A stretch of 64,000 nt of DNA from Anaerococcus urinomassiliensis (lineage in GTDB: Bacteria > Bacillota > Clostridia > Tissierellales > Peptoniphilaceae). Made by a program: the position numbers and the translations under genes. How positions within the stretch are numbered: the first letter of the stretch is position 1; each line of letters opens with the position of its first letter. Below are positions 1-64,000 of the stretch, one piece after another. Under the pieces are notes generated by a model that saw only the letters and a program-made list of their open reading frames with translations, was not told the DNA's origin and made no database searches. The stretch is from positions 464 to 64,463 of the forward strand of contig NZ_LT635782.1 of the NCBI RefSeq assembly GCF_900128425.1, in the 5' to 3' direction.

Positions 1-666
<666 letters not shown>

Positions 667-847
667 TGGAAATATTGTGCCTGCCCTATCCCAATTCGAT
701 GAAATCGAATTGTAGGAAGGTCAGCTGCCAGATTTGTTCAAGGTGCGAAGCAGCTTGAGTACAAATTACGGCGTATGATAAGGATAGAGTAGGGTTTATT
801 TAAGAAATTAAATAGACTGCTATTTAGAAAGTTCAAAAATTAAATAA
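667..847 (+). other. 23S-5S internal spacer
   Basis: This spacer of about 180 bases has no tRNA and no ORF of note. It contains a hairpin near 694-712 (AATTCGAT, then ATCGAATT), which may be part of rRNA processing. Nothing else is recognisable. Confidence 0.6.
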
Positions 848-963
848 TATAGTGACGATAGCAATGAGGATACACCTGTTCCCATACCGAACACAGAAGT
901 TAAGCTCATTAACGCCGATGGTACTCGGAGGGTGACCTCCCGGTAGAGTAGGAAGTTGCTAAA
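848..963 (+). rRNA. 5S ribosomal RNA
   Basis: Typical 5S core: CCCATACCGAACACAGAAGT at 880-899, then GCCGATGGTACT, then the 3' strand GGTAGAGTAGG. The terminal helix TAGTGAC (850-856) pairs with GTTGCTA (955-961). The ends are good to a few bases. Confidence 0.93.
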
Positions 964-970
964 CAAAGGC

Positions 971-1032
971 AAGCCCGGCCGGCTCATGGAGGAAATTGTC
1001 CCCGTCATATTGGGGCTCCATGAAATGGTCGC
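971..1032 (+). repeat. tRNA-array palindromic repeat, divergent copy
   Basis: A divergent member of the short repeat seen several times in the tRNA array. It keeps the AAGCCC..CGGCT start, CTCCATG..AATGG and GTCGCA blocks. This copy has a longer inner hairpin (CTCATGGAG region, ATTGTCCCC..GGGGCTCCATG). It sits just after the 5S gene. Confidence 0.55.
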
Positions 1033-1099
1033 AGGGCGTTAGCCCGAGAATATAAGCTAGCCTAAAAGGCTAGGCTAGTGATAGATGAAATATAAATAT

Positions 1100-1174
1100 G
1101 CTTAGGTAGCTCAATGGTGGAGCACCCGGCTGTTAACCGGTAGGTTGTGGGTTCGAGTCCCACCCTGAGCGCCA
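1100..1174 (+). tRNA. tRNA-Asn (GTT)
   Basis: Cloverleaf with 7-bp acceptor stem (GCTTAGG/CCTGAGC), anticodon loop CTGTTAA, T-loop GTTCGAGTC and encoded CCA. First gene of the array after the 5S gene. Confidence 0.96.
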
Positions 1175-1229
1175 AAATTAGTTTTTGAGAATTGACTTAA
1201 AGGCTAGTACCTAGTAAAACAAAGTATTT

Positions 1230-1318
1230 GCCGGGGTGGCGGAACAGGCAGACGCACAGGACTTAAAATCCTGCGATGGTCAAACATCGTACCGGTTCGA
1301 TTCCGGTCCTCGGCACCA
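1230..1318 (+). tRNA. tRNA-Leu (TAA)
   Basis: Class II tRNA with a long variable arm (GATGGTCAAACATC). The anticodon loop is CTTAAAA and the CCA is encoded. Confidence 0.96.
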
Positions 1319-1372
1319 TTAACTTAGTGGTATAATCCTTGGAGGACTTAGATTAAGCGTGGAAATGTATAC

Positions 1373-1449
<77 letters not shown>

Positions 1450-1519
1450 TTACATATTTTGTAAAAAAATATTTGCATTATAATAAAATTTATGTTATAC
1501 TAATAAAGTCGTTTCACAA

Positions 1520-1539
1520 GGCTCTTTGGTCAAGCGGTT
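1520..1539 (+). pseudogene. tRNA-Glu 5' fragment (relic)
   Basis: This 20-base stretch matches the first 20 bases of the tRNA-Glu at 1695 at 18 of 20 positions, covering acceptor strand and D-arm. It then diverges with no anticodon arm, T-arm or CCA. It looks like a partial duplication of the neighbouring tRNA. Confidence 0.6.
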
Positions 1540-1694
1540 TCTTGATCCTAACCCCAAAATTTGTTTTGGCTGGTAGGTCAAATGTCGCGCAGTCCAAATC
1601 TATGATTTGGCAAACGAAGCCGACTAAAACACCTCAAAGAAAAGCTTTGACTATCTATAAGAAAATCATAATATATAAAAAAGAAAAAAAATAA

Positions 1695-1769
1695 GGCCCT
1701 ATGGTCAAGCGGTTAAGACACCACCCTTTCACGGTGGTATCCCGAGTTCGAATCTCGGTAGGGTCACCA
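1695..1769 (+). tRNA. tRNA-Glu (TTC)
   Basis: Cloverleaf with anticodon loop CTTTCAC between CCACC and GGTGG, T-loop GTTCGAATC and encoded CCA. Confidence 0.96.
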
Positions 1770-1904
1770 TAATGATCTATCAGCATTTACTAAGTAAATG
1801 TATTGAATGTCAGATGTCGCGGTATTTCAAAGTTGCCTGCAACTTTGTCAACAAGCCGACAATAGTATGTTTAGAATAAAAATATTTTTTGAACATACGG
1901 CTCT

Positions 1905-1980
1905 GGAAGTATAGCTCAGTTGGGAGAGCATCTGCCTTACAAGCAGGGGGTCACAGGTTCGAGCCCTGTTACTTCCACCA
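1905..1980 (+). tRNA. tRNA-Val (TAC)
   Basis: Acceptor GGAAGTA/TACTTCC, anticodon loop CTTACAA, encoded CCA. A palindromic repeat follows eight bases downstream. Confidence 0.96.
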
Positions 1981-1987
1981 ATAATCT

Positions 1988-2073
1988 AGCCCGTGCGGCT
2001 GATAGAGCACCCTGCATGGAATGGTTGCACGAAGTGCAAAAGCCCGTGCGGCTCGTGGAGCACCCTCAATGGT
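1988..2073 (+). repeat. tRNA-array palindromic repeat, two head-to-tail copies
   Basis: Copies begin at 1988 and 2040, each with the core AGCCCGTGCGGCT. Copy one forms GTGC (1993-1996)/GCAC (2007-2010) followed by TTGCAC-gaa-GTGCAA. Copy two keeps GTGC..GCAC and CCCTC-ATGG but loses the second hairpin. They lie between tRNA-Val and tRNA-Asp. Confidence 0.75.
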
Positions 2074-2147
2074 ATACTCTTACGAATTAAGAATACCAAG
2101 TGTGAGAAGTGTATTCAAATAATAGATATAATTAATAAATCATATAT

Positions 2148-2224
2148 GGCCTGGTAGTTCAGCTGGTTAGAATGCCGCCCTGTCACGGCGGAGGTCGTGA
2201 GTTCGAATCTCATCCAGGTCGCCA
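2148..2224 (+). tRNA. tRNA-Asp (GTC)
   Basis: Acceptor GGCCTGG/CCAGGTC, anticodon loop CTGTCAC, encoded CCA. Confidence 0.96.
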
Positions 2225-2250
2225 TTTGGATTGCAATAGTAATCCAATGT

Positions 2251-2326
2251 GCTGATGTAGCTCAATTGGCAGAGCAATTGATTTGTAATCAATAGGTTGT
2301 AGGTTCAAGTCCTATCATCAGCTCCA
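2251..2326 (+). tRNA. tRNA-Thr (TGT)
   Basis: Acceptor GCTGATG/CATCAGC, anticodon loop TTTGTAA, encoded CCA. Confidence 0.96.
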
Positions 2327-2331
2327 AAAAA

Positions 2332-2378
2332 AAGCCTGTGCGGCTCGTGGAGCACTTTCCATGGAATGGTCGCAAGCT
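2332..2378 (+). repeat. tRNA-array palindromic repeat
   Basis: One copy directly after the CCA of tRNA-Thr. It has AAGCCTGTGCGGCT, the GTGC..GCAC hairpin, TCCATGGAATGG and GTCGCAAGCT. It shares the layout of the copies at 1988, 4185 and 4426. Confidence 0.75.
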
Positions 2379-2401
2379 TATAAACAAATTAATATATACT
2401 T

Positions 2402-2487
2402 GGGGATGTTCCAGAGTTGGCCAAATGGGACGGACTGTAAATCCGTTAGCTTTGCTTTCAGTGGTTCGAATCCGCTCATCCCCACCA
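2402..2487 (+). tRNA. tRNA-Tyr (GTA)
   Basis: Class II tRNA with a long variable arm. Acceptor GGGGATG/CATCCCC, anticodon loop CTGTAAA, encoded CCA. Confidence 0.96.
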
Positions 2488-2563
2488 AAAAAGTTTTGTC
2501 TTTAAAGGACATATCATAGATAGTGGATGCTAAGTCTACTGTTTGAAGAATGCCAAATATCAT

Positions 2564-2637
2564 GCGGGTGTAGCTCAGTGGTAGAGCCCCAGCCTTCCAA
2601 GCTGGTTGCGAGGGTTCGATTCCCTTCACCCGCTCCA
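2564..2637 (+). tRNA. tRNA-Gly (TCC)
   Basis: Acceptor GCGGGTG/CACCCGC, anticodon loop CTTCCAA, encoded CCA. Confidence 0.96.
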
Positions 2638-2648
2638 CAAAAAGATAT

Positions 2649-2724
<76 letters not shown>

Positions 2725-2761
2725 AACAAAAACTTTTAGATATAATCTGCATACTGTATTT

Positions 2762-2837
2762 TGGGATATAGCCAAGTCGGTAAGGCACCAGACTTTGACT
2801 CTGGTATGCGTAGGTTCGAGTCCTGCTATCCCAGCCA
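2762..2837 (+). tRNA. tRNA-Gln (TTG)
   Basis: Acceptor TGGGATA/TATCCCA (U1-A72 pair usual for Gln), anticodon loop CTTTGAC, encoded CCA. Confidence 0.96.
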
Positions 2838-2840
2838 TAT

Positions 2841-2916
2841 GATCCATTAGCTCAGCCGGTAGAGCACCTGACTTTTAATCAGGGTGTCCGGAGTTCGAAT
2901 CTCCGATGGGTCACCA
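2841..2916 (+). tRNA. tRNA-Lys (TTT)
   Basis: Acceptor GATCCAT/ATGGGTC, anticodon loop CTTTTAA, encoded CCA. It would read the AAA codon proposed as specifier of the minus-strand T-box near 41820. Confidence 0.96.
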
Positions 2917-2921
2917 AAAAA

Positions 2922-2965
2922 GATAAGCCTATTTCATATGAGATAGGCTAATCTAATATAATTTT
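2922..2965 (+). terminator. hairpin after tRNA-Lys, possible terminator
   Basis: AGCCTAT and ATAGGCT form a stem around a short loop, followed after some bases by ATTTTT. It may be a terminator or a processing hairpin inside the array. Confidence 0.35.
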
Positions 2966-2983
2966 TAACAATTATTTGTCAAT

Positions 2984-3073
2984 GGAGAGGTACCGAAGCG
3001 GTCATAACGGGGCGGTCTTGAAAACCGTTAGAGTCTTTGGCTCACAAGGGTTCGAATCCCTTCCTCTCCGCCA
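2984..3073 (+). tRNA. tRNA-Ser (TGA)
   Basis: Class II tRNA with a long variable arm. Acceptor GGAGAGG/CCTCTCC, anticodon loop CTTGAAA, encoded CCA. Confidence 0.96.
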
Positions 3074-3176
3074 ATTATTTTATAAATAAAAACTTAACAA
3101 TAGATGGCGAGGAGACTTCTTCCGACCATTTTAACGAAGTATTCCAATATAAGCCAGATGGTCATTTTTATTTAAT

Positions 3177-3270
3177 GGAGAAGTACTCAAGTGGCTGAAG
3201 AGGCTCCCCTGCTAAGGGAGTAGATCCTTTCAATAGGGATGCGAGGGTTCAAATCCCTCCTTCTCCGCCA
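3177..3270 (+). tRNA. tRNA-Ser (GCT)
   Basis: Class II tRNA. Acceptor GGAGAAG/CTTCTCC, anticodon loop CTGCTAA, long variable arm, encoded CCA. Confidence 0.96.
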
Positions 3271-3283
3271 TTTTTTTATTTAT

Positions 3284-3359
<76 letters not shown>

Positions 3360-3545
3360 CAGCACGCCTGCCCGGCGTCCTGAGAGGGCCCGTGCCCAAT
3401 AGGCACGGAATTACCGCAGGAGCGAAGCGACGAGGACCATAAAATATTTTGTCAAAGTTGCCGAACATTAATTCTTATTTGATTAATTATTGTTATTTGT
3501 ATACAAAGGATAAATCGCCCAAAATTACATAAGTTTTTACCATCT

Positions 3546-3621
3546 AGGGGAGTAGTTCAGTTGGTAGAACGTCGGTCTCCAAAACCGGATGTCGCGGGTT
3601 CAAGTCCTGTCTCCCCTGCCA
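3546..3621 (+). tRNA. tRNA-Trp (CCA)
   Basis: Acceptor AGGGGAG/CTCCCCT, anticodon loop CTCCAAA, encoded CCA. Confidence 0.96.
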
Positions 3622-3624
3622 TAT

Positions 3625-3701
<77 letters not shown>

Positions 3702-3738
3702 TAATTTATTTATAAATTAAATAACACATTTTATTTGT

Positions 3739-3815
3739 GGGCCTCTAGCTCAGTCGGTTAGAGCGCCCGGCTCATAACCGGTAGGTCCAGGGTTCGAGTC
3801 CCTGGAGGCCCACCA
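3739..3815 (+). tRNA. tRNA-Met (CAT), elongator type (tRNA-Ile2 not excluded)
   Basis: Acceptor GGGCCTC/GAGGCCC, anticodon loop CTCATAA, T-loop GTTCGAGTC, encoded CCA. The paired first base excludes the initiator. A CAT anticodon can also belong to the lysidine-modified tRNA-Ile2; sequence reading alone does not settle this. It is the last intact tRNA of the array and the source of the relics that follow. Confidence 0.92.
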
Positions 3816-3820
3816 GACTA

Positions 3821-3846
3821 GCACCATCATTGATGGTGCTTTTCTT
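3821..3846 (+). terminator. Rho-independent terminator of the tRNA array
   Basis: Near-perfect palindrome GCACCATCATTGATGGTGC followed by TTTTCTT, directly behind the last tRNA. It is duplicated at 4010-4035 (one stem mismatch) and 4250-4275 (intact) in the tandem repeat. Confidence 0.85.
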
Positions 3847-4184
3847 ATTATGTAGATAAAGTCTTCGTTTGACGTACCGGTTATGAGCCTTTCGGCTCTT
3901 AACAGTTCTCTGGATTCGCTATGCTCATCTCAGAGATTTCAGATGCAAGCATCTGAAACTCTTCCGGGACTGCGTCCAGGGTTCGAGTCCCTGGAGGCCC
4001 ACCAGACTAGCAACATCATTGATGGTGCTTTTCTTATTATATAGATAAAGTCTTCGTTTGACGTACCGGTTATGAGCCTTTCGGCTCAAACAGTTCTTTG
4101 GACTCACTACCGTTCATCTCAAAGATTTTAAATGCAAGCATTTAAAACCCTTCCGGGACTGAGTCCAGGGTTCGAGTCCAAAAC

Positions 4185-4237
4185 AAGCCCGTCCGGCTGA
4201 TAGAGGACCCTCCATGGAATGGTCGCACATGTGCGAT
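4185..4237 (+). repeat. tRNA-array palindromic repeat inserted in a tRNA relic
   Basis: AAGCCCGTCCGGCT..GAGGACCCTCCATGGAATGG then TCGCACATGTGCGA. The first hairpin is GTCC (4191-4194)/GGAC (4205-4208), a compensated change from the GTGC/GCAC of other copies. Confidence 0.8.
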
Positions 4238-4425
4238 CCCACCAGACTAGCACCATCATTGATGGTGCTTTTCTTATTATATAGATAAAGTCTTCGTTTG
4301 ACGTACCGGTTATGAGCCTTTCGGCTCTTAACAGTTCTCTGGGTTCACTACGTTCACCTCAGAGATTTCATATGCAAGCATCTGAAACCGCACAGCGGAC
4401 TGCGTCTAGGGTTCGAGTCAGAAAC

Positions 4426-4530
4426 AAGCCCGTGCGGCTATGGGAGCACCCTCCATGGAATGGTTACACAAAGTGCAAAGCCCGTCCGGCCAAAAGAGGA
4501 CCCTCCACGAAGTAGTCGCACATGTGCGAG
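4426..4530 (+). repeat. two tRNA-array palindromic repeats inserted in a tRNA relic
   Basis: The first copy (from 4426) has GTGC..GCAC pairing; the second (from 4478) has GTCC..GGAC pairing and ends with TCGCACATGTGCGA. They sit at the same point of the relic tRNA as the 4185 copy. Confidence 0.8.
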
Positions 4531-4537
4531 CCCACCA

Positions 4538-4839
4538 AGTTTTGAACCTTTTGTAGGGGGTTCTTATTATATACATTTATGCTTCGTTTAAGTAACGGTT
4601 ATGAGCTTTATTTATTGTACCATTTCAAATCTCTTTAATACTCCAAATAAGATTTTTCTATTTTCGCCATATCTTATAAATTTCTATTCTCATTGTCTAC
4701 TATCCATTTGTTCTATTTATCTTCTTATGATTCTTCTATTAAACGTACAATTATTTTTAACTGTCTTTACTTTTCTACATTTATCTATTATTTGTTATAA
4801 TGGTTAGTAGATGAGTAACTTATTATTATGGAGATGATT
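4538..4839 (+). other. AT-rich intergenic stretch
   Basis: The first 70 bases are the decayed fourth repeat copy, including a weak GAACC..GGTTC hairpin. The rest is very T-rich. A 68-residue ORF at 4601-4807 has no ribosome binding site and I do not regard it as a gene. No clear promoter was identified. Confidence 0.5.
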
Positions 4840-5745
4840 ATGACTGATATTAATAAAAAGAATGAGACTATTGGGATTTTGGCGGCTTTTTTGTGCGAGA
4901 CTCTCTATGGTCTATCTTACATTTTTACAAAAAAGGCTACTCAATCAGCCACTGCTTTTGCTCTTTTGGGATGGAGGTTTTTGATTGGGGCTGTTGTTAT
5001 GTCCATATTTGTGTTTTTTAAGATTATTAAAGTTGATTTTAGAAAAAAGTCTATTAAGGAACTTTTGCCTGTTGCTCTATTTTCTCCTTGTATTTACTAC
5101 ATAGCGGAAACTATTGGTATTGATCATACAACGGCTTCAGAAAGTGGAATATTCCTGGCTTCTATTCCTATAGCTTCTCTTATCGCATCGACTTTATTGC
5201 TTAATGAAAAGCCTAGCAAAAGACAAGTTACTGGTATTGTTGTTACCCTAATAGGGGTTTTGATTACAGTAGTATCTCTTGGCTTATCGTCAAGTTTTTC
5301 TGTAATCGGATATTTGTTTTTGCTTATTGCTGTTATCTCCTATGCTCTATACAGCGTTTTTGTTAGCAATGTCAAAACTTACACAGAATCTGATGTCACA
5401 TATATGATGCTTATTTGTGGAGGCTTATTTTTTACGATTCTTGCATTAATCGAGGCTTCTGCTAATGGTAGTATGCAAAATCTAATAAGTCTTCCATTTA
5501 ATGATAGGAATTTTTTGATTGCGATTTTATACCAAGCTATTGGTTGTTCTGTTTTGGCATTTTTCTTATCTAATATGGCTATTGCAAGAATCGGTGTTAA
5601 TAGAACTTCTTCTTTTATAGGGGTGTCTACAGCAGTTTCAATCCTTGCTGGGATTTGGATACTAAATGAGGGATTTAAGCTTTATCAAGTCCTTGGAGCC
5701 ATTGTGATTATGGTGGGTGTATATATAGCAAATATTAGTAAGTAG
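4840..5745 (+). CDS. EamA/DMT-family membrane transporter
   Basis: An integral membrane protein of about 301 residues with ten predicted hydrophobic segments in two repeated halves, the usual EamA (drug/metabolite transporter) layout and length. Motifs include GLSYIFTKKAT near the N-terminus and the closing repeat LAGIWILNEGFKLYQVLGA. Its substrate cannot be read from sequence; relatives export amino acids or metabolites. The ATG at 4840 is chosen because GGAGA lies the right distance upstream; an ATG at 4828 is in frame but lacks a ribosome binding site. It is transcribed alone, ahead of the protease gene. Confidence 0.88.
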   Translation: MTDINKKNETIGILAAFLCETLYGLSYIFTKKATQSATAFALLGWRFLIGAVVMSIFVFFKIIKVDFRKKSIKELLPVALFSPCIYYIAETIGIDHTTASESGIFLASIPIASLIASTLLLNEKPSKRQVTGIVVTLIGVLITVVSLGLSSSFSVIGYLFLLIAVISYALYSVFVSNVKTYTESDVTYMMLICGGLFFTILALIEASANGSMQNLISLPFNDRNFLIAILYQAIGCSVLAFFLSNMAIARIGVNRTSSFIGVSTAVSILAGIWILNEGFKLYQVLGAIVIMVGVYIANISK

Positions 5746-5834
5746 CTGTTTAAAAATAGCTGAAAAATTGTATAGTTATATTATTATATTCTTTAAAAAA
5801 TACTACTTTATTTGAGTAACAGATTGGAGGTTTT

Positions 5835-7034
5835 ATGAAAAAATTTGGCAAATTTATCTTAGCCTTACTTATTGTAGCAGGTGTTGGATACACAGGTTAT
5901 ACAATAGGTGGCAATATGGGTGGAGTTTCTACTGCAAACACTAGGGATAGTGAACATATAGCCGATATGCAAGGACTTAAAGCATTATTAAAGCAAAATT
6001 ATTTGTATGATTTTACTGATGATCAAATATATGAAGGGTCATTAAAAGGTATGTTTGCAAACCTAGGTGATCCTTATACGTCTTATTATTCACCAGATGA
6101 GTTTTCAAAACTTATGGAAACTTTAAACGGTAGATACCAAGGTATTGGTGTCTCTGTCCAAGCTAGCAAGGAAGGATATATCAAAGCTATTTCAGTCTTT
6201 GATAACTCTCCTGCTAAGGAAGCGGGTATCGAGCCTGGTGATTATATAACAAAAGTCAATGGAACTGCTTTTACTGCAGATCAGCTTGAAGAAGCTGTTG
6301 CAGAAATCAAAGGTGAACCAGGAACTAGTGTTAATTTGACTATCCTAAGAGTGGAAGAAAATTCTACAAATTCTAAGGAGTTTGATGTCAAGGTTGATAG
6401 AGCCGATGTAAATGTTGACACTATAGATGATGATATGGTAGAAATTGATGGAAAGAAAATTGGCTATATTCACATAATGGCATTTGATGATGTGACTTGG
6501 AATGACTTTTCTGAAAGCTTTAACAGACTTAAGGGCCAAGATATTGATGGACTTATCCTAGATGTTAGAAACAACCCAGGTGGTGCCTTGGATGTAGTAA
6601 TTAATATAGCTGATAATTTCCTTGACGAAGGAACAATTGTAACTACAAAGGAAAAAGATGGCAGTGAAACTGTTGAAAAGAGTAATGGCGACTTTGACGA
6701 TATACCGTTAACTATTATCCAAAATGAAAACTCAGCATCAGCAAGTGAAATTCTTGCTGGAGCTCTAAAAGATAGAGGCAGAGCTAAGGTTGTAGGCAGT
6801 CAATCTTTTGGTAAGGGAGTTGTTCAAAAAATCTTTAATCTTCAAAATGGTGCTGGTGCTAAAATAACCATAAGTGAATATTTCACACCAAATGGAACTC
6901 AAATTAATAAGGTTGGTGTTACTCCAGATATCGAGGTGGAAGCTGACGAAGACTTTGATATTAGCAAAAAAGACTTGGCAAATGATAAGCAATTTATATA
7001 CGCATTAAATGAGCTTTTAGAAGAAATTAAATAG
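5835..7034 (+). CDS. ctpA: C-terminal processing serine protease (S41 family, CtpA-like)
   Basis: A 399-residue secreted or membrane-anchored protease. An N-terminal hydrophobic segment (residues 5-27) is followed by the S41 helical part with GDPYTSYYSPDEF, a PDZ domain (about 95-185, GIGVSV..GIEPGDYITKVNG) and the catalytic S41 domain. The catalytic serine lies in NENSASASEILAGAL and the general-base lysine in SFGKGVVQ. The family clips C-termini of envelope proteins and lipoproteins. GGAGG precedes the start. The first mgtE follows after 8 bases, so co-transcription is likely, but no functional link is known to me. Confidence 0.92.
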   Translation: MKKFGKFILALLIVAGVGYTGYTIGGNMGGVSTANTRDSEHIADMQGLKALLKQNYLYDFTDDQIYEGSLKGMFANLGDPYTSYYSPDEFSKLMETLNGRYQGIGVSVQASKEGYIKAISVFDNSPAKEAGIEPGDYITKVNGTAFTADQLEEAVAEIKGEPGTSVNLTILRVEENSTNSKEFDVKVDRADVNVDTIDDDMVEIDGKKIGYIHIMAFDDVTWNDFSESFNRLKGQDIDGLILDVRNNPGGALDVVINIADNFLDEGTIVTTKEKDGSETVEKSNGDFDDIPLTIIQNENSASASEILAGALKDRGRAKVVGSQSFGKGVVQKIFNLQNGAGAKITISEYFTPNGTQINKVGVTPDIEVEADEDFDISKKDLANDKQFIYALNELLEEIK

Positions 7035-7042
7035 GTGTAGAT

Positions 7043-8413
7043 ATGTTTTCTTATACCGATACAGAAAAAAGGCTCAATGACCTTAAACATTTGCTAGATG
7101 AAAAGAAAGTAAATGAATTATCAGACCTGCTTCGCAGGACCAATCCAATAGATATAGTTGAATTTATAGAAGAGTTACCAGCGGAAGAAGCCCTTATAGT
7201 ATTTAGACTTCTAAAAAAAGAAGACTCTAGAGAAGTATTTGCAGATCTTGATAGCGAAGATAAGGAAAAACTACAAGCTGGACTAAATGATACAGAGTTT
7301 AAGGAACTTCTCGATGACTTAAACTTTGATGATATGATTGATACCTTAGAAGAAATGCCGGCGGCAGTTGTAGAGAATATCTTAAAGGCATCAGATGATC
7401 AAACAAGAGAACTTGTAAACGAGTACTTGCAATTCCCAGAAGATTCTGCTGCAAGTCTAATGACAACCGAGTTTGTAGAAGTAAGCCCGGAAACAACTGT
7501 TGGCGAAACTCTAGCATATATAGAAGAAGTTGGAAAAGATAAGGTAACCGTCTATACTTGTTATGTAACAAGTCCCACAAAAGAACTTTTGGGATATGTA
7601 TCACTTAGGATGATTGTAACTAGTGATTTGGATGTAAAAATAAAAGAATTGATGTATGAGGACGTTATTACCGTTGAAACCACTGAAGACCAGGAAGATG
7701 TAGCTCGCAAATTCAAGAAATACGGTTTTACGGCTTTGCCAGTAGTAGACTTAACCAATAAGCTTGTTGGTATAATCACAGTTGATGATATCATGTGGAT
7801 TATTGAACAAGAGGCAACAGAAGACTTCCAACTTTTGGCAGGTACTTCACCAGAAGAAGAAGATTACTCAAAGATGAGTCCTTGGGACTTGGCCAAAAAC
7901 AGGATTCCTTGGCTGATGTTTTTGATGATATCGGGAGCTTTTACATCTACAATATTAAAAAGATATGAGGATGTAATCCAAACGGTGATTGCTCTAAATA
8001 TGTTTATACCAATGCTTACAGGATCTGGTGGTAATGCCGGTAGCCAAGCATCAACCCTTGTAATCCGTGCTATGGCAACTCATGACATAGAGCCAAGTGA
8101 TTGGGCAAAAGTTGTTCTAAAGGAAATATCAGTAGGTTTGATTTGCGGGGCAATCTTAGCCTTGGCAGCATTTTTAAAGTGTTATTTCTTTGATAAAGTT
8201 GCTATAAATGTTGCTCTTGTAGTAGCTCTAACCATTATTTCAGTTGTGGTGCTTGCAAAAGCAATCGGATCTTTGCTTCCAATAATAGCAGAAAAATTGG
8301 GAGCAGATCCAGCAATTATGGCAAGTCCGCTTATTACTACAATTGTAGACTCACTTGGACTAATCGTTTATTTTAATATAGCTCAAATGATCTTGCCAGG
8401 ACTAGGTGTGTAG
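7043..8413 (+). CDS. mgtE: MgtE-type magnesium channel, copy 1
   Basis: 456 residues with MgtE layout: helical N domain (about 1-130, with EELPAEEALIVFRLLKK and LEEMPA), two CBS domains (about 135-260) and a five-helix membrane domain (about 280-456) carrying the GSGGNAGSQAS and ADPAIMASPLITTIVD pore motifs. It takes up Mg2+ and is gated by Mg2+ bound to the cytosolic domains. The usual PxDSAG motif ending the N domain reads PEDSAASLM here, so a conserved glycine pair is altered. It is followed 12 bases later by a close paralogue. I see no M-box Mg2+ riboswitch upstream. Confidence 0.93.
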   Translation: MFSYTDTEKRLNDLKHLLDEKKVNELSDLLRRTNPIDIVEFIEELPAEEALIVFRLLKKEDSREVFADLDSEDKEKLQAGLNDTEFKELLDDLNFDDMIDTLEEMPAAVVENILKASDDQTRELVNEYLQFPEDSAASLMTTEFVEVSPETTVGETLAYIEEVGKDKVTVYTCYVTSPTKELLGYVSLRMIVTSDLDVKIKELMYEDVITVETTEDQEDVARKFKKYGFTALPVVDLTNKLVGIITVDDIMWIIEQEATEDFQLLAGTSPEEEDYSKMSPWDLAKNRIPWLMFLMISGAFTSTILKRYEDVIQTVIALNMFIPMLTGSGGNAGSQASTLVIRAMATHDIEPSDWAKVVLKEISVGLICGAILALAAFLKCYFFDKVAINVALVVALTIISVVVLAKAIGSLLPIIAEKLGADPAIMASPLITTIVDSLGLIVYFNIAQMILPGLGV

Positions 8414-8425
8414 AAGGAGGATAGG

Positions 8426-9790
8426 ATGTATAAGTACAATTCAACAGAAGATAGAATAAGAGAACTTTCCTATCTTCTAGAACAGAAAAGAACTAATGAA
8501 CTATCCGAACTTTTAAGAAGAACAAACCCGGTAGACATAGTAGAATTTTTGGAAGGATTGACTGCTGAAGAAGCCTTAGTTGTATTTAGACTTTTGAAAA
8601 AAAATGATGCAGTTGAAGTATTTGCTGAACTTGATTCAGATCAAAAGGAAAATTTACAACAAGCCCTAAATGAAAATGAATTTAAGGCCTTGCTTAGAGA
8701 ACTAAATTTCGATGATATGATCGATACCTTAGAAGAAATGCCAGCAGCCTTGGTTCAAAGAATACTAAGGTCTTCAGATGCCGAAACTAGAAATCTAGTA
8801 AATGAATATCTCAAATTCCCTGAGGATTCAGCTGGTGGCTTGATGACCACAGAATTTGTGGAACTAAAAGCCTATATGACAGTAAGAGAAGCTCTAGCTC
8901 ATATCAAAAAAGTGGGCAACGATAGTGTAACAGTCTATACTTGCTATGTAACAAGTCCTACAAAACAACTATTAGGTTATGTGTCATTAAGGCAGATTGT
9001 AACAAACAAACCTAATACAAAAATAGAAGAATTGATGTATGAAGATGTAATTGCAGTACAAACCACAGACGACCAAGAAGATGTAGCTCGCAAATTCCAA
9101 AAATATGGATTTACTGCCCTACCAGTAGTAGATAATACCTCTAGACTAGTTGGTATAATCACTGTAGATGATATCATGTGGATTATAGAGCAAGAGGCAA
9201 CAGAGGACTTCCAACTCTTAGCTGGTACCAGACCAGATGAGGAAGACTACTCAAAGACAAGTCCTTGGGACCTTGCAAAAAATAGGATACCATGGCTATT
9301 GTTTTTGATGATATCAGCAACATTTACATCAACCATTCTAAGAGGTTATGAATATGTCCTCCAAGCAGCGATAGCACTTAATATGTTTATACCAATGCTT
9401 ACAGACTCAGGGGGAAATGCTGGGAGCCAATCATCAACTCTAATTATTCGTGCTATGGCAACCCATGATATAGAAACAAGCGATTGGGCCAAGGTAGTTC
9501 TTAAAGAGATTTTAGTAGGTTTAATATGTGGACTAGCCCTAGGCATAGTAGCATTTTTAAAATGCTTTTTCTTTGATAAGGTAGGCGTACAAGTTTCTAT
9601 AATAGTAGGCATTACCATAGTAGCAATAGTAGTAATGGCCAAAACTGTAGGTTCCCTACTGCCAATTATAGCAGAAAAATTTGGAGGAGATCCTGCAATA
9701 ATGGCAAGCCCACTAATATCTACAATAGTAGACTCCTTATCATTAATTGTTTATTTTACAATAGCAAAAATGTTGATAGCTGGTCTATAA
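8426..9790 (+). CDS. mgtE: MgtE-type magnesium channel, copy 2
   Basis: 454 residues, the same domain order as its upstream neighbour and alignable along its whole length, so a tandem duplication. It keeps the standard PEDSAGGLMTTEF motif that copy 1 has altered, while its pore motif reads DSGGNAGSQSS. The final helix keeps GGDPAIMASPLISTIVD with the pore aspartate. A strong ribosome binding site (AGGAGG) lies at 8416-8421. A terminator follows, closing the ctpA-mgtE-mgtE unit. The two copies might form mixed dimers or differ in Mg2+ gating; that is inference. Confidence 0.93.
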   Translation: MYKYNSTEDRIRELSYLLEQKRTNELSELLRRTNPVDIVEFLEGLTAEEALVVFRLLKKNDAVEVFAELDSDQKENLQQALNENEFKALLRELNFDDMIDTLEEMPAALVQRILRSSDAETRNLVNEYLKFPEDSAGGLMTTEFVELKAYMTVREALAHIKKVGNDSVTVYTCYVTSPTKQLLGYVSLRQIVTNKPNTKIEELMYEDVIAVQTTDDQEDVARKFQKYGFTALPVVDNTSRLVGIITVDDIMWIIEQEATEDFQLLAGTRPDEEDYSKTSPWDLAKNRIPWLLFLMISATFTSTILRGYEYVLQAAIALNMFIPMLTDSGGNAGSQSSTLIIRAMATHDIETSDWAKVVLKEILVGLICGLALGIVAFLKCFFFDKVGVQVSIIVGITIVAIVVMAKTVGSLLPIIAEKFGGDPAIMASPLISTIVDSLSLIVYFTIAKMLIAGL

Positions 9791-9807
9791 ATAATGTAAG
9801 TAGGAGA

Positions 9808-9833
9808 AGAACCACATTTGCTGGTTCTTTTTT
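9808..9833 (+). terminator. Rho-independent terminator after mgtE copy 2
   Basis: Stem AGAACCA/TGGTTCT with a seven-base loop followed by a run of T. Confidence 0.85.
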
Positions 9834-9914
9834 ATGTTAGAAAATCTATCCAGGTAAATAATATTTTGCATAACAAAAGCTTTAAAATATAGTATATGTA
9901 GAAAGAAGGGATTT

Positions 9915-10613
9915 ATGGCCTATAGCGAAATATATAAAATACCAGAAGTAATTTGCGATAAAGATGGAAATTTATCGATAAGAAACTTAGTCATTTTGAT
10001 GGGAGAAGTTCTAATTCGCCACTCACATATCCTAGAAAATGGCATTGATATGACTAGACTTAGGTGGATAGTATATTCTTGGGATGTAGAATTAGAAGAA
10101 GAAATCAAAGTCTATGACCAGGTAGAAGTCACTAGTTTAGTATTGGGCATGAATAAATTTTATGCTTATCGTAATGCTTACATCAAAAGAGATGGACGTG
10201 TAATAGTAAAAGCTTACGGAGTCTTTATGTTAGTTGATATAGATAGGATGCGCCCTATAAAAATGAGAAAAGATCTAATATCAGCTTACAAAATTGACGA
10301 TAAGATTTATGGTAAAAATGACTTATCATATAGGAATGACTTTACAAATTCAAAGGAAATTATGGTAAGATATACTGATATAGATAGCAATCTTCACGTC
10401 AACAATGCCGTATATTTTGACTATATATGTGACTTGTGCAAGCTAGATACAAAAGATTTGGCGTTTTTTAATATAGTTTATAAAAATGAAATCCGAAACA
10501 AGGACCTTGTTTTGGGAGAGTTTGTTGAAAGTGATGAAATTATAGATTTTAGATTAAGATCTGTAGAAGATAATACAATTTACACATACGGAAAGATTAG
10601 AAAAAATGTATAA
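9915..10613 (+). CDS. acyl-ACP thioesterase family protein
   Basis: 232 residues with two hotdog halves as in bacterial/plant Fat-type acyl-ACP thioesterases. The first half holds LMGEVLIRHSHILENG and RLRWIVYSWDVELEEEIKVYD; the second holds MVRYTDIDSNLHVNNAVYFDYICD with the asparagine/histidine of the active site. It would release fatty acids from acyl carrier protein in the cytosol. AAAGAAGGG lies upstream. Its end overlaps the start of the HD protein by 8 bases, so the two are translated together. Confidence 0.85.
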   Translation: MAYSEIYKIPEVICDKDGNLSIRNLVILMGEVLIRHSHILENGIDMTRLRWIVYSWDVELEEEIKVYDQVEVTSLVLGMNKFYAYRNAYIKRDGRVIVKAYGVFMLVDIDRMRPIKMRKDLISAYKIDDKIYGKNDLSYRNDFTNSKEIMVRYTDIDSNLHVNNAVYFDYICDLCKLDTKDLAFFNIVYKNEIRNKDLVLGEFVESDEIIDFRLRSVEDNTIYTYGKIRKNV

Positions 10614-11238
10614 AGATGGATATGGAAATATAGCAAATAGAGATAAAATAATATCATATCTTGAAGAAGGATATAATAATAATCCAGGCAAGTGGGTCTT
10701 ACACTCATGGATTATTGGTCAAACAGCCAAAAATATGGCAAAAGATTTAGGACTTGATCCAGACGTTGCCTTTGCTTGCGGAGCCTTGCACGATTTGGGA
10801 AAATCAGAAGCCTTAGACAATGCGGCACATTTCATAAGAGGATACAAGATTTTAAGATCTGATTCCTATTTTTTTCCAGCAAGAATCGCCCTAAGCCACA
10901 GTTTTCAAATAAAAGATGTCGATGCTTATGTGGGAGCTTGGAATGTAAGTGATCAAGAAAAAGATTTTGTAAGAGACTTTCTAGCCTATAATGATTACAA
11001 CGATTATGATTTATTGATTCAACTTCTCGATGGTCTTATAAAGACAGAATACCTTGGCATAGAAAAGAGGGCCCAGGGAGTTTTGGAAAATCACGGTTCT
11101 AACCCATATTTTGAAGATAGGAAAAAAAAGTTATATGAGCTTGAAGAATATTTTCAAAAAAAATTAACAAAGCCAATAGAAAAATATATGCCTAGGGAAA
11201 AATGGTACAAATTTCCATATAATCTTTATAGAAAATAG
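10606..11238 (+). CDS. HD-domain phosphohydrolase
   Basis: 210 residues. The HD metal-binding signature is seen as H33, then H62-D63 in GALHDLGKSE, with further histidines in the AAHFIRG and ALSHSFQI segments. HD proteins hydrolyse phosphate esters such as nucleotides; the substrate here is unknown. YqeK-type Ap4A hydrolases are a possible relative, not shown. It overlaps the thioesterase gene by 8 bases and a strong terminator follows, so these two genes make a short operon. Confidence 0.78.
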   Translation: MYKDGYGNIANRDKIISYLEEGYNNNPGKWVLHSWIIGQTAKNMAKDLGLDPDVAFACGALHDLGKSEALDNAAHFIRGYKILRSDSYFFPARIALSHSFQIKDVDAYVGAWNVSDQEKDFVRDFLAYNDYNDYDLLIQLLDGLIKTEYLGIEKRAQGVLENHGSNPYFEDRKKKLYELEEYFQKKLTKPIEKYMPREKWYKFPYNLYRK

Positions 11239-11300
11239 GAAATACCATTGCAAAAGTCTTATATTAACGTATATTATAATTGAATTTATTTTACCATATT

Positions 11301-11327
11301 GGGGAGGTTTTTACCTCCTCTTTTTTT
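11301..11327 (+). terminator. Rho-independent terminator after the HD gene
   Basis: GGAGGT/ACCTCC stem, extended by two pairs, with a TTTT loop and a seven-base T run. Confidence 0.88.
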
Positions 11328-11507
11328 GTGTAAATTTAGGCGGGATTTTTAATAAAGTAGATAGGTATAAAATATAATTTAGTTACATAACTAGATAAAG
11401 TACTAAATAATTATGGAATAAATTGCAATCTATTATCAATGATGTGTCAATATCAACAACAATATGGATAATAATTCATTAATGTTAATAAAAAACCATT
11501 AAAGCTA

Positions 11508-11536
11508 TTGACAAAAGGAAATTTAAGGAATAGAAT
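11508..11536 (+). promoter_or_regulatory. sigma-A promoter for the oligopeptide-binding lipoprotein
   Basis: TTGACA at 11508-11513, 17-base spacer, TAGAAT at 11531-11536; the gene starts 37 bases further on. The rest of the 334-base gap upstream is AT-rich with no other feature seen. Confidence 0.75.
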
Positions 11537-11572
11537 ACTAGCAATATATAGAATATATATTAGGAGGAAAAA

Positions 11573-13816
11573 ATGAAAATGAAAAGAATATTCTCCTCAC
11601 TAATGGCTTTAGGTTTAGCAACTAGCCTTGCAGCTTGTGGTGGTGGAGATAATACTGAAAAACAAGAAGATGTAAAAAAGGAAGAAAGTCAAAGTAGCGA
11701 AGAGACTAGTGAAGAAACTACTGACAAAGAAACTGATTCTGAATCTATGGATGATTCTACTGATACAGATGAAAATAGTGATGATGAGAATACAGACAAA
11801 GAAGCTATGTCTGATGACGACAAAAAAGAAATAGCTGATTTCGACAATGTGACAGCTGATGATACCCTAGTTATTGGTACAAGTCCAATGAATGGTGACT
11901 TCTTTGAAGGTTGGGCTAACAACACCTATGATGTAATAGTTAGACAACTTATCGGTACCCAAGGAACCAATGCTTATAATACAGCTGTAGTTGATGATGC
12001 TGGTCAATGGCAAGATAATATGACAGTTCTTGCTGAAAAACCAAAAGAAGTAGAAAATGAAGATGGATCAAAGACTATTACATATAAGCTAAATGAAGAC
12101 TTAAAATGGTCTGACGGCGAGCCTGTAACAGCAGATGACTATCTATTCTATTCCCTACTATTTTCCGATGCAAACTATAGTAAGGTATCTGGGGCTACAA
12201 CAGTTGGTAAAGATGCACTAAAGGGCTATGAAGCCTTCCATGATCCAAATAGTGAAGTGGATGAGTTTGAAGGTTTGGAAAAGATTGATGATTATACATT
12301 TTCTGTAACAATCGATTCATCATTCTTGCCATACTACGAAGAGTCATACCTTTCCCAACAATCGCCATTCCCAATGCATGCAGTTACTGACAACTTGTCT
12401 ATAAGCGACAATGGTAAGAAACTTGTTGCAAAAGAAGGCTATGAAGTAACAGAAGAAGATAAAAAAGCCTACCAAGAGTCTATAAAAACTCAAATTGATA
12501 ATCTAAATAAACAATTTGAAGAAGATAATGAAGGGGCAGAAGTCGACGAAGAAACACAAAAAGCTCACGATGAGGCTATAGCAGACCTAGAAAGTAGATT
12601 AGATGGAGACGTAGACCCTACTGAACAATTGAAAGAACAAGCTATGCTTAAGATTGCTAATGAATACAGATTGGCACCATCAGTAGTATGTGGACCATAT
12701 GTATTTGATAGCTATTCAAACAACATGGTTAAACTTTCCCTAAACCCTAACTACAAGGGTAACTTCAAGGGTGAAAAAGCCACTATACCAAATGTTATAG
12801 TACAAATTGTAAATGCTAATATAGCTGTAGACCTTCTTGAAAATGGAGATATAGATATTTGGCAAGATGAAACTGAAGGCGGCAAGATTGACCAAATCAG
12901 AGCAGCTGCTGATGCAGGTAAAATCAAATACAATTCATATGACAGAAACGGTTATGGTAACGTAACATTCCTAACAGATCGTGGATCTACAAAATATAAA
13001 GAAGTAAGACAAGCCATAGCCCACCTAATGGATAGAAATACTTTCGTACAACAATTTGCAGGTGGATATGGAGTTGTAACCAATGGTCTTTATGGTGCAA
13101 GCCAATGGATGTATAAGGAAAAAGGACCAGACTTAGAAAGCAATCCAGAGCTTACAAACTATCAATTAAACCTAGATGAAGCGAATGCCTTGCTAGATAA
13201 GACCCCATATACATTTGAAGAAGATGGTAAAACTCCTTGGGATATAGCAAAGGCTGAAGAAGCATTTAAAAATGATCCTGATGGCTATGACTACTACAGA
13301 TATGATGAAAATGGTAATAGACTAGTTGTAAACCAATTTGGTTCTGATGAATCCCCAATTACAACATTAATCTCTAACCAAGTTCCAAACAACGCTAAGC
13401 AAGTAGGTATGGAATATAACGTAACAGCAGGAAACTTTGCAACCTTGCTAGATTACTATTATTCTCCAAAAGAAAATGCTGAATACACAGCATTCAACAT
13501 GGGCCAATCTTTTGAACCACCATTTGATCCATACTATCAATACAACTCAAAAGGTTTTGACAACCATACAAAGACAAACGATCCAAAGGCTGATGAAGTA
13601 ACAGAAGCTTTGAGAAAGACGGATCCCAAAGATAAAGAAGGATACTTGGATAAATGGGTTGACTTCCAATTATGGTACAATGATTACTTGCCAGAAATCC
13701 CACTATATTCTAACCAATACCACACAGGATATACAAACAGGGTAGAAGGCTTCGATCTAAATACACCAGAATGGCCAGCTCAATATCAAATCAATGCTAT
13801 GACCCTCAAAAAATAG
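11573..13816 (+). CDS. oligopeptide ABC transporter substrate-binding lipoprotein (OppA-like), orphan
   Basis: 747 residues, longer than most OppA proteins. The signal peptide ends with lipobox LAAC-GGG near residue 22. Residues about 27-95 are a highly acidic E/D/S/T linker that would lift the binding domain off the membrane. The SBP_bac_5 domain follows (LNEDLKWSDGEPVTADDYLFYSLL is the family signature region). A charged, probably coiled-coil insertion (about 283-360) splits the first lobe. No permease or ATPase genes are adjacent; it has its own promoter and terminator, so it must borrow a transporter encoded elsewhere or act alone. AGGAGG precedes the ATG. Confidence 0.88.
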   Translation: MKMKRIFSSLMALGLATSLAACGGGDNTEKQEDVKKEESQSSEETSEETTDKETDSESMDDSTDTDENSDDENTDKEAMSDDDKKEIADFDNVTADDTLVIGTSPMNGDFFEGWANNTYDVIVRQLIGTQGTNAYNTAVVDDAGQWQDNMTVLAEKPKEVENEDGSKTITYKLNEDLKWSDGEPVTADDYLFYSLLFSDANYSKVSGATTVGKDALKGYEAFHDPNSEVDEFEGLEKIDDYTFSVTIDSSFLPYYEESYLSQQSPFPMHAVTDNLSISDNGKKLVAKEGYEVTEEDKKAYQESIKTQIDNLNKQFEEDNEGAEVDEETQKAHDEAIADLESRLDGDVDPTEQLKEQAMLKIANEYRLAPSVVCGPYVFDSYSNNMVKLSLNPNYKGNFKGEKATIPNVIVQIVNANIAVDLLENGDIDIWQDETEGGKIDQIRAAADAGKIKYNSYDRNGYGNVTFLTDRGSTKYKEVRQAIAHLMDRNTFVQQFAGGYGVVTNGLYGASQWMYKEKGPDLESNPELTNYQLNLDEANALLDKTPYTFEEDGKTPWDIAKAEEAFKNDPDGYDYYRYDENGNRLVVNQFGSDESPITTLISNQVPNNAKQVGMEYNVTAGNFATLLDYYYSPKENAEYTAFNMGQSFEPPFDPYYQYNSKGFDNHTKTNDPKADEVTEALRKTDPKDKEGYLDKWVDFQLWYNDYLPEIPLYSNQYHTGYTNRVEGFDLNTPEWPAQYQINAMTLKK

Positions 13817-13828
13817 TATTGTGTATGC

Positions 13829-13855
13829 AAACGCCCATTAATTTGGGCGTTTTTG
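13829..13855 (+). terminator. Rho-independent terminator
   Basis: AACGCCCA/TGGGCGTT stem with T run, directly after the OppA-like gene. Confidence 0.88.
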
Positions 13856-13929
13856 CTTGATAAATTGACAAATATAAAAGAGAAATTAATTGATAAAAAT
13901 GTAAAAAAATTTAAATTTATTAAATAAAT

Positions 13930-13958
13930 TTGACATAGTTTTTTTTAGGTGGTATTAT
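13930..13958 (+). promoter_or_regulatory. sigma-A promoter of the methionine T-box operon
   Basis: TTGACA at 13930-13935, 17-base spacer, TATTAT at 13953-13958, placing the transcript start near 13965. Confidence 0.8.
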
Positions 13959-13964
13959 AATTCC

Positions 13965-14246
13965 ATCAAATAGATTTTACAAAACCAAATGATAAGAAGA
14001 GTAGTCTAGATGGATATTCTACAGAGAGCCCAGTACTGGTGAGATGGGCGGATACAAGTTTAGATGAAGATGGCCTTGGATTGGGGTGAGTCGATAGTTA
14101 GATTCACACGGGACTTCCCGTTATAGAAGTAGAGTATGTATGTACTTGATGAGAGTATGTATGCGTGAGTATGCATAAATTAAGGTGGTAACGCGATTAA
14201 TATCGTCCTTAGATTCTATTATTAGGATTTAAGGACGATTTTTTTT
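13965..14246 (+). promoter_or_regulatory. T-box leader, specifier ATG (methionine)
   Basis: Stem I features are present: AGTA on the 5' strand, AGAGAGC and the GGTGAGA loop. The T-box AAGGTGGTAACGCG is at 14182-14195, and the intrinsic terminator ATCGTCCTTA/TAAGGACGAT plus T run at 14202-14246. In the specifier loop, GAA (14066-14068) is followed by one base and then ATG (14070-14072) and a purine, the same register as the ileS T-box, whose ATC is certain from its gene. Uncharged tRNA-Met would therefore switch on the downstream genes. Confidence 0.87.
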
Positions 14247-14268
14247 ATGTAAATTAGAAAGGTAAAAA

Positions 14269-15477
14269 ATGACTAGCAATGAAGTAATCAAGAAAAAAAT
14301 AGATGAGTATTTTTCTGATACCATATCTTGGAGAACTTACCTGCACGAGAACCCAGAAGTAAGTGATAAGGAATACCAAACAGCAAAATATCTCAAAGCT
14401 GAGTGTGAAAAACTTGGACTTCTAGTAGAAGCTGCAACAAATACAACAGGTTTTACGGCCTTGCTTGATACTGGAAAGCCAGGCAAAACTATTGGAATAA
14501 GAACAGATATTGATGCACTTCCAATAGCAGAAAGTCAATACAATCTCAAGAATAAAAAAACAGTTGTATCAAAAATTGATGGAGTAAGCCATGCTTGTGG
14601 CCATGACTCACACATGGCAACACTTCTTACAACAGCAAAAATCCTTCTTGATTTAAAAGATGAACTTAAGGGTAAAATTTATTTTATATTTGAAGAAGGT
14701 GAAGAGACAGGTGGTGGGATCGAAGCTATGGTAGAGCATCTTAAAGATAAAAATCTTGATGCCTGCTACGGTAATCACCAATCACCATTTATGGAAATCG
14801 GAAAAATTTCTGTAATCAAAGGCCCATCTCATGCAGGATGTGCTGGTGTAGAATTTAATGTTATAGGCAAGGGTGGCCATGGATCTCGCCCTGATAGGTG
14901 CATAAATCCCCTTACAGCAACAGCTAATATAGTTACAGCACTTACAACAGCTTGGGTCAACCAGCTTGATATAAGTAAAACTGTGACATTTGGTCTGGGA
15001 GCTATAAACGGTGGATCAGCCTCAAATGTAATCCCCGACATATGCAATGTAAAAGGGACCTTGAGATTTTTTGATGATAAGGCTGGAGAAGATGCCCTAG
15101 AGGTATTAAAAGAAGTAACAAAGCAAACTGCCAAGGCCCATAAGTGCGGTATAGAATTTACAGACTACACTAGAATAGTAGCCTATCCAACCATAAACGA
15201 CCCATACCTAGCAGAAGATGTTAGAAAATCATTAAATGATATCTATCCGAATGCCTTTGAAGAAGCAGAAACGAGCTATGGTTCAGAATCATTTTTTGGA
15301 TATTCTAGGCTTTGCCCTTCAGTTTATACTAGATTTGGTGTTGGTAATAAAGAAAAAGGAATCAGTGCAGGTGCTCATACTCCAGAATTTGACCTAGATC
15401 CAGAAGGTATCAAATATGCAGTAGGCCTACAAGTAAAATTTGCAAGTGATTTCTTAAATGGAGTTTTTGATGATTGA
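14269..15477 (+). CDS. M20-family amidohydrolase/peptidase
   Basis: 402 residues of the M20D amidohydrolase type. The metal site is seen in HACGHDSHMA and the catalytic glutamates in EEGEETGGG; a dimerisation lid sits about 185-300. Relatives cleave N-acyl or N-acetyl amino acids and related compounds. As first gene behind a methionine T-box and directly ahead of metNIQ, the likely job is freeing methionine (or a related sulfur amino acid) from an imported derivative; this is inference. AGAAAGG precedes the ATG. It overlaps metN by 8 bases. Confidence 0.85.
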   Translation: MTSNEVIKKKIDEYFSDTISWRTYLHENPEVSDKEYQTAKYLKAECEKLGLLVEAATNTTGFTALLDTGKPGKTIGIRTDIDALPIAESQYNLKNKKTVVSKIDGVSHACGHDSHMATLLTTAKILLDLKDELKGKIYFIFEEGEETGGGIEAMVEHLKDKNLDACYGNHQSPFMEIGKISVIKGPSHAGCAGVEFNVIGKGGHGSRPDRCINPLTATANIVTALTTAWVNQLDISKTVTFGLGAINGGSASNVIPDICNVKGTLRFFDDKAGEDALEVLKEVTKQTAKAHKCGIEFTDYTRIVAYPTINDPYLAEDVRKSLNDIYPNAFEEAETSYGSESFFGYSRLCPSVYTRFGVGNKEKGISAGAHTPEFDLDPEGIKYAVGLQVKFASDFLNGVFDD

Positions 15478-16498
15478 TTTAAAAAATATAACAGTAGATT
15501 TTGATGGCTTTAAAGCTGTTGATGATGTAAACCTTAGGGTGGAAAAAAATGATATATATGGAATTGTAGGGTTTTCTGGAGCTGGTAAATCGACCTTGGT
15601 AAGGACCATAAATCTTCTCCAAAGACCAACAAGTGGCCAGGTCTTGATAGATGGAGAAAATCTTTTGGATCTTTCCAACAAAGATTTGAGAGCAAAGAGA
15701 AAAAATATTGGAATGATTTTCCAACATTTTAACTTACTAAACAACATCACTATTTTGGATAATGTAATATTTCCTATAAGGAAGCTAAAAATACCAAAAG
15801 AAGAAAAAGAAGCAAAGGCAAGAAAGCTACTAGAGCTAGTAGGTATTGGCGATAAGGCTAGCAATTATCCGAGAGAACTTTCTGGTGGTCAACAACAAAG
15901 GTGCGCTATAGCTAGAGCGCTAGCATCAGATCCTGAAATACTACTTTGCGATGAGGCTACAAGTGCCCTAGACCCAAAGACAACCAAGCAAATATTAAAA
16001 CTATTAAAGGAACTTAATGAATCTTTGGGACTTACAATTGTAATTATCACCCATCAAATGGAAGTGGTAAAGGACCTTTGCAATAAGTGTGCAGTTATGC
16101 AAGATGGTAAAATCGTAGAATCTGGTTCAACTCTTTCTATATTTGCCAATCCAAGAGATAGGCTGACCAAAGAATTCGTTGAAACTTCGACCAATATTTC
16201 AGATACCATAGAAGAAGTTAAACAAAATATAGGAATCTTAAAGGAAAATGAGCTCTTGGTTAAGCTAAACTATGTAGGAGAATCTACAACAGAACCACTT
16301 ATAAATGATATTTACCAAAAGTTTGGCATTAAAACAAATATCCTTGCAGGAAATATTGAGTTTATCACAGGAGTTCCTGTTGGTAATCTAATAGTAAGTA
16401 TTTCAGGTGATCCGGATTCACTAAGTAAACTTGGAAATTACCTAGAAGAAAGAGAAGTTAGTGCAGAAGTATTGGGAGGTAAAGATGGGATTTTTTGA
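15470..16498 (+). CDS. metN: methionine ABC transporter ATP-binding protein MetN
   Basis: 342 residues. The ABC domain has Walker A GFSGAGKST, signature LSGGQQQRC, Walker B EILLCDEAT and H-loop ITHQ. The C-terminal part (about 265-342) is the NIL regulatory domain of MetN, which senses methionine, so the length and layout fit. The ATG at 15470 has GGAG six bases upstream; an in-frame ATG at 15458 lacks a good site. It overlaps metI by 14 bases. The T-box leader upstream supports methionine as substrate. Confidence 0.93.
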   Translation: MIDLKNITVDFDGFKAVDDVNLRVEKNDIYGIVGFSGAGKSTLVRTINLLQRPTSGQVLIDGENLLDLSNKDLRAKRKNIGMIFQHFNLLNNITILDNVIFPIRKLKIPKEEKEAKARKLLELVGIGDKASNYPRELSGGQQQRCAIARALASDPEILLCDEATSALDPKTTKQILKLLKELNESLGLTIVIITHQMEVVKDLCNKCAVMQDGKIVESGSTLSIFANPRDRLTKEFVETSTNISDTIEEVKQNIGILKENELLVKLNYVGESTTEPLINDIYQKFGIKTNILAGNIEFITGVPVGNLIVSISGDPDSLSKLGNYLEEREVSAEVLGGKDGIF

Positions 16499-17150
16499 GT
16501 ACTCATGGTCCATAAGAGATAGTATAATCGAAAACTTTAAGACGACCCTTTATATGTTGCTTATATCAGCAATATTTGCTGGAATATTTGGACTAATAAT
16601 TGGCATAATAATGGTTGTCACAGACCATAACAGGATTTTGGAAAACAAGCTTATCTATAGCATCTTGGACAAACTTACAAATATTTTTAGGTCCATACCT
16701 TTTGTAATCTTAGTTGCCCTTATTGCACCGATTACAAAAGAAATAGTAAAAACAAGAATAGGCCCAAATGCAGCTATAGTTCCCCTAGTATTTTCTTGTG
16801 TGCCATTTTTTGCTAGACAAGTAGAACAAGCCCTAGCAAGTGTGGAACCAGGAAAGATTGAAGCGGCGGAAGCCATGGGAGCTTCGCCTTTTGAGATTAT
16901 AACAAGGGTCTATCTTAGAGAAGGCCTACCATCACTCTTGCGTGCTGGTTCCATAACTCTAATCTCCCTACTAGGACTTACAGCCATGGCTGGCCTTGTA
17001 GGTGGAGGTGGTATAGGAGACTTGGCCATAGCAGTCGGCTACCAACGCTACAAGGATGATGTAGTAATAGTAAGTGTTGTTTTGATACTAATAGTAGTAT
17101 TCTTAATTCAGGCTATAGCAAATCATTTAATAAGAAAAACAAGTCATTAA
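16485..17150 (+). CDS. metI: methionine ABC transporter permease MetI
   Basis: 221 residues with about five membrane helices. The coupling loop reads EAAEAMGASPFEIITRVYLREGLP, the EAA motif that docks on MetN. The ATG at 16485 follows GGGAGG at 16474-16479; upstream in-frame starts lie inside metN and are unlikely. The gene order metN-metI-metQ is the standard one. Confidence 0.92.
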   Translation: MGFFEYSWSIRDSIIENFKTTLYMLLISAIFAGIFGLIIGIIMVVTDHNRILENKLIYSILDKLTNIFRSIPFVILVALIAPITKEIVKTRIGPNAAIVPLVFSCVPFFARQVEQALASVEPGKIEAAEAMGASPFEIITRVYLREGLPSLLRAGSITLISLLGLTAMAGLVGGGGIGDLAIAVGYQRYKDDVVIVSVVLILIVVFLIQAIANHLIRKTSH

Positions 17151-17162
17151 GGAGGAATTATA

Positions 17163-18014
17163 ATGAAAAATTTAGGAAAATTAACTTTAGGATTGGCCCT
17201 AATTTTAGGACTTAGCTCATGTGGATCAAATGGAGATAACAAAGAAGCAAGCGAAGGAGAAAAAGCTCAAACAGAAGTTTCCGATACTATAAAAATTGGT
17301 GTTGTAGGTGAGAAAAATGAAGTGTGGGAAGAAGTTATCAAAAGATATGAACAAGGCACAGGCAAAAAGGCTGAACTTGTAAAGTTTTCTGACTATACCC
17401 AACCAAATGAAGCCTTGGCTAGTGGTGATATAGATGTAAATAGCTTCCAACACTACAAGTTCTTGGAAGAATATAACGATGCCCAAGGAGAAGAAAAACT
17501 TGTGGCAATTGCTGACACCATGCTTGCTCCATTAGGTTATTATTCAAATCAAATAAAAAGCTTAGATGAGCTAGAAGATGGAGATAAGGTTGCTATACCA
17601 AATGACCCATCAAATGGACCAAGAGCCCTATTCTTACTCCAAGCAGCAGGGCTTATCAAAGTAAATGGAAATCCTGGTGAAGCTATCACCCTAGATAATA
17701 TAACAGAAAATCCAAAAAATCTTGAATTTATTGAAATGGATGCAGCTCAAACTGCAAGAGCCTTAGATGATGTAAAAGTGGCTGCAGTTAATGACAACTA
17801 TGCCCTAGACTCTGGACTAAGTCCAAATGAAGATGCAATATTTTTAGAAGACCCAGAAAATCCAGATGCTAAGATCTATGTAAATGTTATAGCAGCAAGG
17901 GCAGAAGATAAGGACAATGAAGCCTACAAGGAACTTGTAAAATACTATCAGACAGACGAAACAAAGAAAGACTACGACACATATACAAATGGTGCTTGGA
18001 TAGCATCTTGGTAA
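17163..18014 (+). CDS. metQ: methionine-binding lipoprotein MetQ, copy 1
   Basis: 283 residues of the NlpA family. The signal peptide ends with lipobox LSSC near residue 20, then a short charged linker and the binding domain (IKIGVVGEKNEVWEEV, GDIDVNSFQHYKFLEEY, ALDDVKVAAVNDNYALDSG). Captures methionine for MetNI at the outer membrane face of the cytoplasmic membrane. AAGGAGG precedes the ATG. A second metQ follows 21 bases later. Confidence 0.92.
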   Translation: MKNLGKLTLGLALILGLSSCGSNGDNKEASEGEKAQTEVSDTIKIGVVGEKNEVWEEVIKRYEQGTGKKAELVKFSDYTQPNEALASGDIDVNSFQHYKFLEEYNDAQGEEKLVAIADTMLAPLGYYSNQIKSLDELEDGDKVAIPNDPSNGPRALFLLQAAGLIKVNGNPGEAITLDNITENPKNLEFIEMDAAQTARALDDVKVAAVNDNYALDSGLSPNEDAIFLEDPENPDAKIYVNVIAARAEDKDNEAYKELVKYYQTDETKKDYDTYTNGAWIASW

Positions 18015-18035
18015 GAAATTATAAGGAGAATGGTA

Positions 18036-18923
18036 ATGAAAAACATCAGTAAAATAGGCCTAGGCCTTGCCTTAATCTTAGGACTTAGTGCTTGTGGGGC
18101 AAAAAATAACGAAAGCGCACAAACAGCAGAGCCAGAAAAGACAGAAACAACAACAGAAGCTAAAAATGAAACAGATCCATTAAAAGATAAAGATGTGATA
18201 AAACTTGGTGTGGTCGGAGAAAATAACGAAGCTTGGGAAGATGTAGCAAAAAGATACAAAGAAGGCACAGGAAAAACTATAGAAATAGTCACATTTAGCG
18301 AATATAGAGAGCCAAACGAAGCTCTTTTATCTGGTGACATTGACATAAATGCTTTCCAACACAAAAAATTCCTCCAAGACTTTAACGAAGTTAGTGGATC
18401 AGATATAGTTTCAATTGCAGATACATCAATTGCTCCACTTGGTATATACTCATCAAAAATAAAGGACCTAGCTGACCTAGAAGATGGTGCAAGAATAGCA
18501 ATACCTGATGACCCAACAAATGGATCAAGATCACTATTCCTCTTACAATCAGCAGGACTTATAGAAGTAGAAGGCGAAGATGGAGATTCCATTACTCTTA
18601 ATGAAATCACATCAAATCCAAGAAACTTTGAAATAGTAGAGCTATCAGCTTCCCAAACAGCTAGATCTCTAGATGATGTGGACATAGCTTGTGTTAACTC
18701 TGGAATGGCAGTAGATGCTGGCTTCATACCAACAGAAGATGCAATTTACCTAGAAGACCACAATGAACCAGGTAAAGATATTTATGTAAATATCATAGCA
18801 ACAACACAAGATAAAAAGGATAGCCCAACCCTAAAGGACTTGATTGACAATTACTATCACACGGATGAAACCAAGAAAATAGTGGATGAAACAACAAAGG
18901 GATCATCAATCCCAGTTTGGTAA
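18036..18923 (+). CDS. metQ: methionine-binding lipoprotein MetQ, copy 2
   Basis: 295 residues, clearly a tandem paralogue of the upstream metQ (VIKLGVVGENNEAWEDV, GDIDINAFQHKKFLQDF, SLDDVDIACVNSGMAVDAG). Lipobox LSAC-G near residue 20. The ATG at 18036 has AAGGAG seven bases upstream; the in-frame ATG at 18030 is too close to it. The residues around the ligand differ from copy 1 (NSGMAVDAG versus NDNYALDSG), so the two may bind different forms, such as D- or L-methionine or a dipeptide; that is inference. Confidence 0.91.
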   Translation: MKNISKIGLGLALILGLSACGAKNNESAQTAEPEKTETTTEAKNETDPLKDKDVIKLGVVGENNEAWEDVAKRYKEGTGKTIEIVTFSEYREPNEALLSGDIDINAFQHKKFLQDFNEVSGSDIVSIADTSIAPLGIYSSKIKDLADLEDGARIAIPDDPTNGSRSLFLLQSAGLIEVEGEDGDSITLNEITSNPRNFEIVELSASQTARSLDDVDIACVNSGMAVDAGFIPTEDAIYLEDHNEPGKDIYVNIIATTQDKKDSPTLKDLIDNYYHTDETKKIVDETTKGSSIPVW

Positions 18924-18982
18924 AATCTTTAAATGTTATAAAAATCACGTATAGTAATATCATCGTAAAATAAGGAGTTACT

Positions 18983-19465
18983 ATGACAGAGATTTATGAC
19001 ATAATTGTAAAAGATAATAATGGTGATGATATATCCCTTGAAAAATATAAAGGCAAGGTACTTTTGATAGTAAATACTGCAACAGAATGTGGATTTACTC
19101 CCCAATACGATGCCTTGCAAAATTTGTATGAAAGTTACAAAGATAGAGGCTTTGAAATATTAGACTTCCCATGCAATCAATTTGGAGGACAAGCTCCAGG
19201 AAGTGACCAAGAGATAGCTAATTTTTGCACATCAAACTTTGGAACAACTTTTGATAGATTTGCCAAAATTGATGTAAATGGAGAAAATGAAGCAGAGTTA
19301 TTTAAGTTCCTAAAAAATGCTAAAGGGGGCATTTTTGGGGATAAAATTAAGTGGAATTTTACCAAATTTCTTGTAGATAAAAATGGAAATGTAGTAAATC
19401 GCTACGCTTCTCAAAAAAAACCGGAAAATATAGCTAAAGATATAGAAAAATTATTGGAAGACTAA
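18983..19465 (+). CDS. glutathione peroxidase family thiol peroxidase
   Basis: 160 residues, normal length for the bacterial GPx family. The active-site cysteine C36 lies in [12 protein letters not shown], with a plain Cys codon in place of selenocysteine. The [13 protein letters not shown] block carries the conserved glutamine and a second cysteine, and [13 protein letters not shown] supplies the tryptophan/asparagine. Such enzymes usually draw electrons from thioredoxin. AAGGAG precedes the ATG. Protects this anaerobe from peroxides. The next gene begins one base after the stop. Confidence 0.92.
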
Positions 19466-19466
19466 T

Positions 19467-19952
19467 ATGGACAAACTAGTACAATTAGCAAAAGATTCAA
19501 TTAAATATTATGAGGAAAACAAGACCTATTTAAAGGACTATGACGATGAATTTAAGGCAAATAACAATGGAGCAATCATTGTAGTTAGTCAGGAAGATAG
19601 GATTGAGACAAGTGGTTCTATCTATCCAACTCGTTCTGATATAGGCCTTGATGTAATATACGAAGCAGTCAACGCTACTATTTTTAATAATGGAGTAGAT
19701 TTAGTAAACTATGATGTAGATGATCTCTACATTATCGTTTATGAAGTAGTCAAAATCCAACAAATCCAATATATGGAAGAATTTGGTATGTACCATGGCC
19801 TAGTTGTCAAATACAACAATGAAGACACCATGGTATTTAGAAATGACTATGAGTCTGACTATCAAATGTTTGAAGATGCCCTAGATAAGGCAAATGTTGA
19901 TAGCCATGATGTATTTTCCCTATATAAATTCAAGGTAGTAAAACATATCTAA
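19467..19952 (+). CDS. uncharacterised protein, weakly AMMECR1-like
   Basis: 161 residues, soluble and acidic, with no signal peptide. I do not recognise the family with confidence. The segment SGSIYPTRSDIGLDVIYEA vaguely recalls the AMMECR1 core (GCIGT..PT followed by a helix), and a following LYIIVYEVV strand would fit, but the key glycine/cysteine pattern is missing. It starts one base after the peroxidase stop and has no strong ribosome binding site (GGAAG at 19455-19459), so it depends on coupling with that gene. Confidence 0.65.
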   Translation: MDKLVQLAKDSIKYYEENKTYLKDYDDEFKANNNGAIIVVSQEDRIETSGSIYPTRSDIGLDVIYEAVNATIFNNGVDLVNYDVDDLYIIVYEVVKIQQIQYMEEFGMYHGLVVKYNNEDTMVFRNDYESDYQMFEDALDKANVDSHDVFSLYKFKVVKHI

Positions 19953-19963
19953 GGTTTTTACCC

Positions 19964-19991
19964 TTGACAAGCAGGACTAGATTAGTATTAT
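19964..19991 (+). promoter_or_regulatory. sigma-A promoter of ileS
   Basis: TTGACA at 19964-19969, 16-base spacer, TATTAT at 19986-19991. Confidence 0.78.
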
Positions 19992-19997
19992 CTATGT

Positions 19998-20194
19998 AGA
20001 ATATCAACGTTATAGAGAACAGTAACTTATCAATAACTTTAAGAGAGGCGCTGGCTGGTGAAAAGCGCTAAGGGAAGGATAAGTGAATATCATCTTTTAG
20101 TTTGCAAAGTGAAATTATTAGCCTTGTACGAAAGCCAATCGTTAAGAGCAAAACTATCAATAAGTGGACCGTCTGTATGGACGGTTCTTTTTTT
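19998..20194 (+). promoter_or_regulatory. T-box leader, specifier ATC (isoleucine)
   Basis: The leader has AGTA on the 5' strand and, on the 3' strand of stem I, GTGAAT followed by ATC (20089-20091) and a purine. The T-box core AAGTGGACCG is at 20162-20171, merged with the terminator ACCGTC/GACGGT plus T run at 20166-20194. Uncharged tRNA-Ile is expected to prevent termination and raise ileS expression. It gives the register used here to read the other two T-boxes. Confidence 0.88.
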
Positions 20195-20209
20195 ATGAAG
20201 GAGGTAAAA

Positions 20210-23200
20210 ATGAGTGAATTCAAATCTCTAAATACAAACGATACAAAAAATCGTGAAGCGAGTATAGAAGAATATTGGAAAGAAATAGACCTATTAGATC
20301 AAACTTTTAAAACACGTGAGGATGCAGAAGAATACATAATCTATGATGGGCCACCAACAGCAAACGGCAAGCCTGGTATCCACCACGTTATAGCAAGAAC
20401 CCTAAAGGATATGACTAGCCGCTACAAGAATATGAAAGGCTACAAGGTCCTTAAAAAAGCAGGCTGGGATACCCACGGACTGCCAGTAGAAATCGAAGTT
20501 GAGAAAAAACTAGGATTCCACGACAAAAACGACATCGAAGGCTATGGTATAGAAAAGTTCAACAAGTTTTGTAAAGAATCAGTATGGACCTATTCTGATA
20601 TGTGGCGTGATATGTCTGACCGTATGGGATTTCTATATGATATGGATCATCCTTATGTAACCATGGACAACGACTATATAGAAACAGAGTGGTATCTATT
20701 AGATAAGGCCTTCAAAAATGGCTACATTTACGAAGGGGCAAAAGTTATGCCATACTGTCCAAGATGTGGTACAGGTCTTGCAAGTCATGAGGTAGCCCAA
20801 GGTTATCAAATGGATAAAACCATCACCCTTACAGTCAAATTTAAGAAGAAAGATACAGAAAACGAATATTTCCTAGCTTGGACAACAACACCATGGACAC
20901 TTCCATCTAACGTTGCCCTATCAGTAAATCCAGACCTTGACTATGTAAAAGTTTTCGATAAAACTGACAATGCTTATTATTATATGGCAAAATCCTTATC
21001 TGAAAGTCTAATGACTGACCATGAATACGAAGTGGTAGAAACTCTCAAGGGTTCTGATATGGAATATATGAAATATGACCAGCTACTTCCATATGTAGAT
21101 GTCAATGAAGAAAAGGCCTTTATAGTAACCCTTGCAGACTATGTATCTGCAGAAGATGGTACAGGTATAGTTCACTCTGCACCAGCCTTTGGTGAGGACG
21201 ACTATCAAATTGGTAGAAAATATGGCCTAGATTTCGTTCAACCAGTTGATAAAGAAGGTAAGTTTACAGATACTCCTTGGAAGGGTCAATTCATCTTTGA
21301 TACCAATGAAGATATCTGGCACCATCTTGTAAATGAAGGCAAGGTCTTCAAAAAACAAACCGTAGAACATAATTATCCACACTGCTGGAGATGCCACACA
21401 CCACTAGTTTATTATGCAACACCATCTTGGTATATAGAGATGAGCAAGTTTTCTGACAAATTAGTTGAAAACAACAAGTCTGTAAATTGGTATCCACCAA
21501 CTATAGGTGAAAAGCGCTTTGGAAACTGGATAGAAAATGTAAAAGACTGGGCTATATCAAGGAGCCGTTATTGGGGTACACCTCTAAATATCTGGCGCTG
21601 TGATGATTGTGGCCACACAAGGACAATAGGATCTAGAAAAGAACTGGCAGAACTTGCCATAGAAGATATAGATGAGAATATAGAACTTCATAGACCATAT
21701 GTAGACGAAGTTTCTATCAAGTGTGACCACTGCCATGGAACTATGCACCGTGTGCCAGATGTAATAGACGTTTGGTTTGACTCAGGAGCGATGCCATTTG
21801 CCCAATTACACTACCCATTCGAAAATAAGGAACTATTTGAAAATTATTATCCAGCAGACTTTATATGTGAGGGTATAGACCAAACTCGTGGATGGTTCTA
21901 CTCACTTATGGCTATATCAACCATTACAACAGGCAAGGCGCCATACAAAAATGTATTGGTAAATGACCTAGTAGTTGACAAAAACGGCCAAAAAATGTCT
22001 AAGTCAAAGGGCAATACCCTAGACCCATTTGCTCTATTTGACAAGTACGGGGCAGATGCAGTGAGATTCTATTCCCTATATGTATCACCACCATGGATGC
22101 AAACAAAATTTGATGAAGCTGGTTTGGTTGAAGTAAGAAACAACTTCTTCAGAACCTACGAAAATGTCTACAACTTCTTTAGCCTATATGCAAATACAGA
22201 CAATCTTGGTATAGAAGAGCTTAAAAATATTGGGGAAGTAAAATTAGAAAAAATTGACAAATGGTTATACTCAAGACTAAACACACTAGTAAAAGAGTAC
22301 ACTGAGCAAATGGAAGTCTTTGATTACAACAAGGTTGTTCACTTGATTTCAGACTTCGTAGTAGAAGACTTGTCAAATTGGTACATCCGCCGCAATAGAA
22401 AGAGATTTTGGATGAGTGAACTTACAGATTCCAAAAAGGCAGTTTATAAAACAACTTATGATGCCCTAATAACTATTGCAAAACTAATTGCGCCAATCAC
22501 TCCTCATATAGCAGAAGAAGTTTATAGAAATCTAACGGATGAAAAGACAGTTCACACCCAAATCATGCCAGAAGCAAATAGTGATTTCATAGATGAGAGC
22601 CTAGAGGCTGATATGGACTTAGTAAGAAAAATTGTAAATCTTGGCCGTGCAAGTCGTGAGAAAGAATCTATCAAAGTTCGTCAACCACTAGCAAAAATCA
22701 TAGTAGACGGTTCTTACCAAGAAAGGATTACTGACTTAATCCCTCTAATCAAAGAAGAGCTAAATATAAAAGAAGTAGAATTTGCAAATGATCTCTCCGA
22801 ATTTATGGACTTCTCACTTAAGCCAGACTTTAGAGTAGTTGGCCGTATTTTCCAATCAAAGGTAAATGATTTTGCAAAATATTTGGCAAGTGTAGATGCC
22901 AAGGACTTTGTAAACCAAACTAACGAGGGACCTGTTGAGATTGATCTTGACGGCGAAAAATACCAAGTCACAAGCGACTACCTAGATGTAAGAATCTCTG
23001 CCAAAGAAGGTTTTGATGTGGAAATGAACGGCAATGTCTTTGTAGTTCTAGACACTGAAATCACAGAAGATCTCAAAGACGAAGGTTATGCTCGTGAATT
23101 TATTTCAAAAATTCAAAACTTGAGAAAAGATTCTGGATTTGAAGTGACTGATAGGATAAATATCTCTTATGGGGCAGATGAAGATTTAAGCAAATCATTA

Positions 23201-23323
23201 GAAAAATTTGCCGATGAAATCAAGAAAGAAACTCTAGCAGATAGCCTAAAAAAAGAAGACTTATCAGCAGAGGAAATAGACCTAAATGATAAGAAGATTA
23301 AAATCGAAATAGAAAAATTATAA
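20210..23323 (+). CDS. ileS: isoleucyl-tRNA synthetase, type 2
   Basis: 1037 residues; charges tRNA-Ile. Signature 2 is intact (GQKMSKSKGN). Signature 1, normally HXGH, reads G56-I57-H58-H59, the swapped GXHH form described in a subset of IleRS2 enzymes. The editing domain has TTTPWTLPSN. A CPRCG motif occurs near the start of the editing region, while the C-terminal zinc finger of type-1 enzymes is absent and an extended acidic tail takes its place, as in IleRS2. The start at 20210 follows AAGGAGG; an upstream in-frame ATG at 20102 lies inside the T-box leader and is rejected. Confidence 0.96.
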   Translation: MSEFKSLNTNDTKNREASIEEYWKEIDLLDQTFKTREDAEEYIIYDGPPTANGKPGIHHVIARTLKDMTSRYKNMKGYKVLKKAGWDTHGLPVEIEVEKKLGFHDKNDIEGYGIEKFNKFCKESVWTYSDMWRDMSDRMGFLYDMDHPYVTMDNDYIETEWYLLDKAFKNGYIYEGAKVMPYCPRCGTGLASHEVAQGYQMDKTITLTVKFKKKDTENEYFLAWTTTPWTLPSNVALSVNPDLDYVKVFDKTDNAYYYMAKSLSESLMTDHEYEVVETLKGSDMEYMKYDQLLPYVDVNEEKAFIVTLADYVSAEDGTGIVHSAPAFGEDDYQIGRKYGLDFVQPVDKEGKFTDTPWKGQFIFDTNEDIWHHLVNEGKVFKKQTVEHNYPHCWRCHTPLVYYATPSWYIEMSKFSDKLVENNKSVNWYPPTIGEKRFGNWIENVKDWAISRSRYWGTPLNIWRCDDCGHTRTIGSRKELAELAIEDIDENIELHRPYVDEVSIKCDHCHGTMHRVPDVIDVWFDSGAMPFAQLHYPFENKELFENYYPADFICEGIDQTRGWFYSLMAISTITTGKAPYKNVLVNDLVVDKNGQKMSKSKGNTLDPFALFDKYGADAVRFYSLYVSPPWMQTKFDEAGLVEVRNNFFRTYENVYNFFSLYANTDNLGIEELKNIGEVKLEKIDKWLYSRLNTLVKEYTEQMEVFDYNKVVHLISDFVVEDLSNWYIRRNRKRFWMSELTDSKKAVYKTTYDALITIAKLIAPITPHIAEEVYRNLTDEKTVHTQIMPEANSDFIDESLEADMDLVRKIVNLGRASREKESIKVRQPLAKIIVDGSYQERITDLIPLIKEELNIKEVEFANDLSEFMDFSLKPDFRVVGRIFQSKVNDFAKYLASVDAKDFVNQTNEGPVEIDLDGEKYQVTSDYLDVRISAKEGFDVEMNGNVFVVLDTEITEDLKDEGYAREFISKIQNLRKDSGFEVTDRINISYGADEDLSKSLEKFADEIKKETLADSLKKEDLSAEEIDLNDKKIKIEIEKL

Positions 23324-23330
23324 GAATTAT

Positions 23331-23370
23331 GACTGATGAAAATAGCTTTATTTTTATCAGTCTTTTTTTG
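23331..23370 (+). terminator. Rho-independent terminator of ileS
   Basis: GACTGAT/ATCAGTC stem with an AT-rich loop and a seven-base T run. Confidence 0.82.
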
Positions 23371-23426
23371 TTTAATAATATAATTTAAGTAATATTAGTA
23401 AGATAAAAATAAAATACAAACACCTA

Positions 23427-23455
23427 TTGACAAAACGTTTTCTTCGGTTTATACT
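23427..23455 (+). promoter_or_regulatory. strong promoter with palindromic operator-like spacer
   Basis: TTGACA at 23427-23432, 17-base spacer, TATACT at 23450-23455. The spacer holds the perfect palindrome AAAACGTTTT (23432-23441), placed where a bound repressor would block RNA polymerase. It resembles the core of a CcpA cre site, but the regulator is unknown. Confidence 0.75.
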
Positions 23456-23491
23456 ATAGTAAAATAGTAGTGATAAATTAAGGAGGTCTCA

Positions 23492-25417
23492 ATGCTATTT
23501 AGAACAACTGATGAGCATGAAGCTTTACGTAAAAAAGTTAGAGCTTTTGCTGAAGAAAAAGTAAAACCAATCGCCTTTGATCTAGATCAAAACAACGAAT
23601 TTCCTGATGATATTGTAAAAGAAATGGGTGAACTAGGATTTATGGGAATCCCATATCCAAAAGAATACGGCGGCCAAGGCCTTGATGCAATTTCTTATGC
23701 TATTACAGTAGAAGAATTATCAAGAGTTGACGGTGGTGTTGGTGTAATTTGTTCTGCACATACTTCACTAGGTACCTGGCCAATATTTGCCTTTGGTACA
23801 GAAGAACAAAAGAAAAAATACTTAGTTCCACTTGCTAAAGGAGAAAAACTAGGTGGATTTGGTCTTACAGAAGAAAACGCAGGTTCAGATGCGGGTGGTA
23901 CAGAAACTACAGCAGAACTTGATGGAGATCATTACATATTAAACGGCAAAAAAATCTTTATAACAAATGCTCCAAAAGCTGACACATATGTTGTATTTGC
24001 AGTAACAACACCAGGTATTGGAACCCATGGTATTTCAGCTTTCATCGTAGAAAAAGAATTTGAAGGATTTACCTTCTCTGATCACTATGACAAACTAGGT
24101 ATCAGATCTTCATCTACAGCAGAGCTTCACTTTGACAATGTAAAAGTTCCAAAAGAAAACTTACTTGGCAAAGAAGGTCAAGGATTTAAGATTGCCATGG
24201 CAACTCTTGACGGTGGTAGAATTGGTATAGCATCTCAAGCTCTAGGTATTGGTCAAGGTGCTTATGAATCAGCTCTAGCATACGCAAAAGAACGTGAACA
24301 ATTTGGTATGCCTATAGCTCACCTACAAAGAAACACCTTTAAACTTGCAGATATGGCAACATACCTACACGGTGCAAGACTTATGATCTATCATGCAGCA
24401 GACCTTAAGACTCACCACGAAAGATATTCTGCCGAAGCCGCTATGGCTAAACAAGTTGCAAGTGACCTTGCAATGCAAATAACAACAGAAGCTATCCAAC
24501 TTTACGGTGGCTCAGGATTTATCAAAGGTGTTGATGTTGAAAGATTCTTCAGAGATGCCAAAATCACACAAATCTATGAAGGTACTAACGAAATCATGAG
24601 AGTAGTAGTTGGTGCAAATACGGTTGGTCGTCCTCCCAGAGTTAAAGCAGTTGGCGGAAAATCTAAACAAGGTCCAATCGCAGGAGTTAGAAAGGGCGAA
24701 ATCTTTGAGGGAGATCCTAAAGAAGCGGTTAAGAATCTAGTAGCAGCTCTTAAAAAAGACGGATATGACTTCACAATTGGTATCGATCCTTGGACACCAG
24801 TAACAGAAGCTGAAAGAATAGTAGTAGCTGGTCGTGGTATTGGCGAAAAAGAAAATATGAAGCTAATAGAAGACCTAGCTTACCAAGCAGGTGCAGCTAT
24901 ATCATCATCAAGACCAGTAGCAGAAACACTAAAATACGTTCCACTAGATAGATACGTTGGTATGAGTGGACAAAACTTCAAAAACAACCTTTACATCGGC
25001 GTAGGAGTATCAGGTGCTGGCCAACACTTAAAAGGTATCCGTGATGCATCTACAATAGTTGCAATCAACAACAGCAAAAACGCTCCAATCTTTGCAAACG
25101 CTGACTACGGTATAGTAGGAGACTTCAAAGAAGTACTACCACTACTAATAGCAGAACTTGACAATGGTGAAGAAAAGAAACCAGCTCCACCAATGAAGAA
25201 AGTAAAAAGAAGCAAACCACGCAAGATGGCTCCAAAAGAAGATGTATATGTGGACTTAGGTTCAGGTTATGAATATGACCCTGAAGTTGGAGATCCAACA
25301 CAAGGCGTAGAGCCAGGAACACCATTTGATAAATTGCCAGATAGCTGGGTATCACCAGTATCAGGTGAAGCTAAAGAAGAATTTATTAAAGTTGAATTCC
25401 CAGAAGATAGAAAGTAG
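23492..25417 (+). CDS. acyl-CoA dehydrogenase / ETF-alpha FAD domain / cysteine-free rubredoxin fusion
   Basis: 641 residues in three parts. Residues 1-380 are a short-chain acyl-CoA dehydrogenase ([16 protein letters not shown]; catalytic base E363 in IYEGTNEI). Residues about 445-560 are the FAD domain of ETF alpha subunit, with [22 protein letters not shown] and [14 protein letters not shown] all kept, but without ETF-alpha domain I and with no ETF-beta gene nearby. After a lysine-rich linker, residues about 584-635 align with rubredoxin ([21 protein letters not shown]). Its four iron cysteines are replaced by D588, S591, S621 and S624, so it cannot hold the iron. Upstream of a flavodiiron protein gene by 6 bases; oxidises acyl-CoA and presumably passes electrons on. 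Confidence 0.93.
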
Positions 25418-25423
25418 GTAAAT

Positions 25424-26680
25424 ATGTATACAGTTAGAAAAGTAACAGAAGATTTATACTATGTAGGTGGGGATGATAGAAGACTTGCCCTATTTGAGAA
25501 TATATTCCCAATTCCTGAAGGTGTATCATATAACTCTTACCTACTAATGGATGAAAAAACAGTTTTAGTAGATGCAGTAGACTGGGCAATCACACGTGAA
25601 TATATCATAAATGTAAGCCGTGTTCTTGATGGACGTGACCTAGATTATATGATTATCAACCACATGGAACCAGACCACTGTTCATCAATCGAATTGATGC
25701 TAGAAAGATATCCAAACCTTAAAATCATTTCCTCAGAAAAAGGGGTAATGTTCATGAGACAATTTGGTTATCACGTAGATGATAGATACATCGAAGTAAA
25801 AGAAGGCGATACCATGAACTTTGGTAAACATACCCTAGCTTTCGTAGAAGCACCAATGGTTCACTGGCCAGAAGTTCTAATGACCTATGATACAACAAAT
25901 GGCGTATTATTCTCAGCAGATGCCTTCGGATCATTTATAGCAAACAATGGTAGACTTTTTGCAGACGAAGTTGATTGGGATCGTGATTACCTAGACGAAG
26001 CAAGACGTTATTATACAAATATCGTAGGAAAATACGGTACCTTTGTACAAAAAGCTTTGGAAAAAGCAGGAACATTAGACATCAAATACATCTGTCCACT
26101 ACACGGATTGGTATGGAGAGATAACTTTGGTTACATCCTTGACAAATACACCCACTGGGCAACATATGAACCAGAAAACGAAGGTGTACTAATAGTATAT
26201 GCATCAATGTATGGCAACACAGAATACGCTGCTCAAGCACTAGCAAGCAAACTTTGTGAAGCAGGCATAACAAATATTAGCTTAAGAGATGTATCAAGCA
26301 CACACGTATCAACTCTTATAGCAGAAGCATTTAAATATACTAACATAGTTTTAGCATCTGTAACCTATAACCTTGGAGTATATCCTCCAATGCAAAACTT
26401 CATAGAAGATATGAAGGCTCTAAACGTACAAAATAGAGCAGTTTCTATCATAGGAAACGGATCTTGGGCACCACAAGCTGCAGAAAAAATGGAAAAATAC
26501 CTAGATGAAGAAATGAGATTGATGGACGTTCTACCAGAACAACTAGAAATCGTAAGTTCACTAAAACGTATGAAAGAACCAGATATGGATGCCATAGTTG
26601 AAGGAATCCAAGAATCTATGAAAAAACGTAGAGAAGAAAAAGAAAAATCTGCTTCTCAAAACAAAGGCAAGAAAAAATAA
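25424..26680 (+). CDS. flavodiiron protein (A-type flavoprotein, oxygen/NO reductase)
   Basis: 418 residues. The N-terminal metallo-beta-lactamase-like domain has a full diiron site: H80, E82, D84, H85, H147, D166 and H227. The C-terminal flavodoxin domain (about 250-395) binds FMN (YASMYGNTEYAAQAL). A lysine-rich tail ends the protein. These cytosolic enzymes reduce O2 to water or NO to N2O and normally take electrons from rubredoxin. It lies 6 bases after the fusion gene, so the two form an operon. No rubredoxin with intact cysteines is encoded in the window. A terminator follows. Confidence 0.95.
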   Translation: MYTVRKVTEDLYYVGGDDRRLALFENIFPIPEGVSYNSYLLMDEKTVLVDAVDWAITREYIINVSRVLDGRDLDYMIINHMEPDHCSSIELMLERYPNLKIISSEKGVMFMRQFGYHVDDRYIEVKEGDTMNFGKHTLAFVEAPMVHWPEVLMTYDTTNGVLFSADAFGSFIANNGRLFADEVDWDRDYLDEARRYYTNIVGKYGTFVQKALEKAGTLDIKYICPLHGLVWRDNFGYILDKYTHWATYEPENEGVLIVYASMYGNTEYAAQALASKLCEAGITNISLRDVSSTHVSTLIAEAFKYTNIVLASVTYNLGVYPPMQNFIEDMKALNVQNRAVSIIGNGSWAPQAAEKMEKYLDEEMRLMDVLPEQLEIVSSLKRMKEPDMDAIVEGIQESMKKRREEKEKSASQNKGKKK

Positions 26681-26691
26681 AATTCATAAAA

Positions 26692-26716
26692 GGCTGGCGA
26701 TAAAGCCAGCTTTTTT
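26692..26716 (+). terminator. Rho-independent terminator of the fusion/flavodiiron operon
   Basis: GCTGGC/GCCAGC stem, loop GATAAA, six T. Confidence 0.9.
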
Positions 26717-26789
26717 ATGTTTATAACTAGTAAAAATCATAAATTCCAATAAAGTACTTATGTATGATTAATAATTTAGAGGAATTTAT

Positions 26790-27236
26790 ATGAAAACTAG
26801 ACTAATGAATATGATAAAAATTGTAAACCCTAAGACAAATGAAGTTGTCATCTTGGATAAGGTGAAAAAAGAAGGCTGGGAAGGGCTGACTTTTCCTGGT
26901 GGCAAGGTAGAAGCTAGTGAATCATTTTATGATTCTGCCATAAGAGAAGCCAAGGAAGAGACGGGCCTAGATATTTTTGATTTGAAATTCTGTGGATTTA
27001 TAACTTGGATTTCCGATGACTACAAGGATGTGGGTCTGCTTTATGAGACAAGTAAGTATAGTGGAAAGCTTATCAGAGACAATCGTGAGGGAACTCTTTC
27101 TTGGGTGGATTTTGAGGACTTCAAGAAAATGGACGGAATGAGCCTTTCTTTGGATAAGATTTTAAAGATCTATGATGGGACCTATCAAGAGATAATCTGG
27201 GATATAAGAGATGATAATGTTACATATATAAATTAA
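26790..27236 (+). CDS. Nudix hydrolase (MutT/8-oxo-dGTPase-like)
   Basis: 148 residues. The full Nudix box runs from GGKVEASESFYDSAIREA through KEETGL at about 36-58, with all the metal-binding glutamates. The following WISDD and LSWVDFEDF segments resemble 8-oxo-dGTP diphosphatases, which clean the nucleotide pool; the exact substrate is not fixed. GAGGAA lies upstream of the ATG, but no confident promoter was found. It is a single gene between terminator and the next promoter. Confidence 0.85.
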   Translation: MKTRLMNMIKIVNPKTNEVVILDKVKKEGWEGLTFPGGKVEASESFYDSAIREAKEETGLDIFDLKFCGFITWISDDYKDVGLLYETSKYSGKLIRDNREGTLSWVDFEDFKKMDGMSLSLDKILKIYDGTYQEIIWDIRDDNVTYIN

Positions 27237-27342
27237 GTAATTTGAACTTCTAACCTATGAGATTAAATATCTTGTAGGTTATTTTAATATATGTTTCTTT
27301 AACCATGATGTAAATGAATATGAATATTATTTATATAAATAA

Positions 27343-27371
27343 TTGTCAACTATCTTTTGAAATGATATAAT
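27343..27371 (+). promoter_or_regulatory. promoter of the MacB-like export operon
   Basis: TTGTCA at 27343-27348, 17-base spacer, TATAAT at 27366-27371. The operon's first start codon is 87 bases downstream. Confidence 0.72.
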
Positions 27372-27457
27372 AATTCAAACAGAGTGTGTGTCTAATAGTA
27401 TGACACTATTTTGTAATATATTTTACATTTTGAAAAAAGTAAAAATTGGAGTTAATG

Positions 27458-28180
27458 ATGTCGCTAATTGAAGTAAGATCTTTAAAAAAATACTATAAGA
27501 TTGGAAATAATATCATTAAAGCTTTGGATGGCATAGACTTAGACATTGAAAAAGGTGAATTTATAGCCTTGCTTGGGACATCTGGTTCTGGTAAGTCAAC
27601 TCTTTTAAATATGCTGGCTGGTCTTGAGTATCCGACCAAGGGTTCCATCAAGTATGGGAATATTATTTTAAATGAACTAAAGGAAACTGACATAACCAAG
27701 TTTAGGAATCTAAATATTGGCTTTGTTTTCCAATCTTACAATCTATTGCCCTACCTAACGGCCTGGGAGAATGTATCCCTGCCTTTAACCTTTAAGGGAA
27801 TCGGAGTAGAAGAGAGGAAAAAAGAAGCCTACAAGATTTTAAAACAAGTCGGCCTTGAAGATAGGATGAACAACAAGCCAAATGAGCTTTCTGGTGGTCA
27901 ACAGCAAAGAGTTTCTATAGCCCGTGCCTTTGTTGGGACACCAAAGATTATCTTTGCAGATGAACCAACTGGAAACCTAGACACAAAGACTAGCTTTGAA
28001 GTAATGCAGCTTATAAAGGATATTACTAAGAAAAACAAGCAAACCTTCATTATGGTAACTCACGATGACGAGATGACAGAATTTGCTGATAGAACTTTAT
28101 TTATGAGAGATGGAAAGATAGAAAATATACATAAAAATTTAACTATTGATGAGGTATTAGAAAATGACGACATATTATGA
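27458..28180 (+). CDS. ABC transporter ATP-binding protein (MacB/LolD type)
   Basis: 240 residues. Walker A GTSGSGKST, Q-loop VFQSYNLLPYLTAWENV, signature LSGGQQQRV, Walker B IIFADEPTGNLD and H-loop VTHD; the DEPTGNLD wording is typical of the MacB/LolD/FtsE group, which works with FtsX-like permeases by mechanotransmission. The ATG at 27458 has GGAG six bases upstream; TTG 27446 and ATG 27455 are in frame but badly spaced. Its 3' end overlaps the next gene by 17 bases. The permease partner is at 29206. Confidence 0.92.
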   Translation: MSLIEVRSLKKYYKIGNNIIKALDGIDLDIEKGEFIALLGTSGSGKSTLLNMLAGLEYPTKGSIKYGNIILNELKETDITKFRNLNIGFVFQSYNLLPYLTAWENVSLPLTFKGIGVEERKKEAYKILKQVGLEDRMNNKPNELSGGQQQRVSIARAFVGTPKIIFADEPTGNLDTKTSFEVMQLIKDITKKNKQTFIMVTHDDEMTEFADRTLFMRDGKIENIHKNLTIDEVLENDDIL

Positions 28181-29219
28181 TGAAATAAATGGCAATGATT
28201 CTTCAAATAGCAAGGCTTCAGGAGATGATACTACAAACCAAGTACAAATGAAAAACCAGCCAAAGCTTATAATTTCAAACTATAGCCTAAATCCACAAAC
28301 AGTTGAGGCTGGTGACTCATTTAACCTTGGCTTTACCTTGTATAATACAAATGCCAAAAATACTATTTATAACCTAAAGGTAACTATAGAGTCACAACTC
28401 CAATCCCAACCGCAAGCAAGTGGAGATAACAATGCCCTTGTAAGCGATGGATCAGTCTTTAGCCCTGTTGACCAATCAAATTCCTTTTATCTAGCAGCCC
28501 TTTACCCATGGAATACTTCCAATAAGTATATCACCATGAATGTAAATCCAAATGCCGCTGCAGGTAACTATGTGATTGGCCTAACTTTGGAATACGAAGA
28601 CTACTGGGGCAACCAATACACCACCAAGGAGTCTATAGGTATACCTGTTGTCCAAAGGGCAAATGTAACCATTGGTGATGTAAAGCACGAAGATTTAATA
28701 GTTGGTCAGCAAACTCAAGTGTCTGTCAACATCTATAATACTGGTAAGGACAATCTAAATACTTTTATGTGTGATGTCATAGGCAAGGGCTTCACAATAG
28801 ATAATGATAGGAGATTTATAGGTAATTTTAATACAGGAACAACAGAAACTTTCACCTTTAATATAACCCCAGAAAGAGAGGGAGATGTAGAGGGGAAAAT
28901 TCTACTAACCTACGAAGACTCAGCAGGCAATGTCCACACACAAACACAAAACTTCAATTCTAATGTAACTTCTATGGATATGGGAGGCATGGATGGCATG
29001 GAAGGTGGTATGATTCAAGATCCAGAAACTGGTGAAATGATACAAACTGATGGCGGCATGGGAGAAGATCCTAGCCAAAACGCAGGTGGAGGCTTGTTTT
29101 CATCTCCATTCTTGTGGGTTGGACTAGCAATAATCGTAGCCCTTGTAGTTGTCTTACTAAGAAAAAGATCAAAAAATAAAAAAGATAAGGAGCTAATAAT
29201 AGAAGATGAAGATATCTGA
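28164..29219 (+). CDS. CARDB/Ig-like membrane-anchored protein of the ABC export operon
   Basis: 351 residues. Two beta-sandwich repeats with CARDB-like wording (PKLIISNYSLNPQTVEAGDSFNLG.. and ANVTIGDVKHEDLIVGQQTQ) occupy about 30-265, then a methionine/glycine-rich linker (about 268-310), one membrane helix (about 317-337) and a basic tail. The layout is that of an extracellular sensor or adaptor, but there is no N-terminal signal peptide in this reading frame. It overlaps the ATPase gene by 17 and the permease gene by 14 bases, so it should be part of the same complex. The exact function is unknown. Confidence 0.8.
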   Translation: MTTYYDEINGNDSSNSKASGDDTTNQVQMKNQPKLIISNYSLNPQTVEAGDSFNLGFTLYNTNAKNTIYNLKVTIESQLQSQPQASGDNNALVSDGSVFSPVDQSNSFYLAALYPWNTSNKYITMNVNPNAAAGNYVIGLTLEYEDYWGNQYTTKESIGIPVVQRANVTIGDVKHEDLIVGQQTQVSVNIYNTGKDNLNTFMCDVIGKGFTIDNDRRFIGNFNTGTTETFTFNITPEREGDVEGKILLTYEDSAGNVHTQTQNFNSNVTSMDMGGMDGMEGGMIQDPETGEMIQTDGGMGEDPSQNAGGGLFSSPFLWVGLAIIVALVVVLLRKRSKNKKDKELIIEDEDI

Positions 29220-30591
29220 TAGATTTATAATGGCCCTAAGAAACCTTTGGCGTCGTAAATCTAGGACTATTCTTACCATCTTATCAGTTGTTATAGGCTC
29301 AACCTCTATTATCCTAATGCTTGCCTTTGCTGAAGGCATCAGCAGTTCACAAAAAGAGATGATCGAATCCTTCCAAGGCCTTACCACCATAGATGTTATG
29401 GACGGGTCGGGAGAAGGTAACCTCAAGATAAATGATAAGGTGCTAAACGATTTAAAAAGAGTAAGTCATGTAAAGGCAGTGGTGCCTAGCAAGAACGTAT
29501 ATGTCCAAATAAAGATGTCTGACACTGAGGATTATGAAATTGATGGGTCAATAAATGTTATTCCTGACAATGTGTTTTCACTCATAGATAAGGATATGAT
29601 GGATTTTGGAAATCCACCAAATGCCAAAGACGATAATAAAATTCTTCTAGGACAAAATACCCAAGCTACCAAACAAATAGCAGAAGGTGGCAATAATTTT
29701 TATATGGAGCCTGTTGAAGACTTTGACTTTAATGCCCACCAGTACTTCATCCGCTTAGGCTATGTCTTTGAAGAAGAGGACGATGGAGTCAATTTTGGCA
29801 ATGAAAACCCTCAAAATGGACCTGAAGAAAAAGAAGAGCAAAAACCAGAATATACAGATGTACCGATAGAAATAGCAGGCAAACTAAACAAAAACTCATT
29901 TTTATCTGGCTGGGGGTCCTATATATCGGAAGCAACCTTCAAAATGCTAAAAAAAGAAGATGATAAGATAATGTCTCCAACTTTAAACCAATCATTTGAT
30001 GAAAAAGGAAATCCAATCCCTGAAACAAGTGACGAAATAACTTATGACAATTTGCAAGTAATAGTAGATGATGTCAAAAATGTAGAAGCAGTCGAACAAG
30101 AAATCAGACAACTAGGCTACCAAACCCATTCTATGGCCGAGACTAATGAAGAAATCCAAAATCAAACAAGGACTATCATGCTTATCCTTGGAGGTATTGG
30201 ATCTATCGCCTTTATAGTATCAGCCATAGGTATCATAAACACCATGCTTATGAGCATTTATGAGAGACAGAAGGAAATTGGGGTAATGAAAGTAATAGGA
30301 GCCTCAGTTAGAGATGTGGAGACTATGTTTCTAATAGAATCAGGTTTTATAGGATTTTTTGGAGGCATACTTGGTCTTTTCATTTCATTGCTCGTTGCTA
30401 AGCTATTAAATAGCACTCTGGGAGGAGATCCCAACTCAATGTTTGGCACTAGCGGAAATATAATAATTATTCCAGTCTGGCTAGCCTTAGTTGGAGTAGG
30501 ATTTTCAGCCCTAGTAGGTGTATTAGCAGGATATCTACCAGCAAGACGAGCTACAAAACTTTCTGCTATAGAGGCTCTAAGAGCTAATTAA
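29206..30591 (+). CDS. FtsX/MacB-like ABC permease
   Basis: 461 residues. One N-terminal helix (ILTILSVVIGSTSIILMLAF), a large extracellular MacB-PCD domain (about 45-325) with an acidic insertion (about 185-215), and three C-terminal helices forming the FtsX domain with IYERQKEIGVMKVIGAS and the closing LPARRATKLSAIEALR. This is the standard four-helix MacB permease. With the ATPase at 27458 it should export a peptide/lipoprotein or transmit force to an envelope partner. Lipoprotein genes follow in the same direction, suggesting clients or partners. Confidence 0.9.
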   Translation: MKISDRFIMALRNLWRRKSRTILTILSVVIGSTSIILMLAFAEGISSSQKEMIESFQGLTTIDVMDGSGEGNLKINDKVLNDLKRVSHVKAVVPSKNVYVQIKMSDTEDYEIDGSINVIPDNVFSLIDKDMMDFGNPPNAKDDNKILLGQNTQATKQIAEGGNNFYMEPVEDFDFNAHQYFIRLGYVFEEEDDGVNFGNENPQNGPEEKEEQKPEYTDVPIEIAGKLNKNSFLSGWGSYISEATFKMLKKEDDKIMSPTLNQSFDEKGNPIPETSDEITYDNLQVIVDDVKNVEAVEQEIRQLGYQTHSMAETNEEIQNQTRTIMLILGGIGSIAFIVSAIGIINTMLMSIYERQKEIGVMKVIGASVRDVETMFLIESGFIGFFGGILGLFISLLVAKLLNSTLGGDPNSMFGTSGNIIIIPVWLALVGVGFSALVGVLAGYLPARRATKLSAIEALRAN

Positions 30592-30601
30592 GGAGAAGAT
30601 A

Positions 30602-31864
30602 ATGAAAAAATATTTACCAATAGCAGCCCTATCTATTGCCCTTATGGGATGTGCCAATTCCAATGCGCCAGCGGGCGAGGATATTAAGGATAATCAAATC
30701 GAATAAGAGAATAAAGAAGATCAAAAGAAAGTCATAGAAGTATCAAAACCAGAGAAAAGTGAAGAGGAGTCTGAGGATAAAATTTCTGAAGAAAATAAAT
30801 CAGAAGATACAGACAAAAGCAAAAAAGTTGACAAAGATATCAATGATAAAGAAGAAGACCGTGAAGAAAAAGTAGAGGAAAAGGAAGAAAAGAAAGAAGA
30901 AAAACCTAGCGAAGAAAAAGAAGATAAAGAAGTAAGCGAAGAGAAGAAAGAAAGCAAAGTTAGCGCTGATGATTTGTTCTTCTTACCTTATGGACCAATT
31001 GCAAGTATTAATGAAAATGGAGACCTTGTCGATGAAAATGGCAAAGAGCTTCTACCTAACCAACCTTCCAACCAATATGAATATGTAAAATATACAAACA
31101 ATGTCTTCGTAAAAATGAAAAATGACCTATATGGGACAGTATCAATTGTTAGAATGAATGACAAAGATGTATCAACTTTATACGAGTTTCCTGAAGGAGA
31201 AGAATTTACTTCACTAGGCATGATTGGAGATAGGATATATGGTTTCCACTCTTATAAATCTAAATCTGACATCAATGGAACTCCAAGCTTAAAAACTGAC
31301 AAAATAGCCATAGGCTATGTAGATCTTTCTAGTGGAGAAGTCCATGATTATGAGGATACAATAGATGTTCAGACTGGTGAAGCAGTTGTAATTGATGGAC
31401 AGTTGCAGTTTACAAAACCTGGTGACAATGCAAAAGAAAATGTATATAACTATGACCTATACAAACTTGATCTATCAAAGGGCCTAGACCAAAAGGCAGA
31501 ACTTGTAGAAAAGGACTTTGACCTACAATATTTATTTGGGCAAAAAAGATTTGTAGATGGCAAGCCAGTCTGGAAGATACTAAGGGCAGATAACGACAAC
31601 ATCTATGCCAATGACCAAAAATTCCCATTCTTGTGGGCAGAAGCAGGCCATCAAGAGATCATAGGAAATAATATATTTTATTTCCAAGTAGATGCCAAAG
31701 GTGAGGGCGAAACTGATAGATTATCAACAAATCTAAAGGTTATAAACCTTACAAGTGGTGAAACTGTACTGGAAGATACTGTTCGTGGTATAAAAATTGC
31801 TGATGGCAAATTATACTATATAACAAAGGACAATGAAGTTAAATCAATTGAAATAGAGCTTTAA
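30602..31864 (+). pseudogene. lipoprotein of the tandem paralogue family, broken by one in-frame stop
   Basis: An ATG at 30602 follows AAGGAG and starts a lipoprotein signal peptide with lipobox LMGC. Codon 35 is TAA (30704-30706). The same frame then stays open to 31864 through a long Glu/Lys/Ser linker and a beta-rich domain (FFLPYGPIASINENGDLVD.., LGMIGDRIYGFH). Without the stop the protein would be 420 residues, resembling the two genes downstream. A single base change (for example GAA or CAA to TAA) explains the break. Alternatives are a sequencing error, read-through, or phase-variable-like loss; reinitiation at 30974 would give a protein without a signal. Confidence 0.75.
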
Positions 31865-31883
31865 TGGAATGCTGGAGCTTTTT

Positions 31884-32975
31884 ATGAAAAAGATCTTATC
31901 CATGCTAGCACTAGCAGTACTTTTAGCATCTTGTGCTAGCAATGGAAAAAGTTCAGAAAATATAAAAGAGAAAGAAAGTGTAGAAACTGAAATTAAGGAT
32001 TCATCAAATCTTAGTGAGGACAAAAAAGACCCTGATACAGAAAAAATTGATGATAAACAAGTAAGTATAGAAGATAAGCCTAGTTTAGATATGGATGAGG
32101 ATGTCAAAGTAGACAAGGACAGTGTTTTCTATATTCCTCACCTATACTTGGTACAATTTGATCGAAATGATAATTTAGTAGACCTAGACGGGAATACAAA
32201 ATTTGAAAATGGATCCATGCTTTATGGACAAGTTCCTGGTACAAATAGCCTATTTATTGGAAGGTCATATGATAGAAACGAATATGGAATATATAATCTA
32301 GTTGGCAAAAATTTAAATCTTTTATATAGGTTTGCAAAAAACGAAGAGTTTTATCCAGTTGGTATGATTGGCAATAAGATTTACGGATATCATTATATAA
32401 GCATATTGGATGAAAATGGTAATTTAGCAGATAGAAAAAGAACCATTGGATATTTTGATATAGAAGAAAGGCTCATAAAAGACTATTACGGAAAGCATTC
32501 CCATAGTATTACATCTGTTGCAAGCAATAGCGACAAAGTCTATTTTGTAAACAATGAAAGTGGTAAAAATTGTCTATATTCTTTTTCGCCCGAATCTGAC
32601 CTATCAGATGATCCAGAAATAGTAGAAAAAGATTTCGATTCTTACGATGTCTATGCGACAAGCTTTATAAAAGATGAGCAAGTAATCAATGATTACTTTA
32701 AATCCGAAGAAGATGGCATACACATAGGAGATCAGAGATGGAAAGTGCCTGTTAATTCGGAAGGCTTTGTTCAAATAAATGGCAGATATATTTTCTATTA
32801 CACAAAATCTACTAGGGAGAATCCAAGTGACTATGAGCAAAATTTGAAAATTTATGATGCTTACAGTGGAGATTTAGTATTCGATGAAAATATAATGGGC
32901 CAAAAGTGTACGCAAAATACCTTCTACTATATAGACGAAAATAAGGATTTAAAGGAATTTGAAATCGATTTCTAG
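31884..32975 (+). CDS. secreted lipoprotein, tandem paralogue 2
   Basis: 363 residues. Signal peptide with lipobox LASC-ASN at about residue 18, a charged linker (about 25-75) and a beta-propeller-like domain with repeated YG/YIY blocks (VGMIGNKIYGYHYIS; NLKIYDAYSGDLVFDE). It parallels the broken gene upstream along its whole length. Family unknown to me; the repeats resemble DUF5050-type propellers only loosely. The ATG at 31884 has GGAG six bases upstream; an ATG at 31869 is in frame but unsupported. Attached to the outer face of the membrane. Confidence 0.82.
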   Translation: MKKILSMLALAVLLASCASNGKSSENIKEKESVETEIKDSSNLSEDKKDPDTEKIDDKQVSIEDKPSLDMDEDVKVDKDSVFYIPHLYLVQFDRNDNLVDLDGNTKFENGSMLYGQVPGTNSLFIGRSYDRNEYGIYNLVGKNLNLLYRFAKNEEFYPVGMIGNKIYGYHYISILDENGNLADRKRTIGYFDIEERLIKDYYGKHSHSITSVASNSDKVYFVNNESGKNCLYSFSPESDLSDDPEIVEKDFDSYDVYATSFIKDEQVINDYFKSEEDGIHIGDQRWKVPVNSEGFVQINGRYIFYYTKSTRENPSDYEQNLKIYDAYSGDLVFDENIMGQKCTQNTFYYIDENKDLKEFEIDF

Positions 32976-33019
32976 CCAAGAAATCAGAACTTTTGACAAA
33001 TCCGTGTTATAATTGAAGT

Positions 33020-33928
33020 ATGAAAAATATTAGAATATGGCTAATTTTAGCAGTTTTACTTTTTACAGGTTGTTCATCTAATAATAACGACTCGCTAAGT
33101 AAAAAGCACTTGGATGTCAACAAAGAAGAGATTTATTATAATCCAATTGAGAAAAAATTGCTAAAATTTAACCCAAATGGAAATACAAAAGAAATAATAA
33201 ATTCTGGAGAAAATTCCCTTGCCTATGATATATACGGTGCAGGATCTATGTTTGTTATAGGAGATTATGATCTTCACCAATATAAGCTTGTCGACGTAGA
33301 AAAGACAGAGATAAAGACTATTTTTGACTTTGATAGTGGACAAGAGATCATACCTATAGGACTAATGGATGGCAACCTATATTTCATCAATAAGTTTTAT
33401 GAAAATGATGAGGAAAATAGAGATAAGACTACTATAAGTGTCCTAAGTCTAAGCGATTTTACTGTGACCCAAATTGAAAATATCCATGGCGATATCAAAG
33501 ATGGCATAGTAAGTCCAAATAATATCTTCTATACTACTTATAAGGCGAGCGAAAATTACTACGAACTTTACAAAAGATCTATAGAGTCTGGCAAAAAAGG
33601 AGATAGTCCAGAGCTTATATCAGTAGGCTACGAAACAGCAGACCTCTACCTATCCAAGGATTTATATAGGGAAAAGGAGATAATAAGCCTATACGCGTCA
33701 GATAAGGATAGGATATATTCTCAAAAGGAATCCCGGGATAAGCATGAGGCCAATTATTTCACACCATCTACAGTAATTGGCATAGACAAGGATGGAGAAG
33801 ATATGGCTATAAGCTTCATGGATAAGAGAACGAGAACTGTTTTTACAAAAGTAGACAATGCCTATGGCATAAGATTTGAGGGAGATACAATAGTTATTGC
33901 AACTGATACAGGGGCAAGCAAGTACTAG
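33020..33928 (+). CDS. secreted lipoprotein, tandem paralogue 3
   Basis: 302 residues, shorter than its two upstream relatives because the acidic linker is missing. Lipobox FTGC-SSN near residue 17, then the same type of beta-rich domain (GQEIIPIGLMDGNLYFINKF). TATAAT lies at 33008-33013, only six bases ahead of the ATG, and there is no clear Shine-Dalgarno sequence, so the message could be leaderless; no good -35 box is seen. Function unknown. Confidence 0.78.
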   Translation: MKNIRIWLILAVLLFTGCSSNNNDSLSKKHLDVNKEEIYYNPIEKKLLKFNPNGNTKEIINSGENSLAYDIYGAGSMFVIGDYDLHQYKLVDVEKTEIKTIFDFDSGQEIIPIGLMDGNLYFINKFYENDEENRDKTTISVLSLSDFTVTQIENIHGDIKDGIVSPNNIFYTTYKASENYYELYKRSIESGKKGDSPELISVGYETADLYLSKDLYREKEIISLYASDKDRIYSQKESRDKHEANYFTPSTVIGIDKDGEDMAISFMDKRTRTVFTKVDNAYGIRFEGDTIVIATDTGASKY

Positions 33929-33949
33929 AAGATAAAGAGGATAAGTAAA

Positions 33950-34747
33950 TTGAAGGAAAGAAATGCCAATAAAAAGATTAAGAAAAAATCGCCTTTGAGA
34001 TTTTTTAAGCCAGCCCTACTTTTAATTGCTGGAATATTAGCAATCATTATAATAAGGGATAGATTTTTCCCACAAAAGACTGTTGCCATAGTTCACAACA
34101 ATCAAAATACAACTAATATTGAATATGTTTTAACTGACAAGAAAGTTGGGATATATAATGTCGACACCAGTCAATTTAGATTAGAAGATGTAGAAAGAAT
34201 GATTGACGAAGCTGATGGAGTAATATTTGCTGGGGGAAATGACTTTGACCCATCACTTTATGGGGGAGAGCCTGACCTGGTGGAAGATTATTCTAGGGAA
34301 GATGACGAGAAAAGTCTTGGTATATTTACCTATGCCATAGAAAAAAATAAGCCAATACTTGGAATTTGTAGGGGCATGCAGCTTATGAATATCTACTATG
34401 GCGGTTCCCTTTATGATGATATAAAAACTCAATATTCTACAGAGATTATCCATAGAGGAGAAGGTAAAACCTTTGCCTACCACAGTGTAAATATAAGAGA
34501 TGGTTCTTACCTCAAAGAAATTATTGGTGAAAATCAAATAGAAGTCAATTCCTTCCACCATGAGGGGATAAGAAAGCTGGCTGATGGTTTAGATGTATCG
34601 GCAGAAAGCCCAGATGGGCTTATAGAAGCCATAGAAAATCCCTACTATCCATATATGATAGGAGTCCAATGGCACCCAGAAGCAAGCTATAGTGACGATG
34701 AATACAGCAAAAGAATATTTGATGACTTTATAAGGAAATTAAAATGA
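33950..34747 (+). CDS. membrane-anchored class I glutamine amidotransferase-like hydrolase (C26)
   Basis: 265 residues. A basic N-terminus and one membrane helix (about 20-40) precede a class I amidotransferase/gamma-glutamyl hydrolase domain. The nucleophile is the Cys in LGICRGMQLMN; His and Glu are in VQWHPEAS; FAGGNDFDPSLYGGEP matches the PuuD/C26 group, which cleaves gamma-glutamyl bonds. A membrane anchor is unusual for this group. The start is TTG at 33950, with AGAGG upstream. Its stop overlaps the pepT start (ATGA). Confidence 0.84.
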   Translation: MKERNANKKIKKKSPLRFFKPALLLIAGILAIIIIRDRFFPQKTVAIVHNNQNTTNIEYVLTDKKVGIYNVDTSQFRLEDVERMIDEADGVIFAGGNDFDPSLYGGEPDLVEDYSREDDEKSLGIFTYAIEKNKPILGICRGMQLMNIYYGGSLYDDIKTQYSTEIIHRGEGKTFAYHSVNIRDGSYLKEIIGENQIEVNSFHHEGIRKLADGLDVSAESPDGLIEAIENPYYPYMIGVQWHPEASYSDDEYSKRIFDDFIRKLK

Positions 34748-35985
34748 AGGCAGCTATCATAAAAGAAAAACTACAAGAAAACTTTCTATCATATCTGGCT
34801 ATCCCTAGCCAATCTAATGAAAAAAATCCCAATGTCCCATCATCTGTGGGACAACTTTTATTGGCACAAAAATTAGAAAAAGACCTAAAAGATTTGGACC
34901 TGGTTGACATAGCTATCAATGAATTTGGAGTCTTGCAAGCAAAACTTCCAGCAAATACTGATAACAGAGTCCCAAATATTGGCTGGGTATGCCATCTTGA
35001 TATAGTCAATGTAGGCCTAAGAGATAAGATCAATCCACAAGTAATCAAAAATTATGATGGCAAGGATATCATTTTAAATGAAAAGGAAAATATAGTATTT
35101 TCCACCAAAGAAAACCCAGAAATCTTAACCTATATTGGTGATGACATAATTCTTACAGATGGGAATTCAGTCCTAGGAGCAGATAATAAGGCAGCTATTG
35201 CCAATGTCATGACGGCTTTATGGTATCTAAAAGAAAATAAGGACATTAACCACGGCAATATTTACATAGCCTTCGTCCCAGATGAGGAAATTGGCCTTAG
35301 GGGAGTAAGGAAGATCGACTTTAATAAATTTGATGTTGACTTTGCTTATACCATAGACTGTTGTGAACTAGGAGAGCTTGTATATGAAACTTTCAATGCA
35401 GCAAGTGGAGTCATAAAGATAAAGGGAGTAAGCGCCCACCCAATGTCAGCCAAGGGAGTTTTGGTCAATCCAATAATGATTGCCCACGACTTTATATCTA
35501 TGCTAGATAGGGCGAAAATGCCAGAAAACACCGAAAATAGAGAAGGATATGTCTGGATAACCGATATCAAATCAGACGTACTAAATTGTAGGATAGATTT
35601 CAATATAAGAAACCACGATAAGGTAAAATTTGAAGAATCCAAAGCCTATCTATTTGATGCAATAGAAATCTTAAAAAAACGATACAAGTTAGCCGAAATT
35701 GCAATCGACATAGAAGATACTTACGCAAATATCATAGATAGTGTCGATGAAAACAATAAAATCGCTATAGACAAGCTAAAAGAAATTTACCAAAAATTGG
35801 ACATAGAGGCAAAAATCATAGCGATGAGGGGTGGGACGGATGGATCATACCTATCAACTAAGGGAATACTCACCCCAAACTACTTCACAGGTGCCCACAA
35901 CTTCCACTCCAACAAGGAGTTTTTGCCAATGGATAGTTTTTATAAGTCTTTTAAAGTAACTGTAGAACTAATGAGGGGCATATGA
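34744..35985 (+). CDS. pepT: peptidase T (tripeptide aminopeptidase)
   Basis: 413 residues, the usual PepT length. The M20B metal site is seen as CHLDIV, LGADNKAA (usually ADDKAG) and PDEEIGLRG, followed by DCCELGELVYETFNAA and a C-terminal AMRGGTDGSYLS plus FTGAHNFHS. Releases N-terminal residues from tripeptides in the cytosol. It overlaps its neighbours on both sides by 4 bases (ATGA), so the amidotransferase, pepT and thioredoxin-like genes are one translational unit. Confidence 0.93.
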   Translation: MKAAIIKEKLQENFLSYLAIPSQSNEKNPNVPSSVGQLLLAQKLEKDLKDLDLVDIAINEFGVLQAKLPANTDNRVPNIGWVCHLDIVNVGLRDKINPQVIKNYDGKDIILNEKENIVFSTKENPEILTYIGDDIILTDGNSVLGADNKAAIANVMTALWYLKENKDINHGNIYIAFVPDEEIGLRGVRKIDFNKFDVDFAYTIDCCELGELVYETFNAASGVIKIKGVSAHPMSAKGVLVNPIMIAHDFISMLDRAKMPENTENREGYVWITDIKSDVLNCRIDFNIRNHDKVKFEESKAYLFDAIEILKKRYKLAEIAIDIEDTYANIIDSVDENNKIAIDKLKEIYQKLDIEAKIIAMRGGTDGSYLSTKGILTPNYFTGAHNFHSNKEFLPMDSFYKSFKVTVELMRGI

Positions 35986-36449
35986 ATAAGAGAAATATAA
36001 TCTTGACAATAGTGATTGCACTATTTGTAGCCTTTGGCATATATAGTCAAAAAAGCCAAAATATAGAGGATGAGCTAGAAGAAATCAGCAATAGCCCATA
36101 TGATGTTTCTCAATTTGATGAGATAACAGACCAAGAGTTTTTAAATGATGGCAATGGATTAACCGGTTTTGTTTACATAGGACGTGAAGATTGCATAGGT
36201 TGCAAGGTATTAGCACAAGGACTAACACAAATATCAAAAGAAAATGACATCAAAATTAGCTACTTTGATACAAAGAAATACAGAGATTCAAAATCTTATA
36301 AAGAAATCGTAGACAAATATCAAATAGAACAAGTCCCAGACTTCTTACTAGTAAAAAAAGATGGAACTTATGAAAAATTTGGTCAAGAAAATATTGAAAA
36401 CGAAGAAAAATTCGAAGATTGGATTATTGAAAATAAGGACAGCCTATAG
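35982..36449 (+). CDS. membrane-anchored thioredoxin-like protein
   Basis: 155 residues. One N-terminal membrane helix (about 5-22) and an extracellular thioredoxin fold with the redox pair in REDCIGCK and the cis-proline region QVPDFLLVKKDG. It resembles PedC-type bacteriocin accessory proteins and other small extracellular thiol oxidoreductases. The partner is not known; secreted proteins of this cluster have few cysteines. It overlaps pepT by 4 bases and a terminator follows. Confidence 0.8.
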   Translation: MNKRNIILTIVIALFVAFGIYSQKSQNIEDELEEISNSPYDVSQFDEITDQEFLNDGNGLTGFVYIGREDCIGCKVLAQGLTQISKENDIKISYFDTKKYRDSKSYKEIVDKYQIEQVPDFLLVKKDGTYEKFGQENIENEEKFEDWIIENKDSL

Positions 36450-36466
36450 AGATGAATTTTGATTTA

Positions 36467-36499
36467 CTCAGTCACCGTAAAATGTGGCTGAGTTTTTTT
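36467..36499 (+). terminator. Rho-independent terminator
   Basis: ACTCAGTCAC pairs with GTGGCTGAGT, followed by T7. Confidence 0.88.
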
Positions 36500-36536
36500 A
36501 CTTGTCTTATAAAATAAATAAAGGTTATCTTAACTA

Positions 36537-36565
36537 TTGACTTTAATAATATTAAAGAGTATACT
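36537..36565 (+). promoter_or_regulatory. promoter of the DUF2089 gene pair
   Basis: TTGACT at 36537-36542, 17-base spacer, TATACT at 36560-36565; the start codon is 24 bases further. Confidence 0.75.
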
Positions 36566-36588
36566 TAATATAATTAAAGGAGGAGCTT

Positions 36589-36879
36589 ATGGATATACTT
36601 CCTGAGTGGATGGCTGAGCTTAGTGATGAGGATATTTCTTTTATTAAAAATTTTATCCTAGCTTCAGGATCACTAAAAGAAGTTGCAAAGATTTACGACG
36701 TGACCTATCCTACTGTAAGGCTTAGGCTAGATAGACTGATTCAAAAGATAGAGATTAATGAAGAAAAGGGCAAAGATCCTTATATTCTCACCATAAAAAG
36801 ACTAGCTTTAGATGAGAAAATCGATTTTGATACGGCTAAAATTTTGATTAACGAATACAAAAAGACAAAGGAGAGTTAG
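36589..36879 (+). CDS. DUF2089-family helix-turn-helix protein
   Basis: 96 residues. The N-terminus LPEWMAELSDEDISFIKNF is followed by LASGSLKEVAKIYDVTYPTVRLRLDRLI, a helix-turn-helix typical of the DUF2089 family. Such proteins are probably DNA-binding regulators, often encoded beside small membrane proteins, as here. The extra C-terminal helices (about 65-95) may mediate dimerisation. AAGGAGGA precedes the ATG. The next gene starts one base after its stop. Confidence 0.85.
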   Translation: MDILPEWMAELSDEDISFIKNFILASGSLKEVAKIYDVTYPTVRLRLDRLIQKIEINEEKGKDPYILTIKRLALDEKIDFDTAKILINEYKKTKES

Positions 36880-36880
36880 G

Positions 36881-37213
36881 ATGAAAATATCTATGAATAA
36901 TACAATAATAGCACTTATTTTATTTTTACTTATATGTGCTGCAATAATATATTTACAAGTTTATCTTTGTAAAAAGGAAAGTAAGTATTTAGGTTTAATC
37001 CTTCCAGTGATTTCTTTAATCTTCGCCTTGATGAATGTTGCAGCGGTCCAAGCTTTTGATTCTTTTAGCCAAGTAGAAAATTATGTAGGACTATTTGTAG
37101 CGTTTTTGGCTGCTAACATCCCAACTATAATATTAGTTTTTATTTATTTGGGTATCAGAGAAAAGAAGAATATGAAAAAAGAACTTGATAAGATGAATAT
37201 CAAAGATTTATAA
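36881..37213 (+). CDS. small membrane protein paired with the DUF2089 regulator
   Basis: 110 residues with three hydrophobic segments (about 8-28, 38-60, 66-90) and a basic, charged C-terminus. The family is unknown to me. It follows the DUF2089 gene with one base between them, so it may be the membrane partner or target of that regulator, by analogy with other regulator/membrane-protein pairs. GGAGAG lies just upstream inside the previous gene. Confidence 0.72.
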   Translation: MKISMNNTIIALILFLLICAAIIYLQVYLCKKESKYLGLILPVISLIFALMNVAAVQAFDSFSQVENYVGLFVAFLAANIPTIILVFIYLGIREKKNMKKELDKMNIKDL

Positions 37214-37217
37214 AAAC

Positions 37218-37292
37218 AAAGCTTGAGAATTAACTTGACTCCTCAATCCGTATTCCGGATCTTGGGGCTAAGATCATAATTACTCAAGCTTT
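37218..37292. terminator. bidirectional terminator-like nested hairpin between convergent genes
   Basis: A perfect 10-bp outer pair, AAAGCTTGAG (37218-37227) and CTCAAGCTTT (37283-37292), encloses two smaller hairpins, ATCCG/CGGAT (37246-37260) and GATCTT/AAGATC (37258-37275). T-rich tails follow on both strands. The right arm codes for the last residues of murJ. Confidence 0.55.
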
Positions 37293-38785
37293 TTCTTTTT
37301 CTTCTTGAAGGCTGCTAGTATTTGGTCGAATTCGTCGACTTTTAGCATATATACTAGTCCCACGTATATTAGACCTGCAAGGGCAATGGTTACTAGTAGC
37401 CATAGGTTTGATGGTCTAAGGGTAAAGAAGAATTTTGTAAATACTCCCATAACTGCTCCAGCTAGTAGAATCTTAATTATATTTTTTAAGATATAAGGAT
37501 AATCTAGCTTACCATAATATTTATAATAGGCTATTAATGCCATTAAAACTGCTGCAAATTGGCTAAATGTTGTAGCAAGGGCAAGGCCAACTAAACCGTA
37601 GGCTCTAGATAATACAAAGTCTAAAACAATGTTTATCGCTAACTGTATAAAAGCAATTATTGTTGGGATTTTTGTGTTTTGATGGCTAAAAAATGATAGG
37701 TAGAGCAAGTCTGCTAAGGCTGGACCTATAAGGTAGAGGCTATAGTAAAAGAGTACATGACTAGTTGCAAGCATATCTTGGTAGGTGAATTCGCCCCTGT
37801 AGTATACAAAGGTAATTATAGGTTCTGATAAAACCATAAGGCCTATAATAGATGGGATAAATAGGATCATTATCTTAACCAAGCTTCGTCCTGTCAAATC
37901 TTTCATTCCCTCGATGTCTCCATTTGCAACTAGCTTTCCTATGATTGGATAAGCTGTGATTTGGAAGGGAATAATGAAGGTTGAACTTACTATTCTTAGA
38001 ATCTTTAGGGCATAGTTTACTATTGAAACTCCTCCATTTGGAGCAACTATAGATGCAAATGATTGGTCTACAATGGTTGATATGTAGACGGCTGCCATGG
38101 TAAAGGTTGTTGGCAAAGATAGGATTATTAGTTTTTTGACATTAGAATCAAGGCTAAAGCTAATTTTTTCTCTTCTAAAGCCAGCTTTTTTTGTAGCTTT
38201 TGGAAACATTGCATATTGTAGGAAGTATGCTAGAAATATTCCAACTGCCATAATGATGACATTGCCCTTTGAAACCATGATGGTCAGTCCTAGCAATATA
38301 TTCATAATTACTAGGGGCAAGGCTGGAGTCAAAAAGTCTCCCTTAACTTGCAAATATGCAGAAAATATCGCTGCGTAGACATTGGGATAAATGGTAAGGA
38401 TGACAGCTCTCATAAATAGAGAAGCTATTTTTAGTTTATCGCCACTATAGCCTGCTGCGAAAAGTTTCACTATAAATGGAGCAAACAAAAGTCCTAATAT
38501 CATCATCAGGGTAGTTAGGAACAGCATAAAATCAAGAAGCCTATTGGTAAAGTGGTCTCCAGACTTTTCGTTGCCATTTTTTACAACCTCGTTATAAGTG
38601 GGGATATAGGTCTTGGATAAGGCATAGGTTATTACTGAAAAGATCAAGGTTGCAGCTGTTGTTGATGTGTTGAAAGCATCAGTAATATCGCCAGTACCAT
38701 AGGTAAAAGAAAAAATCATCTCACGAACAAATGAGAAGATTTTTCCAACCAAGTTTAATATCATTAAAAGTAATGTGTTATTCAT
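37280..38785 (-). CDS. murJ: lipid II flippase MurJ (MVF family)
   Basis: 501 residues with about 14 membrane helices, the MurJ/MVF fold. Recognisable stretches are GKIFSFVREMIFSFTYGTGDITDAF near the start (with the conserved arginine) and YALSKTYIPTYNEV. Flips lipid II to the outer face for peptidoglycan synthesis. The C-terminus is a run of lysines. Its start overlaps the stop of the upstream 170-residue gene (ATGA) and it has no ribosome binding site of its own, so it relies on translational coupling. Last gene of the minus-strand T-box operon. Confidence 0.9.
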   Translation of the reverse strand: MNNTLLLMILNLVGKIFSFVREMIFSFTYGTGDITDAFNTSTTAATLIFSVITYALSKTYIPTYNEVVKNGNEKSGDHFTNRLLDFMLFLTTLMMILGLLFAPFIVKLFAAGYSGDKLKIASLFMRAVILTIYPNVYAAIFSAYLQVKGDFLTPALPLVIMNILLGLTIMVSKGNVIIMAVGIFLAYFLQYAMFPKATKKAGFRREKISFSLDSNVKKLIILSLPTTFTMAAVYISTIVDQSFASIVAPNGGVSIVNYALKILRIVSSTFIIPFQITAYPIIGKLVANGDIEGMKDLTGRSLVKIMILFIPSIIGLMVLSEPIITFVYYRGEFTYQDMLATSHVLFYYSLYLIGPALADLLYLSFFSHQNTKIPTIIAFIQLAINIVLDFVLSRAYGLVGLALATTFSQFAAVLMALIAYYKYYGKLDYPYILKNIIKILLAGAVMGVFTKFFFTLRPSNLWLLVTIALAGLIYVGLVYMLKVDEFDQILAAFKKKKKKLE

Positions 38786-39294
38786 GATTTTTTGTGTGCG
38801 TATCCTAAGAGAAAGTTGTCTATGGATTCTATTTCCAAGGTTACAAGGTCTGTTATAGGAATTTCAAATTGGTCAAAGATTTTCGCATTTGTCTGATTTA
38901 GTGCATCGATAACAACTTTTTCATCATCGTAAGATTTTACAAAGCCTGTTATAGAATCAAAATAATCGAAGCTTGTTGAAAGGGTGACTATTTTGTGGTT
39001 GTCTTTGGCGTATTTGATCAAATCTATGAAGTCAGGTTTTGACTTATAGATTTCATTGTCGCTATCACCTATAGAAATATTGCCCCAAAAGTCCATATAT
39101 TTTTCGATCTTTTTAAGATAGTCTGTATTTGTTTCGATTCCATCAATCATCCTAGTATCAAATAATAGGTAGCCATCAAGCTTGCCTTGGTCATCCACAA
39201 GGTGGGTCAATAGTCTATTATTTTCTTGATAGATTATATAGCCAACGGCAAATGAGTCTTCGCTGGTGGAATATATTTCTACTAAGTCTGTCAT
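38782..39294 (-). CDS. uncharacterised protein between the ABC importer and murJ
   Basis: 170 residues, soluble and acidic, with no signal peptide. It seems to hold two small beta-barrel parts: residues 1-70 (VEIYSTSEDSFAVGYIIYQ) and 85-160 (VTLSTSFDYFDSITGFVKSYDDEKVVIDALN), each resembling an Sm/SH3-like strand pattern. I do not recognise the family. GAGGAG lies upstream of the start. It ends within murJ's start codon, and the transporter ATPase gene lies 14 bases upstream. Confidence 0.7.
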   Translation of the reverse strand: MTDLVEIYSTSEDSFAVGYIIYQENNRLLTHLVDDQGKLDGYLLFDTRMIDGIETNTDYLKKIEKYMDFWGNISIGDSDNEIYKSKPDFIDLIKYAKDNHKIVTLSTSFDYFDSITGFVKSYDDEKVVIDALNQTNAKIFDQFEIPITDLVTLEIESIDNFLLGYAHKKS

Positions 39295-39308
39295 ATTTTC
39301 TCCTCTTA

Positions 39309-40043
39309 TTAATTATTTAAAAACCTAGATAAGAATTCTTTAGTTCTATCGTGGGTTGGATTTGTGAAAATGTCATTTGGTATTCCATCTTCTAAGATTA
39401 TACCTTTATCCATAAATAATACCCTAGTAGAAACATCTCTTGCAAAGTCCATCTCATGGGTTACTACAATCATTGTAATCCCACTTTTGGCAAGCTTTGT
39501 CATAACTTCAAGTACTTCACCTACCATCTCTGGGTCAAGGGCACTGGTTGGCTCATCAAACAATAGAACCTTTGGATTTATGCAAAGGGCACGAGCTATA
39601 GCAACCCTCTGTTTTTGCCCACCGGATAACTGACTTGCCTTAGAATCTTTAAATCTATCCATTCCAACATCGGTTAAATATTTCATAGCGAGATCTTGAG
39701 CATCTTTTTTTGACCTTTTCAAAACTTTTTCTTGGCCTAAGGTACAATTTTCCAAAACATTTTTATTTTCAAAAAGATTAAAGTTTTGAAAAACCATACC
39801 TACTTCAGACCTGTAGTGTCTCTCATCAAAGTGCTCATCTAAGATATTTATATCCATATAGTAAATCTCGCCACTAGTAGGCCTTTCTAGTAAGTTTAAA
39901 CATCTTAACAAGGTTGACTTACCAGAACCGGAAGATCCTATGATGGAGACTACTTCGTTTTTATTAACTTCAAAATTTATATCTTTTAGGACTAGGTTTT
40001 CTCCAAACTTTTTTTCCAAATTATTAACCTTTAATATTGGCAT
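39309..40043 (-). CDS. polar amino-acid ABC transporter ATP-binding protein
   Basis: 244 residues of the GlnQ type. Walker [11 protein letters not shown]-loop [16 protein letters not shown], signature LSGGQKQRV, Walker [21 protein letters not shown] and [13 protein letters not shown]. It powers the fused binding-protein/permease encoded just upstream on this strand, whose reading frame it overlaps by 20 bases. AGGAG precedes the ATG. Substrate is inferred from the T-box as lysine or another basic amino acid. Confidence 0.92.
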
Positions 40044-41616
40044 TTTTAACTCCTGTGGTTGCTTCGTGGATGTATTCTCTTCCGTTCATTTTTCTTTCCA
40101 AGTGATTGATTATTCTAGTAATAACAAAGGTTAGTACAAAATATATTATTGCAGTAATCAAATATGTTGGGAAATACTGGTAAGTTGATCCTGCTACAGA
40201 CTTAGACATAAAGAATAATTCTGTTACAGATATTACATTTAGTACTGATGTATCCTTGATATTGATTACAAACTCATTGCCCAAAGATGGCAAGATATTC
40301 TTTACTGCCTGTGGCAAAACAACATTGGTCATGGTTTGAAAATGTGTCATACCTATGGCCTTACAAGCCTCAAATTGGCCCTTATCTATTGAATTGATGC
40401 CGCCTCTTACTACCTCTGACATGTATGCTCCTGTGTTGATGGAAACTATGAGGATTGCTGCAAACATTGTTGATAGGTCAATATCGAAATATTGTTTTAA
40501 CCCATAAAATATTATTACAGCTTGGACCATCATAGGTGTGCCACGGAATATTTCTACATAAGCTGATAAGATAAAGTTTATTATCTTATGAAGGATATAA
40601 GAAAATTTGTTTTTGCTTTTGTTAATCTCAATTTTTCTAATAACTGCAACTAAAAGTCCTATCAAAAATCCTAGTATTGTAGATAGGATAGCAATAAATA
40701 AGGTGTTTACTATACCTCTAAGAAATAGGGAAGAGTACTTTTGCCAGATTTGTGACATTTCGTCAAAGAAAGTAGGATTTTCTTCACTAGTTTCATTTGC
40801 AGTAGTTAGTAGGACCATCTCCTTCATCAATTCTTCTCTTTGGTCGGTAGAAATATTTTCCAAGGCTTGGTTAAGCTTTGGGGTAAGGTCAGAATTTTTC
40901 TTAACACCTATAGAAATTGATGTAAGTGATGAGTCAACCCTAAAGCCTTGATCCTCGTCAAATTGGGCAAATATAAGGTCTTTATTTGCAGTCATAGCAC
41001 TTTCAGCACCTGGTTTATCAGAAACATAGCCGTCTATAGTGCCTGCCTTGGTTGCTGCAATCATAGTTGGAAATGAATCAAGGGCCTGTTCCTTTTTTAT
41101 ATCTGGCATTTGATCTAGAAGGTCATAGTGATATGTGCCCAATTGGCCAGTAAGTTTAGCATCTTTAAAATCCTTTATAGACTTGGCATCCTTATATTTA
41201 GAATCTTCCTTTAAGATCACTCCAACTACAGCATCATAATATGAGTCGGTAAAATCAATTTGCTGTCTTCTCTCTTCTGTTGGACTCATACCAGCGATTA
41301 TGACGTCTATCTTTCCACTGGTTAGGGCTGGGATTAGACCATCCCAATCAATCTTATAAACCTCCAAGTCCATATCAAGATTTTGGACAACCTCTTTTGC
41401 TATGGCTATGTCATAACCATTGGCGTATTCACCTGAGGAGTTTTTTAAAGGAACTCCTCCATTACTATCGTCTACTTCTGAGAAGTTATATGGAGCGTAG
41501 TTGACTTCCATACCAACTCTTAGGACCTTTTTTTCATTTGAACTTGCAAAACTTGTACTAGCAAAAGCTAGGATAGTGATTAGCAAGGTCAAAATAAATT
41601 TTCTTACTTTTTTCAT
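40024..41616 (-). CDS. amino-acid ABC transporter, fused binding protein and permease
   Basis: 530 residues. A signal peptide (about 1-24) is followed by an SBP_bac_3 binding domain (about 33-265: [53 protein letters not shown]) and a HisM/GlnP permease domain (about 290-515) with EAA loop [22 protein letters not shown]. Fusion of receptor and channel is known in several Firmicutes amino-acid importers. The [15 protein letters not shown] motif is common to the Lys/Arg/His and Gln/Glu branches. AGGAGAG precedes the ATG. It is controlled by the T-box leader directly upstream. Confidence 0.92.
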
Positions 41617-41639
41617 AATTTCTCTCCTAATCTTTCTGG

Positions 41640-41905
41640 GCTAAAAAAGTGTAAAAAAATACACGCGCTCATATCATCCCTTGGGACGATTGTGCCGTGT
41701 TACCACCCAAATTTATGTACACCTCACGATATACACCTCATCAAGTACATACATACTCTATTGCTATAACGGGCAATCCCGCCTTTAGATCAAGACATCC
41801 CCAAAGGTACTCCGAGTTTTTATTCACTAAACAAGCCTTTATCCCATTTCCACCGTCAGGGACTCTCTATAAAATTTAATCTAGCTACTCATCTCATCTT
41901 CGTTT
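41640..41905 (-). promoter_or_regulatory. T-box leader, proposed specifier AAA (lysine)
   Basis: Read on the minus strand: AGTA loop strand, AGAGAG bulge, GACGGTGG loop, T-box core GGGTGGTAACACGG (about 41694-41707), hairpin ATCGTCCC/GGGATGAT and a final hairpin GTGTA/TACAC with T run (41643-41664). Aligned with the ATC and ATG leaders, the specifier loop reads GAA, one base, AAA (41819-41821) and a purine. The GAG/CTC pair just below supports this register. Uncharged tRNA-Lys would turn the importer on. The T-box class is sure; the specifier is a reasoned reading. Confidence 0.85.
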
Positions 41906-41911
41906 TTACTT

Positions 41912-41939
41912 ATAATACATTATAATTTAAAAATGTCAA
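41912..41939 (-). promoter_or_regulatory. promoter of the amino-acid importer/murJ operon
   Basis: On the minus strand, TTGACA (41934-41939), 16-base spacer and TATTAT (41912-41917). The start of transcription should be near 41905. Confidence 0.82.
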
Positions 41940-41972
41940 GCTTTAAAGGTATATTAGTGAAAGAGGTAATAA

Positions 41973-42470
41973 ATGAAAATAAGTGATAGGCAAAATCAGA
42001 TAATAAAAATTTTACAAGAAGAAGAATATCCCCAAAGTGGACAAGCTTTAGCCCAAAAATTTGGTGTTTCTAGGCAAATTATAGTAAAAGACATAGGAGT
42101 TTTGAAGGCTTTTGGTATCAATATCATATCTACAAATAGGGGATACAAGATAGATGGGGAGGGTTCATTGACATATATCCTAGAATCTCGCCATGAGGAT
42201 AAGGATATAAGAGATGAGCTAAATACTATTGTCGACAACGGTGGGGTCATAGTAGATGTCTTCATCAACCATCCTGTTTACGGGGTGATAAAAAAAGATT
42301 TGGACATACATTCTAGAACTGGCGTTACAAATTTTGTCAAAAATATGACTTCTTCCATTCCTTTGAAAAATTTGACAGAGGGTATCCACTACCACACCAT
42401 AAAGGTCAAAAATCAGGAAGATTTTGATAAGATCAAAGAATCTTTAGAGGAGAAGGGATACTTAAAATAA
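41973..42470 (+). CDS. niaR: NiaR-type transcriptional repressor (HTH_11 plus 3H domain)
   Basis: 165 residues. Residues 1-60 are a BirA-like winged helix (YPQSGQALAQKFGVSRQIIVKDI); residues about 75-165 are the 3H domain, with histidines in NHPVYG, DIHSR and EGIHYHTI. NiaR binds nicotinic acid through this domain and represses niacin uptake and NAD synthesis genes. AGAGG precedes the ATG. It is divergent from the T-box operon and lies 70 bases ahead of a permease gene that is the obvious candidate target. Confidence 0.88.
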   Translation: MKISDRQNQIIKILQEEEYPQSGQALAQKFGVSRQIIVKDIGVLKAFGINIISTNRGYKIDGEGSLTYILESRHEDKDIRDELNTIVDNGGVIVDVFINHPVYGVIKKDLDIHSRTGVTNFVKNMTSSIPLKNLTEGIHYHTIKVKNQEDFDKIKESLEEKGYLK

Positions 42471-42540
42471 TTTCTTAGTGTATATACAATTAAATGTTTT
42501 TGTGCTATACTTAACGAAAAGCATTTGAAAAGGAATTAGC

Positions 42541-43560
42541 ATGAAAAAATATTTACAAGAACAAAACATCGACCTTTCAGCTAAGGTCTACTTTATCGAT
42601 GCACTTGGAGCCATGGCCTTTGGTCTTTTTGCATCGCTTTTGGTGGGAACTATTTTAAATTCTATAGGAACTAGTTTTGGCATAGATTTTCTAACAGAGC
42701 GTATATGGCCACTTGTTACTAAGTCCACAGGAGCAGCTATAGCTGTTTCTATAGCCTATGCTTTGAAGGCTCCTAGCCTAATCTTATTTGCAGTTACTAT
42801 AGTTGGCAACGGAGCTTACGAACTTGGTGGGCCAGTAGGAGTTTATGTTGCGACAATCTTTGCGGTAGAATTTGGCAAGCTAGTATCAAAAAGAACTAAG
42901 TTAGACATAATAATTACGCCAGCCCTAACTATCTTAGTGGGTATCATTGTGGGAGACTTTATTGGGCCAGGAGTGTCAGCCTTTATGGCAAGCTTAGGCA
43001 ATATCATAATGAGAGCAACCGAACTTCAGCCATTTTTGATGGGTATTGTGGTTGCTGTTCTTGTAGGTCTTGCCCTAACTTTGCCAATATCATCAGCTGC
43101 TATTTGTATGATGTTATTCCTATCAGGCCTTGCTGGTGGAGCTGCAACAGTAGGATGTTCAGCGCAAATGATTGGCTTTGCCGTAATTTCCTATAAGGAT
43201 AATGGCCTAGAAGGACTTCTTGCCCAAGGTCTTGGAACCTCTATGTTCCAAGTGCCAAATACCATCAAAAACCCTCGGATATGGCTGCCGCCGACTCTTG
43301 CTGGTGCAATCCTTGGGCCACTTGCGACAGTAGTTTTTAAAATGGAAAACTCAGCATTGGGATCAGGCATGGGAACTAGTGGACTTGTAGGACAAATTGC
43401 TACAATTAATACCATGGCTGGGGCCAGACCAGTAAGTATCTTGCTTTTGCAAATACTTCTCCTACACTTCATTTTGCCAGGGGTCTTATCCTTTATAATT
43501 TATAAAATAATGGGCAAAAAAGGTCTTATCAAAGATGGAGACATGAAGATTGATTTTTAG
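42541..43560 (+). CDS. PTS EIIC-like membrane permease
   Basis: 339 residues, strongly hydrophobic, with about eight to ten helices; it resembles the PTS_EIIC_2 group (FIDALGAMAFGLFASLLVGTILNSIG; MAGARPVSILLLQIL). No EIIA or EIIB domains are fused or adjacent, so it may work as a secondary transporter. Directly downstream of niaR, it may carry niacin or a related metabolite; this is inference from position. AAGGAATT lies before the ATG. A terminator at 43626 follows. Confidence 0.82.
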   Translation: MKKYLQEQNIDLSAKVYFIDALGAMAFGLFASLLVGTILNSIGTSFGIDFLTERIWPLVTKSTGAAIAVSIAYALKAPSLILFAVTIVGNGAYELGGPVGVYVATIFAVEFGKLVSKRTKLDIIITPALTILVGIIVGDFIGPGVSAFMASLGNIIMRATELQPFLMGIVVAVLVGLALTLPISSAAICMMLFLSGLAGGAATVGCSAQMIGFAVISYKDNGLEGLLAQGLGTSMFQVPNTIKNPRIWLPPTLAGAILGPLATVVFKMENSALGSGMGTSGLVGQIATINTMAGARPVSILLLQILLLHFILPGVLSFIIYKIMGKKGLIKDGDMKIDF

Positions 43561-43625
43561 GACTTTAGAATATTTAAAGTCGTCTTTATGGAAATTTAAT
43601 AAAAATTAGATATAATCATAAAAAG

Positions 43626-43647
43626 AGCATCATAGGATGCTTTTTTT
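43626..43647 (+). terminator. Rho-independent terminator
   Basis: AGCATC/GATGCT stem with ATAG loop and seven T. Confidence 0.88.
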
Positions 43648-43666
43648 AAATACAAAGGAGTTAATA

Positions 43667-44452
43667 ATGGAAACAAAAAGAAATTTTGACCAATTTAAAG
43701 TGAATCTAAACGAAGGTTCATCAATTGGTCATGTTATAGCAATCATGTCTGGTAAGGGTGGGGTAGGCAAATCCTCAGTAACTAGTATGCTTGCTAATAA
43801 ATTAAACAAAGAAGGATACAAAGTTGGAGTTTTTGATGCAGACGTGACAGGCCCATCTATCCCACAAGCCTTTGGTATAAATGACAATGTTAGAGGAACC
43901 AAGGAAGGTTTGATGTATCCAGGCATCAGCCGAGATGGTGTTGAAGTTATATCTGTAAATATGATTTTGCCAAATAAGACAGATCCAGTTGTGTGGAGAT
44001 CATCAATAGTAACCGGTGTTATCAAACAGTTCTACTCAGATGTAGATTGGGGCAAGCTTGATTACCTACTAATCGATATGCCACCAGGAACAAGCGATGT
44101 GCCACTTACAGTTTTCCAATCACTACCAATAGATGGGATTGTAGCAGTAGCAACTCCACAAGGCTTGGTTGAAATGGTTGTAGAAAAATCATTAAAGATG
44201 GCCAAGATGATGGGTAAGGATGTCATAGGCATAGTAGAAAATATGTCATATTTCAAATGCCCAGATTGTGGAAGTGTCCACAAGATTTTTGGAGAAAGCA
44301 ATATTGATCAGGTTGCAACAAAACATGGCATAGATACAGTAGCAAAACTACCAATAGATCCACAAATAGCAGAACTAATAGATAAGGGCCTTATAGAGGA
44401 TAAGAACCCAAGTGAACTTGATCCAATAGTTCAAAAAATCACAAGTTTATAG
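43667..44452 (+). CDS. Mrp/ApbC-type P-loop iron-sulfur carrier ATPase
   Basis: 261 residues. Deviant Walker A SGKGGVGKSS, switch DADVTGPSIPQAFG, IDMPPGTSDVPLTVFQSLP and the C-terminal CPDCG, whose two cysteines hold a bridging Fe-S cluster in the Mrp/Nbp35 family. It carries clusters to client enzymes in the cytosol. The start at 43667 follows AAAGGAG; an in-frame ATG at 43637 lies inside the preceding terminator. The DUF1002 gene starts 8 bases after its stop. Confidence 0.93.
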   Translation: METKRNFDQFKVNLNEGSSIGHVIAIMSGKGGVGKSSVTSMLANKLNKEGYKVGVFDADVTGPSIPQAFGINDNVRGTKEGLMYPGISRDGVEVISVNMILPNKTDPVVWRSSIVTGVIKQFYSDVDWGKLDYLLIDMPPGTSDVPLTVFQSLPIDGIVAVATPQGLVEMVVEKSLKMAKMMGKDVIGIVENMSYFKCPDCGSVHKIFGESNIDQVATKHGIDTVAKLPIDPQIAELIDKGLIEDKNPSELDPIVQKITSL

Positions 44453-44460
44453 GAGGGGTT

Positions 44461-45420
44461 ATGAAAAAGAGATTAATAGCACTTTTGTGCGCCTTTGCCC
44501 TAGTGATACCAAGCCTAGCCTTTGCAGCAGGCAAAGATAAAAACGATGTAATATACGGAGTTGCCCTAGATGATAAAAAACAAGAACAAATGAACGATGT
44601 CTTTGGAATAAAGGCAGGGGATGCAAACACTAATTTTTCATCTGTAAATGGCAAAGATTTAGAAAAATATCTTGGCTATGAGGCTCCAGATGGAAATATG
44701 ATTTCATCTGTATATATAAAATATTTGCCAGATAATTCTGGTATTAAGGTAAATATTAGCACACCAGCAAATATTACCCAAATAACCAATGGCCAATACA
44801 CAAATGCTGCTATAACAGCTGGCATTACAGATGCAGACATATTTGTGGCAAGTCCAACACCAGTTACCGGTGAATCTGCCTTAGTTGGTGTTTACAAGGC
44901 CCTTGAAGAAAAGGGACAAGAAATCGACCCACAAAGGGCGAAAGTTGCTCAAGAAGAGCTTGAAACCGTAACAGAGATTGCAAAAGAAAACAAAGACAAA
45001 ATTGATTTTGATCCTAAAGAGCTTGATAAGCTAGTAATTGAAGTAAAACAAAAATTAGCCAGCCACAAGGAAGAAACTGGCCAAAGTGCATCAACTGAAC
45101 AGATAGGTATATACATCAACGATGCATTAAAAAATCTCAACCTTGAAAATATTTTAAGCGATAACAATATAAATATTTTAATAAATTATTTTGATAAATA
45201 CCAAGACTCATCAGCTATTGATAGTAAAGAAGTAAAGGAAAATCTTATTAAATTTGGCAACGAACTAGCAAATAATGCCAACGAGTTTTATAAAAATAAT
45301 AAGGATTCAATTGATGATGTAGTCAACCAAGCCCAAGAAAGTGGTTTGCTTGATTCAATCCTAGACTTTTTTAGGTCAATTGTAAACTCTATAGCAAATT
45401 TATTTTCATCAAATAATTAG
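44461..45420 (+). CDS. secreted DUF1002 family protein
   Basis: 319 residues. Signal peptide with cleavage after AFA-AG near residue 22. The mature part begins with the DUF1002 region (VIYGVALDDKKQEQMNDVFGI.. to ITAGITDADIFVASPTPVTGESALVGVYKA), then mainly helical, charged sequence and a hydrophobic C-terminal segment (SILDFFRSIVNSIANLF) that may bind membrane. Role unknown; it occurs in many Firmicutes. TAGGAGG precedes the ATG. It is probably co-transcribed with the Mrp gene, though I see no functional reason. Confidence 0.85.
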   Translation: MKKRLIALLCAFALVIPSLAFAAGKDKNDVIYGVALDDKKQEQMNDVFGIKAGDANTNFSSVNGKDLEKYLGYEAPDGNMISSVYIKYLPDNSGIKVNISTPANITQITNGQYTNAAITAGITDADIFVASPTPVTGESALVGVYKALEEKGQEIDPQRAKVAQEELETVTEIAKENKDKIDFDPKELDKLVIEVKQKLASHKEETGQSASTEQIGIYINDALKNLNLENILSDNNINILINYFDKYQDSSAIDSKEVKENLIKFGNELANNANEFYKNNKDSIDDVVNQAQESGLLDSILDFFRSIVNSIANLFSSNN

Positions 45421-45428
45421 ACAAAAAA

Positions 45429-45458
45429 AATCCAGACTCTCAAATGAGGTCTGGATTT
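45429..45458. terminator. bidirectional Rho-independent terminator
   Basis: AAATCCAGAC pairs with GTCTGGATTT. There is an A run on the left and a T run on the right, so it can serve both the DUF1002 gene and the NlpC/P60 gene. Confidence 0.88.
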
Positions 45459-45460
45459 TG

Positions 45461-46696
45461 CTATTGTACTATTCTTTTTATAGAGATTGGATTTCTAATA
45501 GGACTTATTATAATTCCAACTCTTGGGCTAGATGCGTGGATCATATTGCCATTGCCATCAGCCATAGCAACGTGGGTGATGTTATTAAGGCTTGTTCCAA
45601 AAAATACTAAGTCCCCAGCTTGTTCTTGGCCAAATGGAATTTCTACTCCATATCTTTGTTGGCTTTGAGCAAAATGTGGCAACTCTATGCCTATTTGCCT
45701 ATAGATTTGCATGGTAAAACCGGAACAATCTATACCGTTTGTAAGGGATACGCCACCTAGAACATAAGGACGGCCTACAAATTGGGTAGCCCATTTATAA
45801 AGCTCTACACCTACTGGATTGCCAGTAACTGGAACTTCAATCACAGATGTGTTTGTATCGTTATTTTGGATATTTTCGTAAGTAGTTATTGTTTCATAAT
45901 GAGTTTCTTGGATTTGTCTAACTTGGTTTCTGATAGACTCTTCATATTCCAAAGTTTCTTTGATATGTTTATTCATATCCTCATATGTATTTTTTAACTT
46001 TTTCAATTCTTCCTTGTCTTTTTTAGAAATAGCAAGGGAGGATAGCTTGACATATCCTGTTACAGCTTCTTTTAGTTTATCTTTATCCTTACCAATTTCT
46101 ACTGTTTGTGGACTTTCGGATAGGGTAACTACTTCTGGAATATCCTTAATAGAATCATCTAAAGTGACCGTCTTTACTCCAGAATCTTTATCATCTGATA
46201 GGCTAAAAAGCAAGTCATTGTTGGATAAGTCCTCGATATCTGTTACGTTGATCTTTCTGTTATCCTTATAACTTTCATCATAAGAAACTTTCACAAATTC
46301 AGAATCTTTTACAAATTCTAAGATAGTTACTTTTGTTTGCTCCAAGAGCTTGTAGGGAGCGGAGTTTGTAGATTCGCTATTAGCTTCGCTTTTTAGATTT
46401 GTGGCATCTATAATATTAGACTGGCTAAGCCTATAAAACCAAGATTTACCAACATAGCCAGTTTTTCCGTCAAAATTAATTTGGTACCAATTTTCATCTT
46501 CATCTTTAATTTCATACATAGTAAAATCTTCTATACCACCTAAGATTTCACTATTTGTATCCTTTTCGCTACGTACATTAACACCAGGGCTTGTTTCTTT
46601 ATTTAAAATAATAGAATCAGCGTAAGCCGTGTTTGAAATGAAAATTTGAGAAAGGATTAAAGATGTGATTAATAATTTTTTTATACTTACAGACAT
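45461..46696 (-). CDS. secreted NlpC/P60 peptidoglycan endopeptidase with SH3 domain
   Basis: 411 residues. Signal peptide (cleavage after AYA near residue 26), bacterial SH3 domain (about 30-90, PGVNVRSEKDTNSEILGG..), a possible second degenerate SH3-like part and a charged coiled-coil stretch (about 200-270), then the NlpC/P60 domain (about 295-411). The catalytic cysteine is in NGIDCSGFTMQIY, the histidines in ITHVAMADG and MIHASSP. It cuts peptide stems of the cell wall. AGGAG precedes the ATG. It ends at the shared terminator. Confidence 0.93.
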   Translation of the reverse strand: MSVSIKKLLITSLILSQIFISNTAYADSIILNKETSPGVNVRSEKDTNSEILGGIEDFTMYEIKDEDENWYQINFDGKTGYVGKSWFYRLSQSNIIDATNLKSEANSESTNSAPYKLLEQTKVTILEFVKDSEFVKVSYDESYKDNRKINVTDIEDLSNNDLLFSLSDDKDSGVKTVTLDDSIKDIPEVVTLSESPQTVEIGKDKDKLKEAVTGYVKLSSLAISKKDKEELKKLKNTYEDMNKHIKETLEYEESIRNQVRQIQETHYETITTYENIQNNDTNTSVIEVPVTGNPVGVELYKWATQFVGRPYVLGGVSLTNGIDCSGFTMQIYRQIGIELPHFAQSQQRYGVEIPFGQEQAGDLVFFGTSLNNITHVAMADGNGNMIHASSPRVGIIISPIRNPISIKRIVQ

Positions 46697-46756
46697 TCAA
46701 TTCTCCTAATTTATTACATAATAATTTTATTAGATAATAAATTTTCTGTCAAATAA

Positions 46757-47341
46757 TCAGTACTTTTCAAACAAAATATATGCGAAATCTACAAGGTCTT
46801 TGGAAAAACTATTGCGTAGGTAGGCTGGATCGAGCCTATTTATCCTAACCCTATCAAGACCATCGGCATCCTTAAAGAGCTTCGCCAAAAATAGGGCCCT
46901 ATCAAAGTCTGCGACCTCATATTCTCTTATAATTTCTTCCATATATTTATCATCTGTAGAGTGAGCGGTTATAACTGCTTGGAGGATATTAGTGTCGTCT
47001 TTATCTATATTGGCATATTTAATAGATTCACTTGCTGCACGTTTGCCATGGTCGGTATCCCAACCGTCATTAACTCTTTTTGTATCATGTAAGCTTGCAG
47101 CATAGCGAATTATATCTGTATCTCTCTTATCAAGTTCATATTTCCAGGCTAGGACTAGGGCAAAGAAAATAACTCTTTCTATGTGGTCTTGGCCGTGGAC
47201 ATTGCTTTTAAAAAGAATGTCAGTATTCAAATTTTCACAAGTATCAAGAAGGGTATCAAAATATTTTGAATCTTTAAATTCATTAAAAAATTCATAATCT
47301 TTGATCCATTCGTCTTTACAAACTATATCAACTATTCGCAT
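46757..47341 (-). CDS. HD-domain hydrolase
   Basis: 194 residues. HD metal site: VHGQDHIERV, then YAASLHDTKRVNDGWDTDHG and a later D in KDADGLDRVRI. It resembles small HD proteins that act on nucleotides or phosphate esters; the substrate is unknown. AAAGGAG is seen before the start. Unrelated in sequence to the HD protein at 10606 outside the motif. Apparently a single gene; the NlpC/P60 gene on the same strand starts 60 bases further. Confidence 0.82.
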   Translation of the reverse strand: MRIVDIVCKDEWIKDYEFFNEFKDSKYFDTLLDTCENLNTDILFKSNVHGQDHIERVIFFALVLAWKYELDKRDTDIIRYAASLHDTKRVNDGWDTDHGKRAASESIKYANIDKDDTNILQAVITAHSTDDKYMEEIIREYEVADFDRALFLAKLFKDADGLDRVRINRLDPAYLRNSFSKDLVDFAYILFEKY

Positions 47342-47408
47342 AAATTCTCCTTTTGTAATATTTTATCATTTTGCATTGATTAAATAAAGTTAATATTTAT
47401 TAATATAA

Positions 47409-47435
47409 TAAAAAAAAGAGCGAGATTTTCGCTCT
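47409..47435 (-). terminator. Rho-independent terminator of the MFS gene
   Basis: On the minus strand AGAGCGA/TCGCTCT forms a stem and is followed by a run of nine T. Confidence 0.85.
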
Positions 47436-47439
47436 CAAA

Positions 47440-48582
47440 TTACATTCTGGTTTTTCTCTCTTCATAGATATTTAAAATAAGCATCAAAGCATAAATCACA
47501 CTAAAGGCTGAAAAAGCTAGGGTTAAGGAAGTTGTATTAAATGCTCTATTTATTCCCTCAAGGAAAAATGGAGCCAAAAATCCACCCACATTACATCCTA
47601 TGAAAAGAAGATTATTTGCTATACGAGCCTGGGATCCTTTGGCAAATCTTGCAACTTCTGCAAATAAGTATGGTGTGCACAAGGATTGGGAAAAGGCAAG
47701 GAAAAACATAGAAACTAGGTAAATATACATATTGTAACCAAATAAGGCGATAACCATATTAAAGATTACATAAATGCTTAAACCTAGGTAGAGAGTTTTT
47801 TCTCTCAATAATTTATTGATTGCACCAAACATAAAGCCAAAAACCATACCAGAAATTGGCAAAATTAGCATATATAAGCTTACATCAGCATCAAGACCCT
47901 TTGCTAGGGTTGCAATTGTTGGAAATCTTACACTTATAGCTGTGTTATTCATTATAATAATTGCTATAAAAATTACATAAAATACTAATTGGCCACTTAT
48001 TTTAAATTTACTATCATCCGTACTTTCAACATTTATATCAACTTCTGGAATTGTCCTATTAAAATTGAACATTATTAAAAAAGCAAAACCGTAAACTAAA
48101 AATGCAAGTTGCCACTCGATTTTGATTAGAAGTCCTGCAATAAACAATAGGGCCATTTGACCTATAAACTCTGCAGAAATTCTTATGCCGTGAAGCTTAT
48201 TTGCCTCGTCTCCTTCAAAAAAAACATTTATGTAGTTGGCGCTGTGTCCAGTAAATAATCCAACACCAGCTCCCATCAAAAGACGGCTTATGATAATAGA
48301 TGTATATGACTTAAATACTACTGGTGTAATCGCACTTAGCCCCACTAAAAATAGACCGGTATCCACGCACTTTTTCATACCGACTTTTTGGGTAATTTTT
48401 TCATTTAATAATATAGTCACAATTGATGCAATAGATGCTAGAGTTATCATCATCTCAGCATTTGTGATAGAAAGTCCTAAGTCTCTTTGCATAAAAGCAA
48501 GGGTACCAGATACTACACTATTGCTGGCAACATATATTGATAAGGCAAGTATTGCTATTTTTTTCCTTAAATCATTTTTCAC
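47440..48582 (-). CDS. major facilitator superfamily transporter
   Basis: About 380 residues with 12 hydrophobic segments. The MFS loop motif between helices 2 and 3 reads NEKITQKVGMKKCVDTG, and SRLLMGAGVGLFTGHS marks helix 4. The substrate is not predictable. I place the start at GTG 48582, because AGAGG lies seven bases upstream; an in-frame ATG at 48600 has no ribosome binding site. It stands alone with its own terminator. Confidence 0.85.
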   Translation of the reverse strand: MKNDLRKKIAILALSIYVASNSVVSGTLAFMQRDLGLSITNAEMMITLASIASIVTILLNEKITQKVGMKKCVDTGLFLVGLSAITPVVFKSYTSIIISRLLMGAGVGLFTGHSANYINVFFEGDEANKLHGIRISAEFIGQMALLFIAGLLIKIEWQLAFLVYGFAFLIMFNFNRTIPEVDINVESTDDSKFKISGQLVFYVIFIAIIIMNNTAISVRFPTIATLAKGLDADVSLYMLILPISGMVFGFMFGAINKLLREKTLYLGLSIYVIFNMVIALFGYNMYIYLVSMFFLAFSQSLCTPYLFAEVARFAKGSQARIANNLLFIGCNVGGFLAPFFLEGINRAFNTTSLTLAFSAFSVIYALMLILNIYEERKTRM

Positions 48583-48780
48583 CGAAATACCTCTTTTCAT
48601 AAAAATATCATATCAAATGATAAATAAAAGGTAAATAATGTCACATTAGCGTAATGAATAAGAAAGGCCTAAAAATAGCCAATTCATATGTATTAATAAG
48701 AGAATAAGTTCAAATATTTGACTTTTGTAATAAATATTATGAAAAATAAAAAATATTATAAAAAGATTTGTAAAAAAGAC

Positions 48781-48819
48781 AAAAAAACAAGAGTGCTCGA
48801 TTAACTATGGCTAGCACTC
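48781..48819 (-). terminator. Rho-independent terminator of the GNAT gene
   Basis: On the minus strand GAGTGCT/AGCACTC with a 15-base loop, followed by TTGTTTTTTT. Confidence 0.82.
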
Positions 48820-48831
48820 CTGGTACTAATT

Positions 48832-49113
48832 TTATCTGGCGTCCACATCTCCGTATTTTTCTGGCTCTTGATCAAATTTCTTAACTGCATATGAGCAAAT
48901 AGGGATGATCTTTACATTTTCCTTTCTGGCAGCTTCACAAACTTCGTCAACTAGCTTAGATGCTAGACCTTGACCTTGGTAATTGCTATCAACAACTGTA
49001 TGGGTGATAGCCCAAGTGTCATTTGTTTTTTCTTCGTATTGGCAGAAGCCAGCTTTTTTATCACCATCTAAAGCTTGAGCTTCGTGTTCTTCTTTCACTA
49101 ATTTTATAATCAT
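48832..49113 (-). CDS. small GNAT-family N-acetyltransferase
   Basis: 93 residues, the compact GNAT type (YjdJ-like, COG2388). The acetyl-CoA loop is VVDSNYQGQGLASKLVDEV, followed by ARKENVKIIPICSYAVKKF. Targets of this subgroup are unknown. GAGGTGA precedes the start on the minus strand. The upstream region is shared with the divergent membrane protein gene at 49180, so both promoters must lie in the 66 bases between them. Confidence 0.88.
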   Translation of the reverse strand: MIIKLVKEEHEAQALDGDKKAGFCQYEEKTNDTWAITHTVVDSNYQGQGLASKLVDEVCEAARKENVKIIPICSYAVKKFDQEPEKYGDVDAR

Positions 49114-49179
49114 ATTTTCACCTCATTGCATTTATACCCGAAAATAGGGTAAATATATAAAAGAAAAGAGGAGGTTGAA

Positions 49180-49953
49180 ATGCAGAAAAAAGACTTTAAA
49201 TTATCGAGCGTATTGATTATACACATTATTATGATCTTAATTGTTTTTCTATTAGGGAAATTATTTAACGGTCCATCCATAGATGGGGGAGATTCAGAAC
49301 CTTCAATAATTTATTCGATTTTAGCAATGATTGTTAGTATTGTTACAAATATTATCCTAGCACATGGTTTATTATTTAATAGGATGGGTACGGTTTCAGA
49401 ATATTTAGATGGAATCCATGTTATAAATCCATCAAACTTTGGAGTTAGCCTATTATTAAATGTAATCCCAACTATAGCAATGACTTTAATTGGAACAGTT
49501 TTTGCTGCATCTTTAACTGTTAGCCTTCTGGCAGGAAACTATAGTGGCCTGGGATCTTTTGCCTTTGGTCTAATAATAATACTTGTATTATCGACTATAT
49601 ATTATATTTTTACCGCCTACCAATTTTTTGTCATAGCTGACAATCCAAAGATGCCTTTTGGAGATCTTTTTAAAAAAGTATTTGTTGTTGGTAAAAATTT
49701 GGCTGGGCAAACAGTAAAGGTATTTTTGAAATGGATATTACTTCCTGTAATTATTTTTATAGTTTTGACAGTAGCCTTGTTTGGGGCGTCAAGTGGAGCT
49801 AATATTGGGGCAAGTATTCTTGCTGGGATTCTAAGCCTTGTTTTCATTGTTTATATAGTTGTCGCTTATGCATTTGTTATTAACCAACTATCATTAAACT
49901 ACCTTGACTACAAGGGAAGATATGAAAATGAAGCATCCAAGAAGATACTTTAG
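49180..49953 (+). CDS. multi-pass membrane protein of unknown function
   Basis: 257 residues with about six hydrophobic segments, the last two pairs rich in Gly, Ala and Ile. There are short charged loops and no enzymatic motif. The topology recalls DUF975/YIP1-type proteins, without a clear signature. GAGGAGG precedes the ATG. It is followed after 26 bases by another small membrane protein gene, likely in the same transcript. Confidence 0.75.
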   Translation: MQKKDFKLSSVLIIHIIMILIVFLLGKLFNGPSIDGGDSEPSIIYSILAMIVSIVTNIILAHGLLFNRMGTVSEYLDGIHVINPSNFGVSLLLNVIPTIAMTLIGTVFAASLTVSLLAGNYSGLGSFAFGLIIILVLSTIYYIFTAYQFFVIADNPKMPFGDLFKKVFVVGKNLAGQTVKVFLKWILLPVIIFIVLTVALFGASSGANIGASILAGILSLVFIVYIVVAYAFVINQLSLNYLDYKGRYENEASKKIL

Positions 49954-49979
49954 CAATAGAAGGAGGTCTTGCCTTTAAA

Positions 49980-50336
49980 ATGGTGGATATATCTTTTAAG
50001 AAAATATTATTTGCCCTAAGCCTAGCTTTATACTTAGCCTATAACATCTTTTTATATTCTGATATTGATGGAATAATGGGAATGATATTCTTCTCATTTG
50101 CTTTGGTATCTGGGACTTTCCTAGCTGAGGATATAGGAAAAGACAGGGGTGAAAAAACTAAGAATATATTTTTTATAATAATGATACTTATTATATTAGC
50201 CATATCGATATATGGGATCATAACCCACAATCCACGCCATATGTGGCTAAGGATTATTATACCAGCTATTATTAGGGGCATATTTATTTGGGCTATAGTT
50301 TATATACTTAAAAGATCTAATAGAAAACAAGTATAA
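49980..50336 (+). CDS. small membrane protein of unknown function
   Basis: 118 residues with four hydrophobic segments and a basic C-terminus. No family recognised. AAGGAGG at 49960-49966 is 13 bases before the ATG, further than usual, so the start is less certain. A weak hairpin with a T-rich tail (CTAACT/AGTTGG, about 50340-50368) may end transcription before the potassium uptake genes. Confidence 0.65.
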   Translation: MVDISFKKILFALSLALYLAYNIFLYSDIDGIMGMIFFSFALVSGTFLAEDIGKDRGEKTKNIFFIIMILIILAISIYGIITHNPRHMWLRIIIPAIIRGIFIWAIVYILKRSNRKQV

Positions 50337-50528
50337 AAGCTAACTTTAATTCAGTTGGATTTTATTTCTCTTTGTAAATATAAGTTTTTACCATAAAGTA
50401 ATAATATTAATTTACTAGAGTCTGGATGATATGCCCTATACTTTTAGATTAAAGTCATTAGAAAGACTATTATTTATACTTGAATTTAAATATATAAATT
50501 CTATACTAGTTAGGCTTAGGAGGTATAG

Positions 50529-51899
50529 ATGAACATTATTATCCTGGGAGCTGTTAAGGTCGGCTCTTATCTTACAGAAGAATTATCTTTACAAGATCAT
50601 GATATTTTGGTCATTGACCAAGATAAGGATATCTTAAATAAATTATTAGAACAAAACGATATTATGGCTCTTGTTGGTGATGGAACAGATATCGATGTGT
50701 TGAAAGAAGCAAATGTCAATAATTGTGACATATTTATAGCCTTAACAAGAAATGATGATACTAATATAATCTCTGTAGCCCTAGCAAGAAATTTGGGAGC
50801 AAAGGACATAATACTTAGGCTAAGAGATACTAAGTATGTTAACAATTTGGATAATATAGTAGAACTTACTGGTTCTAATCTAGTCATCAATCCAGAATAC
50901 CTTGCTGCAAAAGAAATCCAGAGGTCTATCAAATATTCTCATGCTAGAAATGTACAAAGCTTCCTAGAAGATAGATCAATGATGCTAGAGATTACTATTA
51001 GTGAAAATTCTAGACTTGCTGGTCTTAAACTTAGTGAGGCTGACTCATATTTAAATCAATTTGATGTTCTTATAGGCATAGTAAATGACCATGGAGAAAT
51101 CAGTATACCTAGGGGGGATTTTATCCTAGGACCAGGACAAAAGATTTATATAATGGGAACAAAAGATGATGTAGATACCTTCTATAAAGCTGAGATTCCT
51201 GAGAGTATAAGGATGAAAGATGTGCTTATTATAGGAGCAAGCTCCTTAAGCTCGCATCTTACTAGGCTATTACTTGAGAGAAATTTCAATGTTACAGTAA
51301 TTGAAATTGATAGAGAGAAGGCGATCAATCTCCAAGAGCAATATGCTGAGGCTGTTGTAATAAATGCTGATGGCTCAGACCCTGATATATTAGAAGAAGC
51401 TAGGGTTGAAAGCTTCGATGCTGTTGTAGCCCTTACAGGCATGGATGAAGAAAATATCTTGATAGCCCTTATTGCTGAAAAATATGGAATTGAAAAAATC
51501 ATAGCCAAGGTAAATAGAACAAGCTTGCTAAAGATAACTGGAATCTTAGACCTAGATGCAACTTTTACTCCAAAATCTGTAGCCTCTAACTATATCAACA
51601 GAGTCATCAGGTCCAAGGTTGATTCAAAGGATATATCAACCTTAAATAACCTCTTTAAGTTAGAAGATGACCAAGTAGAAGTCCTAGAGTTTGAAGTAAG
51701 CGAAAACTCTTTTCTATTTAACCGCAGTTTGAAAGAGATAAAGGTAAAAGATGACACCCTAGTTGCAATAATTGAACATAGGAATCGTGATGGATCGATT
51801 GAGGTTGCAACAGGAAATTCTGTCATAGAAAAAGGTGATAGGGTCCTAATTATTACGAAAAGTAAGAATATGGCCCAAGTTGATGATATATTGGAGTAA
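50529..51899 (+). CDS. trkA: Trk potassium uptake regulatory subunit TrkA
   Basis: 456 residues with two RCK units in tandem: RCK-N 1-135 and RCK-C 140-225, then RCK-N 230-365 and RCK-C 370-456, as in E. coli TrkA. The nucleotide loop GxGxxG reads GAVKVG in the first half and GASSLSS in the second, so the second site has lost its glycines and probably binds NAD(H) poorly. The acid D in VIDQDKD and VIEIDREKA closes each site. It gates the TrkH channel from the cytosol. AGGAGG precedes the ATG; trkH starts 2 bases after its stop. Confidence 0.93.
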   Translation: MNIIILGAVKVGSYLTEELSLQDHDILVIDQDKDILNKLLEQNDIMALVGDGTDIDVLKEANVNNCDIFIALTRNDDTNIISVALARNLGAKDIILRLRDTKYVNNLDNIVELTGSNLVINPEYLAAKEIQRSIKYSHARNVQSFLEDRSMMLEITISENSRLAGLKLSEADSYLNQFDVLIGIVNDHGEISIPRGDFILGPGQKIYIMGTKDDVDTFYKAEIPESIRMKDVLIIGASSLSSHLTRLLLERNFNVTVIEIDREKAINLQEQYAEAVVINADGSDPDILEEARVESFDAVVALTGMDEENILIALIAEKYGIEKIIAKVNRTSLLKITGILDLDATFTPKSVASNYINRVIRSKVDSKDISTLNNLFKLEDDQVEVLEFEVSENSFLFNRSLKEIKVKDDTLVAIIEHRNRDGSIEVATGNSVIEKGDRVLIITKSKNMAQVDDILE

Positions 51900-51901
51900 A
51901 T

Positions 51902-53362
51902 ATGAACATTAAAATTATAAATAACGCTATAGGAAGGCTATTGCAGGTACTAGCTTTATTGATGATTTTACCATTGATAGTTGCTTTTATTTATAAAGAA
52001 GGCACAAATGACAAATTATATTTCGTATTTCCAATCATCTTATCAGGCCTTTTAGGGACTATTTTAGTGAAAAAGGGAAGCGCCAAAGGTCATGTATTTA
52101 CCAGAGAAGCTATGTTTACCACAGCTTTTTGCTGGGTCTTGTACTCTATTATAGAAGCTATACCCCTTTACCTGACACCAACAAATTATCCTGAATTTTT
52201 GGATGCCTTTTTTGAAATAGCAAGTGGTTTTACAACATGTGGTGCATCAGTTGCAACAAATGTAGACTTGCTACCTCACTCTATAATATTTTGGAGGTCT
52301 CTATCCCACTTGATAGGTGGTATGGGTATATTGGTATTTACCCTTGCGATTTTGCCAAAGCAAAACAAAGAAGCATCAAACCTAATGCAAGCAGAAGTGC
52401 CGGGACCAACCTTTGGTAAAATCACACCAAAACTTGCAGAAACAGCAAGGGTTTTATACATACTGTATCTTGCCTTAACCCTTGTAACTACAATAGCCCT
52501 CTTATTAGCTGGAATGAACTTATTTGATAGCATCATATTTGCTATGGGAGCTGCTGGAACTGGTGGATTTGCAAATCACGGTACAAGTGTAGCCTTCTAT
52601 GATTCTAGGTCTATAGAAATTATCCTAGGGGTAGCTATGATGCTATTTGGAGTCAATTTCAATTTATATTATTATGCAATTATAAAATCTGTAAGAGAAA
52701 GCTTCAAATCAGAAGAGCTTTGGACATATATAGGGGTAATATTTGCCTCAAGTATCCTCATATTCATAAGTATAAGGCCAATTTATAACGATCCTTTATA
52801 TTCTGGATCAAATGCGTTTTTTACAGTGTCATCTATAATCACAACGACTGGTTACGTATCAGCTGACTTTGGCAACTGGCCATTTTTTGCTAGACATTTA
52901 CTAACTTTGTTAATGTTTATAGGTGGGTGTGCTGGTTCAACTGCTGGTGGATTAAAAGTTTCTAGAGTAGTGATGATGTTTAAATCAGCGATAAATCAAA
53001 TAAAAACAGCTATAAATCCAAAGAGGATCACGGTAAACAGACTAGATGGCAAGAAGGTAGATGATGATGTCGAAATCTCAACCAATAGATATTTCTTAAT
53101 CTACACTATATTATTTGTGATCTTTATGATAATTGTGTCAATAGATACTAGTGATTTTGAAACAGCATTCACAGCAGTTGCTGCAACAATGAATAACATA
53201 GGACCATATATTGGAGAACTTGGACCAATGGACACATTTGCAAGGATGAGCGATCTATCAAAATTCACATTAACCCTTGCTATGCTATTTGGAAGATTGG
53301 AATTATACCCAATGCTACTATTGGTATCTCCAATGACCTACAAAAATATAAAAAAGAAATAA
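51902..53362 (+). CDS. trkH: Trk potassium transporter membrane subunit TrkH
   Basis: 486 residues, about ten to twelve membrane helices in the four-repeat TrkH/KtrB fold. Filter-like segments are seen as SGFTTCGAS, GAAGTGGFANHG, SIITTTGYVS and VAATMNNIGPY, each with the conserved glycine region; SLSHLIGGMGILVF is typical of TrkH. Takes up K+ together with TrkA. No ribosome binding site is distinct from the end of trkA (GGAG in the last codons), in line with coupling. Confidence 0.95.
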   Translation: MNIKIINNAIGRLLQVLALLMILPLIVAFIYKEGTNDKLYFVFPIILSGLLGTILVKKGSAKGHVFTREAMFTTAFCWVLYSIIEAIPLYLTPTNYPEFLDAFFEIASGFTTCGASVATNVDLLPHSIIFWRSLSHLIGGMGILVFTLAILPKQNKEASNLMQAEVPGPTFGKITPKLAETARVLYILYLALTLVTTIALLLAGMNLFDSIIFAMGAAGTGGFANHGTSVAFYDSRSIEIILGVAMMLFGVNFNLYYYAIIKSVRESFKSEELWTYIGVIFASSILIFISIRPIYNDPLYSGSNAFFTVSSIITTTGYVSADFGNWPFFARHLLTLLMFIGGCAGSTAGGLKVSRVVMMFKSAINQIKTAINPKRITVNRLDGKKVDDDVEISTNRYFLIYTILFVIFMIIVSIDTSDFETAFTAVAATMNNIGPYIGELGPMDTFARMSDLSKFTLTLAMLFGRLELYPMLLLVSPMTYKNIKKK

Positions 53363-53391
53363 AATATTTTACAAAAAACTTGATTTTTTAA

Positions 53392-53420
53392 TTGACTTTT
53401 ATAGTTTTAATTACTATAAT
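53392..53420 (+). promoter_or_regulatory. strong promoter of a non-coding transcript
   Basis: TTGACT at 53392-53397, 17-base spacer, TATAAT at 53415-53420, predicted start near 53427. No ORF follows. Confidence 0.8.
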
Positions 53421-53426
53421 TGCATT

Positions 53427-53659
53427 AACAATAAAATAATTAAATAAAAAACATTAAGAACACCTGTGGGGTAAGAACTGGTGGGGAATTTCTCACATTT
53501 ATCCATACTTTAGACTCATTTATATGGATAAAACTCACAACCACAGGGGGCATATTGCCAAATCCGAATAATAAACTTCCTGCCTATAGGGTTTAAATAA
53601 TGAGTAAATAGGTAGGATAATAAAATCCTTGTTCAAAATAATGTGCAAGGAATTTTTTT
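53427..53659 (+). ncRNA. structured small RNA candidate, family not identified
   Basis: A promoter-to-terminator unit of about 233 bases without coding potential. Helices visible: CCTGTGG (53463-53469)/CCACAGG (53541-53547) enclosing a perfect 10-bp stem TTTATCCATA (53498-53507)/TATGGATAAA (53523-53532); a 9-bp stem TCCTGCCTA (53578-53586)/TAGGTAGGA (53609-53617); and terminator TCCTTG/CAAGGA (53626-53651) with T7. Length and free-standing nature would suit 6S RNA or a raiA-type RNA, but I cannot match a consensus. A leader function is unlikely because the next gene is 680 bases away. Confidence 0.62.
53626..53659 (+). terminator. Rho-independent terminator of the structured RNA
   Basis: TCCTTG/CAAGGA stem, 14-base loop, AA then seven T. 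Confidence 0.82.
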
Positions 53660-53750
53660 GCCCAAAAAGAGTTGGAGAAGATATTTTTTTAAATATCTTG
53701 GACTAAAATTTTTGTTTTTTGATTGGATGATTATCTTGTGATTTTTCGTT

Positions 53751-54271
53751 ATTTAAGGATATACCTTCGACCTAAGGGGGTAGGGTCGAGGGGTAGCGGA
53801 GACCCCTACGTCCCTTCCCCCTTACACCCCCAAACCCTTTTTACCCCCACCGCCACTGCGTGGGGCAATGAGCAGTAGAAGTTCGCTCCGCGAATTCTTT
53901 TGCTTGGACTGTTAATAAAATATATACTGCACCACTAATCCTACAAATACTGCATCCACAGTGCTTAGAGGTGGGGAAATTGTGCTGTTTTCAAATTGCA
54001 GAATTTCGTTAAGAAATCGCACTGTTTGAGCGTAGCGAGTTTGCGATTTTAGAAATTCAAGATTTAGAAAACACCAATTTTTGTAGTCTATAATATGATT
54101 TCACCCTATCAAATCGTAAGAATTTGCATAGCAAATTCTTACAAGTCCTAGCACCACGCAGTGGCCGTTTCGAGGGGGTAGCAGAAAAGGGGGTATAAGG
54201 GGGAAAACCGGTTGGGGAGAATCGGAACTCCCCTGGGTTTTCCCCCTTAGGTCGAAGGCAAAACCTTAAAT
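53751..54271. mobile_element. 521-bp non-coding element with 30-bp terminal inverted repeats (MITE-like)
   Basis: Left end 53751-53780 and right end 54242-54271 are inverted repeats matching at 27 of 30 positions, including a perfect 17-bp block CCTTCGACCTAAGGGGG. Inner arms also match in inverted sense: CCACTGCGTGG (53853-53863) and CCACGCAGTGG (54154-54164), plus C-rich blocks. There is a strong hairpin at 54199-54246. Base composition (G/C tracts) differs sharply from the AT-rich surroundings. No transposase ORF is present. No clear direct repeat of the target was found. Confidence 0.72.
54199..54246. repeat. long hairpin inside the inverted-repeat element
   Basis: GGGGGAAAACC (54199-54209) pairs with GGTTTTCCCCC (54236-54246), and inside that GGGGAG (54214-54219) pairs with CTCCCC (54228-54233), giving 17 pairs in all. 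Confidence 0.8.
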
Positions 54272-54337
54272 TATAAATAACTTAAAAGACATTAAAATAA
54301 ATAATAAAACAAATTTTAAACTTTAAAAGGAGGGATT

Positions 54338-55372
54338 ATGAAGAAAAAGAGCTTTTTAATATTAGCTTTAATATTATTATTATCATCTTGCTCATCAAGA
54401 GAAAAAAACCAAGTTGTTGTTTTTAACGCTGGAGAATATTTTGATTTGGATTTGATTCCTGAGTTTGAGAAAGAGACTGGGATTGATGTTATTTATGAAA
54501 CCTTTACTTCTGATGAAGAGATGTTTATAAAGTTATCCCAATCATCAAACAACTATGATGTGATTTTTCCGTCAGATTATATGGTAGAAAGACTTAAGAA
54601 AAACGATATGCTTGAAAAGATAGATTTTTCGAATGTACCTAATTTTAAATACGTGGAAGATAAGTACAAGGGCCTTGGCTTTGACCCTGAAAATGAATAC
54701 ACAGTCCCATATTTCACATCACATTTTGGCATAGTTTATAACAAGGACATCATCAAAGAACCTATAACTAAGTGGGCCGATCTTTGGAATCCTAAGTATA
54801 AGAATGAGATTATAATGTACGATTTGCCAAGGCTTTCTATGTCTGTTGCCCTACAAAAACTTGGCTATTCTATCAATACAACAAATATGAATGAAATTGA
54901 AGAAGCCAAAGAGGAGTTAATCAAGCAAAAGCCTTTGGTTTACGCTTATCTTACTGATGAGGCTAGGGATTTAGTTGTTCAAGGTGATGCAGCTATTACT
55001 GTTATGTATTCTGGGGATGCGCTTTTGATGCAAAGTCAAAATGAAAACCTTGAGTATGTAATCCCTGAGGAAGGAATGAACTTACAAGTAGACTCCATGG
55101 CAATTCCAAAGGGTGCCCAAAATAAGAAAAATGCTGAAATTTTTATAAATTATTTCACAGATCCAGATGTTTCTGCAAAGAATGCTGAGTGGATGGAAGG
55201 TTTTACTTCAGTTGTATCAGGAGTTAGAGAGCAATTGCCATCTTATATTGCTGATTCTGATATTGCATATCCAGATTTTGAAAAAATGCCAAAACTTGAG
55301 ATGTTCAAGGACCTAGAAGGATTTATGCAAGTTTATAACGACAAATGGGTTGAAGTCCTAGCAAGCTATTAA
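54338..55372 (+). CDS. potD: spermidine/putrescine-binding lipoprotein PotD
   Basis: 344 residues. Lipobox LSSC-SSR near residue 18, then the SBP_bac_8-type fold of PotD/PotF. Recognisable: VVFNAGEYFDLDLIPEFEKETGIDV, the PSDYMVERL ligand region and VPYFTSHFGIVYNKD. It captures polyamines outside the membrane. AAAGGAGG precedes the ATG. It is the first gene of potDABC here; in many bacteria potD is last. The non-coding inverted-repeat element lies directly upstream, and the promoter is not obvious. Confidence 0.92.
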   Translation: MKKKSFLILALILLLSSCSSREKNQVVVFNAGEYFDLDLIPEFEKETGIDVIYETFTSDEEMFIKLSQSSNNYDVIFPSDYMVERLKKNDMLEKIDFSNVPNFKYVEDKYKGLGFDPENEYTVPYFTSHFGIVYNKDIIKEPITKWADLWNPKYKNEIIMYDLPRLSMSVALQKLGYSINTTNMNEIEEAKEELIKQKPLVYAYLTDEARDLVVQGDAAITVMYSGDALLMQSQNENLEYVIPEEGMNLQVDSMAIPKGAQNKKNAEIFINYFTDPDVSAKNAEWMEGFTSVVSGVREQLPSYIADSDIAYPDFEKMPKLEMFKDLEGFMQVYNDKWVEVLASY

Positions 55373-55382
55373 AGGAGGGGAA

Positions 55383-56456
55383 ATGAGTCAAGTATTAAAT
55401 TTAGTTGGAATTAACAAAGAATTTGATGGCAAAAAGATCTTAAATGACATTAATCTATCAGTAGAAAGAGGAGAGTTTTTAACTTTAATAGGACCATCAG
55501 GATGTGGCAAGACAACAACTCTAAGAATAATTGGAGGTTTTGAAAAGCCAGATAGTGGAGAAGTGATATTTGAAGGTAAAGATATCTCAAAGCTCCCACC
55601 AAATGAGAGAAATATTAATACAGTTTTCCAAAACTACGCCCTTTTCCCTCACCTAAATGTATTCGACAATGTTGCCTTTGGCCTTAGGATAAAAAAAGTT
55701 TCTGAAAAGGAAATCAAAACAAAGGTTAAAAAGTCTCTGGCCTTGGTTGACTTGGAAAACTATGGAAATCGTGATATATCAAGGCTTTCTGGTGGGCAAA
55801 AACAAAGAGTTGCCATTGCCCGTGCCTTGGTAAATGAACCAGAGATTATTTTATTTGATGAACCTCTTGGAGCCCTTGACCTTAAACTTAGAAAAAGGAT
55901 GCAAATTGAACTAAAAAACATCCAAAAAGAAGTAGGGATCACCTTTATATATGTAACTCACGACCAGGAAGAAGCTCTTTCTATGTCAGATAAGATTGCT
56001 GTAATGAATAAGGGAATCATAGAGCAATATGGTACACCACAATATATTTACGAAGAGCCAGTTAATGCCTTTGTTGCAAATTTCCTTGGAGATTCAAATA
56101 TCTTTAGAGGAAAGATGGTCGATAGGTCAAAGGTTAGATTCCTAGACCACGAATTCCCATGTGTAGATAAGGTTATGCCTGGCAAAGATGTAAGTGTTAT
56201 GCTTCGACCAGAATATCTCTACCTATCAAATGATGCTAGCCTAAGGGGTGTTGTTGAGAATACAATGTTTAAGGGAACTTACTACAATATTAAAGTAAGT
56301 GGCGAAGATTATTCTATAAATGTCCACTATCCAGAAAATGTAGAGATAGGCAGTGAAGTAGGTGTAGCCATAGATCCTGATGCCATCCATGTCATGGAAG
56401 AGCCGACAATAGAGGCAGATCCTTATGACAACCCACTAGTTGAGGAGCCATCATGA
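55383..56456 (+). CDS. potA: spermidine/putrescine ABC transporter ATP-binding protein PotA
   Basis: 357 residues. ABC domain with Walker A GPSGCGKTT, VFQNYALFPHLNVFDNVAFG, signature LSGGQKQRV, Walker B IILFDEPLGALDLKLR and VTHDQEEALSMSD. A C-terminal TOBE regulatory domain (about 270-345, VMLRPEYLYLS) is typical of PotA. AAAGGAGGGG precedes the ATG. It overlaps potB by 4 bases. Confidence 0.94.
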   Translation: MSQVLNLVGINKEFDGKKILNDINLSVERGEFLTLIGPSGCGKTTTLRIIGGFEKPDSGEVIFEGKDISKLPPNERNINTVFQNYALFPHLNVFDNVAFGLRIKKVSEKEIKTKVKKSLALVDLENYGNRDISRLSGGQKQRVAIARALVNEPEIILFDEPLGALDLKLRKRMQIELKNIQKEVGITFIYVTHDQEEALSMSDKIAVMNKGIIEQYGTPQYIYEEPVNAFVANFLGDSNIFRGKMVDRSKVRFLDHEFPCVDKVMPGKDVSVMLRPEYLYLSNDASLRGVVENTMFKGTYYNIKVSGEDYSINVHYPENVEIGSEVGVAIDPDAIHVMEEPTIEADPYDNPLVEEPS

Positions 56457-57277
56457 AGAAATATTTAAATATTTACCTAGTTTGGGCAGGCGTTTTTATA
56501 ATATTGCCCCTAATATTGATTCTATTGTATTCATTTAACGGTTCAGAATCTATAGCCTTTGAAAACTTCACTTTTTCTTTTAGAAATTATCAGAGATTTT
56601 TTGAGCCAATTTACCTAAAAATGCTTGGGATAACCCTACTAATAGCTTTTTTGGCGACATTAGGTTGTTTATTGATAGGATATCCTGTTGCCTATATCAT
56701 TTCTAGAATGGATGAAAATGTGGCCTCATCATTAATCTTTGTATTCATAATGCCTATGTGGATAAATTTGCTCTTGAGGACCTATGGTTGGATTACACTT
56801 CTTGGGAGAAATGGTGTTTTGAATAGGTTTTTAGTAAGCCTTGGCATGGACCCATTTGGAATAATGTATACACCAACAGCAGTTGTCTTGGGTATGATTT
56901 ATGAATTTTTGCCATTTATGGTAATCCAAATTTATAATGCCCTTAGAAAAGTTGACCCAAACCTTATAGAAGCTGCCCTAGATTTAGGTGCTAATAGAAA
57001 AACAGTATTTAAAAAAGTAACCTTTCCGCTTTCACTTCCAGGAGTTTATACAGGAATTATAATGGTATTTATCCCTGCTATATCTACCTTTGTTGTATCA
57101 AATCTCTTGGGTGGACAAAAAGTTTATATGATAGGAAACCTCATAGACCAACAATTTACTTTCACTGGAAACTGGGGATTTGGATCGGCAACTGCAATAA
57201 TTCTAATGCTTATACTAATCTTGGCCCTTGCAGTTCAAAGAAGATTTGGTAGAGACTTAGAGGGGGATATAGTATGA
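56453..57277 (+). CDS. potB: spermidine/putrescine ABC transporter permease PotB
   Basis: 274 residues with six membrane helices. The permease coupling loop is EAALDLGANRKTVFKKVTFPLSLPG, and FIMPMWINLLLRTYGWITLLG is typical of PotB. It overlaps potA and potC by 4 bases each, so the operon is tightly coupled. GAGGAG lies upstream inside potA. Confidence 0.93.
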   Translation: MKKYLNIYLVWAGVFIILPLILILLYSFNGSESIAFENFTFSFRNYQRFFEPIYLKMLGITLLIAFLATLGCLLIGYPVAYIISRMDENVASSLIFVFIMPMWINLLLRTYGWITLLGRNGVLNRFLVSLGMDPFGIMYTPTAVVLGMIYEFLPFMVIQIYNALRKVDPNLIEAALDLGANRKTVFKKVTFPLSLPGVYTGIIMVFIPAISTFVVSNLLGGQKVYMIGNLIDQQFTFTGNWGFGSATAIILMLILILALAVQRRFGRDLEGDIV

Positions 57278-58071
57278 GAAAATTTCTAGCACGATTTTAC
57301 ACTAGTCTCGTATTTTTATTTTTGTACGCTCCGATTGTAGTAATGATTGTCTTTTCCTTTAATGACAGCAAACTACGTGGTCGCTGGGTTGGTTTTACAA
57401 GCGATTGGTATGTAGAATTATTTTCTAATCCTGAGATAATAGGAGCTGTAAGAACTACACTAATAGTGGCTATAGCTGCGACAATAATTGCTACAATAAT
57501 AGGAACATTGTCAGCTATTGGCATATCAGAACTACGTGGGAAACGCAAGAATATGATATTAAATATTAACTATTTGCCAGTTTTAAACCCTGATATCATC
57601 ACAGCCATATCTCTTATGGGCCTATATGGTTTCCTAAGGATGGAACTAGGGTACATTACTATGATTTTATCCCACATTATGTTTTGTATACCTTATGTTG
57701 TTTTGACAGTTTTGCCGGCAGTAGAAGCTATGGATAAAAATATCATAGAAGCCGCCCTAGATCTTGGGGCAACTCCAGCATATGCTATAAGAAAAGTTTT
57801 GATACCAAATATTAAAAATGGGATTTTGGCTGGAGCCTTGATATCTTTTACCCTATCAATTGATGACTTTGCCATATCCTATTTCACGTCAGGAAATGGC
57901 GTATCTAACCTATCTATGACTATATATGGCATGGCAAGACGTGGCATTAATCCATCTATCAACGCCCTATCGACAATAATATTTGTCATAGTATTTATAT
58001 TCTTGTTTTTACAAAATAGGAAAGTCATCTTTGGCAAGAGTAAAGAAAACCCATCATATATGCCAGTATAG
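57274..58071 (+). CDS. potC: spermidine/putrescine ABC transporter permease PotC
   Basis: 265 residues with six membrane helices. Coupling loop EAALDLGATPAYAIRKVLIPNIKNG; FSLNDSKL-like and FTLSIDDFAISYFTSGNG segments are typical of PotC. Its stop codon lies two bases before the -35 box of the rplM promoter, so the two operons abut. No terminator separates them, and pot read-through into rplM is possible. Confidence 0.93.
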   Translation: MRKFLARFYTSLVFLFLYAPIVVMIVFSFNDSKLRGRWVGFTSDWYVELFSNPEIIGAVRTTLIVAIAATIIATIIGTLSAIGISELRGKRKNMILNINYLPVLNPDIITAISLMGLYGFLRMELGYITMILSHIMFCIPYVVLTVLPAVEAMDKNIIEAALDLGATPAYAIRKVLIPNIKNGILAGALISFTLSIDDFAISYFTSGNGVSNLSMTIYGMARRGINPSINALSTIIFVIVFIFLFLQNRKVIFGKSKENPSYMPV

Positions 58072-58072
58072 C

Positions 58073-58101
58073 TTGACAAAAAGCTTAATATATAGTAATA
58101 T
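58073..58101 (+). promoter_or_regulatory. promoter of rplM-rpsI
   Basis: TTGACA at 58073-58078, 17-base spacer, TAATAT at 58096-58101. Confidence 0.75.
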
Positions 58102-58107
58102 ATATCA

Positions 58108-58259
58108 GTCGATTATAAAGTTTCTTCTTATGAAACTTTTCGATCAAATCGCGCTTCCTGTAAGCGATTTTAAAAACAAATGTCAGGACGAGTACAGCCG
58201 CCACCTATCAGCTGCGGTGTCTAAATATGATAGGCGAAAATTTTATAGGAGGAATATTG
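58108..58259 (+). promoter_or_regulatory. rplM 5' leader (ribosomal protein L13 leader candidate)
   Basis: A structured untranslated leader of about 150 bases. Hairpins AAAGTTTC/GAAACTTT (58117-58139), AAATCGC/GCGATTT (58146-58170) and CCTATCA/TGATAGG (58204-58234) precede the ribosome binding site. L13 leaders are known in Firmicutes and mediate autoregulation; assignment here rests on position and structure. Confidence 0.6.
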
Positions 58260-58700
58260 ATGAAATATCAAAAAACTTACACACCTAGCGCATCAAACAT
58301 CGATAGAAAATGGTATGTTGTAGATGCACAAGACATGGTGCTAGGTAGATTGGCTAGCCAAGTTGCAGCAATTTTAAGAGGAAAACACAAAGCTACATTT
58401 ACTCCAAATATGGATACTGGAGATTATGTAATTGTAGTAAACGCTGAAAAAATCAGACTTACTGGTAACAAAAAAAACCAAAAAGAATACAAGAGATATT
58501 CAGGTTACACAGGTGGATTAAAAATCACAAAATACCAAGATATGATGGCAAAACACCCAGAAAGAATCGTTGAACATGCAGTAGTTGGCATGCTACCACA
58601 CAACAAATTAGGTCGCCAAATGGCTAAAAAACTTAGAGTAGTAGTAGGACCAGAGCATAATCACGAAGCTCAAATGCCTGAAAAATTGGAATTAAAGTAA
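58260..58700 (+). CDS. rplM: 50S ribosomal protein L13
   Basis: 146 residues, typical L13 length. Family sequence is plain: [38 protein letters not shown], and [15 protein letters not shown] near the end. The ATG at 58260 follows AGGAGG; an upstream in-frame ATG at 58227 lies within the leader hairpin and is rejected. Ten bases upstream of rpsI, the standard pairing. Confidence 0.97.
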
Positions 58701-58710
58701 GGAGATTTAA

Positions 58711-59103
58711 ATGGCAGATACAATTATTCAATCAACCGGACGTAGAAAATCTTCTGTTGCTAGAGTAACAATGAGACCAGGCAGCGGAAATATCGTAATA
58801 AACGGGCGTGATTTAGACAATTACTTTGACTTTGAAACATTAAAAATTATAGTAAAATCACCACTTAAGCTAACAGAAAATGAAAACAGTTATGACATCA
58901 AAGTTAATGTTAACGGTGGTGGATACAATGGTCAAGCTGGAGCAATCAGACATGCTATTGCAAGAGCTTTACTAGAAGTAAACCCTGACTATAGACAAGC
59001 TCTAAAAAGAGCAGGTTTTCTTACTCGTGACCCACGTAAAAAAGAAAGATACAAATTTGGTCAAAAGAAGGCAAGAAAATCTTCACAATTCTCAAAGAGA
59101 TAA
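58711..59103 (+). CDS. rpsI: 30S ribosomal protein S9
   Basis: 130 residues. [19 protein letters not shown] at the start, [19 protein letters not shown] in the middle and the basic tail [12 protein letters not shown] that reaches the P-site tRNA. AAGGAG precedes the ATG. A strong terminator follows. Confidence 0.97.
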
Positions 59104-59119
59104 TATTACAAAAATCACG

Positions 59120-59147
59120 AGCACATACAAGTTATGTGCTTTTTTTA
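59120..59147 (+). terminator. Rho-independent terminator of rplM-rpsI
   Basis: AGCACATA/TATGTGCT stem with a five-base loop and a T run. Confidence 0.92.
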
Positions 59148-59176
59148 TGAGAAAATATAATGGTATAATTTAAACT

Positions 59177-59824
59177 ATGAATAATATAAATTACAACCTT
59201 GAAATGGGAAAGATAATAGAAAAGAATAAAAAAGCTGGGATAAAGCCTAAACTTTTGATGCAAGTTTGTTGTGCCCCCTGTTCGACTACGGTTATGTATA
59301 GGATAAAGGATGATTTTGATATAGATATGTACTATTACAATCCTATGATATATCCAGCAAGCGAGCTTCTTAAGAGGACAAGAGAAGTAGCTAAGCTTTC
59401 TAAGCGCATGGGACTAGAAGCGAATCTCATAGTTCCAGAAAATGATATAAGAGATTTCTATGACATAGCAAAAATTAGAAAGGAAACCCCTGAAGGAGGC
59501 ATGGCTTGCTATGCTTGTTATAAGCTTAGGCTCGAAGAAACAGCCAAGTATGCCAAAGAAAAGAACTACGATTATTTTTGTACGACCTTATCCATATCAC
59601 CATACAAAAATTCCAAATGGATCAATGAGATAGGCAAAGATTTGGAAGAAAAATATAAGATCAAATACTTATATTCTGATTTCAAAAAAAGAAATGGCTA
59701 TAAGATGTCCATAGATTTATCAAAAAAATATGACTTATACAGGCAATCTTATTGTGGTTGTGTATTTTCCTACAATGAGATTAAAGAGTACAAAAAAGAG
59801 ATAAATAATACTACAGATGATTAA
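59177..59824 (+). CDS. queH: epoxyqueuosine reductase QueH
   Basis: 215 residues. The QueH (former DUF208) cysteine set is complete: C31-C32-x-x-C35 (VCCAPCS), C111 and C114 (ACYACY) and C193/C195 (YCGC), which hold the 4Fe-4S cluster and a second metal. It performs the last step of queuosine synthesis in tRNA. TATAAT at 59164-59169 sits seven bases before the ATG and no Shine-Dalgarno sequence is seen, so the message may be leaderless. No other queuosine genes are near, suggesting salvage or a distant pathway. The stop lies inside the following terminator. Confidence 0.93.
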   Translation: MNNINYNLEMGKIIEKNKKAGIKPKLLMQVCCAPCSTTVMYRIKDDFDIDMYYYNPMIYPASELLKRTREVAKLSKRMGLEANLIVPENDIRDFYDIAKIRKETPEGGMACYACYKLRLEETAKYAKEKNYDYFCTTLSISPYKNSKWINEIGKDLEEKYKIKYLYSDFKKRNGYKMSIDLSKKYDLYRQSYCGCVFSYNEIKEYKKEINNTTDD

Positions 59825-59842
59825 AATCTGTGGTATTTTTTT
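59808..59842 (+). terminator. Rho-independent terminator overlapping the queH stop
   Basis: ATACTACAGAT pairs with ATCTGTGGTAT, then a T run; the left arm is within the last codons of queH. Confidence 0.85.
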
Positions 59843-59888
59843 CTTATAATGGGTATTTGTATAATAACATAAGAAGAGGAAGTTTGTC

Positions 59889-60200
59889 ATGAAAAATGTA
59901 TCTTTAATTAAGAAAATAGAATTTAGAGAAAATTCTGGAGAAATCTATCCTGTTACTATTGATATAGGATCCGCTTTCGACAGAGATGGGATAACAGAAG
60001 TTTATTCCAAAATTAAAGATAAGAGTTTGCTTTCCGAAGACTCTCTTGTTTTAGGTGAAAATACCTTTACAATACAGGTCCTCTTGGAAAATATTCCCAA
60101 AATAGCAAAAATTTTATTGGATAATAACTTACCTTTTTATGGAATATACGTTCTGTATGACAATTTTTTAGAAATTAATGAAGGAGATAAAAATGAGTGA
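59889..60200 (+). CDS. uncharacterised small protein upstream of ferritin
   Basis: 103 residues, soluble, acidic C-terminus, no motif I know. Its end overlaps the ferritin start by 8 bases and supplies that gene's ribosome binding site (GAAGGAG), so they are co-translated and may share a role in iron handling. AGAGGAAG lies 11 bases ahead of the ATG. Confidence 0.65.
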   Translation: MKNVSLIKKIEFRENSGEIYPVTIDIGSAFDRDGITEVYSKIKDKSLLSEDSLVLGENTFTIQVLLENIPKIAKILLDNNLPFYGIYVLYDNFLEINEGDKNE

Positions 60201-60702
60201 AAATGTATTAGATTTATTAAATGAACAAATGAACTTTGAGTATGAATCAGCTTATTTATACAAGGCTATGAGTGCTTATACCGATGATTTAGACCTAGAT
60301 GGATTCACATCATGGCTTGATATCCAAGTTGAAGAAGAAATAATGCATGGAGAAGGCATGAGAAAATTCCTTCAATCAGTTGGATACAAACCACACTATA
60401 CATCAATTAGCGAACCAAAATCTGAATACAGCAGTGTAACAGAAGTTATAAAAGAAGCCCTAGAACATGAAAAAGAAGTAACAAGAAGAATTACCCACAT
60501 AGCTGATCTTGCACGTGAAAATGATCATCGTGTATTCTCATTTATCCAATGGTATATCGATGAGCAAGTTGAAGAAGAAGAAAACTTCACAAAAATGCTA
60601 ACAAGACTAGAAAGAATTGGAGATGACTGGCATTCAGTTTATATGTTAGATAATGAACTAGGCAAGAGAGGACCAGCAGAAGCTCCTGATATAAATCTAT
60701 AA
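60193..60702 (+). CDS. bacterial ferritin (FtnA-like)
   Basis: 169 residues. A four-helix bundle with ferroxidase residues in EQMNFEYESAYLYKAMSAY and DIQVEEEIMHGEGMRKFL, plus IQWYIDEQVEEEENFTKML. It oxidises Fe2+ and stores it as a mineral in a 24-subunit shell. The start at 60193 follows AAGGAG at 60180-60185; the longer in-frame ATG at 60178 precedes this site. It fits with the oxygen-defence genes elsewhere in the window. Confidence 0.93.
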   Translation: MSENVLDLLNEQMNFEYESAYLYKAMSAYTDDLDLDGFTSWLDIQVEEEIMHGEGMRKFLQSVGYKPHYTSISEPKSEYSSVTEVIKEALEHEKEVTRRITHIADLARENDHRVFSFIQWYIDEQVEEEENFTKMLTRLERIGDDWHSVYMLDNELGKRGPAEAPDINL

Positions 60703-60706
60703 AAAT

Positions 60707-61420
60707 ATGAAAAAAACAATTTCTAACTCAAGCTTAGTAGCAGAAGTAAATACCAATGGTGGATACATTGACTCACTTAAGCTAGGAGATAAGCTAATAT
60801 TTTTCCCAAAAGTAATGGTGAAAATTGGCGATGAATTGAAAGTTAGAGGGGGCATGCACGTGTGTGCCCCTAATTTTAGTGCTGATAAGATCTTTAATAA
60901 ACTTCCTTCCCATGGTTTTTGTAGGGATAGGGATTGGAAAATAGAAGATTCAAATGATTCTGCCATAAGACTTTCTCTTTCTATAGAAGGCGAAGGTGAC
61001 TATGAAGATGTTTTGTTCAAACTTTCCTATGAACTTGTTGAAAAGTCCTTATTTGCGACCGTAAAAATAGAAAACAATAGCTCAAGTGATAAGATAATTG
61101 CACCAGCATTTCATCCTTATTTTTATGCTAATCATGATGATTTTGTGATAGATGATATACAAATAAACAAAGATGACTTGCCAAATAGCATCTATAGCAA
61201 ATCTAATTCTCAAGGATTTAGGGCAAACGGCAATCACATCATGGTAAAAGGGATTACAAATGTAAATGAATTTGTATTTTGGACAGACTTTAAGGGCGAT
61301 TATATTTGTGTAGAACCGACATATAATTCGATAGCATTTTCAGATAAAAATAAGCAAACTTATAAATTGGGCCCAGGAAATGAATTTGAATTAAAAATCG
61401 AAATAAAAATTCTTGATTAA
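60707..61420 (+). CDS. aldose 1-epimerase family protein
   Basis: 237 residues, shorter than GalM and closer to the hexose-6-phosphate mutarotase-like group. Conserved bits: GGMHVCAPNFS, LPSHGFCRDRDW (substrate histidine region), APAFHPYFYAN (catalytic histidine) and FVFWTDFKGDYICVEP (conserved glutamate). It interconverts anomers of sugars in the cytosol. No ribosome binding site is seen; it starts 4 bases after the ferritin stop, so it depends on coupling. Confidence 0.85.
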   Translation: MKKTISNSSLVAEVNTNGGYIDSLKLGDKLIFFPKVMVKIGDELKVRGGMHVCAPNFSADKIFNKLPSHGFCRDRDWKIEDSNDSAIRLSLSIEGEGDYEDVLFKLSYELVEKSLFATVKIENNSSSDKIIAPAFHPYFYANHDDFVIDDIQINKDDLPNSIYSKSNSQGFRANGNHIMVKGITNVNEFVFWTDFKGDYICVEPTYNSIAFSDKNKQTYKLGPGNEFELKIEIKILD

Positions 61421-61445
61421 GTTTATATATATTTTAATATATATG

Positions 61446-61472
61446 TTGACATATTTTAAAATGTGGTATAAT
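61446..61472 (+). promoter_or_regulatory. promoter of the small membrane protein gene
   Basis: TTGACA at 61446-61451 and TATAAT at 61467-61472, with a short 15-base spacer; a TAATAA two bases later gives a 17-base spacer. Confidence 0.6.
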
Positions 61473-61510
61473 AATATTAAGAAATTTAAACTACTCGAAG
61501 GGAGAATGAA

Positions 61511-61786
61511 ATGCTTACAACAATTTTGTTTTTAATAGCAGGTGGACTAATATGTGCATTTGTTTTTAAAATTATATTTGCTATTCTAGGTTTTGTCCTA
61601 AGGCTTGTTGGTGGTGTCTTACTACTACCATTTTTAATGATTGCTGGCATTTTGTTAATACCTTTAGCAATACTAGGATTGGGCATAGGCCTAATAATAA
61701 AATTATTACCAATAATCCTTTTAGGAGGAGCAGGATACTTTCTCTACCAAAAGTTTGCTGGTCAAGGTAAATATTGGTACAAGTAA
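61511..61786 (+). CDS. small hydrophobic membrane protein
   Basis: 91 residues, nearly all hydrophobic (Leu, Ile, Gly), with three likely membrane helices and a short polar tail (YQKFAGQGKYWYK). Family unknown. AAGGGAG lies upstream of the ATG. It has its own promoter and terminator, so it is a single gene; a membrane stress role is possible but not shown. Confidence 0.7.
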   Translation: MLTTILFLIAGGLICAFVFKIIFAILGFVLRLVGGVLLLPFLMIAGILLIPLAILGLGIGLIIKLLPIILLGGAGYFLYQKFAGQGKYWYK

Positions 61787-61792
61787 AATATA

Positions 61793-61823
61793 GCCGCTGC
61801 AATTTATAATTGTGGCGGTTTTT
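61793..61823 (+). terminator. Rho-independent terminator
   Basis: CCGC..CAATT pairs with AATTG..GCGG, followed by five T. Confidence 0.82.
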
Positions 61824-61944
61824 ATCTGCCTAAATTAGGGAAATAGTTTAAAATCAAATCCGTACTATAAGCTTGTTTTCGGTTTTTATTTATGATTTAT
61901 AAAGTAATAATTTGTTGTATAGTAATTATATTGAGGTGAATAAA

Positions 61945-62490
61945 TTGGAAAATTTAGACAAAATACATAAACAAGTACACAAGGCCCTCCTAGAAGTTAT
62001 TGATGCTTCTGGTATTGGGGAAGATGATATATTAGTCCTAGGTGGCTCCACTAGTGAGGTTGTAGGTGGCAAGATTGGTAAGGATTCTTCACTGGAAGTT
62101 GGAGAAGCTATTATAGATGAGTTTTTGCTAATTCTTAATGAAAGAAAAATTAATTTGGCAGTTCAAGGCTGTGAGCACATCAACCGTGCCTTAGTAGTAG
62201 AAAAAGAAGTGGCCAAAGCAAACAATCTAGAGATAGTAAGCGTAATTCCGGCCCTCCACGCAGGAGGGGCAATGAGCCTTGCAGCCTACCAAAAAATGCA
62301 AAATCCTGTCATGGTAGAACATATTGTAGCTAGAGCAGGCATAGACATAGGAGATACAGAAATAGGCATGCACGTAAAATTCGTCCAAGTTCCACTAAGG
62401 CTAAAAGAAAAACATATTGGAAAAGCAAGAGTTACAGCCCTAAAATCCAGACCAAAACTAATTGGTGGACAGCGTGCAATATATAAGTAG
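61945..62490 (+). CDS. UPF0340 / TIGR01440 family protein (YwlG-like)
   Basis: 181 residues. The family hallmarks are [32 protein letters not shown] and [16 protein letters not shown], ending in [13 protein letters not shown]. It is a soluble protein of unknown function, widespread in Firmicutes. The start is TTG at 61945, since GAGGTG lies seven bases upstream; the frame is open further up to 61912 but without a ribosome binding site. A terminator follows. Confidence 0.88.
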
Positions 62491-62497
62491 ATTTTAA

Positions 62498-62525
62498 ACA
62501 TCTTAGATTTTTCTAAGGTGTTTTT
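62498..62525 (+). terminator. Rho-independent terminator
   Basis: ACATCTTAGA pairs with TCTAAGGTGT around a TTTT loop, followed by T5. Confidence 0.85.
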
Positions 62526-62753
62526 ATTATGTATATTTTTGGCCATAGTCTTAAGATAAATTTAATAAATTTTAAAAAACTTATAAAATAATGGGCTGAA
62601 CCCATAAATCAAAATACTTATTGAAATTTTAAATATTAATAAAATTTTACAAAAAAAACGATCTTCTTAAAGATAATTTTACATTTTCCGAATTTATAGT
62701 TCATAAATACTAGTTATTATATGAATTAGAAAGTATAAAGGAGGATTCAGCTA

Positions 62754-64000
62754 GTGAAAAAATTGAAAAATTTTGTAAGAGTGTTATTTGCAATGATTTT
62801 CGCACTTACACTAGGCAATACACAGACTGTAGGAGCAGCAAGCGATACTGTTGTTATATATGAAGTGTATGGAGGCGGTGATAGCAATGGTGCTGTCTAC
62901 AAGTATGACTATGTGGTACTAAAAAATGTAAGTAAAACATCCCAAAGCCTTGATGGTTTGTACCTTCATAAAGGAACAACTAAAGGGGCTTGGTTTGATC
63001 GTGAAAAAGTTGCATTAAAGGGTGAAATAGCACCTGGAGCTTATTTTGTGTTTAGGGGTGAACAACCTAGCTATAAAACAAATGGTAAAGAACTACCTAG
63101 ATTTGACCAATCAGCAACAATGCAAATTGCCCAAAGTAAGTTTGCAATAGCTCTAACAAAAGGTTCACAAGCTCCAAGCCAAACCATTGGTGGCAATGTG
63201 ATAGACCTTGTTGGAACCAACTCATTAAATGAAACAAAACCAGCAAGTGGAGCAAATGCGACTACATCTATAGTTAGGAAAAGTGACAAGGACACAGATG
63301 ACAACTCAGTCGACTTCACAACAAAGACTCACAATGATGGCAGTGAACCACTAGATTATGTCAATGAAACTGATGATAGCCAACCAGAAGATGAAAAAAT
63401 AAATATTTATTTCAATCCAAATGGTGGAAAACTTCCTGCAGCTTATGACCAATATACAGCTGATGAATATGGTGATATAGCAGTGTCATTTGAAAGAGAT
63501 GCATACCATACAATCCCTGTCCCAACAAAAGAAGGATATGTTTTTACTGGCTATGATGTGGATGAAGGAACTATTGTTGATGAAGATGGAAATGACCAAA
63601 AAACAAGAAAGTTCATTCCAGATGCCAATAAGAAATATAAATTCAGCAATGATGAAATAATTCTTACAGCCCAATGGCAAGAAGTTCTACCAGAAGAATC
63701 AACAGTTACTATCGATCCAAATGATGGAGAAATGCTAGAAGATAAAGCTAAAACGATAGTAAAAACTGGAGATGCTTATACAATTGATTTTGAAGGTAAA
63801 TATAAATTCTATAAAGATGGCTACCACTTCGATGGATTTGATGTTGAAGGTCAGCTTGAAGATAAGAATGGCAATAAGGTTGAATACATTAAGAGAGCAG
63901 ATCCTTTCACTGATTATTATCCAAAATCTGATGTCACACTAAAAGTACGCTGGAAAGTAATGGAAGGTGGACAATTTAAAGCTTATATGAAAAGAGAAGA
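62754..64000 (+). CDS. secreted surface protein with lamin-tail domain and InlB-like repeats (incomplete at window end)
   Basis: A GTG start at 62754 with GGAGG upstream opens a frame that stays open to the window end (415 codons). Signal peptide (residues 1-28, cleavage after VGA/AAS). Residues about 35-175 resemble a lamin-tail domain (VVIYEVYGGGDSNGAVYKYDYVVL). Then come at least two InlB B-repeat-like units of about 95 residues (INIYFNPNGGKLP.. PTKEGYVFTGYDV; VTIDPNDGEMLED.. DGYHFDGFDV), separated by TAQWQ and KVRWK blocks. Such repeats make stalks of Gram-positive adhesins; the wall anchor should lie beyond the window. Confidence 0.85.
   Translation, partial: MKKLKNFVRVLFAMIFALTLGNTQTVGAASDTVVIYEVYGGGDSNGAVYKYDYVVLKNVSKTSQSLDGLYLHKGTTKGAWFDREKVALKGEIAPGAYFVFRGEQPSYKTNGKELPRFDQSATMQIAQSKFAIALTKGSQAPSQTIGGNVIDLVGTNSLNETKPASGANATTSIVRKSDKDTDDNSVDFTTKTHNDGSEPLDYVNETDDSQPEDEKINIYFNPNGGKLPAAYDQYTADEYGDIAVSFERDAYHTIPVPTKEGYVFTGYDVDEGTIVDEDGNDQKTRKFIPDANKKYKFSNDEIILTAQWQEVLPEESTVTIDPNDGEMLEDKAKTIVKTGDAYTIDFEGKYKFYKDGYHFDGFDVEGQLEDKNGNKVEYIKRADPFTDYYPKSDVTLKVRWKVMEGGQFKAYMKRE

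Follow-up and report, generated by a model that had tools for sequence, protein, structure and literature searches.

A rubredoxin-fold domain without its iron ligands in the BCR-FDP system of Anaerococcus

The BCR-FDP locus

The window (the whole stretch of 64,000 nucleotides that was analysed) contains an open reading frame (ORF) for a fusion of an acyl-CoA dehydrogenase, an ETF-alpha FAD domain and a rubredoxin-fold domain, referred to here as BCR, followed by the gene of a flavodiiron protein (FDP). No internal stops were found in the ORF at 23492-25417. The features of the locus are given below.

23331..23362, + strand: terminator-like hairpin following the preceding ORF (consensus match only; 14 pairs and a T tail)
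23427..23455, + strand: promoter-like site TTGACA-17-TATACT upstream of BCR (11 of 12 consensus matches)
23492..25417, + strand: BCR, acyl-CoA dehydrogenase / ETF-alpha FAD domain / rubredoxin-fold fusion (ORF of 641 aa)
23507..24616, + strand: acyl-CoA dehydrogenase part of BCR, residues 6-375 (Pfam)
24800..25159, + strand: ETF-alpha domain II (FAD domain) of BCR, residues 437-556 (PF00766; alignments to solved ETF-alpha)
24824..24826, + strand: V445 codon of BCR (Ser in 75/76 relatives outside the genus)
24998..25009, + strand: codons 503-506 of BCR, with G503 and V506 (Ala503 in 76/76 and Ile506 in 73/76 relatives)
25244..25387, + strand: iron-ligand-free rubredoxin-fold domain of BCR, residues 585-632
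25253..25264, + strand: first former CxxC of BCR, D588-L-G-S591
25352..25363, + strand: second former CxxC of BCR, S621-P-V-S624
25424..26680, + strand: simple two-domain FDP (beta-lactamase-like and flavodoxin), 418 aa
26688..26715, + strand: terminator-like hairpin after FDP (11 pairs; consensus match only)

Pfam places three acyl-CoA dehydrogenase domains within residues 6-375, and the full-length model of BCR resembles butyryl-CoA dehydrogenases, with 5ol2_C as the top structure. The ETF part is matched by ETF_alpha (PF00766) over residues 437-517 with 84.5 bits and by 14 solved ETF-alpha sequences. ETF domain I (PF01012) gave no Pfam match in BCR, in agreement with the original prediction that this domain is missing, an absence that is normal for BCR-FDP fusions. 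The Rubredoxin profile (PF00301) matches residues 592-631 (E 2.7e-13; 50.2 bits, with the cut-off at 23) and begins past the first CxxC. Together with the fold match described below, this E-value rules out a chance likeness to rubredoxin. The CxxC...CxxC iron ligands of rubredoxin are absent from BCR, and the translated ORF confirms the predicted replacements D588, S591, S621 and S624.

The FDP gene starts six bases past the BCR stop codon and encodes a protein with all seven diiron ligands and no rubredoxin domain. The upstream ORF (20102-23323) looks by eye like an isoleucyl-tRNA synthetase. The promoter-like site and the flanking terminator-like hairpins suggest that BCR and FDP form a two-gene unit, a reading drawn from consensus matches in scans that gave 12 promoter sites against 11.7 in shuffles, i.e. 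no excess, and 6 terminator-like hairpins against 2.0. Further upstream, at 17163-18923, lie two similar tandem lipoprotein-like ORFs that by eye resemble methionine-uptake binding proteins.

FDP follows BCR directly in 105/105 loci, and the diiron ligands H80, E82, D84, H85, H147, D166 and H227 are conserved in all 105 FDPs. In the two genomes of the genus that lack BCR, the sole FDP is a distant one (47-48% identity), while the close FDP (79-100% identity), present in the other 29, is absent from both. BCR and its FDP are thus missing from the same two genomes, which indicates that they go together. With this adjacency and co-absence, and with the biochemistry described for the Fusobacterium pair in PMC12288474, the flavodiiron neighbour is very likely the functional partner that had been proposed.

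Some individual FDP loci deviate from this picture. One BCR-adjacent FDP (G013:C6:166945-167889 / L008) matches residues 1-315 only, in an unusually long open frame, and probably has either a frameshift or a different C-terminus. Additional FDP-like stretches with several stop codons (G005:C1:21837-23033 and G017:C1:878076-878930) are probably remnants.

Loss of the iron ligands and selection on the domain

A full-length BCR was found in 29/31 Anaerococcus genomes. Comparison of homologues at the four ligand positions bore out the predicted replacement, with Asp588-Ser591-Ser621-Ser624 (D/S/S/S) in 29/29 and four cysteines (Cys4) in 0/29, whereas the four cysteines are kept in all 76 BCRs of other genera, 58 belonging to the same family and 18 coming from a class sample in which 20 were found outside the family. 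This distribution points to a genus-level loss, and the presence of the same residues in 29 species rules out a sequencing or assembly error. Another position of the domain, Trp619, is replaced by Tyr in 17 of the 76 outside BCRs.

The same four residues occur in 67/67 close protein clusters that reach the rubredoxin domain (P0002-P0068; cluster P0069 ends before it and was not counted), and also in Anaerococcus octavius, A. porci, A. hydrogenalis, A. lactolyticus, A. ihuae and A. provencensis, the named relatives by which the genus is assigned. In a wider set, whose organisms overlap those of the 76, D/S/S/S is found in 73/73 sequences at ≥86% identity and Cys4 in 116/116 sequences that have a rubredoxin domain and lie outside the genus, among them those of Fusobacterium, Brachyspira, Roseburia and Clostridium; 17 further sequences lack the rubredoxin domain or are incomplete. 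No parallel loss of the four cysteines was found outside the genus among these overlapping sets of 76 and 116 sequences. Four cysteines are present in both of the nearest outsiders (L066 at 80% identity and L067 at 75%), and the Anaerococcus BCRs form a single clade with full support. On these sequences, the simplest history would be a loss of the ligands on the Anaerococcus stem.

The rubredoxin domain (residues 585-632) has a pooled Nei-Gojobori dN/dS in the genus of 0.101 (95% CI 0.053-0.170; 217 pairs with dS 0.05-1), compared with 0.126 (0.074-0.198; 155 pairs) for the same domain in Cys4 relatives; the ETF domain of the genus has a value of 0.110. Extending the domain to residues 585-641 gives 0.112 in the genus and 0.131 in the Cys4 relatives. 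In the genus 33 of the 48 domain positions are invariant, against 12 of 48 in the Cys4 set, which is more diverse. Purifying selection acts on the iron-free domain as it does on the iron-bearing ones, and the earlier proposal of selection on shape over decay is upheld by its low dN/dS.

The replaced positions themselves carry a signature of constraint. Ser621 is encoded by TCN in 19 species and by AGY in 10, and Ser591 by AGY in one. At least one switch of the Ser621 codon falls inside a clade with support 100 that contains both AGC and TCA; at least one more is required elsewhere, where some connecting nodes have support of only 57-63 and a separate loss of Cys621 may have occurred instead. 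According to PMC6872785, a switch between TCN and AGY serine codons needs two base changes, so that the retention of serine through such switches seems to reflect selection on serine itself. In each former CxxC of the genus, one middle residue has turned hydrophobic: Leu589 is found in 27/29 genus BCRs against Asn, Pro or Gln in 62/76 others, and Val623 in 29/29 against Glu or Lys in 47/76.

Structure prediction is consistent with a preserved fold. From an input of 21 Cys-less sequences only, AlphaFold2 generated a best model of the isolated domain with a pLDDT of 83.9 and a pTM of 0.62, while three of the five models were poor (61, 52 and 49). Foldseek matched the predicted domain to rubredoxins, the best being that of D. 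gigas (1rdg) with a TM-score of 0.93 (by target length) at 1.1 Å and 52% sequence identity to the BCR domain. The full-length model has a pLDDT of 81.0 and a pTM of 0.59, with blocks of residues 581-630 at 74-84. By these predictions, the rubredoxin fold is retained in the iron-free domain. In a sequence comparison with solved chains, PFRD-XC4 (1qcv), a laboratory design and reportedly the variant described in Strop and Mayo 1999, ranked fourth; its second, third and fourth ligand positions are Thr, Ala and Thr, and the first falls outside the alignment. The title of that 1999 paper, as cited in PMC3945938, is 'Rubredoxin Variant Folds without Iron'. The existence of such a solved, Cys-replaced rubredoxin makes an iron-free rubredoxin fold physically reasonable.

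Changes in the flavin domain and rubredoxin-less relatives

Genus-fixed changes were defined as positions with one residue in ≥90% of the genus and another in ≥80% of the 76 other BCRs, the genus residue being present in ≤5% of the latter. Nine BCR positions pass these thresholds: E23K, T397A, S445V, A503G, I506V and the four ligands. K23 is shared by L066 and L067 and A397 by one of the two, which leaves seven positions found in neither of these nearest outsiders, namely the four ligands and V445, G503 and V506 of the ETF flavin domain. In FDP, five positions pass the same thresholds, of which four recur in one or both of the nearest Cys4 outsiders. An FDP interface signature matching the ligand loss was thus not found among these genus-fixed changes.

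The motifs at positions 445, 503 and 506 read Ser, Ala and Ile in five alignments to solved ETF-alpha, two of which are to the human protein. By count, we take the three positions to be Ser220, Ala277 and Ile280 of human ETF-alpha. Across 149 sequences, Gly503 occurs in none of the 96 proteins with Cys4 and in 47 of the 53 that lack a rubredoxin iron site, counts that are not independent because 29 of the 47 are genus BCRs from a single clade. Gly503 is missing in the other 6 iron-less proteins, and no change of this kind is seen in two rubredoxin-less family proteins and one Anaerovorax protein; conversely, among the 96 Cys4 proteins, 2 have a residue other than Ser at position 445 and 3 have Val at position 506. 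Parsimony assigns six Gly503 changes to a FastTree tree with weak support at its deep nodes. Changes on a single branch have their history in common, which does not by itself make one the cause of another.

A paralogue of BCR's two flavin parts that ends before the rubredoxin domain is present in 14 genomes of the genus, including the one studied here (62-67% identical); G016 carries a broken copy. In the own genome it lies at L062:3947-7091 (C10:307446-310590), head-to-head with a second FDP. Such a second FDP gene is divergent from the paralogue in 13/14 cases, with none found in the stretch fetched for L150. Gly503 is found in 12/14 paralogues, and residue 445 is not Ser in 13/14. The paralogues do not group with the genus BCRs on the trees, which leaves their descent from them unsupported. 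With a dead domain in BCR and an absent one in the paralogues, iron-less flavin donors stand beside FDPs in two ways in this genus.

Other fusions of this kind were also observed. The fusion at L063:5056-9035, again without rubredoxin (51% identical), has no FDP in the stretch fetched and is flanked by acetyl-CoA hydrolase/transferase-like and 3-hydroxyacyl-CoA dehydrogenase genes, a setting in which the acyl-CoA dehydrogenase/ETF-alpha fusion may serve other chains too. More distant fusions (~40% identical) are divergent from an FDP at L158:2130-5169 and L159:2147-5193. In the family genome G064, a rubredoxin-less copy (L076:1740-5705) stands in tandem before a full BCR and FDP and groups with the adjoining BCR on the tree; judged from this placement, domain loss after duplication is possible.

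A stand-alone rubredoxin gene was found in all 31 genomes of the genus, which rules out that the genus is devoid of rubredoxins, and the four cysteines are present in 30/30 loci read. Five genomes (loci L042, L047, L048, L050 and L056) have two stand-alone rubredoxin genes close together.

Electron path and comparison with known systems

These observations lead us to a reading that we hold to be somewhat better than even: the protein is the BCR subunit of a butyryl-CoA:O2 oxidoreductase of the BCR-FDP type, its rubredoxin domain has been turned into an iron-free docking or structural module, and electrons bypass the rubredoxin iron. On the Anaerococcus stem, the domain would have been converted from an iron relay into this iron-free module, presumably retained since its fold is needed for assembly with FDP or for docking onto it. 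Electrons would pass from butyryl-CoA to the FAD of the dehydrogenase and then to the FAD of the mobile ETF-alpha domain, from which they may reach the FMN of FDP directly, skipping the FeCys4 step. The FMN would in turn supply the diiron site, where reduction of O2 presumably continues. Docking and direct transfer, both put forward in the original prediction, would have indirect support in the ETF flavin-domain changes that go with the ligand loss and in the rubredoxin-less paralogues next to an FDP. As to the substrate, the own genome carries a separate acyl-CoA dehydrogenase beside an EtfB-like gene (L064; Pfam for these two), with further ETF-like, crotonase-like and 3-hydroxyacyl-CoA dehydrogenase-like genes recognised by eye; from this gene group, butyryl-CoA should be available.

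A more detailed version, which we regard as possible and advance tentatively, holds that the domain is a natural iron-free rubredoxin serving as a docking module, that the ETF flavin passes its electrons directly to FMN, that the flavin domain was adjusted (S445V/A503G/I506V) as the iron step was given up, and that the arrangement is seemingly shared with the rubredoxin-less proteins of the genus.

Electrons might instead be carried from the ETF flavin to FDP by a stand-alone rubredoxin in trans, with the dead domain kept only for assembly. Free rubredoxins are the usual donors of simple FDPs, and an intact one is encoded throughout the genus. However, a rubredoxin match, fused or not, is present in 117/130 family genomes, including genomes where BCR is Cys4, and most of the best matches listed are short frames of their own; the presence of rubredoxins therefore does not track the ligand loss. 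The rubredoxin gene of the own genome moreover stands alone between opposite-strand genes, far from BCR, and the ETF flavin-domain changes would be left unexplained, so that we consider transfer in trans unlikely.

It appears less probable still that FeCys4 never lay on the main electron path, the domain being an assembly element everywhere and Anaerococcus having dropped a dispensable cofactor. The rubredoxin-less fusions that stand beside FDPs fit such a history, and according to a paper on a C. difficile FDP it is unknown whether class F FDPs need their Rd centre (passage in PMC6033852). Against it, the retention of Cys4 in 76/76 and 116/116 relatives (overlapping sets) speaks for strong selection for the iron site elsewhere.

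Decay, whether as drift of the domain or as a change of the whole BCR-FDP unit to another job, would agree with the loss of every metal ligand in a relaxed phase on the stem branch and with the 2/31 genomes that lack both BCR and its FDP. Drift is already contradicted by the dN/dS of 0.10, the 33/48 invariant positions and the serine retained through codon switches, and the FDP ligands are intact in 105/105; we thus give decay very little weight. Least credible is that oxygen atoms bind a harder metal, be it Fe3+, Zn, Ca or Mg, in a structural or redox role: at each of the four positions an invariant residue could offer oxygen in 29/29 species, and a rubredoxin with a single Cys-to-Ser replacement has a solved structure (C42S, 1be7, among the matches), such variants still binding iron, but three serine hydroxyls are poor ligands, the Cys-less variant 1qcv stands in the PDB, and the paper title cited in PMC3945938 speaks of folding without iron.

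Returning to the bypass of the rubredoxin iron, its wider interest is that rubredoxin domains recur in flavodiiron electron chains. A domain that is strongly selected while its iron ligands are gone amounts to an experiment of nature separating the relay job from the scaffold job, and suggests that the iron step can be bypassed and that the rubredoxin domain is now a structural or docking part. It also points to oxygen removal paid for by butyryl-CoA in human-associated anaerobes (habitat: PMC9160270). Passages of the same paper name both Anaerococcus and rubredoxin, but the rubredoxin there is that of methanogens. No report of a natural rubredoxin domain with all four cysteines lost, or of the Anaerococcus BCR, was found among the matches listed in searches of open-licence papers.

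The closest known system is the BCR-FDP of Fusobacterium nucleatum, the butyryl-CoA oxygen oxidoreductase (BOOR) of Bystrom and Wolthers 2024, as presented in PMC12288474, a system marked by an alpha4beta4 complex and butyryl-CoA:O2 activity; a 2026 preprint describes this pair for Roseburia and further Clostridia of the gut (passage in PMC13404960). The fusion with its FDP partner highlighted in the original prediction is thus real, though it belongs to an already known system. That prediction had also suggested an assay of O2 or NO reduction with the partner; an NO reductase role is less likely for the Anaerococcus pair since the Fusobacterium complex is described in PMC12288474 as reducing O2 and not NO. 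BOOR and the Anaerococcus BCR share the three-domain order and the adjacent two-domain FDP, and BCR aligns over its full length with Cys4 members. The Fusobacterium homologues (L175 and L212; ~69% identity) keep the four cysteines and S445/A503/I506, whereas the genus has D/S/S/S and V/G/V. Hence the domain order and the adjacent FDP with intact ligands are those of BCR-FDP while the FeCys4 site is lacking, which makes the Anaerococcus BCR a variant of this system. The rubredoxin-less paralogues have the same two flavin domains as BCR and no rubredoxin domain at all. Compared with rubredoxin itself (PF00301; D. gigas 1rdg), profile and predicted fold are alike and the iron ligands are gone in BCR. 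The domain is a natural counterpart to the laboratory iron-free rubredoxin, and in contrast to PFRD-XC4 its D/S/S/S set was fixed by evolution, within a multidomain enzyme. Taken together, neither the fusion nor the lack of ETF domain I nor the neighbouring FDP is unusual for BCR-FDP, but the absence of the iron ligands is; what is new here is the fixed loss of these ligands within a known BCR-FDP system.
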